40,397 bases of DNA. It comes from Chloroflexota bacterium. Its GTDB lineage: Bacteria; Chloroflexota; Anaerolineae; Anaerolineales; Villigracilaceae. The stretch's first letter is position 1. Each line of letters starts with the position of its first letter. Of the stretch, positions 1 through 40,397 are shown in pieces. The DNA lies in the NCBI GenBank assembly GCA_021787595.1, contig JAJYLQ010000030.1:1-40397 (forward strand), read 5' to 3'. A program made the position numbers and the translations under genes. The notes under the pieces were generated by a model. The model worked only from the letters and a program-made list of their open reading frames with translations. It did no database searches and was not told the DNA's origin.

Positions 1-54
1 GTTCAGCAATGTCTGTTCCTCTTCACTCAAGTCCACCATATATTTCTTCACCAT
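1..54 (-). CDS. IS630-family transposase, N-terminal fragment (left copy)
   Basis: Eighteen codons remain, beginning MVKKYMVDLSEEE, which matches the usual opening of IS630-family DDE transposases (MxKKYxVxLxxEE). It has an AAAGGAG ribosome binding site directly upstream. The gene runs off the window. The family call rests on this short N-terminus and on possible TA flanks only. Confidence 0.6.
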   Translation of the reverse strand, partial: MVKKYMVDLSEEEQTLLN

Positions 55-126
55 GCCTGTCTCCTTTGTATGGAGACAGGATAATCCGAATCGCACTTAT
101 CAAAGCATGCTTGACACAGTACTAGG
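1..126 (-). mobile_element. IS630-type insertion sequence, 5' end, left copy
   Basis: Bases 2-126 are the exact reverse complement of 40273-40397, so the same element end occurs at both window ends in opposite orientation. It carries the terminal sequence, a short leader with a hairpin and the start of a transposase reading leftward. The outer limit is uncertain: identity between copies stops at the bases CCTAGTAC, and IS630 elements duplicate a TA dinucleotide, so the TA at 123-124 may be target rather than element. The rest of the element lies outside the window. Confidence 0.75.
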
Positions 127-716
127 GCCCAGCTAACAATTGACCAGGGCCCAGCCTCGTGCAATATAATAATCGTACGGATTTGCTTGCTTGTCAAATC
201 ATAGTAAACAATTGACACTCCGTTCTCTGTCCATTCAGAAAAAACCAATGCGTCGCCAGCAGGCGACCACGCTATCGTGGTGATCCAAGTTTCTTTAACC
301 ACGGGGCTTAAGCGAAGGTCTGATAAGGAGAGTAGAGAGAGCACATCGTGATTCACTCCTGCCGGCGGTCTGGTCTGGATGGCCAGAAATTTGCCATCGG
401 GAGAGGCAGAGACGTAGAATAACTCTTCTTGTATATTGGTCAGCTTTATAGGAGAACTGCCGTCAGGCGGTAGACGGTAGAGGTCTTGCCCGCCCGAGGG
501 AGAAGGTCGTTCGAAAATTAGTGATTGTCGGGACTGGGGTTCAAGCCAAGCCGTCTCGGCACCTAGGGTTGGAATCGGGGTAAGGGTTCCACCTGTTGGC
601 TTCTGTGACAGTGGCGATGGCGTAGCTTTTCCCTCAACCGGAGAGATAGATAATGTACAAGCGGTGAACGTCATTACAATAAGCACTACTGCAGAGGCAA
701 GCAATCGTTTTATCAT
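48..716 (-). pseudogene. PD40/TolB-like beta-propeller lipoprotein, truncated by the IS
   Basis: The start at 716 gives MIKRLLASAVVLIVMTFTAC, a lipoprotein signal with a lipobox ending in Cys at residue 20; an upstream Met at 746 would only add ten unhelpful residues. A Thr/Pro-rich linker follows, then repeats of the type 'SASPDGKFLAIQT' and 'AWSPAGDALVFSE', typical of WD40-like PD40 propeller blades. The reading frame enters the IS near base 126, and the last 22 or so residues, including the stop at 48-50, are IS-encoded. The original protein probably had more blades. A 10-bp direct repeat (AGGGCCCAGC at 124-133 and 146-155) sits at the junction. The function of the intact protein is unknown. 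Confidence 0.75.
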
Positions 717-750
717 GGTGACACCTTTTCTACTGTGTCGGCACATACAA

Positions 751-790
751 AAAAGTAGCGGTAGCCTCTCCGCCGCTACTTTTGTTTTTG
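751..790. terminator. Bidirectional intrinsic terminator
   Basis: Arms AAAAGTAGCGG (751-761) and CCGCTACTTTT (773-783) form a stem with T-runs on either strand. It lies downstream of the leftward gene 825-1511 and upstream of the lipoprotein gene start, so it most likely ends the former transcript. Confidence 0.75.
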
Positions 791-824
791 CCCGTGGTAT
801 GTGGAGCTTGAGAGTTGCCTCCCA

Positions 825-1511
825 TTACGGTGCCACTGGTTTGCCATTGACTGGCGGAGGCGGCGCATCTGGCGGCTGTTCTAGTGGAATCGTCGGTTGA
901 AAAGTCAGGCTGTCAATCATTTGATTTAGAGTTGCGAGATGACCTTCAAAAAGCGATCCCTTGCCTCCGGTACCAACGATGTAGGCGTAGATTCGGAATA
1001 CTACTCCATCACGTACTGTTTCCAAAGTCATGGAGCGATCCCCGGATATCCCCCCAGAGTCAGTTGCCTGTTTCCAAGAAACGCCGTTGATCGAAACAGC
1101 GGTGCCCTGAAGAGATTGTGAAAGATCAGCCTTTGGATCCACCATGAAACTGATCTTGACAAAACCAGCCGGCAGACCTCCGGGCAAGCTTGCTGGGTTA
1201 TTAAAAGGGGCAACATTTTGCACATGGATTAGGTAACCGTCAGGATGGGCAGTAATGTCCCATCCCTGAGGATATGCGAACGAGAAACGAATCTCTTTGT
1301 CCTTAAGTATGAAGGATTGTTGGTAGGTTTGCCATGCGCCTACCGGGGTTTGCGGCCTTGCAAAATCAGCAGCCCCAAATTGAGCCCAGACGCCACTAAG
1401 CACAATCAAAGGCAAGGCGACTAACACAACAATGACCGATGACGGACGCCAAACCATAAAGGAACGAGAAGGAATACGCGCGCGAGGTTTCATGCATTTT
1501 AGATTCAACAT
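825..1511 (-). CDS. Membrane-anchored exported protein, function unknown (PsbP-like fold possible)
   Basis: 228 residues. The start at 1511 is supported by a CAGGAG ribosome binding site nine bases upstream. A basic N-terminus precedes one hydrophobic segment (about residues 25-45), so the protein is secreted or anchored with its bulk outside. The mature part has the pattern 'IRFSFAYPQGWDITAHPDGYLIHV' split over beta strands, 'GFVKISFMVDP' and a terminal 'LNQMIDSLTFQP', which resembles PsbP/DUF1795-type domains found in many exported proteins. The C-terminus is Pro-rich. It sits between the M23 peptidase gene (33-base gap) and a terminator, so it is probably the last gene of a leftward two-gene operon. 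I do not recognise a specific function. Confidence 0.7.
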   Translation of the reverse strand: MLNLKCMKPRARIPSRSFMVWRPSSVIVVLVALPLIVLSGVWAQFGAADFARPQTPVGAWQTYQQSFILKDKEIRFSFAYPQGWDITAHPDGYLIHVQNVAPFNNPASLPGGLPAGFVKISFMVDPKADLSQSLQGTAVSINGVSWKQATDSGGISGDRSMTLETVRDGVVFRIYAYIVGTGGKGSLFEGHLATLNQMIDSLTFQPTIPLEQPPDAPPPPVNGKPVAP

Positions 1512-1543
1512 ATTTTAATCTCCTGAAAACCTTTACCAGAGTC

Positions 1544-2568
1544 CTAATTCGGCACAAACATTATAGCGTCTGCAGCGATGTACGTTGTGCTCGTTTCACC
1601 GGTATCGTCTCGGAGTTCTACAGTTAGGTAACCGACTCCCCTTTGTCCGGCGTATGTACCTAATAATACCCAATCGTTGTTATTGGCGTTTTGATTAACA
1701 TACTTATTGGTGTACGTAGTACCGGACTTAATTACATAATGGGCGTTTGTTGTAGTGCCATAGTTGTTCGGTACAAACACGTAGACAGCATAGTTGCGAT
1801 TCGAAGGTAAATTAGGTTGCCAGTAAGCCCTGCTATCGACTGTATTGCCATTACTATATGTCCAGTGGGTAAATGCATTGCTCAGGCCACCTCGGTCAAA
1901 TCCATATGCAGCCGTCCACCATGAGCTTACGGTCGAGAATCCGGAGTCTCGGTCATCTATGGTAGGCGTGGTTCCGTCAAAGTAATCATGATTCACTGAG
2001 TCCCCAACATCAAAATACGAGTCGTCGTAGGTTGTCCCGTTGCTCCTCACGCCGTAAATCGGTGTAAAGTGAATGCTATAACCAGAAGTTAGGCCGTTGT
2101 GATACATTTCAAAATGGAGGTGGTTTCCTGAGGAGTTCCCCGTGTTATCCGCATAGCCGATGGGCGAGCCATTCCCCACTACTGCGCCCGTGACAGGAAA
2201 ATAATAGACCAGATGTGCATAACGTGTGTAGTACCAGCCGCCACTGCCATCTGGATGTTGGAGGACAACCTCATAGCCCCAACCAGCACTATTCCAACCA
2301 CTGAAGTATACTGTGCCCGGACCAGCGGCATATATCGTTTCACCATAGTTCATCGCAAAATCAATTCCGCTACCTGGGCTTGGAGGGCTTGTCGAGCAAT
2401 CCTCATGCCAAGAACAAGTGACCGTGTGGGAGCCAATGAAGGGAAGATCTGTGATAGATGGTAAGCAAATACACTGTATAATCCTATACCTAAAGCCAAA
2501 AACAATAAAGTAATAAAAGGGGCCACAATCAGAAACGGAAACTTCAATCGTTTGGCAATTCGCAACAT
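1544..2568 (-). pseudogene. M23 (LytM) peptidase with golvesin-like C-terminal domain, frameshifted
   Basis: Two reading frames join into one protein. Frame one starts at 2568 behind a strong AAAGGAGG site and encodes a signal anchor (MLRIAKRLKFPFLIVAPF and onward). The peptidase frame is open well upstream of its first ATG at 2353 and encodes DLPFIGSHTVTCSW, then SGIDFAMNYGETIYAAGPG, YAHLVYY and NHLHFE, the LytM fold with its HxH motif. It ends in a golvesin/Xly-type carbohydrate- or wall-binding domain (TVDSRAYWQPNLP, IAADAIMFVPN). The two frames must be joined by a one-base change at about 2440-2500. The first zinc-ligand His of the HxxxD motif is Gly here (GSGID), so activity is doubtful even if the frame were restored. 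The golvesin-like domain is intact. Confidence 0.75.
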
Positions 2569-2640
2569 AAAATTATTCCTCCTTTACTATTGGGCTTTGC
2601 TGTTACGTGGCATATGAAAACTCTCTGGTAATCCAATTCC

Positions 2641-2669
2641 ATAATAGAACGAGTTTAGCACCCTGTCAA
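2641..2669 (-). promoter_or_regulatory. Sigma-70-type promoter for the M23 gene operon
   Basis: On the minus strand TTGACA (2664-2669) and TATTAT (2641-2646) are separated by 17 bases, followed about 60 bases later by the AAAGGAGG and ATG of the M23 gene. This is a near-consensus housekeeping promoter. Confidence 0.75.
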
Positions 2670-2686
2670 CTACGGATTCCCGAAGG

Positions 2687-2893
2687 TTATTGTTTCTTGA
2701 GCGCGGAGAGCAATTTTACGATCGCCTGCGCCCGCGAAGAAACTCCCAACTTTTCGTAGATATGAGTTAGATGCTGCTCAATGGCGCGGGTAGAAACGCT
2801 GAGTTGCAAAGCAATCTGGCCATTGCTCATTCCACGAACAAGAAACTGAATCACCTCCAGCTCCCGGGCTGTGAAATGCGGCAGGAAAGACAT
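2687..2893 (-). CDS. LuxR-type helix-turn-helix protein, HTH domain only
   Basis: From Met at 2893 (GGAG ten bases upstream) the product is 68 residues and consists almost entirely of a GerE/LuxR HTH: FTARELEVIQFLVRGMSNGQ, then VSTRAIEQHLTHIYEKLGVS. These are the conserved determinants of the family. No receiver or sensor domain precedes it. The frame is open upstream to 3037, but that extension looks non-protein-like and overlaps the divergent membrane gene. It is either a stand-alone regulator or the surviving C-terminus of a larger one. It lies next to the promoter of the M23 gene. Confidence 0.7.
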   Translation of the reverse strand: MSFLPHFTARELEVIQFLVRGMSNGQIALQLSVSTRAIEQHLTHIYEKLGVSSRAQAIVKLLSALKKQ

Positions 2894-3027
2894 ACCCAGG
2901 CTGCTCCTTTCGGTTACAATCCATCCTACTATCCCAAACGCAGAGTTATCATATACACACGTAGGCTTCAAAACTGGCTTCAATACCTTAAAGAATCTCT
3001 GCAAAGATGCAAATGGTAATAATAAAA

Positions 3028-3714
3028 ATGAACACACGTTTGGTTACTATTATTTCCTGGCTCATCACTCTCCTCATTCCATTGGCCATTGTCGGCCTCG
3101 GTGTGCGCGTTCTGCTCACGCCGCTGTTTCCAAACATCGAATATCGCCTGCCCGATTTTCCGCCCGATGAATACGGCTTCACCACGCAAGACCGTCTGCA
3201 TTGGGGCATGTACGGAATCAATTACCTGCTCAACAACGCGGATATTTCCTATCTCGGCGATTTGAAATTTCCCGATGGTTCGCCGCTTTTCACCGAGCGC
3301 GAATTGAGTCACATGCGCGATGTCAAAGGTGTGACGCAGGGATTCTTTCGCATCTGGTACGCGGACCTTGTGATCTTGATCCTGCTTGGGGTTTGGGCGT
3401 GGCGCGGGAAATGGCTGGCCGCTTACCGTCAGGGATGGAGGCGAGGCGGGTGGCTCACGCTCGGCATCGCGGTCGTCGTCGGCGTCATCGCCACGTTCGG
3501 CTCGATGGGCTCCGGCGATGTATTCTGGGCGTTCTTCTCCGACTTCCACGGCTTGTTCTTCCAAGGCAATTCGTGGCTGTTCGAATATTCCGATACATTG
3601 ATCCGTTTGTATCCGCTCAAGTTTTGGGAGGACGCGGTTTTATACATCGGGATCATTTCCGCATCGGTCGCGGCTGGACTCGCATTTGGGTTAAAACGCA
3701 GGGGCGCTGCTTAA
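3028..3714 (+). CDS. DUF1461 / TIGR01906 family integral membrane protein
   Basis: About 228 residues with an N-terminal transmembrane helix, a long extracytoplasmic loop and three further helices. The loop holds the family hallmarks: LHWGMYGINYLL, FTERELSHMRDVKGV and a later FFSDFHGLFFQGNSWLF. This matches DUF1461, a widespread membrane family without an established function. Alternative starts at 3007 and 3013 exist; 3028 gives a natural signal-like start (MNTRLVTII), but no start has a convincing ribosome binding site. It is divergent to the LuxR-type gene and precedes fabG by about 80 bases. Confidence 0.75.
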   Translation: MNTRLVTIISWLITLLIPLAIVGLGVRVLLTPLFPNIEYRLPDFPPDEYGFTTQDRLHWGMYGINYLLNNADISYLGDLKFPDGSPLFTERELSHMRDVKGVTQGFFRIWYADLVILILLGVWAWRGKWLAAYRQGWRRGGWLTLGIAVVVGVIATFGSMGSGDVFWAFFSDFHGLFFQGNSWLFEYSDTLIRLYPLKFWEDAVLYIGIISASVAAGLAFGLKRRGAA

Positions 3715-3745
3715 CGATCTCTCATCAAGATCATCGAATATTCGC

Positions 3746-3774
3746 TGTGCCGCCATGATTCCATGATGTATAAT
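3746..3774 (+). promoter_or_regulatory. Candidate promoter for the fabG operon
   Basis: A perfect TATAAT (3769-3774) preceded by TG lies 24 bases before the fabG start. The -35 position is poor, so this would be an extended -10 type promoter. Confidence 0.4.
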
Positions 3775-3797
3775 TCCTTGGATAGGAGTCAAACAAC

Positions 3798-4547
3798 ATG
3801 CCTGATTTGCTTTCACTTGAAAATCGCGTCGCAGTTGTGACAGGGGGAGGGCGCGGCATCGGTCGGGCCATTTCCCACGAACTGGCCCGCCGCGGCGCGT
3901 GCGTCGTCATCAACGACAAATCCGGCGAGAGCGTCGTATGCAGCGAAATCAACGACGCCGGCGGAAAAGCGGACTGTTTCAAGGCTGACGTCTCGGACTT
4001 TAGCCAGGCGCAGGAGCTGATCAAGTTCACCGTCGAAACTTTTGGAGACCTGCACATTCTCGTGAACAACGCCGGCATTACGCGCGATGGGTTGCTTTTG
4101 AGCATGTCGGAAGAAGATTGGGATGCCGTGCTCAGGGTCAACCTGAAGAGCACGTTCAACTGTTCGAAGGCCGCCATTAAGCATATGATCCGCAAGCGCT
4201 ATGGCCGCGTTATCAGCGTCGCCTCCGTCGCAGGACAAATGGGCAACGCCGGGCAGACAAATTATTCCGCCTCCAAAGCCGGCATCATCGGATTCACAAA
4301 ATCCCTGGCGCGCGAAGTGGCTTCGCGAAATATCACAGTGAATGCCATTGCACCCGGCTTCGTGGATACTGATATCCTCAAGGCGATGGCTCCGGAAACG
4401 CTGGAAGCTGCTGTGAAAATGGTGCCCCTGGGCCGGAAGGGCAAGCCGGAAGAGATTGCCTATGCGGTTGCATTCCTGGCTTCGGACCAGGCCGCGTACA
4501 TCACCGGTCAGGTTCTCGGCGTGGACGGCGGCATGGCGATGATGTGA
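3798..4547 (+). CDS. fabG: 3-oxoacyl-[acyl-carrier-protein] reductase (SDR)
   Basis: 249 residues, the usual FabG length. FabG catalyses the NADPH-dependent reduction of 3-oxoacyl-ACP in cytoplasmic fatty-acid elongation. The classical SDR features are present: the cofactor motif TGGGRGIG (residues about 15-22), NNAG, the catalytic Ser region 'SVASVAGQMG', YSASK, and the FabG-typical ending ITGQVLGVDGGMAMM. The start follows AGGAG at good spacing. It opens a rightward run with the Asp23, nusB and tat genes. No acp or other fab genes are nearby, so a related 3-hydroxyacyl dehydrogenase role cannot be excluded. Confidence 0.85.
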   Translation: MPDLLSLENRVAVVTGGGRGIGRAISHELARRGACVVINDKSGESVVCSEINDAGGKADCFKADVSDFSQAQELIKFTVETFGDLHILVNNAGITRDGLLLSMSEEDWDAVLRVNLKSTFNCSKAAIKHMIRKRYGRVISVASVAGQMGNAGQTNYSASKAGIIGFTKSLAREVASRNITVNAIAPGFVDTDILKAMAPETLEAAVKMVPLGRKGKPEEIAYAVAFLASDQAAYITGQVLGVDGGMAMM

Positions 4548-4551
4548 TTTT

Positions 4552-4594
4552 CCCTCACCTACCCTCTCCCACTGGGAGAGGAAAAAGGTGAGGG
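4552..4594. repeat. CCCTCTCCC/GGGAGAGGG hairpin, intercistronic
   Basis: Nested arms CCCTCACCT...CCTCTCCC and GGGAGAGG...AGGTGAGGG form a strong palindrome that fills the gap between fabG and the Asp23 gene, ending just before the AAGGAG site of the latter. The same motif recurs at about 16326, 18048, 24906 and 33804, and inside the two 171-bp MITEs. Confidence 0.8.
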
Positions 4595-4608
4595 CGCAAG
4601 GAGAAAGA

Positions 4609-4965
4609 ATGTCAGATGACTACAATCGCCCGCCGGGCAAAACCACTGTCTCTCCCGAAGTGCTGACCACCATCGCGCGCATGGCCGCGCTGGGCGTGCC
4701 GGGAGTCAAGGGCATGGCGCCGGTTTCCGGCGGCGTGAACCGCCTCTTCCGTCACGGCGCGGACGAAGGTGTGCGGATCATCCTGCGCGAAAATACCGTG
4801 ACCGCGGATATTTATCTCATCGTAAAAGAGGATGTCAACATCCGCGAAGTCGGGCGCAACGTCCAGCAGCAGGTGGCACGCGCCATCCAGGAAATGGTCG
4901 GCATGGATGTGGCGCAGGTTGACATCCACATCGAAAACATTGACTACGAGGCGAACGAGGCCTGA
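4609..4965 (+). CDS. Asp23/Gls24 family envelope stress protein
   Basis: 118 residues from ATG 4609, chosen because AAGGAG lies directly upstream. The protein has the Asp23 pattern: 'VSPEVLTTIARMAALGVPGVKGM', then 'ADIYLIVKEDVNIREVGRNVQ' and a final 'VAQVDIHIENIDYE'. In Firmicutes these are small membrane-associated envelope-stress proteins, and they are commonly encoded beside nusB and lipid-synthesis genes, as here. The gap to nusB is only six bases, so the two are translated from one message. The molecular role is not well defined for the family. Confidence 0.85.
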   Translation: MSDDYNRPPGKTTVSPEVLTTIARMAALGVPGVKGMAPVSGGVNRLFRHGADEGVRIILRENTVTADIYLIVKEDVNIREVGRNVQQQVARAIQEMVGMDVAQVDIHIENIDYEANEA

Positions 4966-4971
4966 CATCTT

Positions 4972-5445
4972 ATGAAGTCACGAACCAGGGCGCGCGGCCT
5001 GGCCCTGCAGGCACTTTACGAAATTGATATGGCAAACCATCCTCCAGCCGAGGTATTAAGAGAGCGGCTGGAGGAGGAACCGCTTCCAGATGATCTGGCC
5101 GAATTTGCACGGCAGATCATTTTCGGCGTTCTTCCCCTTGCTCATGATCTCGATCAAATCATCGCCAGGTACGCGCCCGAATGGCCGCTCGATCAGATCG
5201 CGGCGATTGACCGCAACATCCTGCGCGTGGCCTGCTGGGAATTCGCGGCCAAAGGCGAGACGCCGGTCAAGGTCGCGATCAACGAGGCGGTGGAACTGGC
5301 GAAGATGTACGGCTCCGACAGCGCGCCGCGTTTCGTCAACGGCGTGCTGGGAAGCCTCGCCGAACACCAGCACGAAATCGAACAACGACTCAAGAGCGCA
5401 AGTTCATCCCTGCTCAACTCGGAGTCTGTGCAGTCTAAAGGTTAA
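4972..5445 (+). CDS. nusB: Transcription antitermination factor NusB
   Basis: 157 residues with the NusB fold signature: SRTRARGLALQALYEIDM at the N-terminus, 'APEWPLDQIAAIDRNILRVA' in the middle, and the diagnostic 'ETPVKVAINEAVELAKMYGS' followed by 'FVNGVLGSLAE'. NusB binds boxA RNA together with NusE (ribosomal protein S10) and supports antitermination of rRNA operons. It lies between the Asp23 gene and the tat genes with very short gaps. The C-terminal tail of about 20 residues is Ser-rich and poorly conserved in style. Confidence 0.93.
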   Translation: MKSRTRARGLALQALYEIDMANHPPAEVLRERLEEEPLPDDLAEFARQIIFGVLPLAHDLDQIIARYAPEWPLDQIAAIDRNILRVACWEFAAKGETPVKVAINEAVELAKMYGSDSAPRFVNGVLGSLAEHQHEIEQRLKSASSSLLNSESVQSKG

Positions 5446-5448
5446 CGA

Positions 5449-5862
5449 ATGGAAATTCTAGGAATTGGTCCCCAAGAGCTGCTGCTGATCATCATTCTTG
5501 TCTTGATCCTCTTCGGACCAAACGACTTACAAAAGACCGGGCGCTTGATCGGCAAATGGCTGCGCCAAATAGTCATGTCTGACGGCTGGAAACTTTTTCA
5601 ACAGACCTCGCGCGAAATCCAGACTCTGCCCAACCGCCTGATGCGCGAGGCCCAGTTCGATGAACTGAAAAACGTCGGCAACGAGATCAAGGGCGATTTG
5701 AAACAGACTGCGGACGCAGTCCGCGAAAACACGCGGCCGCCGCTGCCAGCCTGGGGCGATCCGCCCAAACCAGCGGATCCGGCCGCGCCGCAAAACGTGA
5801 TCCTGTCTTCGCCTCCGCCGCCATCCACGCCGCCATCCGCAGACGAAGAAAAAAATGCGTAA
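5449..5862 (+). CDS. Sec-independent translocase subunit TatA/TatB
   Basis: 137 residues. The N-terminus MEILGIGPQELLLIIILVLI is one short transmembrane helix, followed by the FGP motif and an amphipathic helix 'NDLQKTGRLIGKWLRQIV', which defines the TatA/B family. A long helical region and a Pro-rich cytoplasmic tail follow, a length closer to TatB than to TatA. The absence of the Phe-Gly-containing TatA hinge seen in single-type systems and the longer body favour TatB-like function. The gene overlaps the start of tatC by eight bases, so they are co-translated. It would act with TatC to export folded proteins. Confidence 0.88.
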   Translation: MEILGIGPQELLLIIILVLILFGPNDLQKTGRLIGKWLRQIVMSDGWKLFQQTSREIQTLPNRLMREAQFDELKNVGNEIKGDLKQTADAVRENTRPPLPAWGDPPKPADPAAPQNVILSSPPPPSTPPSADEEKNA

Positions 5863-6730
5863 ATTTTTCCGATCCATCTGGCTCGTCATTACGTTACCGG
5901 CACGCGGGCTTCGCGCCGCCAAGGCTTTCATGAACACCGAACCGGAAGAACACCCGCTGGGCGAAGTGTTCTCGGACCTGGCGCAGAATCCGCAGGCCCG
6001 CCAGTTGTTCTGGAACCAAGTCGAAGCCTTTCGGCATCATCTCCTGCGCGCCATGTTAGCCATCCTTGTGGGCGTTGTGATTGCCTTCGTATTTACCCAG
6101 CAGTTGGTGGATTTCCTCTCCATGCCGATTGGCGGGTTGGACAAGCTGGTGGCGATCGAAGTGACCGAGCCATTCAGCATCTACATGAAAGTCACCCTGC
6201 TGGCCGGATTTGCCATTGCCATCCCCTACATCGCGTTCGAGCTGTGGGCTTTTGCCGCGCCTGGCCTGCGGCCGCGCGAACGCTGGTATGGACTCGTCGG
6301 CATTCCGCTGGCAGTCATCTTTTTTATCAGCGGCATGGCCTTCACGTATTACATATTGCTGCCCGCTGCCCTGCCCTATCTGGTGGGCCTGCTCGGTTTC
6401 CACGCGCAGTTGCGCCCTCAGTCGTATTTTTCGTTCGTGACCGGCCTGATGTTCTGGATCGGCGTGTGCTTCGAATTCCCGCTGGTCATCTATGTGTTGA
6501 CCGCCATGGGTCTGGTCAAACCGCAGGTGCTCGCGCGGCAGTGGCGCATCGCGATCGTCGTCATTGCCATTATCGCTGCCCTCGGGCCGACTGTGGACGC
6601 ACTCAGCATGTTCCTCACCATGTTGCCCATGATCGGTCTGTACCTGATCAGCATCGGGCTTAGCTACATCGCATACGCCGGGCGCGGGAAACCAGCAGAA
6701 CAAAAAACGGCGCAGGAGGCCGCTAAATGA
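5855..6730 (+). CDS. tatC: Sec-independent protein translocase TatC
   Basis: 291 residues with six predicted membrane helices. Typical TatC segments are 'FRHHLLRAMLAILVGVVIAF' near residue 55, 'TEPFSIYMKVTLLAGFAIAI', 'YIAFELWAFAAPGLRPRER', 'SYFSFVTGLMFWIGVCFEFP', and a late 'ALGPTVDALSMFLTMLPM' (the family's P-D-x-xSQ area, here with A instead of Q). It has an N-terminal extension of about 50 residues before the first helix. TatC is the receptor for twin-arginine signal peptides. It overlaps tatA/B at its start and the next lipoprotein gene by four bases (ATGA) at its end. Confidence 0.93.
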   Translation: MRKFFRSIWLVITLPARGLRAAKAFMNTEPEEHPLGEVFSDLAQNPQARQLFWNQVEAFRHHLLRAMLAILVGVVIAFVFTQQLVDFLSMPIGGLDKLVAIEVTEPFSIYMKVTLLAGFAIAIPYIAFELWAFAAPGLRPRERWYGLVGIPLAVIFFISGMAFTYYILLPAALPYLVGLLGFHAQLRPQSYFSFVTGLMFWIGVCFEFPLVIYVLTAMGLVKPQVLARQWRIAIVVIAIIAALGPTVDALSMFLTMLPMIGLYLISIGLSYIAYAGRGKPAEQKTAQEAAK

Positions 6731-9225
6731 ATTTGAAAACCAGAAGGGCGGTCTTCGTTTTCTTATCCATTCTGACAGCGACCAGTTTATCCTGTACGAT
6801 TTCCCTGCTCCAGCTTCCAAATCTTTCGCTTGGCCCAACGCAGGCGCCTGCGCCGGTCACTCCCACGCCGACGCAACTGCCGCGCGCTCAAACAGTCTTC
6901 ACTGCCATTTTGCCCGAACCGCTCATCGGCGGCGAAAGCCTCGCCTTGAGTGTGGTGGACGAGGTCACCGGACTGGCGCTCAACCTGCAGACATATCCGA
7001 TGCAAGCCAAGGACAATTTGACATATACCGCGACGCTGGCGCTGCCTTATAACGCGGTCGTCAAATATCGTTACATTCGCATCCGCAGCGGCAATCAAAT
7101 TCTGGAAGATACCACGCTTGGCGACCCGATCCGGTATCGCATGGATTACGTCGCGGGACAGGGCGAAGTGCGCGACATCATTGCGAGTTGGAGCGACAAG
7201 AAATACAGCCCGCCGGTTGGAAACATCGAAGGCCGCGTCTTGAATACAGACACTGGCGCGCCGATCCCGAACATTCTCGTGACCGCGGGCGGCGAGCAGG
7301 CTTTCACCGATTCTGCCGGACGATTTGAATTGGACGCGCTTCCGGTGGGCACGCATACACTGGTCGCGTACGCGCTCGACGGTTCATACAGCACTTTCGA
7401 ACAAGGCGCGACCATCGCAGCGAACCTGACCACCGCGGTGGATATCAAAGTGAAAGCTGCGCCGCTCGTGCACGTGACGTTCAACGTCACCGCGCCGAAC
7501 GACGTGCGCGGCGCGCCGGTGCGCATCGCGGGAAATCTGCTCGAGCTGGGGGACACGTTCGCCGACCTCCAGGGCGGACTCAGCACGGTCGCGGATCGAA
7601 TGCCCAGCATGACTCTCCAACCCGACGGTCATTACACCGCGACAGTCAGCCTGCCTGCCGGCGCGTACGTTCAATACAAATACACGTTGGGCGATGGCTT
7701 CTGGAATGCCGAACATCATGCCGACGGTTCCTTCGTGCTGCGCGAGATGATCGTGCCGCCGCAAGATGTCGTCGTGCAGGATTCGGTCGAAACGTGGCAG
7801 GCCGGCAATTCGTCCCCGATCTTATTCGAAGTCAGCGTGCCATCCACCACGCCGGTCAACGACATCATTTACATTCAATTCAATCCGTATGGTTGGACCG
7901 AACCAATCCCGATGTGGCCGGTGAGCGCCAACAAATGGATCTATAAACTTTACAGCCCGCTCAACATGCTGGGCACGTTCCATTATCGCTATTGCCGCAA
8001 CGGGCAATGCGGAAGCGCCGACGATATCGCGACCGCCGGTAATAACGCCACAGGCCGGCAGGTCGAGACGAGTCTGGTTGGCCAGGATATTCAGGATACC
8101 GTGACCGGCTGGGCGTGGCTCAACAATACGCAGCCGTCCACGCTGACCGGCGCGACGATCACAGCGCGTCCAACCGGATTTGTGAGCGGAGTCGAGTTTC
8201 AGTCAACGTATCAGCCCAATTGGACTTACTACAACCCGCGGGCGATCCAGAGCGTCAAGGCAATCGGCGCAAATTGGCTGATCTACACTCCAAGTTGGAC
8301 ATACAGCCGCGCCGCGCCGCTGGCGTTTGGATTGGTTCCCGGCGACGATCCGTTCTGGCTTGACTCCGCAATCATGATCGCTCAAGCCCGCGCATCGAAT
8401 CTGAACGTCGGAATTTTCCCGATCCCGCGCTTCGACATGAACATTGATGACTTCTGGAAGAATGCGCCGCATGACGCAGGCTGGTGGCAAAGCTGGTTCG
8501 ACTTTTACCGCGCCTTCGCAATCAATTATGCCGACCTCGCCGCGCAAAGCGGATCGCAGGCGTTGATCCTCGGCGGCGGAGGCTGGATTGATCCCGCCAT
8601 GCCGAACGGCACGTTGAGCGACGGCTCTTCTTCCGGCGTGCCTGCTGACGCGGAAGCGCGCTGGCAAGCCATCATCGCCGAAGTGCGCCAGCATTACAGT
8701 GGAAATCTTTTGTGGGCCATGCCGTATACACCCGGCAAATCTCAAACTGCGTACAGCTTTTTGAAATCCGTGGATGGAATTTATTTGTTGTGGAATACGG
8801 GACTCGCGGCCCAGCCCGGCGCGTCCAAAGCAGACATGATCAATCACGCCGGTCAATTGCTGGATAATGATGTCGAGCCATTCATATCCAATCTCAACAA
8901 GTCAATCATTCTGGCTTTGTCTTATCCCTCTGCAACAGGCGTGACAACCAACTGCGTCAGCAACGGTCACGGCGGCTGCCTCGATTGGACGGCGTTGAGC
9001 CAGCCCAATAATCCTCCATCTGCATCCGTTGATTTGCAGGGACAATCTGATCTCTACGAAGCCATGCTGAACGCCATCAACACGCGCCCGTGGGTCGGAG
9101 GCATCGTCAGCCGCGGCTTTTATCCGCCCGCCGCGCTGCAGGACAAATCTGCATCCGTGCATGGCAAGCCCGCCGCGGATTTATTGTGGTATTGGTTCCC
9201 GAGGTTGTTGGGAGTGGTGAAGTAA
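6727..9225 (+). CDS. Large lipoprotein with CBM20-like, carboxypeptidase-regulatory-like and GH113-like domains
   Basis: 832 residues. The N-terminus ends in a lipobox (SLSC at about residue 23), followed by a Pro/Thr linker. A first starch-binding-like beta domain spans about 55-150, a carboxypeptidase-regulatory-like unit ('IEGRVLNTDTGAPIPNILVT', about 165-235) follows, and a second CBM20-like domain ('VRIAGNLLELGD', 'YTATVSLPAGAYVQYKYTLG') spans about 245-360. A further Ig/CBM-like stretch precedes a C-terminal TIM-barrel-like region (about 485-825) that resembles GH113 proteins (SVKAIGANWLIYTPSW, 'LILGGGGWIDP', 'TRPWVGGIVSRGFYPP'). It is probably a cell-surface glycan-binding or hydrolysing lipoprotein. 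It overlaps tatC by four bases. The substrate is unknown. Confidence 0.7.
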   Translation: MNLKTRRAVFVFLSILTATSLSCTISLLQLPNLSLGPTQAPAPVTPTPTQLPRAQTVFTAILPEPLIGGESLALSVVDEVTGLALNLQTYPMQAKDNLTYTATLALPYNAVVKYRYIRIRSGNQILEDTTLGDPIRYRMDYVAGQGEVRDIIASWSDKKYSPPVGNIEGRVLNTDTGAPIPNILVTAGGEQAFTDSAGRFELDALPVGTHTLVAYALDGSYSTFEQGATIAANLTTAVDIKVKAAPLVHVTFNVTAPNDVRGAPVRIAGNLLELGDTFADLQGGLSTVADRMPSMTLQPDGHYTATVSLPAGAYVQYKYTLGDGFWNAEHHADGSFVLREMIVPPQDVVVQDSVETWQAGNSSPILFEVSVPSTTPVNDIIYIQFNPYGWTEPIPMWPVSANKWIYKLYSPLNMLGTFHYRYCRNGQCGSADDIATAGNNATGRQVETSLVGQDIQDTVTGWAWLNNTQPSTLTGATITARPTGFVSGVEFQSTYQPNWTYYNPRAIQSVKAIGANWLIYTPSWTYSRAAPLAFGLVPGDDPFWLDSAIMIAQARASNLNVGIFPIPRFDMNIDDFWKNAPHDAGWWQSWFDFYRAFAINYADLAAQSGSQALILGGGGWIDPAMPNGTLSDGSSSGVPADAEARWQAIIAEVRQHYSGNLLWAMPYTPGKSQTAYSFLKSVDGIYLLWNTGLAAQPGASKADMINHAGQLLDNDVEPFISNLNKSIILALSYPSATGVTTNCVSNGHGGCLDWTALSQPNNPPSASVDLQGQSDLYEAMLNAINTRPWVGGIVSRGFYPPAALQDKSASVHGKPAADLLWYWFPRLLGVVK

Positions 9226-9256
9226 CCGTTTGCACGAAAGAGGATCCGAACCTGCT

Positions 9257-11012
9257 CTATTTCTGATAAACCAGATATTTTGCGCTTCGATAAATCAAGC
9301 TGTAACTCTCATCATGATTTAGCGAATCAATCAGACTTTGCATCAGGCTGTTTCTCTCAACAATCACATCCGTGTAACCCAACCCGGTTTGAGCAGACCA
9401 GCTCTCCACGCAGGCAACATCCTCGCATTTTTGCAGCGTGATCAGTTGACCCAATAATCTGAAGAAGCCGGTTCCGAGCTTCCATTCCAAGCCTTGAGAT
9501 GTGGTCTGGCTTCGGCGTTCCGTGAATACCGGGAACCATTCCTGAATCGGATCAGTTGCGATGCCTGTGCTTCCAGTCAGGATCACAAACTGGCTGGAGG
9601 GCGGCGTGTTCCGTGCAACCCAATCCATCATGATTTGCGCGTCCGGCAATTTGAGCGTGGTGTTTATCAACGCGAAATCGTGCAAAGCTCCGGCAATGAA
9701 GAAATAAAATATCAGAGCGAGCAAGGCAATGTTCAGCCACGCGTATCGAGTGAAATCACGCGGAATTGATGTTTGCCTTAAACGTCTACGGACCAACTCA
9801 TACAAAGCCGGGACGACATCCGTCAGGCACAATGCCATAATCATCGCGGCCGGAAAGGCAGCAATCCCGGCAGCGCTGCGCGGCTCGACGAAATACGGCA
9901 TCAATATCCATGCGATTAAAAAGAATTGCTTCTTCCACACGTTCCAAATGATTCCGCCGAGTTGAAGCAAGCCTGCCAGTGTAAACAGCGACGCGGGGGC
10001 CAGGAAGTTTTCATATAAAGACGTAAAAGGCGATGCCACATACGCGCCAGTGTTGAGCGCGGAAAAGAACGGAGCGAGTCCATGTTGAGCGATGACGCTT
10101 CCCCACCATGGCGCAGTCAGAATGACCGTGGCAATTGCAACCAGGAAAGCATGAAACGTCTTCCTCCACGTTCGGCCATAGAGAACCCAGACCAACGCGC
10201 AGCCTGTCGCCGTGGCGAGCACAACTTCGGGATGACTCAGGACTGCCAACGAACAAAACAAACCTGCCAGAATGACATTCTTCCAGGAATCGTCCTCGAA
10301 AAGCCTGTAAACCGCGTAGATCGCAAGGATATAAAAGAGAACTCCGAATGAACGCGTCAGACCGCCGCCCATGATTTGCATATCGAAATTGCCGGGGATC
10401 ATCGAGAAGATCATCGTCGCCACCGCGGCACGCGGCTTATCGTTGAGCACGGCATTCGCCAAGAAATAAAATGCAATAACTGCCGCGCAACTTACGAGTA
10501 TCGGCAGCCAATGAACAACGGCTATTCCCGAAATTCCGAGCGCTATCAACAAAGCGGCGGCATAAAATCCCAACGGCGGATACGCGAACGGGATTCCATA
10601 ATTGTTGTCTACTGAACACGGGCATAAATTGCGCTTTTGTTCAACGGGATTCGGCAAGGGATAAATCCCCGCCTCAGTCCATGAAAGTGGCGCCACTCGT
10701 TGCGCCAGTCCGAAGGCGTCGCCGTGGCGCCATGGCGACAACTTTCACGTACTGAGCAGGTGGCTTCAGCCCCGCGAATCAAGCGGTAGAAAACCGCAAT
10801 TTGTGACCGTGCCTGGTATAGCTGGTAAAAGCTGGAATGAGAGAACCGTTGGCGCGCAGATCGCGCGCCATCTGGTAGAACATGCCGCCATCGTTGATCG
10901 GAAAGTTCGTCATCAGTCCGGGAAAGATTCGCAGGAGCACAGCCAGGAGTAGGGTCAAGCCAAAAATCAAATGACCCCAATCGTCGCGCGTCAGGTCTCT
11001 TTTTGTCCACAT
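9257..11012 (-). pseudogene. Multi-pass membrane glycosyltransferase-like protein (GT39/ArnT-like), split by a MITE
   Basis: The 5' part from ATG 11012 encodes a transmembrane start and INDGGMFYQMARDLRANGSL, the loop-one acidic motif style of PMT/ArnT-type GT-C enzymes. It then runs into a 205-bp repeat at 10612-10816 that supplies a stop. The coding sequence resumes after the repeat with NNYGIPFAYPPLGFYAAALL, about ten membrane helices and a soluble C-terminus (TPPSSQFVILTGSTG, 'SYSLIYRSAKYLVYQK'). Removing the insert leaves a plausible continuous protein of about 520 residues, although the exact junction bases are ambiguous. Such proteins normally move sugars from lipid carriers. The gene is convergent with the GH113-like lipoprotein gene. 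Confidence 0.75.
10612..10816 (-). mobile_element. MITE family 1, copy A (205 bp), inside the GT-C gene
   Basis: The terminal inverted repeats are imperfect (CTGAACACGGGCATAAATTG against CCAGGCACGGTCACAAATTG), and TA dinucleotides flank both sides. The core is a nested palindrome around GTGGCGCCA and GGCGTCGCCGTGGCG. The element has no coding capacity. A second copy lies inverted at 11564-11760. TA flanks suggest mobilisation by an IS630/Tc1-type transposase, which is inference. Confidence 0.8.
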
Positions 11013-11132
11013 CGTTTTCTGATTTTACCATTCCGGTCGCGCCTAACGTGACCTTCGTATGATACCCGTACAAGAAATCCTTGCCATACTTGAGTACGCA
11101 GATTCGATAAGAAGATTCGATGGAGATAAAAA

Positions 11133-11413
11133 ATGACTGCGATTAAGCTCAATGACGCTGCTGTTATTTCGTTTGGCGGCGAAGTTCTGGAATATTCCCC
11201 GGATTGGCGCATCCATATCACTCAACTTGAAAAATTCGAATTGGTCAAAGGTCGCAAGGGCAAACACACGCTTTCTATCGAAAGCATTTTCTCCGACGAT
11301 GACAAGGAAGTAAAGGAAGTAGATGAAAACGCCGTCCCAAGATAGAGCAATTGATTGCCCAAGTGCAGAAAGCCAAAGCCGCATTCAAGTTTGATGATGA
11401 GATCAAACTATGA
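11133..11413 (+). pseudogene. Small protein of unknown function, frameshifted
   Basis: The start at 11133 follows GGAG and gives MTAIKLNDAAVISFGGEVLE and a charged body ending in frame at 11345. The next frame continues without interruption as KIEQLIAQVQKAKAAFKFDD up to 11413, so a one-base change near 11338-11343 probably split an original protein of about 92 residues. The family is not recognised. The following ORF begins with a similar sequence, so the two were tandem paralogues. It is divergent to the GT-C gene. Confidence 0.55.
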
Positions 11414-11437
11414 CGAAGGCGCAGACAAGGAGTTTAC

Positions 11438-11539
11438 ATGATCACAATCAGACTTGATGATCGTTCCCTTCTTGCTTTCGGAAGGAGACGTTTTTATAAA
11501 CATTTCTTTTCTTTTTTGTTTCCCCCATCAGTTGTATAA
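11438..11539 (+). pseudogene. Truncated paralogue of the preceding small gene
   Basis: Behind an AAGGAG site the ORF starts MITIRLDDRSLLAFGR, which aligns with MTAIKLNDAAVISFGG of the gene upstream. After residue 16 the sequence becomes an unrelated Phe-rich tail and stops at residue 33. The rest of the gene is missing; MITE copy B begins 25 bases later, so deletion or insertion events have removed it. Confidence 0.5.
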
Positions 11540-11563
11540 TCTCCAAAATTTTGCTCTTCTATA

Positions 11564-11760
11564 CCAGGCACGGTCACAAATTGCGGTTTTCTACCGCTTG
11601 ATTCGCGGGGCTGAAGCCACCTGCTCAGTACGTGAAAGTTGTCGCCATGGCGCCACGGCGACGCCTTCGGACTGGCGCCACTTTCATGCGCTGAGGCGGG
11701 GATTTATCCCTTGCTTGCCGAATCCCGTTGAACAAAAGCGCAATTTATGCCCGTGTTCAG
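11564..11760 (+). mobile_element. MITE family 1, copy B (197 bp)
   Basis: This is an inverted copy of 10612-10816, nearly identical over most of its length but lacking a 12-base unit in the palindromic core and carrying a 4-base insertion (TTGC). It is flanked by TA on both sides (11562-11563 and 11761-11762). It ends 28 bases before the start of the penicillin-acylase-family gene, so it lies in or replaces that gene's promoter region. Confidence 0.8.
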
Positions 11761-11788
11761 TATAGCACGATGTCGCCTTGGAGGATTC

Positions 11789-14383
11789 ATGAAGAAACTT
11801 GGAAGGATTCTGGGCAGGTTGTTGATCGGGGTGGTCATCATCGCCCTACTGCTTACGGCAGCCGCATTGTATTATTTCAAAAGCTACCTCCCCAACACAG
11901 TCGCGCCGCAATCGTTCCCGCAGATTTCCGGTGCGATTCATTTGCAAGGTCTCGATGGCACGGTGGATATCTACCGCGACAAGATGGGCATTCCGCACAT
12001 TTACGCCACAACCTTGCATGATTTGTTTTTCGCGCAAGGCTATGTCCACGCGCAGGATCGCTTCTGGCAGATGGACGCCTGGCGTCACATCGGCTCCGGC
12101 ACGCTCTCGGAGATGTTCGGCTCCGGCGAAGTCTCGACCGACGCGTTTCTCCGCACGCTCGGCTGGCGTGAAGTCGCGCAAGCTGAATGGGACGGCATGG
12201 GGCCAGAGTCAAAAGCCATCCTGAACGCGTATACGGATGGCGTCAACGCGTATCTCAAAGATCACAGCGGGACCGCTGTCAGCCTCGAGTACGCAGTGCT
12301 GGGTTTGCTCAGCCCCGATTACAAGATCGCACCGTGGACGCCGGTCAACAGTCTCACGTGGGGCAAAGCGATGGCTTGGGATTTGCGAAGCAATCTCGAT
12401 GAAGAAATCCAGCGCGCGGTTCTGCTCAAAACGCTGACGCCGCAGCAAGTTGACCAGCTTTACCCGCCGTATCCTTCCGATCATCCGGTCATCGTCAATA
12501 AAATCGGAAATGGCCCTTCAACGGATGAACCTTCCAACACTTCGACTGCGCTCAGTGCAAGCCTTCAAACTTTGAACCTTCCAACCGAAGTTCTTACCGC
12601 GCTTCAGCAGAACGCATCCTTACTGGACGCCGCGCTGGGGCCGCACGGCGACGGGATTGGTTCCAACTCCTGGGTCATCTCCGGCAAACTGACCACAACG
12701 GGACAACCTTTGCTCGCCAACGATCCGCATCTCGGAATCCAAATGCCGTCCATCTGGTATCAGGTTGACATGCACTGTATGCCGAAGAGCGACCAATGTC
12801 CGTATGAAGTCGCGGGCTTTTCGTTTGCGGGCGTGCCGGGCGTCATCATCGGACACAATGACAAGATCGCCTGGGGCTTCACCAACACCGGTCCCGATGT
12901 GATGGATCTATATATCGAGAAGGTAAACCCCGATAATCCAAATCAATACGAATTCAACGGGCAATGGCTCAACTTCGACACGCGCACCGAAACCATCAAC
13001 GTGTCCGGCGGCAGCCCCGTGACGATCACCGTCCGCTCGACGCGGCATGGCCCGGTCATCTCGGATACTTATGGCCCGCTGGAAGATGTCAACAAAGATA
13101 ACGCTCCAGATTTCATCCCGTTCAAAGACAAAGCCGGAGTGCCGCTGCCGGGCAATTATGTCATTGCGCTGGCATGGACGGCGCTCAAACCGTCCAGCCC
13201 CTTCGAGGCGATCTGGGGATTCAACAAAGCCCAGAACTGGGATGAGTTCCGGCAGGCCGCGCAAAGCTTCCACGTCCCTGCCCAGAACCTGGTCTACGCG
13301 GATACGCAGGGCAACATCGGCTATCAAATGCCCGGCGATGTTCCCATCCGCAAAAGCGGCGATGGCCGCTTCCCCGTCCCCGGCTGGACCGATCAATACG
13401 ATTGGACCGGTTACATTCCGTTCGATCAGTTGCCGTACACATTCAACCCGTCGGATGGTTACATCGTGACCGCCAACAACGAAGTCGTCTCGCCGCAGAA
13501 TTACAAATATTTGATCACGACCGATTGGGATTATGGCTACCGCGCCAACCAAATCGTGAATATGATCAAGAACGCGCCAGGCAAGATTGATATTTCCTAT
13601 ATTCAAAAAATGGAAGGCGACAAGTACGACGCCAATGCCGCAACGCTCGTGCCGCTGCTGGAGAATTTGAGCAGTCAGTTTACCGGCAATGACGCGGCGG
13701 CTCTCAATCTGCTCACGAAATGGGATGGCCAGACGACAGCCAATTCTGCGCCTGCGGCCATCTTCGAATCGTTCTGGCGTCATCTTTTGCAAAATACGTT
13801 CGACGATGAACTGCCGAAAGCGTACTGGCCCGACGGCGGCTCGCGCTGGAACGAAGTCGTACGCAATCTGGTAAAAAATCCAAACGATCCATTCTGGGAC
13901 GATAAGACCACCAAGAACATTGTCGAAACCCGCGACGACATTTTGAAGAAATCTTTAACGGACGCAGTCAACGAACTCGAAGGACGATTCGGCAGCGACA
14001 TGTCCAAGTGGAATTGGGGCGACATGCACGCAGCCACATTCCAAAACCAGACGCTCGGCACATCGGGCGTCGGCTTGATCGAAGGCTTGTTCAACCGCGG
14101 CCCGTATCCGGTCGGCGGTAGCGAAGCGGTTGTGGACGCAACCGGCTGGTCCGTGATTGACGGTTACCAAACCAACTGGCTGCCGTCCATGCGTATGATC
14201 GTGGACATGAGCAACTTGAACAACTCGGTCACGGTTCATACCACCGGCGAGTCGGGTCACGCGTACGATCCGCACTACGATGACATGGTTCCGCTGTGGG
14301 TCAACATCAAATATTATTCGATGTTATGGGATCAGCAGGCCGTGATCGCATCCACCGAAGGGCATTTGCAATTGATGCCGTAA
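11789..14383 (+). CDS. Penicillin acylase family (S45) N-terminal-nucleophile hydrolase
   Basis: 864 residues from ATG 11789, which has GGAGG four bases upstream. A signal anchor (about residues 8-30) directs it out of the cytoplasm. The alpha-subunit motifs are 'IYRDKMGIPHIYATTLHDLFFAQGYVHAQDR' and 'FLRTLGW'. The precursor is expected to self-cleave before Ser292 in GIGSNSWVISG, and the beta subunit carries LLANDPHLGIQMPSIWY and 'IGHNDKIAWGFTNTGPD', all canonical for S45. Family members hydrolyse amides of penicillins, cephalosporins or acyl-homoserine lactones; the substrate here cannot be told. A MITE sits directly upstream. The transcript ends at a strong hairpin shared with the convergent lysozyme gene. 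Confidence 0.9.
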   Translation: MKKLGRILGRLLIGVVIIALLLTAAALYYFKSYLPNTVAPQSFPQISGAIHLQGLDGTVDIYRDKMGIPHIYATTLHDLFFAQGYVHAQDRFWQMDAWRHIGSGTLSEMFGSGEVSTDAFLRTLGWREVAQAEWDGMGPESKAILNAYTDGVNAYLKDHSGTAVSLEYAVLGLLSPDYKIAPWTPVNSLTWGKAMAWDLRSNLDEEIQRAVLLKTLTPQQVDQLYPPYPSDHPVIVNKIGNGPSTDEPSNTSTALSASLQTLNLPTEVLTALQQNASLLDAALGPHGDGIGSNSWVISGKLTTTGQPLLANDPHLGIQMPSIWYQVDMHCMPKSDQCPYEVAGFSFAGVPGVIIGHNDKIAWGFTNTGPDVMDLYIEKVNPDNPNQYEFNGQWLNFDTRTETINVSGGSPVTITVRSTRHGPVISDTYGPLEDVNKDNAPDFIPFKDKAGVPLPGNYVIALAWTALKPSSPFEAIWGFNKAQNWDEFRQAAQSFHVPAQNLVYADTQGNIGYQMPGDVPIRKSGDGRFPVPGWTDQYDWTGYIPFDQLPYTFNPSDGYIVTANNEVVSPQNYKYLITTDWDYGYRANQIVNMIKNAPGKIDISYIQKMEGDKYDANAATLVPLLENLSSQFTGNDAAALNLLTKWDGQTTANSAPAAIFESFWRHLLQNTFDDELPKAYWPDGGSRWNEVVRNLVKNPNDPFWDDKTTKNIVETRDDILKKSLTDAVNELEGRFGSDMSKWNWGDMHAATFQNQTLGTSGVGLIEGLFNRGPYPVGGSEAVVDATGWSVIDGYQTNWLPSMRMIVDMSNLNNSVTVHTTGESGHAYDPHYDDMVPLWVNIKYYSMLWDQQAVIASTEGHLQLMP

Positions 14384-14391
14384 TAAAATAT

Positions 14392-14420
14392 GTAGGGGCA
14401 CAGCGACGCTGTGCCCCTAC
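14392..14420. terminator. Perfect 14-bp hairpin between convergent genes
   Basis: GTAGGGGCACAGCG and CGCTGTGCCCCTAC pair perfectly around one base, followed by a T-rich stretch on the plus strand. It lies between the stops of the acylase and lysozyme genes and is a likely bidirectional terminator. The GTAGGGGCACAGC motif is also reminiscent of dispersed palindromes. Confidence 0.7.
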
Positions 14421-14427
14421 TTTGTCT

Positions 14428-15471
14428 TTACGGAATTTTCAGCACTTGTCCAACGGAAATCAAATTTGGGTTTGAAATATTGTTCGCCGCCGCGATGGCC
14501 TGGACGGTTGTTCCATACTTGACCGCAATCGCGTAAAGCGTATCACCCGCTTTGACGGTGTACGTGCGCGTCGGAGCAGGCGGAGTTCCGCCGCCGCCCG
14601 GTCCGGACGATGAAGCGGATTGCCCCGGAACCTTCAACACTTCACCGGGCTGAATCAGCGCGGCGTTATTCAGGTTCGTCAGTTGAGCCAAATCCACATT
14701 CAATTTTTGCGCGATGGAAGCCAGCGTATCGCCAGCCTGAACGGTATACGTTGTCGCCGCGGGCGGAGTCGAAGAAGTCGAACCGGTGGCAAATTTGTTA
14801 AGGTCATCCATCGTGCCGTTAAAATAATCGAAGTCCAATAATTGGCCGGGACCGAAACCAGACATCTGTCCCTTCGATGAATACTGCCAGAACGTCCACG
14901 GCTGAAATCCGGATGGCTGCTGCGGCATATACTGATTCGGTGTCGGCACATTCTGCGGGTTTTTATATTCCTGAGTCGTGCCCGGCTGGTAAGGATATTG
15001 AGCCAGCCACAGCGGATAATTCACCAGCCACGGCGCGCTGACCCTTTGCGAATTGACGAATACATAACTTGTATAAATCATCGGTTTGCGTCCAAAGGCG
15101 CTTTCGACGCGATCCAGCCAAACCTTGACGATGGACACCATCGCGTTGCCCGCCGGAAGCGCAATCGCCGTCCCGTTCACGTAAACCGATTCCAAATCCA
15201 GGACAGGGGGCAGCTCGCCTTTGTCCGCGCCGACCGCGGCGATGAAAACGTCCGCCTGGTGAGCCGCATCCGCTTCGGGATGAAGAAAATGGTACGCACT
15301 GCGCAGCATCCCGGCATTCTTTGCGTCCTGCCAATGCTGGTTGAACATTGGATCAGTAAAACCGTTCTCCGATGCTTTTACGAAAACGAATTTGACTCCC
15401 TGATTGGCAACGGCGCTCCAATTGTTGACCGTTGTGTATCCTGAAATGTCGAGACCAAATACATAAGCCAT
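14428..15471 (-). CDS. GH25 lysozyme-like muramidase with two LysM domains
   Basis: 347 residues behind a strong GAGGAGG site. The GH25 barrel starts immediately ([16 protein letters not shown], catalytic-type Asp at residue 8), with [32 protein letters not shown] and LPPVLDLES carrying the DxE motif. The barrel ends near residue 230. Two LysM repeats follow ([20 protein letters not shown] and [20 protein letters not shown]), separated by a Ser/Gly/Pro linker; they bind peptidoglycan-type glycans. There is no obvious signal peptide, which is odd for a wall hydrolase; export by another route or a non-secreted role is possible. Confidence 0.88.
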
Positions 15472-15650
15472 GGCATCCTCCTCATCATCAATTTTGCATT
15501 ATTGTGGGTTTTACTGCGAGATTCAATTTAAGAATCCCATGAGTCAGCCGCTGAACCAATTGAGGGTAGCACAATTCTCGGCGAAACGCAATGCTATTAT
15601 GTTTAATCTTTCTCTTCCCGTGCCTTTGCCATTTATGGTATAAGTTTTTT

Positions 15651-15821
15651 GCCCTGCGGTGTTCGCGTTATTGCGTCAACGTTTTGAGCCAACACTCACA
15701 AAACGGGCTTCCATCTTTCAGAAATCACGCGATAGGCCTGAGCCAAGGCGGCGTTTCTGGGTCGGGGTCCACCTGCGAAAGCAGGTTCAAAACCTTGCAG
15801 TACACGGCACATGCGGGGCAT
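15651..15821 (+). ncRNA. ssrS: Probable 6S RNA
   Basis: About 170 bases with the 6S architecture: a closing stem between GCCCTGCGGTGT at the 5' end and GGCACATGCGGGGC at the 3' end, an open region followed by GTTTTGAGCCAACACTCAC, an apical hairpin (CAGAAATCACGC against GCGTTTCTG), and the 3' hairpin CCACCTGC-GAAA-GCAGGTTC that is common in 6S RNAs. A TATAAG box (15639-15644) lies seven bases before the first base. 6S RNA mimics an open promoter and sequesters the sigma-70 holoenzyme. No ORF of note lies here. A covariance-model search would settle it. Confidence 0.7.
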
Positions 15822-15907
15822 CTTGTTAAATGCGGGTTCCTCGGCGTTTACCGGGAAGGATCAAGGCCAATCCGCAAATTTTTTTCTGCGTAATCTGTTA
15901 ACTGATG

Positions 15908-16057
15908 TTACGCAGCGGCTCGTTTCGGCGGGATCAATCCCTGCCTCTGTCCATGAAAGTGGCGCCAAGGCGCCACTCGTTACGCCAGCCCGCAGGCGTC
16001 GCCGTGGCGACAGCTTCCAAGCCCTGAGCAGGGGATTTATCCCCGCTCGCTGCGTAA
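15908..16057. repeat. MITE-like palindromic element, degenerate relative of family 1
   Basis: The ends TTACGCAGCG and CGCTGCGTAA are inverted, and CTGTTAA occurs directly on both sides (15895-15901, 16064-16070), like a target duplication. The core (CATGAAAGTGGCGCC, GGCGTCGCCGTGGCGAC, GGGGATTTATCCCC) is shared with MITE family 1, but the ends differ. It therefore appears to be a modular relative. Confidence 0.65.
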
Positions 16058-16200
16058 GGTGAGCTGTTAAATCTGCGGAAAGTCCCACTGCACTTTGCGG
16101 ATGTCTTCCAGCAAAAACGGGAGAGCCTAAATGTGCAAATCAAATTAATTCCGCCTTGACGAGTTCATGGCCCGCGTGTAAAATCACGGCCAAGTTACAA

Positions 16201-16360
16201 CTGAATAACGGAGAATTAGCGGCTGGATCTCGCGTGGTCTCGATACGTGGAACAAACACCACTACTCAACCATCAGCGGGATCACGAGGTGGAGGTTCCG
16301 TCCCGCGAGGGACGCGCTAAGGACTTCCCCTCTCCTTTCAGGAGAGGGTCGGGGTGAGGT
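16201..16360. repeat. Repeat-rich intergenic stretch
   Basis: This stretch contains GGTCTCGATACGTGG...CTACTCAACCATCAG, which has the look of a dispersed intergenic repeat, followed by a CCCCTCTCCT/AGGAGAGGG hairpin (about 16325-16345). I see no coding sequence between 15822 and 16633. The 16360-16560 part holds nothing I can identify. Confidence 0.4.
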
Positions 16361-16577
16361 CCAAAAATCGGATAGATCAGCGGATGCCTCTGGAGCCTGT
16401 CACAGACTCCCTTCTCCCTTCCAAAGCAAGCGTCAGGAGCAACGGTTTAAAAAAACCCTGTTGCTCGTCGCCGAAAACCATGCGGCAACGTATGAGACAG
16501 GGCGAACGCAGTGAACAAACGGATTCCGCTTGTGTGCGTTTGGAAGGGCTGTCTTTTTAAATTGCAGGCTGCATTTA

Positions 16578-16610
16578 ACAGACATGCCCACGCATGTCTG
16601 TTTTGTTTTT
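16578..16610 (+). terminator. Intrinsic terminator upstream of the ABM gene
   Basis: ACAGACATGC and GCATGTCTGT form a ten-pair stem with a four-base loop, followed by TTTTGTTTTT. No obvious gene precedes it, so it may end an unannotated transcript in 16360-16577 or act as a leader element of the gene at 16634. Confidence 0.65.
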
Positions 16611-16633
16611 AATTGCTCAAGTCAAGGAGAAAA

Positions 16634-16939
16634 ATGATCGCAAGAATATGGCATGGACGAGTTCCAACTTCAAAAGCGAAGGAATATCGCGAGTTCATCA
16701 ACGGACGCGCCATTCCTGATTACCAATCGGTCAGGGGCAATCTCAGCGTCTATGTTCTTGAACGGCAGGATGGCGATGTCACTCACTTCATCACGCTCAC
16801 CTTTTGGGATAATCTCGAATCCATAAAAGGTTTCGCCGGTCAGGATCTGAACATTGCCAAATATTATCCCGAGGATAAAAACTTCCTGCTTGAGTTCGAG
16901 CCGACCGTCGTCCATTATGAAGTCGCCGGCAAGTCGTAA
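16634..16939 (+). CDS. Antibiotic biosynthesis monooxygenase (ABM)-like domain protein
   Basis: 101 residues starting MIARIWHGRVPTSKAKEY after AAGGAG. The pattern of a short beta strand with Trp-His, a helix, then 'GNLSVYVLERQDGDVTHFITLTFWDNLESIKGFAG' fits the dimeric alpha-beta ABM fold, and this subtype is usually annotated as a hypothetical or ABM-domain protein. Members of the superfamily include small monooxygenases and heme-degrading enzymes, but no cofactor site is apparent. It is monocistronic, with MITE family 2 copy A directly downstream. Confidence 0.65.
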   Translation: MIARIWHGRVPTSKAKEYREFINGRAIPDYQSVRGNLSVYVLERQDGDVTHFITLTFWDNLESIKGFAGQDLNIAKYYPEDKNFLLEFEPTVVHYEVAGKS

Positions 16940-17000
16940 AGAAGTGAGCAAGAATCGGGTCGCTTGAATGCGGAGAGGTTCATAAAATATCAAAAATAGT

Positions 17001-17171
17001 ATTACAGCGCAAAGTTAGAGCTTTGAGGGTTCTGCTCATGGCTTTTCTACCGTTTTCGCCCTCATCCCCAACCCTTCCCCCAAATGGGGAAGGGAGTCTC
17101 CTCTCCCTTTGGGAGAGGGAAAGGGTGAGGGAGAATTGGCAAGGAACGATTGCTCGACCTTGCGCGGTAAT
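17001..17171 (+). mobile_element. MITE family 2, copy A (171 bp)
   Basis: The terminal inverted repeats begin ATTACAGCGCAAAGTTAGAGC at one end and, read inward, ATTACCGCGCAAGGTCGAGC at the other. The interior is two nested hairpins of the CCCTTCCCC/GGGGAAGGG and CCTCTCCC/GGGAGAGG type. ATAG is present directly on both sides. An inverted copy of equal length lies at 29614-29784. The element ends 18 bases before the next start codon. Confidence 0.75.
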
Positions 17172-17189
17172 GATAGAAAGGAACATTTT

Positions 17190-18062
17190 ATGAATACTTC
17201 CCTCACCGATTTCAAAGAACTGTCCGAAGATTACCTGCGCATCGAGCAGGCAATCCTGTACCTTGAAAAGCATTATAAAGATCAGCCGGGGCTCGAAGAA
17301 ATCGCCGCCAACATCGGCCTCAGCGAATTTCACCTTCAGCGGACATTCACGCAATGGGCGGGCATCAGCCCCAAGCGTTTCCTGCAATTTTTGACAAAGG
17401 AAAACGCCAAGAAGCTGCTCGACCAATCCGAGAATCTGCTGGACACCACGCTTCAGGTCGGACTTTCGAGTCTGGGCCGCCTCCACGATCTTTTCGTCAC
17501 AGCCGAGGCAATGACTCCCGGCGAATACAAATCGCGCGGCGCGGGCCTGACCATCCGCTACGGCATTCATCCGACGCCATTTGGCAAAGGTTTGATCGGC
17601 GCGACGGATCGCGGTATCTGCCATTTGAGCTTTGTCCAGGCCGATGAAGGTGACGCAATCGACGCGTTGGTTGCAGATTGGAAAGAGGCGAAGATGATCG
17701 AGGACAATCGCGTCACAGCACCGCTGGTTGCGCCCATCTTTCTGTTGAACATGCGCGGGCAAACACCTTTGCATCTGCATCTGCGCGGCACCAATTTTCA
17801 ATTGAAAGTCTGGGAAGCGCTGCTGAATGTTCCAACCGGCGCGGTGACGACTTATCAGCGTCTCGCGGCGCAGATCGGCCAACCGACTGCATCCCGCGCG
17901 GTGGGCGCCGCGGTTGGGCACAATTCGATTGCAGTCTTGATTCCGTGTCATCGTGTGATCCGCAGCGTCGGCGAATTTGGCAGCTATCGTTACGGCGCGC
18001 CGCGCAAGATGGCATTGCTTGGCTGGGAACAGGCCGCCCTCACCCTACCCTCTCCCAAATAG
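17190..18062 (+). CDS. AraC-type HTH fused to O6-methylguanine-DNA methyltransferase (Ada-like)
   Basis: 290 residues from Met 17190 (AAAGGAAC upstream). An AraC-type HTH occupies about residues 15-110 (IEQAILYLEKHYKDQPGLEE, SEFHLQRTFTQWAGISPKRF). A linker domain follows, then an MGMT domain with FQLKVWEALLNVPTGAVTTY and the active-site IPCHRVI. The N-terminal Zn-Cys methylphosphotriester domain of full Ada is missing, so the methyl-sensing switch must differ or regulation is absent. The last residues, LTLPSP-Lys, and the stop codon are encoded by a CCCTCTCCC/GGGAGAGGG palindrome that has replaced the natural end. It is followed closely by an EamA exporter gene. Confidence 0.88.
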   Translation: MNTSLTDFKELSEDYLRIEQAILYLEKHYKDQPGLEEIAANIGLSEFHLQRTFTQWAGISPKRFLQFLTKENAKKLLDQSENLLDTTLQVGLSSLGRLHDLFVTAEAMTPGEYKSRGAGLTIRYGIHPTPFGKGLIGATDRGICHLSFVQADEGDAIDALVADWKEAKMIEDNRVTAPLVAPIFLLNMRGQTPLHLHLRGTNFQLKVWEALLNVPTGAVTTYQRLAAQIGQPTASRAVGAAVGHNSIAVLIPCHRVIRSVGEFGSYRYGAPRKMALLGWEQAALTLPSPK

Positions 18063-18070
18063 GGAGAGGG
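18048..18070. repeat. CCCTCTCCC/GGGAGAGGG hairpin overlapping a stop codon
   Basis: The arms 18048-18056 and 18062-18070 pair perfectly; the stop TAG of the Ada-like gene lies at 18060-18062, in the loop and at the start of the second arm. The next start codon is 16 bases downstream. Confidence 0.75.
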
Positions 18071-18085
18071 AAACATTGGAGAAGA

Positions 18086-19042
18086 ATGAAAACAAAAGTT
18101 TGGACAGCGTTATTGGCCGTTTACATCGTCTGGGGTTCGACATATCTTGCGATTCGGTTTGGCGTCGAGACCATTCCGCCATTTATTCTGGCGGGGACGC
18201 GGTTCTTGATTGCCGGAGCCATCCTGCTCATCTGGCGGCGCGCTGCCGGCGACAAATTTCCCACGCCGCGCCAATGGCTTTCGACGGCTGTCGCCGGAAC
18301 ATTGCTCCTGCTCGGCGGAAACGGCGTAGTTTCATTTGCAGAACAACGCGTGCCTTCCGGCATCGCGGCTTTGATGGTCGGCTCTGTCCCGTTGTGGATG
18401 ATCTTGATCGAAGCGCTACGTCCGGGTGGGGTCAAACCCGGCTGGCGGGCCATCATCGGCTTGCTGGCCGGCTTCGGCGGAATCTTTTTGCTGGTGGGAC
18501 CTGCTGAATTCACCAAAGGCGGCGGAGGATTCGATCCGCTTGGAATGGGAGCATTGGTTGTAGCTTCGTTCCTTTGGGCGCTCGGCTCGATCTACAGCAA
18601 AAGCGCAGACATGCCAAAATCATCTTTGGTTGCGACTGGCGCAGAAATGCTGTGCGGAAGCGCGGCGCTGTTCATCTTCGCAGGATTTGCAGGCGATTGG
18701 AATCAATTGAACATTACCGCCGTATCAATGCCATCCTGGTTGGGTCTTGGCTATTTGATTGCATTCGGCTCGCTGATTGGTTTCGTGGCTTATGGCTGGC
18801 TCTTGCAAAACGCGCCGGTCTCGCTGGTGGCAACCTACGCGTATGTCAATCCGATTGTGGCGGTGTTTCTTGGAAATCTGATCGCACAGGAAGCGTTGAC
18901 AAGCCGGACGATTCTGGCCGCGGTCATCATCATCGGGTCGGTGATATTCATCAATAGCGCGCGCCCGCCCAAGGCCCGCCCTGAGCCTGTCGAAGGGTCA
19001 GAGAAAGAAGCGGAGTCAGTTCCAGTTGAAGTCGGCGATTGA
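18086..19042 (+). CDS. EamA-family (DMT superfamily) transporter, YedA-like
   Basis: 318 residues with ten hydrophobic helices in two EamA repeats. Typical motifs are 'VYIVWGSTYLAIRFGVETIPP', 'AEQRVPSGIAALMVGSVPLW' and, near the C-terminus, 'APVSLVATYAYVNPIVAVFLG'. This is the YedA-like branch of drug/metabolite exporters; the substrate is unknown. The ATG at 18086 follows GGAGAAG closely; the frame is open upstream but inside the Ada-like gene. The cytoplasmic tail contains ARPEPVEGSE, encoded by CCTGAGCCTGTCGAAGGG, a common dispersed repeat motif, so a repeat has been absorbed into the coding sequence. Confidence 0.88.
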   Translation: MKTKVWTALLAVYIVWGSTYLAIRFGVETIPPFILAGTRFLIAGAILLIWRRAAGDKFPTPRQWLSTAVAGTLLLLGGNGVVSFAEQRVPSGIAALMVGSVPLWMILIEALRPGGVKPGWRAIIGLLAGFGGIFLLVGPAEFTKGGGGFDPLGMGALVVASFLWALGSIYSKSADMPKSSLVATGAEMLCGSAALFIFAGFAGDWNQLNITAVSMPSWLGLGYLIAFGSLIGFVAYGWLLQNAPVSLVATYAYVNPIVAVFLGNLIAQEALTSRTILAAVIIIGSVIFINSARPPKARPEPVEGSEKEAESVPVEVGD

Positions 19043-19110
19043 AGAATCCTTGTCCATAACCTGCGTAACAGACGCAGTTGGAAAAATTCAGAATAAAGGA
19101 GAGAAAGGAA

Positions 19111-20448
19111 ATGGATGCAAAAGAATTGATCGCACGTGTGAAAGAAGACAACGTCAAGTTCATCTCATTGCAGTTCTCGGATGTGACCGGAGCCGTAAAG
19201 AGCGTGGACATGCCGGTCAGCGGGCTGGAGGCCGCGCTGGAGGACGGCATCTGGTTCGACGGCTCATCGGTGGAAGGTTTCGCCCGCATCCAGGAAAGCG
19301 ACATGCACCTGCGGCTCGACCCCGATACATACGCTGTCCTGCCGTGGACACCGGCTGAATTGCGGCGCGCCCGCGTGTTCTGCGACATCTTTACGCCGCA
19401 GGGCAAACCATTCGAAGGCGACCCGCGCGGGACGTTGAAGCGGATGCTGGCAAAAGTCGAAGAGCGCGGCTGGGTGTACAACGTCGGCCCGGAGCCGGAG
19501 TTCTTCCTGTTCAAAGGAACCAACGGCAGCGTGCATCCGGTTCCGCACGACGCGGGCGGCTATTTTGATTTCTCCTCGTTCGACGAAGCCGCCGTTGTCC
19601 GCAACGCGTTGATGGATGCGCTCGACAGCATGGGACTCGAAGTGGAAGTTGGTCATCACGAAGTGGCTCTCGGCCAGCACGAAATTGATTTCCGCTTTGC
19701 GAACGCGCTCAAGACCGCCGATAACGTGTTGACGTTGAAATACACTGTCAAGGCCATCGCCGCGCAGCACGGATTGGCCGCATCGTTCATGCCCAAGCCT
19801 GTTTTCGGGATCAACGGCTCGGGCATGCACTGCCACCAGTCCATGTTCGACAAGAAGACCGGCGCCAACTTATTCTTCGACGCGAACGATGAAGTCCATC
19901 TTTCCAAAATAGCTTACTCGTTCATCGCGGGACAATTAGCGCACGCACGCGCTTTGGCTGCCGTTGTTGCCCCGACGGTCAACTCGTACAAGCGCCTCGT
20001 GCCCGGATACGAAGCGCCGGTTTACATCGGCTGGGCACAGCAGAATCGTTCGGCACTGATTCGCATCCCGCGCTATACCGAAGGCCGCGATAAAGCCGTG
20101 CGCGCCGAATTGCGCTTCCCCGATCCGTCCTCGAATCCATATCTGGCATTTACTGTCATGCTGGCCGCCGCGCTGGACGGCATTGATAATAATATGGAAG
20201 CGCCCAAGCCGTTGAACAACATCAACCTGTATCACCTCGAACCAAAGGAACGCAAGAAGCTGGGCGTCAAGGAATTGCCGGCTTCACTGATCGAAGCCCT
20301 GGGCGAACTTGAAAAGGATGAGGTTGTGAAAGCTGGATTGGGCGAAGAGACCTACGAGGCTTTCGTCAGCGCCAAGAAGCAGGAATGGGACGATTACCGC
20401 ATCCATGTAACAGATTACGAGATCGAACGATATTTGGAAACAGCGTAG
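19111..20448 (+). CDS. glnA: Glutamine synthetase type I
   Basis: 445 residues, the usual length of the GSI-alpha group. It makes glutamine from glutamate, ammonia and ATP in the cytoplasm. Signatures are the N-terminal 'LQFSDVTGAVKSVDMP', WFDGSSVEGFARIQESDM, GPEPEFFLF, 'GLAASFMPKPVFGINGSGMHCHQS' (ATP-binding region), NSYKRLVPGYEAPVYIGW and RIPRYTEGRDKAVRAELRFP. A Tyr is present in NLYHLEPKERK at the place of the adenylylation loop, without the usual sequence, so adenylylation is unlikely. The start at 19111 follows AAAGGAGAGAAAGGAA. No glnK or regulator is next to it. Confidence 0.95.
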   Translation: MDAKELIARVKEDNVKFISLQFSDVTGAVKSVDMPVSGLEAALEDGIWFDGSSVEGFARIQESDMHLRLDPDTYAVLPWTPAELRRARVFCDIFTPQGKPFEGDPRGTLKRMLAKVEERGWVYNVGPEPEFFLFKGTNGSVHPVPHDAGGYFDFSSFDEAAVVRNALMDALDSMGLEVEVGHHEVALGQHEIDFRFANALKTADNVLTLKYTVKAIAAQHGLAASFMPKPVFGINGSGMHCHQSMFDKKTGANLFFDANDEVHLSKIAYSFIAGQLAHARALAAVVAPTVNSYKRLVPGYEAPVYIGWAQQNRSALIRIPRYTEGRDKAVRAELRFPDPSSNPYLAFTVMLAAALDGIDNNMEAPKPLNNINLYHLEPKERKKLGVKELPASLIEALGELEKDEVVKAGLGEETYEAFVSAKKQEWDDYRIHVTDYEIERYLETA

Positions 20449-20463
20449 TTAGCCCTCACCCAA

Positions 20464-20494
20464 CCTCCCCCAAATTCAAAAAATTTGGGGGAGG
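20464..20494 (+). terminator. 13-bp hairpin after glnA
   Basis: CCTCCCCCAAATT and AATTTGGGGGAGG pair perfectly around CAAAA, 15 bases past the glnA stop. There is no T-run, so it may be a dispersed palindrome that acts as a transcript end or stabiliser. Confidence 0.55.
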
Positions 20495-20501
20495 TGCCAC
20501 G

Positions 20502-20660
20502 TTAGCGGCGGAGGGGGCATTCAGTTGGCGGAGGTTGTACGGGTTGTAGCATCACTTGATACCCCAGCTTTTTAATCCGCTTCACCAGTCGCTTGATGTT
20601 GTTTTCGGGATATTCCTGTCAAAAAAATCATCGCCTAGCTCTTGACATGGGTCATCTCGA
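20502..20660 (-). pseudogene. Transposase C-terminal remnant, frameshifted
   Basis: Read leftward, one frame gives LGDDFFDRN and the adjacent frame gives YPENNIKRLVKRIKKLGYQV followed by MLQPVQPPPTE and a stop at 20502. This has the feel of the C-terminal end of an IS transposase in which a lone 'GxxYF' motif is followed by a basic helix and 'LGYxV'. A one-base frameshift and the missing upstream part show that it is a relic. The exact family is not determined. Confidence 0.45.
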
Positions 20661-20706
20661 ATCATGGGATTGACTCATTCGCATGGGTGTATCTCCTATT
20701 TTTTCC

Positions 20707-20766
20707 TTGACAAAGTCCACATCTATGCTAGAATGCACAAAGTATCAAAATATGTGAAGTATGTGC
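20707..20766 (+). promoter_or_regulatory. Promoter and candidate TetR operator
   Basis: TTGACA (20707-20712), 16 bases, then TGCTAGAAT with TAGAAT at 20729-20734, an extended -10. Immediately after lies TGCACAAAGT...AGTATGTGCA, an imperfect inverted repeat, with TATGTG units repeated directly. The position over the transcription start is ideal for autorepression by the TetR-type product of the next gene. Confidence 0.65.
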
Positions 20767-20791
20767 AAAATGTGTGAACGAGAGGCCGTGA

Positions 20792-21508
20792 ATGTCCGAC
20801 AATGACGAACGCCAGAAACAGATCCTCGATGCAGCCGCAGCCGTCATCATTCGGCTGGGATATGACAAAACCACCATGAGCGATATTGCCGAGGAGGTAG
20901 GCACGAGTCGAAGGACTGTCTACCTGTACTTCAAGGGCAAAGAGGAACTTTTCGAAGAACTCCTCTACCGGGAATATATGCAATATGCCCAAACCTGGTT
21001 GGAGCAGATCGAGGCAGATCCGCGCGGCGGGACGATTGGTGGGTTCTACCGGGCGATCTTTCATGCTGTGAACAGTCGTCCCTTGATCGCCGCCATGCTG
21101 CGGCGCGACCAGCGCGTGGTCGGCAATTACCTGCGCAAGCGAGACAACCTCTTCTCACAAATGCTGTCAGGAGTGAACACGTTTGCTTACTTTCAGGCGC
21201 TGCAAGCGGCGGGGGCGATTCGCCAGGATATCGATGCGGCTGTGATCGAACACATCGTCGAAATGCTGTCATGGGGCCAGCTGACGATCGGAGATTTCAA
21301 GCCGCCTGACCAGTTCCCGCCCTATGATGCGGTCATGGAAGCGCTGGCCGATATCATGGATCGCGCATTGCGGCCAGCAGATGGCGGCAACAGCGAGGCG
21401 GGTAAAGCCGTCACCCGGCAGATTACCGCAGCGGCACGCGCACAGCTAGAGCAGATTAAACAGGCGAGGGACATGAAGCAGACAATGCACCAAGGAGCAG
21501 AGCAATGA
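20792..21508 (+). CDS. TetR/AcrR-family regulator
   Basis: 238 residues. The DNA-binding domain is classic: RQKQILDAAAAVIIRLGYDK followed by TTMSDIAEEVGTSRRTVYLY and FKGKEELFEELL. The C-terminal ligand-binding part is helical and not informative about the ligand. The start follows a GAGG site. The stop overlaps the next start (ATGA), so it is co-translated with a leucine-carboxyl-methyltransferase-type enzyme, which is probably part of the response it controls. A promoter with an inverted repeat lies directly upstream, which suggests autoregulation. Confidence 0.88.
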   Translation: MSDNDERQKQILDAAAAVIIRLGYDKTTMSDIAEEVGTSRRTVYLYFKGKEELFEELLYREYMQYAQTWLEQIEADPRGGTIGGFYRAIFHAVNSRPLIAAMLRRDQRVVGNYLRKRDNLFSQMLSGVNTFAYFQALQAAGAIRQDIDAAVIEHIVEMLSWGQLTIGDFKPPDQFPPYDAVMEALADIMDRALRPADGGNSEAGKAVTRQITAAARAQLEQIKQARDMKQTMHQGAEQ

Positions 21509-22347
21509 CAAACGATAAGATCCAGTTCACCAAAGAAAAAGAAACGATGCTCATGACCCTGAGCGGTCGAGCGACTCAGAGTCAATGGAAGAATCCCATC
21601 TTGCGCGATCCCTGGGCGGAAGAAGCGATGCAGCATATTGATTACGATATGAGCAAGCAGTTAACAGGAGTGGCTTCATGGAGCTTGTGGAAAGATATCG
21701 GACCCACTATCATCGCCACGCGCGCCGCGACTTTTGACCTGCTCACGAACCGCTTTCTGACCGATCACCCGGACGCGGTCGTCCTCCAGGTGGGCTGCGG
21801 CATGAACAGCCGCGTCTTCCGCGTCGATCCACCTGCCAGTGTCCAGTGGTTCGACGTGGATTACCCCGATGTGATTGACCTGCGCCGCCAACTCTTCCCC
21901 GAGCGAGGCACTTATCACCAGATCGGTGCGCCGCTCTCGGATTTGCGCTGGCTGGACGAGGTTCCACGCGACCGTCCCGGGCTGCTGATCGCGGAGGGGG
22001 TGCTGCACTATCTGAGCGAAACGGAAGTGAAAGCGCTGCTCAATGCCGTGGTCGCTCACTTCCCCGGCGGTCAGATGATCTTCGACATCTGCAATTCGAT
22101 GATTGTGAAACGAGCCGGCTCCAACGTCGGCGGCACGGGTGCGACCTACAAATGGGGACTGGACGATCCGCAGGACATCCAGCAGCTTGAGCCGAAGCTT
22201 GAACTGGTCAAGGAATTCAGGCCAAGCGAACTGGTCGCGTTTTCACGATTCCCGTTATGGGTGCGGGCCCTTTTCCGTGTGCAGGAGCTCAACCCCACGC
22301 TGCGCAGAATGGAACGTATCGTTGTCTACCGGTATGATTTAGGTTAA
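21505..22347 (+). CDS. Class I SAM-dependent methyltransferase, LCMT/TcmP family
   Basis: 280 residues. The motifs are those of the leucine carboxyl methyltransferase-like (PPM1/TcmP) family: 'RAATFDLLTNRFLTDHPDAVVLQVGCGMNSRVFRVDP' (SAM binding around residues 72-110), 'VQWFDVDYPDVIDLRRQLFP', and LLIAEGVLHYLSETEVKALL. The family methylates carboxyl groups on polyketide-like or protein substrates; the substrate here is unknown. It overlaps its TetR regulator gene by four bases and is followed by a small palindromic repeat. No other biosynthetic genes are adjacent. Confidence 0.85.
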   Translation: MTNDKIQFTKEKETMLMTLSGRATQSQWKNPILRDPWAEEAMQHIDYDMSKQLTGVASWSLWKDIGPTIIATRAATFDLLTNRFLTDHPDAVVLQVGCGMNSRVFRVDPPASVQWFDVDYPDVIDLRRQLFPERGTYHQIGAPLSDLRWLDEVPRDRPGLLIAEGVLHYLSETEVKALLNAVVAHFPGGQMIFDICNSMIVKRAGSNVGGTGATYKWGLDDPQDIQQLEPKLELVKEFRPSELVAFSRFPLWVRALFRVQELNPTLRRMERIVVYRYDLG

Positions 22348-22360
22348 CCCTGCTTGCCTA

Positions 22361-22425
22361 ACATGTAGTGGCGACTTCAGTCGCTTTTTGCCGCAAACCA
22401 ACGGCTGAAGCCGTTACTACCGTAA
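22361..22425. repeat. REP-like palindromes
   Basis: GGCGACTTCAGTCGCTTTTT and AACGGCTGAAGCCGTT form two small hairpins after the methyltransferase gene. The second motif recurs at about 29350 (CAACGGCTGAAGCCGTTGC), and CTTCAGCC-type motifs occur in MITE family 1. Confidence 0.6.
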
Positions 22426-22452
22426 GCCAATCTTGCTACTGCTTCCGTTCAC

Positions 22453-23526
22453 TTATGACTTGAATCCGCCCAATGAATATCTTTGAAAAAAATCCCAGAT
22501 CTGATCTGTGGACATATCGTAGGATACGGGGCCTACCTTACTGGCCGGCGCGTATTGGTCGCCGCTGGGCCATGTGTGGCCGCCTCCGATAATGGAGCAG
22601 AATTCAACCATGGGATTTCCCTGATCATCTTTGTAATCACGGCAGGTCGCACTGCCATTCTGGTACACAATGGAAGAATCGGCGGAACAATTATTTTTCT
22701 CTCTCCAGAAATCAACAATTTCTTGGGCTGAATCGGTAGTCACGCCATTTGCCACAGGACTATTTGTCCTGACCCCACCATCATACAGCGCGATGGGATC
22801 AGCGGTTCCCCTTATGATCATAACTGGAATCTTTCTTTCCGGGGCGCAATCGTCAAATTTCCAGGAAGGAGCAACTAAAGATACGGCGGCAATTTTATCG
22901 GATAACTGGCAAGCCAGCAGTTCAGCCATAGCTGCCCCATTGGAAATTCCGGTGGCATAAATTCTGGTCTTATCCAGGTTGAAGTGTACGGAAACATCGT
23001 CAATTACTTTGGAAATATAGCCGACATCATCAATATTATGTTTCGTTGGATACGAATCCTTATATTTGCCGATATTCCATTGAAGCAAGATGCCGGGAAT
23101 CGGTCCCGTGCCTTCCGGAAGAACTAAAATGAAATTATGCTTATCCGAATATTTTACCAATCCGTCCAAATATCCTGATTTCAAACTTCCTCCCCCGCCG
23201 TGCAAATACATAACCGCCGGGGTTGGAACATTTTTATCATAATTTTTTGGCAGATGGACGTTGTATCTTCTTTCGATACCTTGGTATGTTATCGTAAATT
23301 GATAATCGCTTTTATCCAAATTGCCTCCGTAAGTTTCTGTTGCATCAGCGGTTTGGGTGGGAAGAGACCCGGCGGCTGCGGAGGCTGTGGGACTGGCGAT
23401 TGTCACAGCGCTCGTTGCACTACCGCCAGACGAGTTCAGCGGGTTAGTGGATCGGGCGGGCAGAGAACAGGCTGTGAGCAGCAGCGCGGCTATGAAAACA
23501 ATTAGTGATTTCTCTATCATGTTCAT
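22453..23526 (-). CDS. Secreted CE1-type esterase lipoprotein (PHB-depolymerase/LpqC-like), paralogue 1
   Basis: 357 residues from the Met at 23526 (GGAAAGG upstream; the frame extends further up but as read-through of intergenic DNA). The lipoprotein signal MNMIEKSLIVFIAALLLTAC is followed by a Ser/Thr-rich linker to about residue 60. The alpha/beta hydrolase domain has MYLHGGGGSLKSGY (oxyanion region), the nucleophile elbow YATGISNGAAMAE, IRGTADPIALYDGG and the His motif GGGHTWPSG. Such enzymes cleave esters such as feruloylated xylans or polyhydroxyalkanoates; the substrate is not known. It lies 34 bases after paralogue 2 and is probably cotranscribed with it. Confidence 0.85.
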   Translation of the reverse strand: MNMIEKSLIVFIAALLLTACSLPARSTNPLNSSGGSATSAVTIASPTASAAAGSLPTQTADATETYGGNLDKSDYQFTITYQGIERRYNVHLPKNYDKNVPTPAVMYLHGGGGSLKSGYLDGLVKYSDKHNFILVLPEGTGPIPGILLQWNIGKYKDSYPTKHNIDDVGYISKVIDDVSVHFNLDKTRIYATGISNGAAMAELLACQLSDKIAAVSLVAPSWKFDDCAPERKIPVMIIRGTADPIALYDGGVRTNSPVANGVTTDSAQEIVDFWREKNNCSADSSIVYQNGSATCRDYKDDQGNPMVEFCSIIGGGHTWPSGDQYAPASKVGPVSYDMSTDQIWDFFQRYSLGGFKS

Positions 23527-23560
23527 TTTCCTTTCCGACCATGAAGCATAGTTATCAGCT

Positions 23561-24718
23561 TCATTGTTTTGGGTGGTCCTGGAAAAAATCCAGAATAACC
23601 TCGTTGGCATTCAGATTCCGGGATGTTATACCAACCATGGAGACCGGGAAATATTGCCAACCTTCCGGCCAAGTATGCCCGCCGTTCTCGATCTTATAAA
23701 AAACGACATCCGCTCCATTTTTGCATGCGGGATAGGATGTCTTTGTTACGGTTGTATCGTCATTCACTATGACAGGAAGCGCTTCGTCTTTCGCCTCGCT
23801 GTAATTGCAGCCATTGCGTTTTACCCAATCCGCCACGGTCTGCGGGATGGAAATAAACTTGCCCGGTGTCGCGCCAATGTAATTCCACAAGCTCTTTGCG
23901 TTCTCACCGCCATCATAAGGCCAGCCCGGATCAGCCGTGCCGTGGATTTCCAGGACCGGCACCGGCCGGGAAGGGTTGCAGTTTGCAACAGTGGAAAATT
24001 GATTGCCTCCAGAAACAGGCGCGATCGCCGCGATTTTATCCGAAAGCTCGCAAGCCAAGCGCTGGCACATGGCAGCGCCATTTGATATGCCGGTCGCATA
24101 GACGCGGTTCTGATCCACGTTAACCGTGTTCTCCAAGTCGGCCAAAAGCGCTTTGAAATAACCGATGTCGTCAACTTTATTTTTGCATGCCACGCCGCTC
24201 ACGCAGGAAAAACCCTTATCCCCTCCGCCGGCATTCCAGGTGCGGAGCTTTGCCAATCGTGGATTGGGGTTGGGGGTGCCATTGGGATAAACAATAACAA
24301 GCCCTCTTCGGTCAGCCATTTTATTAAGACAATTAGGATCATTCGGATCGCCAGCCGGACAAGTGAGCTTAGCCATTGCATCACTACTGCCGCCTCCTCC
24401 ATGGATAGCCAGGACAACCGGATAGGAATTCGCCGGATTATAATTCGCGGGGATATGCAGAGAGTACGGCCGGTTGTCCCAGCCCGGCACCTGGCGCGTG
24501 TAATCACCCGGGCTTAAAGGCGCAAATTTCCGGGCATAGTTCGGCGTTGCGGAAGATGCGAACACGGTTGCGGCGGCTGTGGGACTAACGATTGTCACAG
24601 CGCTCGTCGCATTACCGCCAGAGGAGTTCACCGGGTTAGTGGATTGGGCGGGCAGAGAACAGGCTGTGAGCAGCAACGCGGCTATGAAAACAATTAGTGA
24701 TTTCTCTATCATGTTCAT
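23561..24718 (-). CDS. Secreted CE1-type esterase lipoprotein (PHB-depolymerase/LpqC-like), paralogue 2
   Basis: 385 residues. It shares MNMIEKSLIVFIAALLLTAC and the following 30 residues almost unchanged with paralogue 1, then diverges strongly. The catalytic parts are LAIHGGGGSSDAMAKL, YATGISNGAAMCQRLACELS, IHGTADPGWPYDGGEN and NGGHTWPEG. Extra cysteines (TCPAGDPNDPNCLNK, FSCVSGVACKNKVD) suggest disulphide-stabilised loops as in LpqC-type esterases. It has a GGAAAGGAAA ribosome binding site identical to its partner's. It is the first gene of a leftward pair. Feruloyl esterase or polyhydroxybutyrate depolymerase activity are the main options. Confidence 0.85.
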   Translation of the reverse strand: MNMIEKSLIVFIAALLLTACSLPAQSTNPVNSSGGNATSAVTIVSPTAAATVFASSATPNYARKFAPLSPGDYTRQVPGWDNRPYSLHIPANYNPANSYPVVLAIHGGGGSSDAMAKLTCPAGDPNDPNCLNKMADRRGLVIVYPNGTPNPNPRLAKLRTWNAGGGDKGFSCVSGVACKNKVDDIGYFKALLADLENTVNVDQNRVYATGISNGAAMCQRLACELSDKIAAIAPVSGGNQFSTVANCNPSRPVPVLEIHGTADPGWPYDGGENAKSLWNYIGATPGKFISIPQTVADWVKRNGCNYSEAKDEALPVIVNDDTTVTKTSYPACKNGADVVFYKIENGGHTWPEGWQYFPVSMVGITSRNLNANEVILDFFQDHPKQ

Positions 24719-24742
24719 TTTCCTTTCCGACCATTAAGCATA
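24569..24742. repeat. 174-bp direct duplication covering RBS, signal peptide and linker (partner 23377-23550)
   Basis: The two 174-base blocks align without gaps with about ten mismatches by hand count. Identity breaks off abruptly on both sides: upstream of the ribosome binding site and at the end of the linker, where the catalytic domains begin. Confidence 0.8.
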
Positions 24743-24904
24743 CGCCCATGCTGTTATGCCTTCATTATCGGAGTGTGAAGTTCTGGTAAACTCGCTCGCT
24801 TTGAAATGTTGAAACGTGCGGTTCACATACTGGCGCGGGGTCAACGCTAAAGCGTGCTCCGCGAAGACCCTGTGCTAGCAAGGGGCTAAACATTACAGAC
24901 CTAT

Positions 24905-24940
24905 TCCCAACCCCTTCCCTATAAGGGAAGGGGCAAGGGA
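24905..24940. repeat. CCCCTTCCCT/AGGGAAGGGG palindrome
   Basis: The hairpin CCCCTTCCCT-AT-AAGGGAAGGGG belongs to the dispersed palindrome family seen in several intergenic regions. It is located upstream of the esterase pair; 24743-24972 holds nothing else I can identify. Confidence 0.6.
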
Positions 24941-24972
24941 TTAGGTTTAATTGTGCGTGTATTTCCATACGT

Positions 24973-25799
24973 TCATCGCACGGGAACAATATCGAAAAAG
25001 TGACCGTGCTCGAGATCGTCAAGCAAGCCGGGGTGCGTTGGTTTCCAGCCAAGCAGTTTCTGCGTAATTGCGCTGGAGGCTGGAATATCTGCGCCGATGA
25101 CCGTCCTTAACCAGCCAAAATGATCGCCGGCTTTATCATTTGGTATGGAAGCAACAGGCACATCAAGATATCCTCCGATTTTTTCGGCAATCTCTTTGAG
25201 AGGAATCCCTTCATCGGCTACGCCTTGCAAGATCGAACCTGCCGGGGCTTTTTCGAGCGCGAGGCAAAACAGGTGAGCCGCATCCAGGCGGTGTACGGCA
25301 CACCAGCGATTAGACCCATCGCCGACATAACCGGAAACTCCCGTTTTCTGCGCGATGTCTACGAGCGTGCCGACAAAGCCGCGTCGTGTCCCATCATGGA
25401 CGCAAGGCGCAAGCCGCACAACTACAGAGCGCACATTCTGTTTTGCCAGCTCAAGTGCCGCCAGCGCGCTTGCCGTACGCGGCGATGCGGGAGCCTTTGA
25501 GTCAGGCGGGAATGGAATTCTTTCATTCATTACGGGACCACCAGAAGCGATCACAAACGGACGGTTGGTTCCCTTTAACACTTGGCCCATGGTCTCGATG
25601 GCTTTTAATTCTGCCTGGGCAGACGCGAAGAATTGTGAGAAATCGTGATTAAAAGCGAGATTGATAACCCCGTCAGATTCACCGGCTCCTCTTTCGAGAC
25701 TGTCAACGTCGTCTAACGAGGCGCGCAGTGGCGTGGCCCCGGCTTTTGTTATGGCATCCGCCGACTCGTCCGAACGAGCCAGTCCGATAACGTTAATCG
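24973..25799 (-). pseudogene. NAD-dependent epimerase/dehydratase (extended SDR), 5'-truncated
   Basis: The frame is continuous from about 25799 down to 24973 and reads NVIGLARSDESADAITKAGA, then 'SDGVINLAFNHDFSQFFASAQ', 'TNRPFVIASGGP' and SGYVGDGSNRWCAVHRLDAA. This is a well-known SDR subgroup of about 290 residues. The first 30 or so residues with the TGASGFIG cofactor motif are missing; in their place lies a truncated PIN-domain gene in another frame. Without the nucleotide-binding loop the product cannot be a functional dehydrogenase. Internal starts such as 25590 are not supported by a ribosome binding site. Confidence 0.8.
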
Positions 25800-25988
25800 T
25801 TCTTTGCGTTCAGCGTCCGCATTCTGTTCGATTTCATAAATCAGAACACCACTGCTGATCCACTCCCATTCATGCCGATGGTTTTTTTCAAGAATAAGAG
25901 TTATTGCTTCCGATTCAAGCCGAACGCGAGATTGACGCTGATCGTCAAACGGACGGTTCAAACAACAAGTATCAAGATAAATCCTCAT
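25749..25988 (-). pseudogene. PIN-domain (VapC-like) protein, 3'-truncated
   Basis: The first 63 residues, MRIYLDTCCLNRPFDDQRQS and onward to 'SSGVLIYEIEQNADAERKE', match the opening of PIN-domain nucleases, with Asp6 as first metal-binding acid and Glu in 'YEIEQN' as second. The remaining residues up to the stop at 25749 are the epimerase gene read in the wrong frame. PIN proteins of this subtype usually have about 150 residues, so the C-terminal acidic residues are lost. No antitoxin gene is present beside it. Confidence 0.75.
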
Positions 25989-26060
25989 GCCATTCAGAGT
26001 ATAGCATAGATTATTTTCCTGATATGTCTTCCCAATTTTGACTGGCAGGGTTACGTCAAC

Positions 26061-26768
26061 TTACGAAGCCGCGAACGGATTGAAGTCCGTATCCCTATCG
26101 AAATAATCTTCGCTTTCAGCTTTCTTCAACGCGTTGACCACGACATACGTCAGCGGCGTGGCAATCGTTTCATAGGCAGTTTTCAGGAACCATTGTGAGA
26201 GAATGGCTTGGATCAATCCGCTGTTTGGAATGATCCCCGCAAACGCCAACGTGATGAAGACCGCCGAGTCCGCGCCCTCGCCAACGATGGTGGATGAAAT
26301 TGTTCGAATCCATAAAAAGCGTCCAGCCGTTTTGATTTTTAGTTTTGCCAAGACAAACGAATTGAGAAACTCGCCAATCAAATAAGCTGCAAAGGACGCG
26401 GCCAACAGGCGCGGTGTAAATCCAAGAATCGCTTGATAAGCCTGCTGCGCGGTCTGAGGCGTGGAAAAACTTCCCGCGGACCAAAACGGCGCGGCGGGCA
26501 ATAATCCGCCAATCCAAATCGCGATGACCGCGACCAGGTTGCAGAAGAAGCCGGTCCAAATCACCTGGCGGGCGCGGGCATAGCCGTAGACTTCAGTCAG
26601 CACATCGCCGAAGATATACGCGACCGGAAATAGAATCACCGCGGCCGGGACAAAAAGTCCAAACAGACTCACCAGTTTGACGGCGATGATATTCGAAATA
26701 ACCAACGTCGTGACGAACAAAGCTGTCACGAACGGGAACCAGCGATAGGTCCGGGTTCGAGTCGTCAT
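26061..26768 (-). CDS. yhhQ: Queuosine precursor transporter (VUT/YhhQ family)
   Basis: 235 residues with six or seven membrane helices. Family motifs are SNIIAVKLVSLFGLFVPAAV, 'FPVAYIFGDVLTEVYGYARARQVIW' (the D-x-x-T-E-x-Y-G signature), 'FAAYLIGEFLNSFVLAKLK' and 'RTISSTIVGEGADSAVFITLAF'. YhhQ imports preQ0/preQ1. Its start overlaps the stop of queF by four bases (ATGA), which fits joint use: QueF reduces preQ0 to preQ1, and YhhQ supplies precursor. The other queuosine genes are not in the window. Confidence 0.9.
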   Translation of the reverse strand: MTTRTRTYRWFPFVTALFVTTLVISNIIAVKLVSLFGLFVPAAVILFPVAYIFGDVLTEVYGYARARQVIWTGFFCNLVAVIAIWIGGLLPAAPFWSAGSFSTPQTAQQAYQAILGFTPRLLAASFAAYLIGEFLNSFVLAKLKIKTAGRFLWIRTISSTIVGEGADSAVFITLAFAGIIPNSGLIQAILSQWFLKTAYETIATPLTYVVVNALKKAESEDYFDRDTDFNPFAAS

Positions 26769-27187
26769 GAGATTGCCCGCTTCGCCGCAGGCGTCTTGAC
26801 CTTTTCCGCTTCGACAGTAATTCCGATCCCACCGCGCACATTGAACGCGCCGGTCACTTTGATGTAATGCGGATTCAATGCTTTGACCAAGTCATCCAAA
26901 ATCGTATTGACCACATGCTCGTGGAAGACTCCCTCGTTGCGATACGACCACAAATAAAGTTTGAACGATTTCGATTCAACAACTTTCTTATCCGGCACGT
27001 AATCCACTTTGATAGCTGCAAAATCAGGCTGGCCCGTTGCCGGACAGAGACAAGTGAATTCACTTGTTTCCAATATCACTTTGTAATAACGGTCGGGGTT
27101 GTGATTGGGAAACGCCTCGAGTTTCTTGCCTGGTTGCGCTTTTCGTCCAAGCAGGGTGAGGTCTTTTAGATCAGATGCGGTTGTCAT
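26765..27187 (-). CDS. queF: NADPH-dependent 7-cyano-7-deazaguanine reductase QueF
   Basis: 140 residues from ATG 27187 (AAAGGAG four bases upstream), the short unimodular type. It reduces preQ0 to preQ1 in queuosine biosynthesis. The active-site region ETSEFTCLCPATGQPDFA contains the thioimide-forming Cys (about residue 48) and the proton-donor Asp (about 55). The motif ESKSFKLYLWSYRNEGVFHE is the QueF substrate signature, and the protein ends with 'TGAFNVRGGIGITVEAE'. The 190 bases upstream hold a dispersed palindrome; I could not see a preQ1 riboswitch. Confidence 0.95.
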   Translation of the reverse strand: MTTASDLKDLTLLGRKAQPGKKLEAFPNHNPDRYYKVILETSEFTCLCPATGQPDFAAIKVDYVPDKKVVESKSFKLYLWSYRNEGVFHEHVVNTILDDLVKALNPHYIKVTGAFNVRGGIGITVEAEKVKTPAAKRAIS

Positions 27188-27279
27188 AAGGCTCCTTTGT
27201 TTTGTTGAGGCGGGAACTGCGACCGCCAAACAGATTGTCCCCTATTTTATCAGGAGAGCCATGCCCGGCAAGGAATCCG

Positions 27280-27351
27280 AACCGCCAGACTCGCAAAGAA
27301 CGCCGGGAAAATGCTTTAAAAATCTTCACGGCCCTTGCGTTCCTCGCGGTT
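27280..27351. repeat. 72-bp dispersed palindrome upstream of queF
   Basis: The arms AACCGCCAGACTCGCAAAGA and TTGCGTTCCTCGCGGTT pair imperfectly around an AT-rich loop (CTTTAAAAATCTT). This has the look of a recurrent intergenic palindrome. It lies between the stop of the AlkX-like gene and the queF promoter region. Confidence 0.55.
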
Positions 27352-27376
27352 GATCTTGATTATGCCGGCACAAATC

Positions 27377-28660
27377 TTATCTAACCACAAGTTCCGAAGA
27401 GCCTTTTATGATTTTCCTGATCTCCGCTTGCAAACGCGGCGGATGGATCGTTCCAATTTCTATTTTCCTGGCTTCGAGAAAATCTGCAAAACGAATCAGG
27501 CCGCGTGCCAATGCAGATGCAAATGCAGAATCCCTGACCGGCGCGTCATCTTCATGCCAAAAACCTTTGATCTGCAGCGTCATCGTCGTGCGGTCGAGCT
27601 TCGGGTCGAGCCGCGCCACCAGATCGTCGCCGTACAGGATCGGCAACACGTAATATCCCCAGCGGCGTTTATTCGCGGGCACATACACTTCCCACTTGTA
27701 ATCGAAATCAAAGAGTTTCTTCGCCCGTCCGCGCGCGCTGACGATATCCAGCGACGAAAGAAACGCGACTTCATCGAGCGTTGTTGATTCTTTTGGATTC
27801 CAACCTTTGGGGATTTTCCCTTTTTCGAGCGACTCCAACGCCGAAACATCTTCTGATAAAACCAGATATGTTTCGCGTCCGCCCTCGACTTGAACCTGCA
27901 CGAACGCCCCGGCGGCTTTTTGCTCCTCGAGGATTTTCTTCACTACTGCCGCAGAATAATCGCGCCGCATAAAATTATTTAATTCAGGACTGCGCATTGT
28001 CGATTCGCGTTTCAAGCCCATGAACGCAATAGATTTCCGCACGAAAAATTCTTCGGCCTCTTTGGCGCTCGCCACGTAATCATATTCCTGCGGAGCAATA
28101 TTCTGGCGGAAATCATACACACGATCGAACCCTTCTCGATGATGCATCATCAACTCTCCGGTCAGCCACATATCGTACAAAACCAAAGATGTTTCTTTGC
28201 GCCCGCGATAATTCCACGAAGTGAGGCGATTGCCTTCAAAGTCGCCATTGCCGAGTGGACCGCGCTTGCGTAACTCCTCGCGGACGGCGTTGAATAATTC
28301 CGCATTGGCAAGGATAAAATTTTCCACCCGCTTTTGATGGGCTCGCCCTTCCATCTGCACGCGCCAATACGGTAATTCGTGCATGGGATACATCGCCAAC
28401 CAAATGCCATAATCAAAAAACCGCCGTTCATCATAGGCGACTTTATATAAATGAGCAGGCTTGTAATCTAGCACACGGCTGTGCAACACAATATCCTGGC
28501 TACGCGCAGTGGCCGCGAGCGGATCAAGTTGGACTGCTTCGCAAACATTGAGCGCGTCAATCGTGCCGCGCTTGCCCTTCCATCTTCTTCCAGGCCATAA
28601 ACCTTGACGTCCCAGCACGAAGCGGCGGGCCGTTTGTTTTGAGATGACAATTGGATTCAT
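27377..28660 (-). CDS. Winged-helix DNA glycosylase of the AlkX/YcaQ (HTH_42) family
   Basis: 427 residues. The family opening ISKQTARRFVLGRQGL is followed by 'TIDALNVCEAVQLDPLAATARSQD', which contains the catalytic-type QxD motif (Gln44, Asp46). Later hallmarks are 'YGIWLAMYPMHELPYW', GRKETSLVLYDMWLTGELMM and 'GYYVLPILYGDDLVARLDPKLDR'. YcaQ/AlkX in E. coli and AlkZ in Streptomyces excise alkylated bases and unhook interstrand cross-links. The start at 28660 overlaps the stop of a cupin gene by four bases, so the two are co-translated. Assignment to AlkX rather than AlkZ is by the short form of the motif. Confidence 0.85.
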   Translation of the reverse strand: MNPIVISKQTARRFVLGRQGLWPGRRWKGKRGTIDALNVCEAVQLDPLAATARSQDIVLHSRVLDYKPAHLYKVAYDERRFFDYGIWLAMYPMHELPYWRVQMEGRAHQKRVENFILANAELFNAVREELRKRGPLGNGDFEGNRLTSWNYRGRKETSLVLYDMWLTGELMMHHREGFDRVYDFRQNIAPQEYDYVASAKEAEEFFVRKSIAFMGLKRESTMRSPELNNFMRRDYSAAVVKKILEEQKAAGAFVQVQVEGGRETYLVLSEDVSALESLEKGKIPKGWNPKESTTLDEVAFLSSLDIVSARGRAKKLFDFDYKWEVYVPANKRRWGYYVLPILYGDDLVARLDPKLDRTTMTLQIKGFWHEDDAPVRDSAFASALARGLIRFADFLEARKIEIGTIHPPRLQAEIRKIIKGSSELVVR

Positions 28661-29001
28661 AAATCGATTCGATCCCCGCGCGTGGTTGGGATAGAGACAA
28701 CTAAAAAGCGAACATCGGTTTGTGACCTGTTACAAAATTGGTGATGAACTCCTGGCGCGATTTCCAATCCATTTCCCTTTTGCAATTTGACTTCACGATT
28801 TTCCAAGATCATCGTCCCTTCACCTTCGAGGATATAAAAGAATTGCCGCGAGACATTGTGATAATGCGTGACCTCCACCCCGCCAGCCGGAACGCGCTCC
28901 TGGAGGATGCTGATGTCATCCCGTTTCAGCAGGTGCCAGCCATCGCAAATATTTCCCCAAATGTAATGTTCAGCATTTTCTATCGAAACGGGCAGTGTCA
29001 T
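28657..29001 (-). CDS. Small single-domain cupin
   Basis: 114 residues. Two cupin motifs are visible: 'GGVEVTHYHNVSRQFFYILEGEG' (metal-binding His-x-His and Gln/Glu) and 'NGLEIAPGVHHQFCN' (second His). The N-terminal part 'YIWGNICDGWHLLKRDDISI' fits a cupin subfamily often found beside DNA-repair or acetyltransferase genes. No substrate can be inferred. It leads the operon with the AlkX-like gene. The start lacks a good ribosome binding site. Confidence 0.8.
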   Translation of the reverse strand: MTLPVSIENAEHYIWGNICDGWHLLKRDDISILQERVPAGGVEVTHYHNVSRQFFYILEGEGTMILENREVKLQKGNGLEIAPGVHHQFCNRSQTDVRFLVVSIPTTRGDRIDL

Positions 29002-29448
29002 GGTACGCTGGACTCAGCCTTTACCTTTTTCCATCAACCGGCAGAAAGAATAGGCAGTTCAATGGATTCGTCATATCAGTTGAGACCATCTGTTTCGTAA
29101 CTGCCATGGCTTGATTATACAGGATGCTGAAGTCCGGCGTGAAGGAGGATTCATCAACGGATTCGGAGACAGGAACGAATGCGCGTGTTGAATGGCAGTA
29201 AAGGATCGTGACGGAAAGAAATGTCTGCGCCGGTGCGACGCGAGGGGAGCGCGTTCGTTGCGGGGAAAATATTAGACCTCCTGCAAAAGCAGCGCAGCAG
29301 CAACTTCGCGAAGCGCCCTGCGGGTCAGTCGCCCTGCCATCACCAAATCAACGGCTGAAGCCGTTGCCGCCTTTTTGAGTATATGCAAGAGATCTATTTC
29401 GCGGCACAATGTATAATTCAGCCTATTGACATTCATATAAATTGGTTT
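29002..29448. other. Intergenic region without recognised gene
   Basis: I see no credible ORF or RNA here. It contains one REP motif (CAACGGCTGAAGCCGTTGC, about 29352-29370), and the promoter of the leftward cupin-alkX pair should lie at its left edge. Confidence 0.5.
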
Positions 29449-29582
29449 ATGTCACCCTGAGCCGAAGCCCTGAACGGAGTGAAGGGGCGAGCGAAGGGTC
29501 TCTAGTCCGAAATACGAGACTCTTCGGTCGCACACTTGCCCTGCGTGCAAGTGCAGGGAAGTGCGCTCCCTCAGAGTGACAT
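29449..29582. repeat. 134-bp palindromic dispersed element
   Basis: The ends ATGTCACCCTGAG and CTCAGAGTGACAT are inverted. The interior has CTGAACGGAGTGAAGGGG, CGAGCGAAGGGTCTC and GAGACTCTTCGGTCGC, which has the look of dispersed REP/MITE-like sequence. There is no coding capacity. Confidence 0.65.
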
Positions 29583-29613
29583 CCCTTAACTGACTTTTGT
29601 AAGCATCAATAGT

Positions 29614-29784
29614 ATTACAGCGCAAGGTCGAGCAATCGTTCCCTGCCAATTCTCCCTCACCCTTTCCCTCTCCCAAAGGGAGAGGAGACTCCCTTCCCCA
29701 TTCGGGGGAAGGGTTGGGGATGAGGGCGAAAACGGTAGAAAAGCCGTGAGCAGAACCCTCAATGCTCTAACTTTGCGCTGTAAT
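29614..29784 (-). mobile_element. MITE family 2, copy B (171 bp)
   Basis: This is an inverted copy of 17001-17171, of equal length and about 95 percent identical by eye, again between direct ATAG flanks. It lies about 135 bases before the SDR gene at 29920. Confidence 0.75.
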
Positions 29785-29919
29785 GATAGGCTATCGTGTT
29801 ACTCCACGAAAACCATATTAACCGCGAAGATTTTGCGGCGCGATATTTATATCGCTTTTGGCTGAGGAATGAATTCCGCGCCGCGAATGAACCGAAACAA
29901 AATCGTTCAGGAGTATTTT

Positions 29920-30765
29920 ATGCAAAGTGTTGTCATCACCGGCGTTTCATCGGGAATCGGTTGGGGAACAACAAAGGTCCTCATTCAAAAAGGCTGCCGC
30001 GTTTTTGGGAGTGTGCGAAAGGCACAGGATGCCGACCGGCTTTCCCAAGAATTCGGCGGGAACTTTGTCCCGCTGATTTTCGATGTCACGGACGAAATCG
30101 GCGTGCAGGCCGCCGCGCGGCGAGTCCGCGAGCAGCTCAACGGCGGGACGTTGTTCGGGCTGGTCAACAACGCGGGGATCGCTGTGCCCGCGCCGCTCAT
30201 CCACCAACCTATCGCGGATTTCCGCCAGCAAATGGAAGTCAACCTGATCGGCCAGCTGATCGTCACGCAGGCCTTCGTTCCGCTGCTGGGCAGTGACCGT
30301 TCGCTGCAGGGCGGGCCCGGACGCATCATTAACATCAGCTCGGTTGGAGGCAGGGCCGGCGGACCGTTCCTCGGCGCGTACGCCGCATCCAAACATGGAT
30401 TGGAAGGATTCTCGGAAAGCCTGCGCCGCGAGTTGATGCTTTACGGGATTGACGTCATCATCGTCGGCCCCGGTTCGGTCGCGACCCCCATCTGGGACAA
30501 GGCCGAGAAGGTTGATCTTTCGTCCTATGCGGGTACCGACTATATGGCTGCCGCCACACGCGTGCAGGAATATATGATCCGCGACGGACGAAGGGGCTAT
30601 CCGCCCGAAAAAGTTGGCGAGGTGGTTTGGCACGCGCTGACCACGCCGCGTCCGCGCGTGCGATATTCCGTGGTGCCGGGCAGCGCCTTCAACCGGATTG
30701 TTCAAATGCTATTGCCCAAACGCATAGTGGACAATATCATCGCGAAGAATTTGGGATTCAAATAA
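29920..30765 (+). CDS. Short-chain dehydrogenase/reductase
   Basis: 281 residues from ATG 29920 (CAGGAG upstream; an earlier in-frame ATG at 29869 lacks one). Classical SDR motifs are VVITGVSSGIGWGTTKVL, NNAG, 'IINISSVGGRAGGPFLGAYAASKHGLEGF' with the YxxxK catalytic pair, and 'IVGPGSVATPIWDKAE'. The subgroup, with a longer C-terminal membrane-prone helix, often acts on retinol-like or steroid-like lipids, but no substrate can be named. MITE copy B and other repeats lie upstream, so its promoter may be partly repeat-derived. Confidence 0.88.
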   Translation: MQSVVITGVSSGIGWGTTKVLIQKGCRVFGSVRKAQDADRLSQEFGGNFVPLIFDVTDEIGVQAAARRVREQLNGGTLFGLVNNAGIAVPAPLIHQPIADFRQQMEVNLIGQLIVTQAFVPLLGSDRSLQGGPGRIINISSVGGRAGGPFLGAYAASKHGLEGFSESLRRELMLYGIDVIIVGPGSVATPIWDKAEKVDLSSYAGTDYMAAATRVQEYMIRDGRRGYPPEKVGEVVWHALTTPRPRVRYSVVPGSAFNRIVQMLLPKRIVDNIIAKNLGFK

Positions 30766-30769
30766 AAGG

Positions 30770-30948
30770 TGTCATTGCGAGGAGTGGCAATTTCGTGTTA
30801 GATGTTATTGATGTTCATATTAGTTTAATGCTCCATGCTCTCGGCGGCTTTAGCACTTGCTTTATATTAACCAATTTTTATGAAAGTCAATAGTTGAGAT
30901 TGCCACACCGCCTAAGCACCCTATGGGCGTCGGCGGTTCGCAATGACA
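30770..30948. repeat. MITE-like palindromic element
   Basis: The ends TGTCATTGCG and CGCAATGACA are perfect inverted repeats of ten bases; internally GGAGTGGCAA and GATTGCCACACC also pair. This has the style of a TGTCATTGCGAGG-type dispersed repeat. A related piece (GAAGCAATCTCC...CTCGCAGTGACAT) occurs at about 32213-32273. Confidence 0.65.
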
Positions 30949-30968
30949 TTGCATAACAAAATCTCATC

Positions 30969-32033
30969 ATGCCAAAAATTGTTCTTCTATCTTCCTCCCC
31001 TGAACTCCTAGCACGCGAAGGCTTGACGGAGACCGTTGCTGTCTGGGAAGACGGCTTGCGCGCGGATACAGGCCGCGGCTCGTTCGAGTGGTGGTATTTC
31101 GACGCACACTTCGACGATCATTCGACCGCGGTCATTGTCTTTGCCACAAAACCTTTGCTCGAACGCAGCGGTCCGCTGAAACCAAATGTGTCGTTGACCA
31201 TTACACGTTCCGATGGAACAAAGATCATGCAGATCCCGATCTTTCCAGCCGATCAATTCAGCGCCGCGAAAGAATCCTGTGACGTGAAAATCGCTTCCAA
31301 CTGGACACGCGGCAATCTGCACCGCTGCGAAGTCCACGCCGAGATGGATGGCATCGCCGCAAACCTGACCTTCACCGGTCTCGTCCCGCCGTGGCGGCCC
31401 GGCGTCGGAAAAGCTTTCTTCGACGGTTTCGACAATTACTTTGCATGGCTTCCCAGCATCCCTTACGGAACCGTCGAAGGCACATTGACCTACGATGGTC
31501 GAACCCGCGAAGTCAAAGGGACAGGCTATCACGATCACAACTGGGGCAACGTCGGCTTGAACGACGTAATGGACCACTGGTATTGGGGACGCGCCCACGT
31601 CGGCGATTACACCTTGATCTATGTTCAACAGATTGCGTCGAAGACCTTTGGTTACACAAGAATGCCCGTCTTCATGCTGGCAAAAGGCAGCGAAATTCTC
31701 ATTGGCGATGGTGGACCGCTGACGATGCAGGCGCGCGACTTCTTCAAACATGCAGGCGGACGCAGCTATCCGCGCGAAGTGGATTTCGATTGGAATTCAG
31801 GGAATGAAACCGCTCACTTGCGCCTCCGCCAGCCGAAGATCATCGAAGCAGCAAGTTTGCTTTTACTTTTACCAAAATGGCAGCAAGTCATTGCAAGACC
31901 ATTCGGCAATCCGTATTATTTCCGCTTCAATGCAGAGCTTGAATTGGAAATCAACTTGAAAAACGTCCAAGCCAAAGAACGCGGCCCGGCGTTGTACGAG
32001 ATTATGATTCTTCAGGGAAAGAAACATCCGTAA
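30969..32033 (+). CDS. CrtC/AttH-like lipocalin-type protein
   Basis: 354 residues. The pair of motifs GSFEWWYFDAHFDDHST (about residue 37) and GYHDHNWGNV (about 190), plus 'MDHWYWGRAHVGDYTLIY', are diagnostic of the double-lipocalin superfamily of carotenoid 1,2-hydratase (CrtC), AttH and related proteins. CrtC hydrates acyclic carotenoids, but many non-photosynthetic members have unknown roles in lipid or terpenoid metabolism. There is no signal peptide. The preceding SDR gene could act on the same lipophilic substrate, which is a guess from adjacency; a MITE-like element separates them. Confidence 0.78.
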   Translation: MPKIVLLSSSPELLAREGLTETVAVWEDGLRADTGRGSFEWWYFDAHFDDHSTAVIVFATKPLLERSGPLKPNVSLTITRSDGTKIMQIPIFPADQFSAAKESCDVKIASNWTRGNLHRCEVHAEMDGIAANLTFTGLVPPWRPGVGKAFFDGFDNYFAWLPSIPYGTVEGTLTYDGRTREVKGTGYHDHNWGNVGLNDVMDHWYWGRAHVGDYTLIYVQQIASKTFGYTRMPVFMLAKGSEILIGDGGPLTMQARDFFKHAGGRSYPREVDFDWNSGNETAHLRLRQPKIIEAASLLLLLPKWQQVIARPFGNPYYFRFNAELELEINLKNVQAKERGPALYEIMILQGKKHP

Positions 32034-32039
32034 AATGTG

Positions 32040-32280
32040 CAGATCAAGCCGCCGCCTGCACTTCGTTCGCTTGCCCTGTGTTTTTCAGGGTCGAGCGTCC
32101 GCGGCGGCGCTTTGCGAGTCGATTCTGCGCCGAGGACGGCGCAGGAAGCAGCCTTACACATGCCGTTGCGAGTGGCGCCAAGTCGAAGATCCCGCACACG
32201 CGGGGGCGCCACGAAGCAATCTCCTGCTGATAACGAGGAGACTGCTTCGGGAAGAACAACCTCGCAGTGACATCCGCTCC
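32040..32280. repeat. GC-rich repeat patchwork before the arsenic cassette
   Basis: This stretch is several short palindromes and repeat fragments (TGGCGCCAAGTCG, GAAGCAATCTCC/GGAGACTGCTTC, GGTCGAGCGTCC). I see no gene. It marks the left boundary of the ars genes. Confidence 0.5.
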
Positions 32281-32288
32281 GATCCCTC

Positions 32289-32316
32289 TTGACAAATAGA
32301 CAAATATCTATATAAT
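32289..32316 (+). promoter_or_regulatory. arsR promoter with operator 1
   Basis: TTGACA (32289-32294), 16 bases, TATAAT (32311-32316). The operator ATAGACAAATATCTATATAA (32296-32315) fills the spacer and -10; its symmetric core is ATAGA-N6-TCTAT. Binding of ArsR there would block polymerase. Confidence 0.8.
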
Positions 32317-32336
32317 ACAAATCGAAGGTTATCAAT

Positions 32337-32648
32337 ATGAAATTCGATCCGGTCCTGTTCGCCAAAGCCATCGCCGACGAGACCCGCCAGAAGATCATGA
32401 ACATCTGCTGCTGCGAGTCGCTCTCAGTCAGTGAGATCGTCGAAAAGCTGGACGTCTCACAGCCCACCGTCTCGCATCATCTTGCCATTCTGCGCGAAGC
32501 AGATTTGGTTACCGTCCGCGAAGAAGGCAAACAAACTTTTTACTCGCTCAACCAGGAACGCGTCTCGTTTTGCTGCGGGCAATTGATGATCAAATTTGCG
32601 CCCGAAACGAAGACGACCGAAAAGCTCGTAAAAACCATATCCAGCTAA
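32337..32648 (+). CDS. arsR: ArsR/SmtB-family As(III)-responsive repressor
   Basis: 103 residues. The winged-helix core reads SVSEIVEKLDVSQPTVSHHL and AILREADLVTVREEGKQTFY. Three adjacent cysteines (Cys24-26 in MNICCCESL) and a further pair (Cys79-80, SFCCGQL) are placed where ArsR variants bind trivalent arsenic. The CCC run before the HTH is distinct from the ELCVCDL site of the plasmid R773 protein but similar to other As-sensing ArsRs. The gene has its own promoter/operator and is followed by a terminator and arsM. Assignment to arsenic rather than another metalloid comes from the arsM neighbour. Confidence 0.88.
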   Translation: MKFDPVLFAKAIADETRQKIMNICCCESLSVSEIVEKLDVSQPTVSHHLAILREADLVTVREEGKQTFYSLNQERVSFCCGQLMIKFAPETKTTEKLVKTISS

Positions 32649-32654
32649 AGATCG

Positions 32655-32686
32655 GGATGCAGTGGATCCCTGCATCCTTTCTTTTT
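32655..32686 (+). terminator. Intrinsic terminator between arsR and arsM
   Basis: GGATGCAG and CTGCATCC pair around seven bases, followed by TTTCTTTTT. It should reduce read-through from arsR into arsM. Confidence 0.75.
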
Positions 32687-32696
32687 GCCAAAACGC

Positions 32697-32716
32697 ATAG
32701 ACAATCATCTATATAA
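32697..32716 (+). promoter_or_regulatory. ArsR operator 2, before arsM
   Basis: ATAGACAATCATCTATATAA matches operator 1 at 18 of 20 positions, with the same ATAGA-N6-TCTAT core. It lies directly before the AGGAG and ATG of arsM. A -10-like TATAAG is present but no good -35 at the right distance, so a separate arsM promoter is possible but not clear. Confidence 0.75.
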
Positions 32717-32726
32717 GGAGATCCAA

Positions 32727-33554
32727 ATGACCCAAAATTCCGATGCCATTCACGAGATCGTTCGTGAGCATTATGCGGAACGGATCAAGAACTCCGCTTC
32801 CTGCTGCGGACGCTTCGACACGCTCAACGCGACGCCTGATAGCGGCTCCACCGCCGAGGGCAAACTCTACCCGGCAGATTTGCTTGCCACCCTCTCCGAA
32901 GGCGAGTCAGCCGTCAGCTATGGATGCGGCGACCCGATCACGCTCGCCTCCTTGCAGCCCGGACAGATCGTGCTCGATCTCGGTTCGGGCGCGGGACTCG
33001 ATTGTTTCTTCGCCGCGAAAAAAGTCGGCGCGGCGGGACACGTGATCGGCGTGGACATGACTCCCGAAATGATAGACCGCGCCCGGTCCAGCGCGAAGCG
33101 GATGAATCTCGATAACGTGGAATTCCGTCAGGGTTATCTCGAGGATTTGCCGGTGCAAGCCAACAGCGTGGACGTCATCATTTCAAACTGCGTCATCAAT
33201 CTCGCACCCGATAAATCCAAAATCTTCAGCGAAGCGTTTCGCGTGTTGAAGGCTGGCGGCAAACTTGCGGTGTCCGATATCGTCACCGATGGGCCGCTGC
33301 CTGATGCGATCAAGAAAAGTCTCAGCGCGTGGGCTGGCTGTATCGCCGGCGCGGTCGAAGCCGATGACTACATTGGCATGATGAAGGCAGTGGGCTTCAC
33401 GGATATTTCCATCACGCCTGTTTACTTCGATCAGGAGGATGTTGACTCGGCGCTCGCCGACATGAAAGACTCAATTGACCTCACAACCTTTTCGGGTGAG
33501 AAAGTATACAAGTCCGTTTTCAGCGCAAAGATCACAGCATATAAACCATCATGA
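32727..33554 (+). CDS. arsM: Arsenite S-adenosylmethionine methyltransferase
   Basis: 275 residues from ATG 32727 (AGGAG upstream). ArsM methylates As(III), using SAM and thiols. The SAM fold is clear: 'GDPITLASLQPGQIVLDLGSGAGLDC' and 'GHVIGVDMTPEMIDRARSSA'. The arsenic-binding cysteines are present: Cys26-Cys27 in NSASCCGRF, the conserved Cys in ISNCVINLAPDKSK, and the Cys in SAWAGCIAGAVE. The context, arsR before it and a Cys-rich peptide after it, supports arsenic detoxification. The stop overlaps an ATG (ATGA), which would start a 13-codon frame leading to the peptide gene. Confidence 0.9.
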   Translation: MTQNSDAIHEIVREHYAERIKNSASCCGRFDTLNATPDSGSTAEGKLYPADLLATLSEGESAVSYGCGDPITLASLQPGQIVLDLGSGAGLDCFFAAKKVGAAGHVIGVDMTPEMIDRARSSAKRMNLDNVEFRQGYLEDLPVQANSVDVIISNCVINLAPDKSKIFSEAFRVLKAGGKLAVSDIVTDGPLPDAIKKSLSAWAGCIAGAVEADDYIGMMKAVGFTDISITPVYFDQEDVDSALADMKDSIDLTTFSGEKVYKSVFSAKITAYKPS

Positions 33555-33588
33555 TGGAATTTATTGTTTGGAAAGGAGGTGAGAAGCT

Positions 33589-33663
33589 ATGACTGATTTA
33601 CCGGTGCTTTCAAGTTGCGATTGCGACTGCAGCGATGGTTGTTGCGGCGGCGGTTGCTGCTAG
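33589..33663 (+). CDS. Very small Cys-rich peptide, downstream of arsM
   Basis: A 24-residue ORF starting MTDLPVLSS, then cysteines at 10, 12, 14, 18, 19, 23 and 24, spaced by Asp, Ser and Gly (CDCDCSDG, then CCGGGCC). Seven of 24 residues are Cys, with no other aromatic or basic residues. GAAAGGAGGTGAG, an almost perfect anti-16S match, lies seven bases upstream. A strong terminator follows 22 bases after the stop, so the ORF lies inside the arsM transcript. The arrangement suggests a metallothionein-like chelator or thiol partner for arsenic; a RiPP precursor is an alternative, although no maturation enzyme is adjacent. I know no named family for it. Confidence 0.7.
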   Translation: MTDLPVLSSCDCDCSDGCCGGGCC

Positions 33664-33684
33664 AAAGATGAGACGCAGAAAGTT

Positions 33685-33717
33685 TTCGACGGCAGTCAGA
33701 CTGCCGTCGAACTTTTT
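33685..33717 (+). terminator. Intrinsic terminator of the arsM operon
   Basis: TTCGACGGCAGT and ACTGCCGTCGAA, a perfect 12-pair stem with loop CAG, followed by CTTTTTAA. Confidence 0.9.
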
Positions 33718-33741
33718 AACCAGACTATTAGCTTCTTTCCA

Positions 33742-33787
33742 TTGACAGTGCGATAGAACAGGAGTAAAAACATACCGACTGGTCGGT
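33742..33787 (+). promoter_or_regulatory. Promoter and TetR-type operator
   Basis: TTGACA (33742-33747), 17 bases, TAAAAA (33765-33770). Directly after comes ACCGACTGGTCGGT (33774-33787), a near-perfect palindrome of the ACCGAC-type seen at many TetR/AcrR promoters. It is well placed for autorepression by the gene at 33839. Confidence 0.75.
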
Positions 33788-33803
33788 TTTTAGCCCTCAC
33801 CCC

Positions 33804-33826
33804 CCCTCTCCCATTTTGGGAGAGGG
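33804..33826. repeat. CCCTCTCCC/GGGAGAGGG hairpin abutting a Shine-Dalgarno
   Basis: The arms 33804-33812 and 33818-33826 pair perfectly; AGAGGAG follows at once and ATG is at 33839. The repeat thus forms the leader of the TetR-type gene. Confidence 0.8.
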
Positions 33827-33838
33827 AGAGGAGATGAA

Positions 33839-34423
33839 ATGCAGCAGCGCAGTGAAGAGACACGTTCGAAGATCATCGAATCAGCGATCAAGCTATTCTC
33901 CAGCCGCGGGTTCAACGCCGCTAGCGTGGACGATATTTGTTCGGATGCGGGAATCAGCAAAGGCGCGTTCTATCACCACTTTGAAAGCAAGCAGGCGCTT
34001 TTCCTGGCGCTGCTCGATGGCTGGCTGCAAACCATTGACAATGCCGTCGAAGCCTCGAAGGATAAAACCGCGCCCGAAACGTTCATGCAAATGACGGAAG
34101 CGTTTCCGTACATCTTTGCGTCAGCCGGCAACCATCTTCCGATGTTCATGGAATTCTGGCTGCAGGCCAGCCGGGATGAAAAAATCTGGCAAGCCGCCAT
34201 CGCGCCATATCGCCGCTATCAAAAGTATTTCGCGGCGCTCATCCAGAAAGGCATTGACGAAGGTTCGTTCGTCGAAGTGAATCCTGACATCGCCGCGCGC
34301 CTGATCGTCTCGACCGCGATGGGATTGCTGCTGCAAAGTCTGCTCGACCCGAAAGGCGCAAAATGGGAAAAGGTGGCGCGTGAAAGCACAACGTTGGTCG
34401 TGAACGGTTTGATAAGGAAATGA
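33839..34423 (+). CDS. TetR/AcrR-family regulator
   Basis: 194 residues: SEETRSKIIESAIKLFSSRG followed by FNAASVDDICSDAGISKGAF and YHHFESKQALFLALLDGWLQ, a textbook TetR DNA-binding domain with the YxHF hinge. The C-terminal domain is helical with an aromatic patch (PMFMEFWLQASRDEKIWQ). The operator and promoter lie directly upstream. An epimerase-like SDR gene begins ten bases after the stop with a GAGG site between, so they form an operon. The ligand is unknown. Confidence 0.9.
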   Translation: MQQRSEETRSKIIESAIKLFSSRGFNAASVDDICSDAGISKGAFYHHFESKQALFLALLDGWLQTIDNAVEASKDKTAPETFMQMTEAFPYIFASAGNHLPMFMEFWLQASRDEKIWQAAIAPYRRYQKYFAALIQKGIDEGSFVEVNPDIAARLIVSTAMGLLLQSLLDPKGAKWEKVARESTTLVVNGLIRK

Positions 34424-34433
34424 GGAAATACAA

Positions 34434-35423
34434 ATGATTTTGGTTACCGGCGCGACAGGGCACATTGGAAATGTCCTCGTCCGCAAATTGCTCGAGCGCG
34501 GTGAAAAGGTCCGGGTGCTGATTCTGCCCGGAGAAAGCCGCGCCCCGCTCCAGGGTCTGAATGTCGAAGCGGTGGAAGGTGACGTTCTCGACACATCAAC
34601 TTTATTCAAAGCATTCAGAGGCGTGCGCGGAGTCTTTCATCTCGCTGGAATCATCTCCATCATGCCCGGATCGAATCCTTTTGTTCGCAAGGTCAATGTC
34701 GAAGGCACGCGAAATGTCATGAAGGTCGCGAAAGAGATGCGTGTGGGAAAGGTCGTGTACACGAGTTCGATCCACGCCATCCGGCGCATCGAAGATGGGA
34801 TGATTGACGAAAGCCTGCCGTTCGACCCGGACAATCCGTACGGAGAATATGACCGTTCCAAAGCGGAGGCGACGCTCGAAGTTCAAAAAGCGGCCCACGC
34901 GGGACTGGAAGCGGTGATCGTTTGCCCCACCGGAGTCATCGGCCCGTACGATTTCCGCGGCTCGATGATGGGTGATGTCATCCGCGGCGCAGCACAAAGA
35001 AAACCAACGCTTTATGTGGACGGCGCATACGATTTTGTGGACGTGCGCGATGTTGTCAACGGAATGATCGCAGCGTATGAGAAAGGCAGGCGCGGGGAAA
35101 GTTATATTTTATCCGGCCACAAAATTTCAGTTCGATATTTGCTCGAAACCGTACGTGAGATCACCGGCCATCCCTTCATCCAGATGAAAGTCCCGTTCGA
35201 CCTGGCAAAGTTCGCGGCGCGATTTACTCCGTGGTATTACCGCAGGTCAAAAGCCATCCCGCGTTTTACGCCGTATTCATTGGAAGTGCTGCAAAGCAAT
35301 TGCAACATCAGCCACGCCAAAGCCACGCGCGAACTCGATTACCGTCCGCGCAATCTATATGAGACCATTGCCGATACCGTGAAATGGTTTTTTGAGAATC
35401 GTCAGTTACTTGCCAATCATTGA
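34434..35423 (+). CDS. NAD-dependent epimerase/dehydratase-like extended SDR
   Basis: 329 residues. The N-terminus MILVTGATGHIGNVLVRKLL holds the extended-SDR glycine motif; VFHLAGIIS, 'VYTSSIHAIRR' and YDRSKAEATLEV (Y-x-x-x-K) give the catalytic triad; 'IVCPTGVIGPYD' follows. The overall style is that of dihydroflavonol-reductase-like SDRs, also seen in hopanoid-associated sugar epimerases. The substrate is not known. It is cotranscribed with its TetR regulator, so it probably acts on the inducing compound or its product. Confidence 0.87.
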   Translation: MILVTGATGHIGNVLVRKLLERGEKVRVLILPGESRAPLQGLNVEAVEGDVLDTSTLFKAFRGVRGVFHLAGIISIMPGSNPFVRKVNVEGTRNVMKVAKEMRVGKVVYTSSIHAIRRIEDGMIDESLPFDPDNPYGEYDRSKAEATLEVQKAAHAGLEAVIVCPTGVIGPYDFRGSMMGDVIRGAAQRKPTLYVDGAYDFVDVRDVVNGMIAAYEKGRRGESYILSGHKISVRYLLETVREITGHPFIQMKVPFDLAKFAARFTPWYYRRSKAIPRFTPYSLEVLQSNCNISHAKATRELDYRPRNLYETIADTVKWFFENRQLLANH

Positions 35424-35438
35424 GTCCATTAACGGAGG

Positions 35439-35498
35439 GCAGACTTCAGTCTGCATTGAAGCGGACTGAAGTCCGCATCGAAGCGGACTGAAGTCCGC
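35439..35498. repeat. Three tandem small hairpins
   Basis: GCAGACTTCAGTCTGC (35439-35454), then GCGGACTGAAGTCCGC twice (35461-35476, 35483-35498). These are REP-type units and may also end the upstream transcript. Confidence 0.7.
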
Positions 35499-35536
35499 AC
35501 TCCGAATTCTTTCAAATATTCAATAAGGAGACATCA

Positions 35537-36400
35537 ATGAAAATCGTTACCGATTGCGCGGCGGATCTGTCCGCAGAGGAATTGAAAGAGTTAGACATCG
35601 AACAAGCGCCGCTTTATATTCAATTCCCGGATGGCGAAGTCAGCTCGGCGGATATCACTGCCGACGCGTTCTATGACCGACTCGAAGCCATGAAGCCGAA
35701 TGTACCGACCACCGCCATGCCGTCCAGCGGACTCTTCGCGGAGATTTATCGCAGGATCGCAAAATTCGATAAGAATATTTTTTCGCTCCACATTTCGTCC
35801 GGCTTGAGCGGAACGATCAACGCGGCGCGCGCGGGCGGCGAAGAAGCCAAAGCCGAAGCGAACGTTGATTTCTGGGATACGCTCACGCTGTCCGGCGGCG
35901 AACGCTTTCAGGTGATCAGTGCCGCGCTGGCCGCCAAGGCCGGCTGGACGATGCGCGCCATCCAGGAACGGCTGCCAAAAATCCGTGAGAAAACGGAGGT
36001 GGTTTACACGCTCGATACGCTGGATTACCTGATGCGCGGCGGGCGCATCGGGCGCGTCAAGGCAATGGCGGGCGCGATCCTGCATCTGAAGCCCGTGATC
36101 CGCGTCGACACGGATGGCAAATACACCACCGTCACGACGGCGCGCACGATTGGCAAAGGCATGTCGGCCATCACGGAACATCTTTACAACGTGTATGCCA
36201 ACGCGCCTTTATGGGTCACGGTTTTGCACGGTCGTTTTGCGGATAAAGCTGAAACCTTATCCAAAGAACTCAAAGAAAGATTGAACATCGCCAAACTTGA
36301 AGTAATGCGCATCTCGCCGGCGCTGGGAGTCCATACCGGGCCGGGTGTGGTCGGTGCGGCGGTGGTACCGCTGGAAGTGGTAAGCGATCTAATGAAATAG
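35537..36400 (+). CDS. DegV family fatty-acid-binding protein
   Basis: 287 residues behind AAGGAG. DegV/FakB proteins bind a fatty acid and present it to the FakA kinase. Family features are IVTDCAADLSAEELKEL, 'TTAMPSSGLFAEIYRRI', ISSGLSGTINAARAGGEEAK (fatty-acid carboxylate contacts) and YTLDTLDYLMRGGRIGRVKA with 'LHLKPVIRVDTDGKYTT'. The C-terminus 'ALGVHTGPGVVGAAVV' is canonical. No fakA gene is seen here. A hairpin of 17 pairs separates it from the following SDR gene. Confidence 0.92.
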   Translation: MKIVTDCAADLSAEELKELDIEQAPLYIQFPDGEVSSADITADAFYDRLEAMKPNVPTTAMPSSGLFAEIYRRIAKFDKNIFSLHISSGLSGTINAARAGGEEAKAEANVDFWDTLTLSGGERFQVISAALAAKAGWTMRAIQERLPKIREKTEVVYTLDTLDYLMRGGRIGRVKAMAGAILHLKPVIRVDTDGKYTTVTTARTIGKGMSAITEHLYNVYANAPLWVTVLHGRFADKAETLSKELKERLNIAKLEVMRISPALGVHTGPGVVGAAVVPLEVVSDLMK

Positions 36401-36403
36401 AAA

Positions 36404-36440
36404 TCTTTCTTCTTTCATCGTAGCGATGAAAGAAGAAAGA
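36404..36440 (+). promoter_or_regulatory. 17-bp perfect hairpin before the SDR ribosome binding site
   Basis: TCTTTCTTCTTTCATCG and CGATGAAAGAAGAAAGA pair perfectly around TAG, starting four bases after the degV stop. The second arm runs into AGAGGAAAG, the ribosome binding site of the next gene, so the structure could limit its translation or protect the mRNA. There is no T-run, so it is unlikely to be a terminator. Confidence 0.65.
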
Positions 36441-36448
36441 GGAAAGAT

Positions 36449-37243
36449 ATGAACCGGAACGATAGCGTTGCAGTCATTACCGGCGCATCGAGCGGAATTG
36501 GCGAAGCCACCGCTCGACGACTGGCCGTGGCTGGATTGCACGTAACGCTGATTGCGCGGCGGCTGGAACGATTGCAAAATCTAAAAACACAAATCGAGGC
36601 GGCGGGCGGAAGAGCAAAAGTCATCGTCGCAGATTTGTCACGCGAGGTTGATCGCATTCGCGTGTTCGAGTCGGTGCAGGCGGACGGCGGCGCAGACGTG
36701 CTGATCAATAATGCGGGCTTCGGCTGGTATGGTTACTTCAAAGAAATGCCGTGGAAGACTGCACTCGAAATGCTGCAAGTAAACGTTGGCGCAGCCGTCC
36801 ATCTCACATCGCTGTTTCTGCCCGAAATGCAGAAACAGAATCATGGACATATCATCAACATCGGCTCGATTTCGGGAAGCATTCCGAGCCAGGGCACCGC
36901 GATCTACGGCGCGAGCAAATCCTTTTTGGATTCATTCACCACCGCGCTTTATCGCGAGACGCGCGGCACGAAAGTCAACGTGAGTGTGGTGCGCGTGGGT
37001 CCGGTTCTCACCGAGTTTTGCGAAACAGCGTTGGGGCGCGAAAACAGCGGGCATGTGCCAACCGAAAAAATCGGCGTGACAGCAGAACACGTTGCGCAGC
37101 GAATTTGGCAATTATGGCTGCATCCAAAACGCGTAATTTATATCCCGCGCTGGCTGGGCGTCACGCCGTGGGTGGAATTATCCTTTGGATGGCTGGAAGA
37201 TTGGATCGGACCTTTGCTTCTCAAACTGAATTACAAGACGTGA
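36449..37243 (+). CDS. Short-chain dehydrogenase/reductase (DltE/YqjQ-type)
   Basis: 264 residues. VAVITGASSGIGEATARRLA, 'LIARRLERLQNLKTQIEAAGG', NNAG, IGSISGSIPSQGTAIYGASK with YxxxK and 'VVRVGPVLTEFCETA' define a classical SDR of the DltE-like group, which has a C-terminal membrane-associated segment ('LGVTPWVELSFGWLEDW'). The substrate is unknown. Its stop codon lies inside the 14-pair hairpin that ends the transcript. Confidence 0.88.
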   Translation: MNRNDSVAVITGASSGIGEATARRLAVAGLHVTLIARRLERLQNLKTQIEAAGGRAKVIVADLSREVDRIRVFESVQADGGADVLINNAGFGWYGYFKEMPWKTALEMLQVNVGAAVHLTSLFLPEMQKQNHGHIINIGSISGSIPSQGTAIYGASKSFLDSFTTALYRETRGTKVNVSVVRVGPVLTEFCETALGRENSGHVPTEKIGVTAEHVAQRIWQLWLHPKRVIYIPRWLGVTPWVELSFGWLEDWIGPLLLKLNYKT

Positions 37244-37274
37244 CAGGTTCGCTTCGCGAAAACCTGTCACGTCT
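37236..37274. terminator. Bidirectional terminator hairpin
   Basis: AGACGTGACAGGTT and AACCTGTCACGTCT are perfect inverted repeats; the SDR stop TGA (37241-37243) is in the first arm. It lies between the convergent SDR and MFS genes. Confidence 0.7.
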
Positions 37275-37280
37275 CTTGGA

Positions 37281-38642
37281 TCACGCTGTTGCAGGTTCCG
37301 CATTCGGCAATGCATCGTGATCGGGAAGGACAGCTTCTGCGTCGCGGATGGCGGGAATGAAATATCCAGCGACGCCGACGAGCAGGATGCACAGGCCGCA
37401 GAAGAAGATCAATAGCGTCATGCCGCTTCCGGGTCCGGACCCGAACGTGGATCCAAATAAACCTGCTAATCCACTGCTTTGATTCTTCATCGCCGGCTCG
37501 AGCACAAAGTCCGATAGAGTCCCGCCGATGATCGGCGAGATCGGATTCGTAAACCACGCGATCAAACGCCGCGCCGAAAAAACGCGGCCTTGCAAATCGG
37601 GCGCGACCTTCGCCTGCCAGATCGCCTGATTCGAACCGTTGACAATCGGGATGAAAATCCCGCTCAACAACATCGCGGAAGCCCAAACCGGAAGTCCGCG
37701 CCCGAGGCTGAAGATGATCTCACCGAAGATCGCGGAAACAAGCCAGCCGAGCAGAACGCCATGCACGCGATTTTTGAATCCGCCCCAGGCGCTCATCAAA
37801 ATGCCGCCGACCACCATGCCGATTGAGGCCGCCGACTGGACTGAACCGAGGATGATCGTGTTTTGGCCGGTGCGCGCCAAAAGCATCGGGGACAGGACCG
37901 TGAAGCCAATTCCTGCAAACAGGTTACCGAAGAAGAAAATCATCTGCAATCCGAGCAGACTCGGGCGCGCGAAGATGTATTTGAATCCGAATGCAGCCTG
38001 CTTCAACATATTGCCTTCGGCTTCGTGTCCCTCCGCAGTGCGCGGCGGCTGAGGGATGAAGACGAGGATCAACGCGAAGATCGCGATCGCAAACGTGATC
38101 ACGTCGAAGGATAAGATGCCGGTGATTTGAATAAACGGCAGAAGCGCGCCAGCCAAAATTGGAGAGACCACTCCGGGACCGGCTTCGACCAAAGACATCA
38201 TCCCGTTGGCGCGGCCATACTGTTCCTTCGGGATCATGATGCTGATCGCGGCGGAATACGCGGGCCATTGGAACGTCGTCCCCAAACCTTTGACGATACT
38301 GATCAGATAAATATGCCAGAACTGCAGATGGCCAGTGGCGAATAGAATCAGCGCGATCAACGAAGCCAGCCCCCCGCCGATGTCGCTGACCATCATCATC
38401 AGTTTGCGGTTATAACGATCCACCATCACACCCGCAATCGGCGACATGATCAGGAACGGCGTGATATAAAAGACCTGCACGAGCCCCATCGCCGTCGCGG
38501 AATGAGTCTGCTGCCACATATAAATGGTGAAGGCAAACTCGGTCATCCCGCTGGCAAGCACCGAGATAATCTGTCCGAGCCAGACAATGCTAAAGCCGAA
38601 CATGCCGCCGGGTTGCGTTTTTTTCTGTGTTTGCGCTTGCAT
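37281..38642 (-). CDS. MFS transporter (MFS_3-like exporter)
   Basis: 453 residues from ATG 38642, chosen because GAGG lies five bases upstream; a GTG two codons earlier is the other option. Twelve membrane helices are visible. Motifs are 'FGFSIVWLGQIISVLASGMTEFAFTIYMW', 'GVMVDRYNRKLMMMVSDI' (the loop 2-3 motif A, here D-R-Y-N-R) and 'WQAKVAPDLQGRVFSARRLI'. This is the style of the MFS_3 group with macrolide or siderophore exporters; the substrate is unknown. It is followed leftward by a terminator. An 18-bp perfect palindrome lies upstream of its start. Confidence 0.87.
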   Translation of the reverse strand: MQAQTQKKTQPGGMFGFSIVWLGQIISVLASGMTEFAFTIYMWQQTHSATAMGLVQVFYITPFLIMSPIAGVMVDRYNRKLMMMVSDIGGGLASLIALILFATGHLQFWHIYLISIVKGLGTTFQWPAYSAAISIMIPKEQYGRANGMMSLVEAGPGVVSPILAGALLPFIQITGILSFDVITFAIAIFALILVFIPQPPRTAEGHEAEGNMLKQAAFGFKYIFARPSLLGLQMIFFFGNLFAGIGFTVLSPMLLARTGQNTIILGSVQSAASIGMVVGGILMSAWGGFKNRVHGVLLGWLVSAIFGEIIFSLGRGLPVWASAMLLSGIFIPIVNGSNQAIWQAKVAPDLQGRVFSARRLIAWFTNPISPIIGGTLSDFVLEPAMKNQSSGLAGLFGSTFGSGPGSGMTLLIFFCGLCILLVGVAGYFIPAIRDAEAVLPDHDALPNAEPATA

Positions 38643-38716
38643 TTTCACCTCATAAGATTTATTTATCTGCTTGAACCGCCGTCACTTCGACACCGTTCGT
38701 GTCGCGAGCAATAGCG

Positions 38717-38734
38717 GTGGCGCCATGGCGCCAC
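38717..38734. repeat. Perfect 18-bp palindrome in the MFS intergenic region
   Basis: GTGGCGCCATGGCGCCAC is fully symmetric. The same GTGGCGCCA core occurs in MITE family 1, so this is probably a fragment of that repeat class; an operator for the MFS gene is an alternative. Confidence 0.5.
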
Positions 38735-38807
38735 GAGACGGCAGGCTCAGTGCAAGCCTCGGTGGCGTCCTCACCGCCGAGAGCAATTAGTTATAAATAA
38801 GATAAAG

Positions 38808-38835
38808 GAGTCCGAAGTCAAGAGACTTCGGACTC
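38808..38835 (-). terminator. Intrinsic terminator of the second MFS gene
   Basis: GAGTCCGAAGTC and GACTTCGGACTC pair perfectly around four bases; on the minus strand a CTTTATCTTATTT stretch follows. It is 23 bases past the stop of the leftward MFS gene. Confidence 0.8.
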
Positions 38836-38857
38836 GCATATTTTACTCCGATTCAGG

Positions 38858-40162
38858 TTACGCGTTTTCGGAAGATTCGTTGAGGAAGCGTTCAGCCAAC
38901 AGAGCGCTGACTTTCGGCACAGCCAAATAAACGGCGCATGCCAATAGCATGAATCCCGCGATCACGAACAACAGGGTTACGCTCCAATGCAGCATCACAC
39001 CGCCAATCGCCTGCGAGAGCGGCATAAGTCCCAGGTTCGCGAGCAGGATCATGCTCATCAAACGTCCCAGCATTTCTTTGGCAGTGTTACGCTGCAAGCC
39101 GGTGATCAATAAGATGCTGATGTAACCATTCAAGATTCCCATGATGAACATATCCGCCATGGCAACCCAGGTGATATTGATCCATGCCAAAGCGCTCAAC
39201 CCAATTCCAAATCCCGCGAACGTTACAACCATGACGACTTTCATCCATCGCAATGACAACTTCGGCAGCGCGCCGCAGAGAATGATGCCCAGCAAGTTGC
39301 CGCCCGCGTAACCAGCGATGATCAATCCATACGCCGCGGCGCCTTCGAGGAAACGCGTGTTCGCGAGTTGAGGCACGCCGACCTCGATCGGTCCTCCAAA
39401 CGCGAAGTTGGCGACCGCAATCAGGATGAACATGGCGCGCAAGGCCGGGTCTTTGAACATGTATACAATCCCCTCGCGTATGGATTCCAAGACGCCGTTC
39501 GCTGCATTCGTTTGATTCACGGCGATGATCTCACCACAGGATTTCATCATCCATAACGTGATCACGGAAACAACGAAAGTGAACGCGTCGAATGCCATCG
39601 CCAATGCGACACCGATTTTTACATCACGAAACGCGGCGATCATGACCCCGGCTGCGGCGGGTCCCACAAACCCGATCAGTGACATACTTCCTTGCATCAC
39701 GGAGTTACCCGCTTGCAGATCATCGGAAGGAACCAGATGCGGCGTCATGGACATCGAAGCCGGTTGGAACGCGCCCGAAACAATTCCGAGGATGAAGCTA
39801 TAAACATAGATCATCCAAATCGGAAGAATGCCGGTCAGAACCTGCGCGGCAATCAAAGCCGAAATGAAGAGCCGGATGATATCGGAGATCAACATCACGC
39901 GTCGCGGTGAAATGCGATCCGTGACCGCGCCGCCGACCAATGTAAAGACCGCGCGCGGAATCCCGCCTAATGCCAGGACACCACCAAGCGCCAGCGGATC
40001 GCCCGTCATTTTCAACACCAGCCATGACAGGGCAATGAAATGGAATTGGTCACCAAGTAATGAGGTGCTTTGACCCATCCACAATAGAAGGAAGTCGCGT
40101 ATCGCAAACACGCGTTTCATGGGATTATCAGCAGCAACTGGTTGTGCAATCGTATCAGTCAT
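38858..40162 (-). CDS. MFS transporter (MFS_3-like exporter)
   Basis: 434 residues from ATG 40162, which has GGAG six bases upstream. It has twelve membrane helices with 'FLLLWMGQSTSLLGDQFHFIALSWLVLK', 'GGAVTDRISPRRVMLISDI' (motif A variant) and 'AKEMLGRLMSMILLANLGLM'. It has the same general family as the neighbouring MFS gene but the sequences are clearly divergent, so a recent duplication is unlikely. Each has its own terminator. Export of a small hydrophobic compound is plausible, but the substrate is unknown. The 110 bases upstream run straight into the IS end, so the IS may affect its promoter. Confidence 0.87.
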   Translation of the reverse strand: MTDTIAQPVAADNPMKRVFAIRDFLLLWMGQSTSLLGDQFHFIALSWLVLKMTGDPLALGGVLALGGIPRAVFTLVGGAVTDRISPRRVMLISDIIRLFISALIAAQVLTGILPIWMIYVYSFILGIVSGAFQPASMSMTPHLVPSDDLQAGNSVMQGSMSLIGFVGPAAAGVMIAAFRDVKIGVALAMAFDAFTFVVSVITLWMMKSCGEIIAVNQTNAANGVLESIREGIVYMFKDPALRAMFILIAVANFAFGGPIEVGVPQLANTRFLEGAAAYGLIIAGYAGGNLLGIILCGALPKLSLRWMKVVMVVTFAGFGIGLSALAWINITWVAMADMFIMGILNGYISILLITGLQRNTAKEMLGRLMSMILLANLGLMPLSQAIGGVMLHWSVTLLFVIAGFMLLACAVYLAVPKVSALLAERFLNESSENA

Positions 40163-40318
40163 AAGGATCTCCAAAAAGGCTTTTCTTACTGCCAGCTTCC
40201 ACTAGCTGGGATAATTTTTTTCATCTTAATCTTCGAGAGCGCTTTATTCCCTTACCGTCAGATAAGTTCCAGCCTAGTACTGTGTCAAGCATGCTTTGAT
40301 AAGTGCGATTCGGATTAT

Positions 40319-40343
40319 CCTGTCTCCATACAAAGGAGACAGG
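40319..40343 (+). promoter_or_regulatory. Hairpin sequestering the transposase Shine-Dalgarno
   Basis: CCTGTCTCC (40319-40327) and GGAGACAGG (40335-40343) pair perfectly around seven bases, and the GGAG of the ribosome binding site is in the second arm. A read-through transcript would fold this and stay untranslated; the left copy has the same structure. Confidence 0.65.
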
Positions 40344-40344
40344 C

Positions 40345-40397
40345 ATGGTGAAGAAATATATGGTGGACTTGAGTGAAGAGGAACAGACATTGCTGAA
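40345..40397 (+). CDS. IS630-family transposase, N-terminal fragment (right copy)
   Basis: Seventeen complete codons starting MVKKYMVDLSEEEQTLL, identical to the left copy. GGAG lies six bases upstream, inside a hairpin arm. It is truncated by the window edge. Confidence 0.6.
   Translation, partial: MVKKYMVDLSEEEQTLL

Follow-up and report, generated by a model that had tools for sequence, protein, structure and literature searches.

INTRODUCTION

Bacterial arsenic resistance is usually presented in terms of sensing, reduction, methylation and efflux. The arsenic metallochaperone ArsD, encoded beside arsA and serving ArsA, has a folded structure, about 120 amino acids and paired cysteines. 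The bacterial metallothioneins SmtA/BmtA and MymT are about twice as long as the 24-residue peptide studied here, the Fungi-I metallothioneins are about 25 residues long, and polycysteine short ORFs of mycobacteria have reportedly been described by Canestrari et al. in 2020. Two small copper metallothioneins of fungi have seven cysteines (PMC13107397).

Here we analyzed a window of 40 397 nucleotides (the term denoting the whole stretch of DNA), in which a preliminary description had reported an arsR-arsM cassette ending in a tiny ORF with seven cysteine codons. A literature search, with subscription journals thinly covered, gave no description of such a peptide by title or abstract; the family to which it belongs has no earlier description that we found, and is absent from the family libraries searched.

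RESULTS

Organization of the locus

The genes and sites of the locus were as follows.

32289–32316, + strand: promoter-like site of arsR, TTGACA-16-TATAAT, with 12 of 12 consensus positions matched
32296–32311, + strand: putative ArsR operator 1, ATAGACAAATATCTAT, within the spacer of the arsR promoter (pattern ATAGANNNNNNTCTAT)
32337–32648, + strand: arsR, ArsR/SmtB repressor of 103 amino acids (NF033788, 85.7 bits at a cut-off of 55; PF01022)
32654–32678, + strand: terminator-like site 3′ of arsR, a 9-bp stem and then a T run
32697–32712, + strand: putative ArsR operator 2, ATAGACAATCATCTAT, ahead of arsM (pattern ATAGANNNNNNTCTAT/ATAGACAANNNTCTAT)
32727–33554, + strand: arsM, arsenite methyltransferase of 275 amino acids without a cysteine tail (NF008823, 304.6 bits at a cut-off of 263)
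33571–33583, + strand: ribosome binding site GAAAGGAGGTGAG of the peptide gene, read from the sequence
33589–33663, + strand: gene of the seven-cysteine peptide of 24 amino acids, MTDLPVLSSCDCDCSDGCCGGGCC, assigned from sequence, family and selection
33685–33721, + strand: terminator-like site 3′ of the peptide gene, a 12-bp stem (33685–33711), then CTTTTT, with a T run

The tiny ORF could be read directly as previously described, with 24 residues and cysteines at positions 10, 12, 14, 18, 19, 23 and 24; its ATG at 33589 is located 34 nt after the arsM stop codon and is preceded by the strong ribosome binding site that had been reported. The terminator said to enclose the ORF was likewise confirmed as a terminator-like site, and is also present in the two closest relatives of the window. 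The arsM gene starts with an ATG at 32727, its stop codon ends at 33554, and its product has both the profile match and the cysteine motifs of a PRK11873-type arsenite methyltransferase; among 68 ArsM relatives these motifs were found as YGCG in 64, SNCVIN in 68 and GC[IV]AGA in 67. In ArsR, Cys25, 26, 79 and 80 were invariant in 64 of 64 relatives. The solved structures nearest to it are by name not arsenic sensors and include cadmium and zinc sensors, and CmtR was among the ArsR/SmtB-type profile matches below cut-off. Arsenite sensing by this ArsR is putative, being suggested by the company of arsM and by the ArsR cysteines.

Two copies of the pattern ATAGANNNNNNTCTAT are present in the window, one ahead of arsR and the other ahead of arsM, versus 0.02 occurrences expected, and ATAGACAANNNTCTAT has only two sites in the whole 4.08-Mb genome, both at this locus, with one site for a backward control pattern. 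A slightly relaxed operator pattern had a match upstream of arsR in 59 of 67 rows, and 65 of 67 had one in the gap that separates arsR from arsM. Because arsR has a terminator-like site of its own behind it and a second operator-like repeat stands ahead of arsM, the locus looks like two ArsR-controlled units, arsR and arsM-peptide, rather than one. An Rfam scan over positions 32000–34000 gave four matches, all under the gathering scores. We also observed a palindrome, ACCGACTGGTCGGT, at 33774–33787 ahead of a TetR-family gene (33839–34423), which recurs in loci L002 and L005 and is a possible operator candidate.

The peptide ORF as a coding gene

When the window was compared with its two nearest relatives, the frame, the SD sequence, the cysteine pattern and the terminator were all found to be kept. 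Over codons 2–22 of this triple, the synonymous versus non-synonymous differences per number of sites were 8/14.2 versus 6/48.8, 6/13.7 versus 4/49.3 and 5/14.5 versus 4/48.5 for the three pairs. Seventeen further peptide pairs, picked at protein identities of at least 70% and thereby biased downwards in pN/pS, which the window triple was not, gave pN/pS values of 0.12–0.52 in 14 cases, with two pairs identical in protein and one lacking synonymous change. Both cysteine codons are used in the family (TGC 148 times, TGT 81 times), and GAAAGG stands ahead of all 33 distinct family gene sequences. A filter for small cysteine-rich ORFs (ATG start, 15–45 amino acids, at least five Cys, GGAG in the SD window) was passed by 31 distinct ORFs on both strands of 1.085 Mb of loci, redundant and chosen around arsM, and 30 of these 31 were members of this family. 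The synonymous excess, the use of both cysteine codons and the filter result together rule out a chance ORF. With its frame, ribosome binding site and synonymous excess, the peptide ORF is therefore, as judged from sequence, a conserved coding gene, and its product is probably translated.

Make-up, position and distribution of the peptide family

The family comprises 33 distinct gene sequences encoding 31 distinct peptides of 23–29 amino acids, having seven cysteines in 25 cases, six in 4 and eight in 2. The N-terminus reads M-x(1-2)-L-x-[VIM] in 31 of 31 distinct peptides and the end is CC in 30 of 31. Over the 780 residues of these peptides, cysteine makes up 27.6%, Asp and Glu together number 156 versus 2 for Lys, Arg and His, lysine is absent and aromatic residues number five, which is the make-up of metallothioneins (small, cysteine-rich and with few aromatics).

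ArsM-led searches yielded 110 loci with five distinct related ORFs downstream of arsM, that of the window included, while scanning of whole loci revealed that most relatives having the peptide place its gene between arsR and arsM. Among the 33 gene sequences, 26 are thus positioned (between-type), 5 are downstream of arsM (window type) and 2 are without arsM; L015/L091, a weak candidate among the five ORFs first found downstream, was excluded from the 33. In the between-type loci L033 and L066, additional genes are also found inside the arsR-arsM interval, and in L066 (G509, 1170–3001) flavodoxin-like and cytochrome c-like genes, named by eye, lie between peptide and arsM. When counting only distinct loci found through ArsM alone, with arsR present and ArsM at an identity of at least 60%, 29 of 65 carried the peptide gene (25 between, 4 downstream) and 36 did not. 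The conservation downstream of related arsM genes that had been suggested as a check was hence seen, albeit thinly, at 4 of 65 loci, and that check alone would miss 25 of 65 because the gene there lies between arsR and arsM. With ArsM below 60% identity, a family member was nearby in 0 of 94 cases.

When the small ORFs found in 136 loci were scored with a profile of 28 members, the members, which were those that built the profile, reached at least 26 bits, others stayed below 9 and L015/L091 had 10; three outsiders to it scored 21.7 (L141), 33.6 (L143) and 40.9 bits (L163). The top non-member score in later loci, 11.4 bits, was that of an ArsM cysteine tail (L216). Every placeable genome of the G series with a member belongs to the same family as the window genome, direct peptide searches beyond that family being insensitive. 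Run over 396 genomes of the class, the 28-row profile found matches in 6 genomes, all from a single genus, but not in the window; the first look of this search has little sensitivity for a query of such length, and absence from it means little. With smaller sub-profiles, matches at E ≤ 1 were obtained in 18 and 33 of 152 family genomes, several of them by chance. No family member was found in the other-phylum ArsM loci among a set of 80 loci, plasmids searched with one family member gave no match, and six pattern stretches in viral contigs included no relative of the peptide.

A quick tree built from 103 ArsM sequences requires 18 changes of the between-type label, against a mean of 23.3 after shuffling, and well-supported branches force five or more of these changes, suggesting that the peptide gene has repeatedly been lost, gained or moved. 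Taken together with the patchy occurrence (29 of 65 loci), these 18 changes argue that the gene is dispensable. We conclude that, by these comparisons, the peptides form a conserved family of small proteins found in the ArsR regulons of one lineage of Anaerolineae.

Operator-like repeats and small ORFs in related loci

In 23 of 26 between-type sequences an operator-like repeat ends 16–19 nt before the peptide ATG, the remaining three having none at that spacing, and in 21 of 25 between-type gaps a further operator-like copy is found between peptide and arsM; the between-type peptide would then be a separate ArsR-controlled unit. Most between-type loci have a CTCTG...CAGAG hairpin 3′ of the peptide, with a T run some 15 nt further on as judged by eye, but a strict terminator scan accepted this site in 4 of 25 loci, and the hairpin may be other than a plain terminator.

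Other small ORFs were also seen in arsR-arsM gaps. Those of L009, L075, L085 and L124, in which the seven-cysteine peptide was not found, contain a different tiny ORF of 28–30 amino acids having a hydrophobic LFLLTRG-like stretch followed by C-x-x-C-x-C. A third small ORF, of 43 amino acids, hydrophobic at its N-terminus and containing the stretch RSTE-x-VL-x-IRQ, is present in L041, L069 and L045, in the latter together with the seven-cysteine peptide. ArsM relatives with one in-frame TGA were noted in G008, G028, G039 and G059; these are possibly selenoproteins like those of the NCBIfam ArsM selenoprotein models.

Searches of family libraries

Pfam, NCBIfam and the PDB gave no credible match for the peptide, with none in the PDB at E ≤ 10. 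When 28 members were scanned, NCBIfam gave three single matches at E 0.63–3.4 and Pfam gave Conotoxin_I2 only, with four members and a best E of 0.045, most likely due to cysteine composition. Membership in a known Pfam or NCBIfam family, including the metallothionein families, was rejected as there was no profile match, and identity with ArsD could be dismissed on the same ground together with the length of 24 residues.

Peptide genes without arsM

Two genomes, G500 (96% complete) and G006 (95% complete), have arsR directly before the peptide gene and gave no ArsM match at E ≤ 1e-15. For both of them to be missing arsM through incompleteness is unlikely, although either alone could. The peptide is consequently not an obligatory partner of ArsM, and these loci speak for a stand-alone buffer. 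In G006 a relaxed copy of the operator-like repeat is found at 19 nt, and in G500 none was found by either pattern. Neither genome had Acr3 by TIGR00832, which was also the case for the arsM-carrying G002 and G388.

With regards to transport genes, the window genome contains only an Acr3-matching fragment (G000:C3:16304-16474; L238, L259) that covers profile positions 271–327 and scores below cut-off, and a full Acr3 match is found in its congener G004. The G531/L033 cluster holds a permease resembling ArsP, a relative of which is found in L149.

DISCUSSION

The explanation that we favor, with a probability of roughly 0.57, is that the peptide is an ArsR-controlled and arsenic-induced As(III)-thiolate buffer, i.e. 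a mini-metallothionein about 25 residues long. On binding arsenite, ArsR would release the ATAGACAAnnnTCTAT sites, and a joint transcript of arsM and the peptide gene, ending at the terminator, would be made in the window. The peptide, which is acidic and lacks lysine, would hold As(III) in three-thiolate sites formed by the CC, CxC and CxxxC groups, and would thereby shield cellular thiols from the bound As(III) until methylation or export. In most relatives the peptide would be made under its own operator-like repeat between arsR and arsM, and in two genomes after arsR, with no arsM found. That the gene is coding and conserved, where it is positioned, the operator-like repeats, the constancy of the cysteines and the occurrence without arsM are read from the DNA itself; induction by arsenite, As(III) as the ligand and the buffering role are what these features suggest. 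The fixed cysteine number, coding selection, the ArsR link, occurrence without ArsM and the ArsP-like permease in the G531/L033 cluster argue for the buffer, and against it stand the patchiness of the gene and the lack of the expected repeat in 3 of 26 between-type sequences and in G500. Of the three ideas in the preliminary description, a thiol chelator for As(III) is hereby the best supported, with As(III) binding still putative.

The second of these ideas, a donor of arsenic to ArsM, is less likely as an exclusive role in view of G006 and G500, which gave no ArsM match, but is kept conceivable by similar cysteine tails on some ArsM elsewhere in Chloroflexota. In its extended form, the peptide would be a detached ArsM tail, serving ArsM in trans as an As(III) carrier or thiol co-substrate as a cysteine tail may do in cis, which we regard as unlikely. 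Tails with at least two Cys in the last 15 residues were found in 10 of 94 distinct ArsM below 60% identity, and an additional fetch, directed in part at tailed families, brought the count to 18 of 114, with 0 of 71 in the clade having the separate peptide. The L216 tail holds SDGCCGGGCC, as does the window peptide, and the L244 tail reads RELPVASAGGCCGGGCGCNA. An LPV-like motif precedes the cysteines in 6 of 18 tails, versus a mean of 0.78 in Cys-fixed shuffles of which 0 of 2000 reached 6, a test that overstates the motif because it was picked after the tails had been viewed, the aimed fetch supplied four of the six cases and the tails are mutually related. The profile scores of the tails were weak, at best 11.3 bits, with 8 of 18 beating at least 95 of 100 Cys-fixed shuffles and 10 of 18 not doing so. 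A tailed ArsM and a separate 19-residue, nine-cysteine peptide 29 nt downstream coexist in G558 (L203), but two genomes have peptide and arsR with no arsM match, and 36 of 65 arsR-arsM loci in the clade have neither tail nor peptide. The tails are thus a lead, which would fit a peptide that can be either fused or free. The nine-cysteine peptide of L203, MDCTCPCCDGCNCDPTCCS, has a strong SD sequence and looks independent, with the upstream ArsM ending in SDGCGCSSSCCR; three relatives of that family, L239–L241, have tails, and no ORF of the nine-cysteine type was found in them.

Peptides of this shape could equally bind Cu(I), Zn or Cd, and a chelator for such another soft metal inside an ArsR/SmtB-type regulon would agree with the many metals covered by ArsR/SmtB sensors, as exemplified by CmtR below cut-off and the solved cadmium and zinc sensors, as well as with the about six Cu(I) bound by seven-cysteine fungal metallothioneins according to PMC13107397. 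The peptide gene is accompanied by arsM in 31 of 33 distinct sequences, found in searches that were largely ArsM-led, which renders this rather improbable. Far less credible is a cysteine-responsive leader peptide attenuating arsM, in the manner of mycobacterial polycysteine short ORFs. The between-type ORF does precede arsM, mostly with a hairpin and T run following (4 of 25 accepted by the strict scan), but the ORF of the window comes after arsM and before a terminator-like site, nothing directly follows the peptide to be attenuated in the arsM-less loci, 21 of 25 between-type gaps have an operator-like repeat between the ORF and arsM, and N-terminal residues are conserved beyond the cysteine codons. 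We give equally little credence to a precursor of a ribosomally made and modified peptide, the last of the three ideas, which gained no support. The short N-terminus (M-NELPV), which is conserved and followed by a Cys/Gly/acidic core, does resemble a leader with its core, yet this N-terminus is of about 10 residues and no modifying or maturation enzyme was recognized in the few neighborhoods read (six window proteins by profile; L033, L066 and L174–L176 by eye).

If the As(III)-thiolate buffer is real, an encoded sequestering peptide would add another tool to those usual in bacterial arsenic resistance, and its 24 residues, a directly testable candidate, would offer a short sequence of natural origin with which to capture or sense arsenic. 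It would also hint at the purpose of the cysteine tails on some ArsM. A wider interpretation, which we hold to be doubtful although conceivable, is that of an undescribed class of bacterial mini-metallothioneins for arsenic, able to form a two-gene defense unit with ArsR, with or without methylation, and having at times been joined to ArsM as a tail and at times freed from it.

In comparison with known systems, ArsD shares with the peptide vicinal cysteines and the setting of an ars operon, along with As(III), which for the peptide is a putative ligand. The C-terminal cysteine tails of ArsM in other Chloroflexota are alike in their CC- and Gly-rich end and, in 6 of 18, the LPV-like stretch, but are fused to ArsM without a separate start codon. 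The mycobacterial polycysteine short ORFs are, as cited in PMC9094748, similarly tiny cysteine-rich ORFs beside a regulated gene; they are there described as leaderless attenuators of the next gene, whereas the family peptides have a strong SD sequence and that of the window is the last before a terminator. The bacterial metallothioneins SmtA/BmtA and MymT resemble the proposed peptide buffer as cysteine-rich metal buffers under a metal sensor. The Fungi-I metallothioneins of Neurospora crassa and Agaricus bisporus are, as described in PMC13107397, small metal-thiolate ligands with seven cysteines, as the peptide would be, but they are fungal and bind copper, whereas the window peptide belongs to an ArsR regulon and is acidic, Lys-free and ends in CC.
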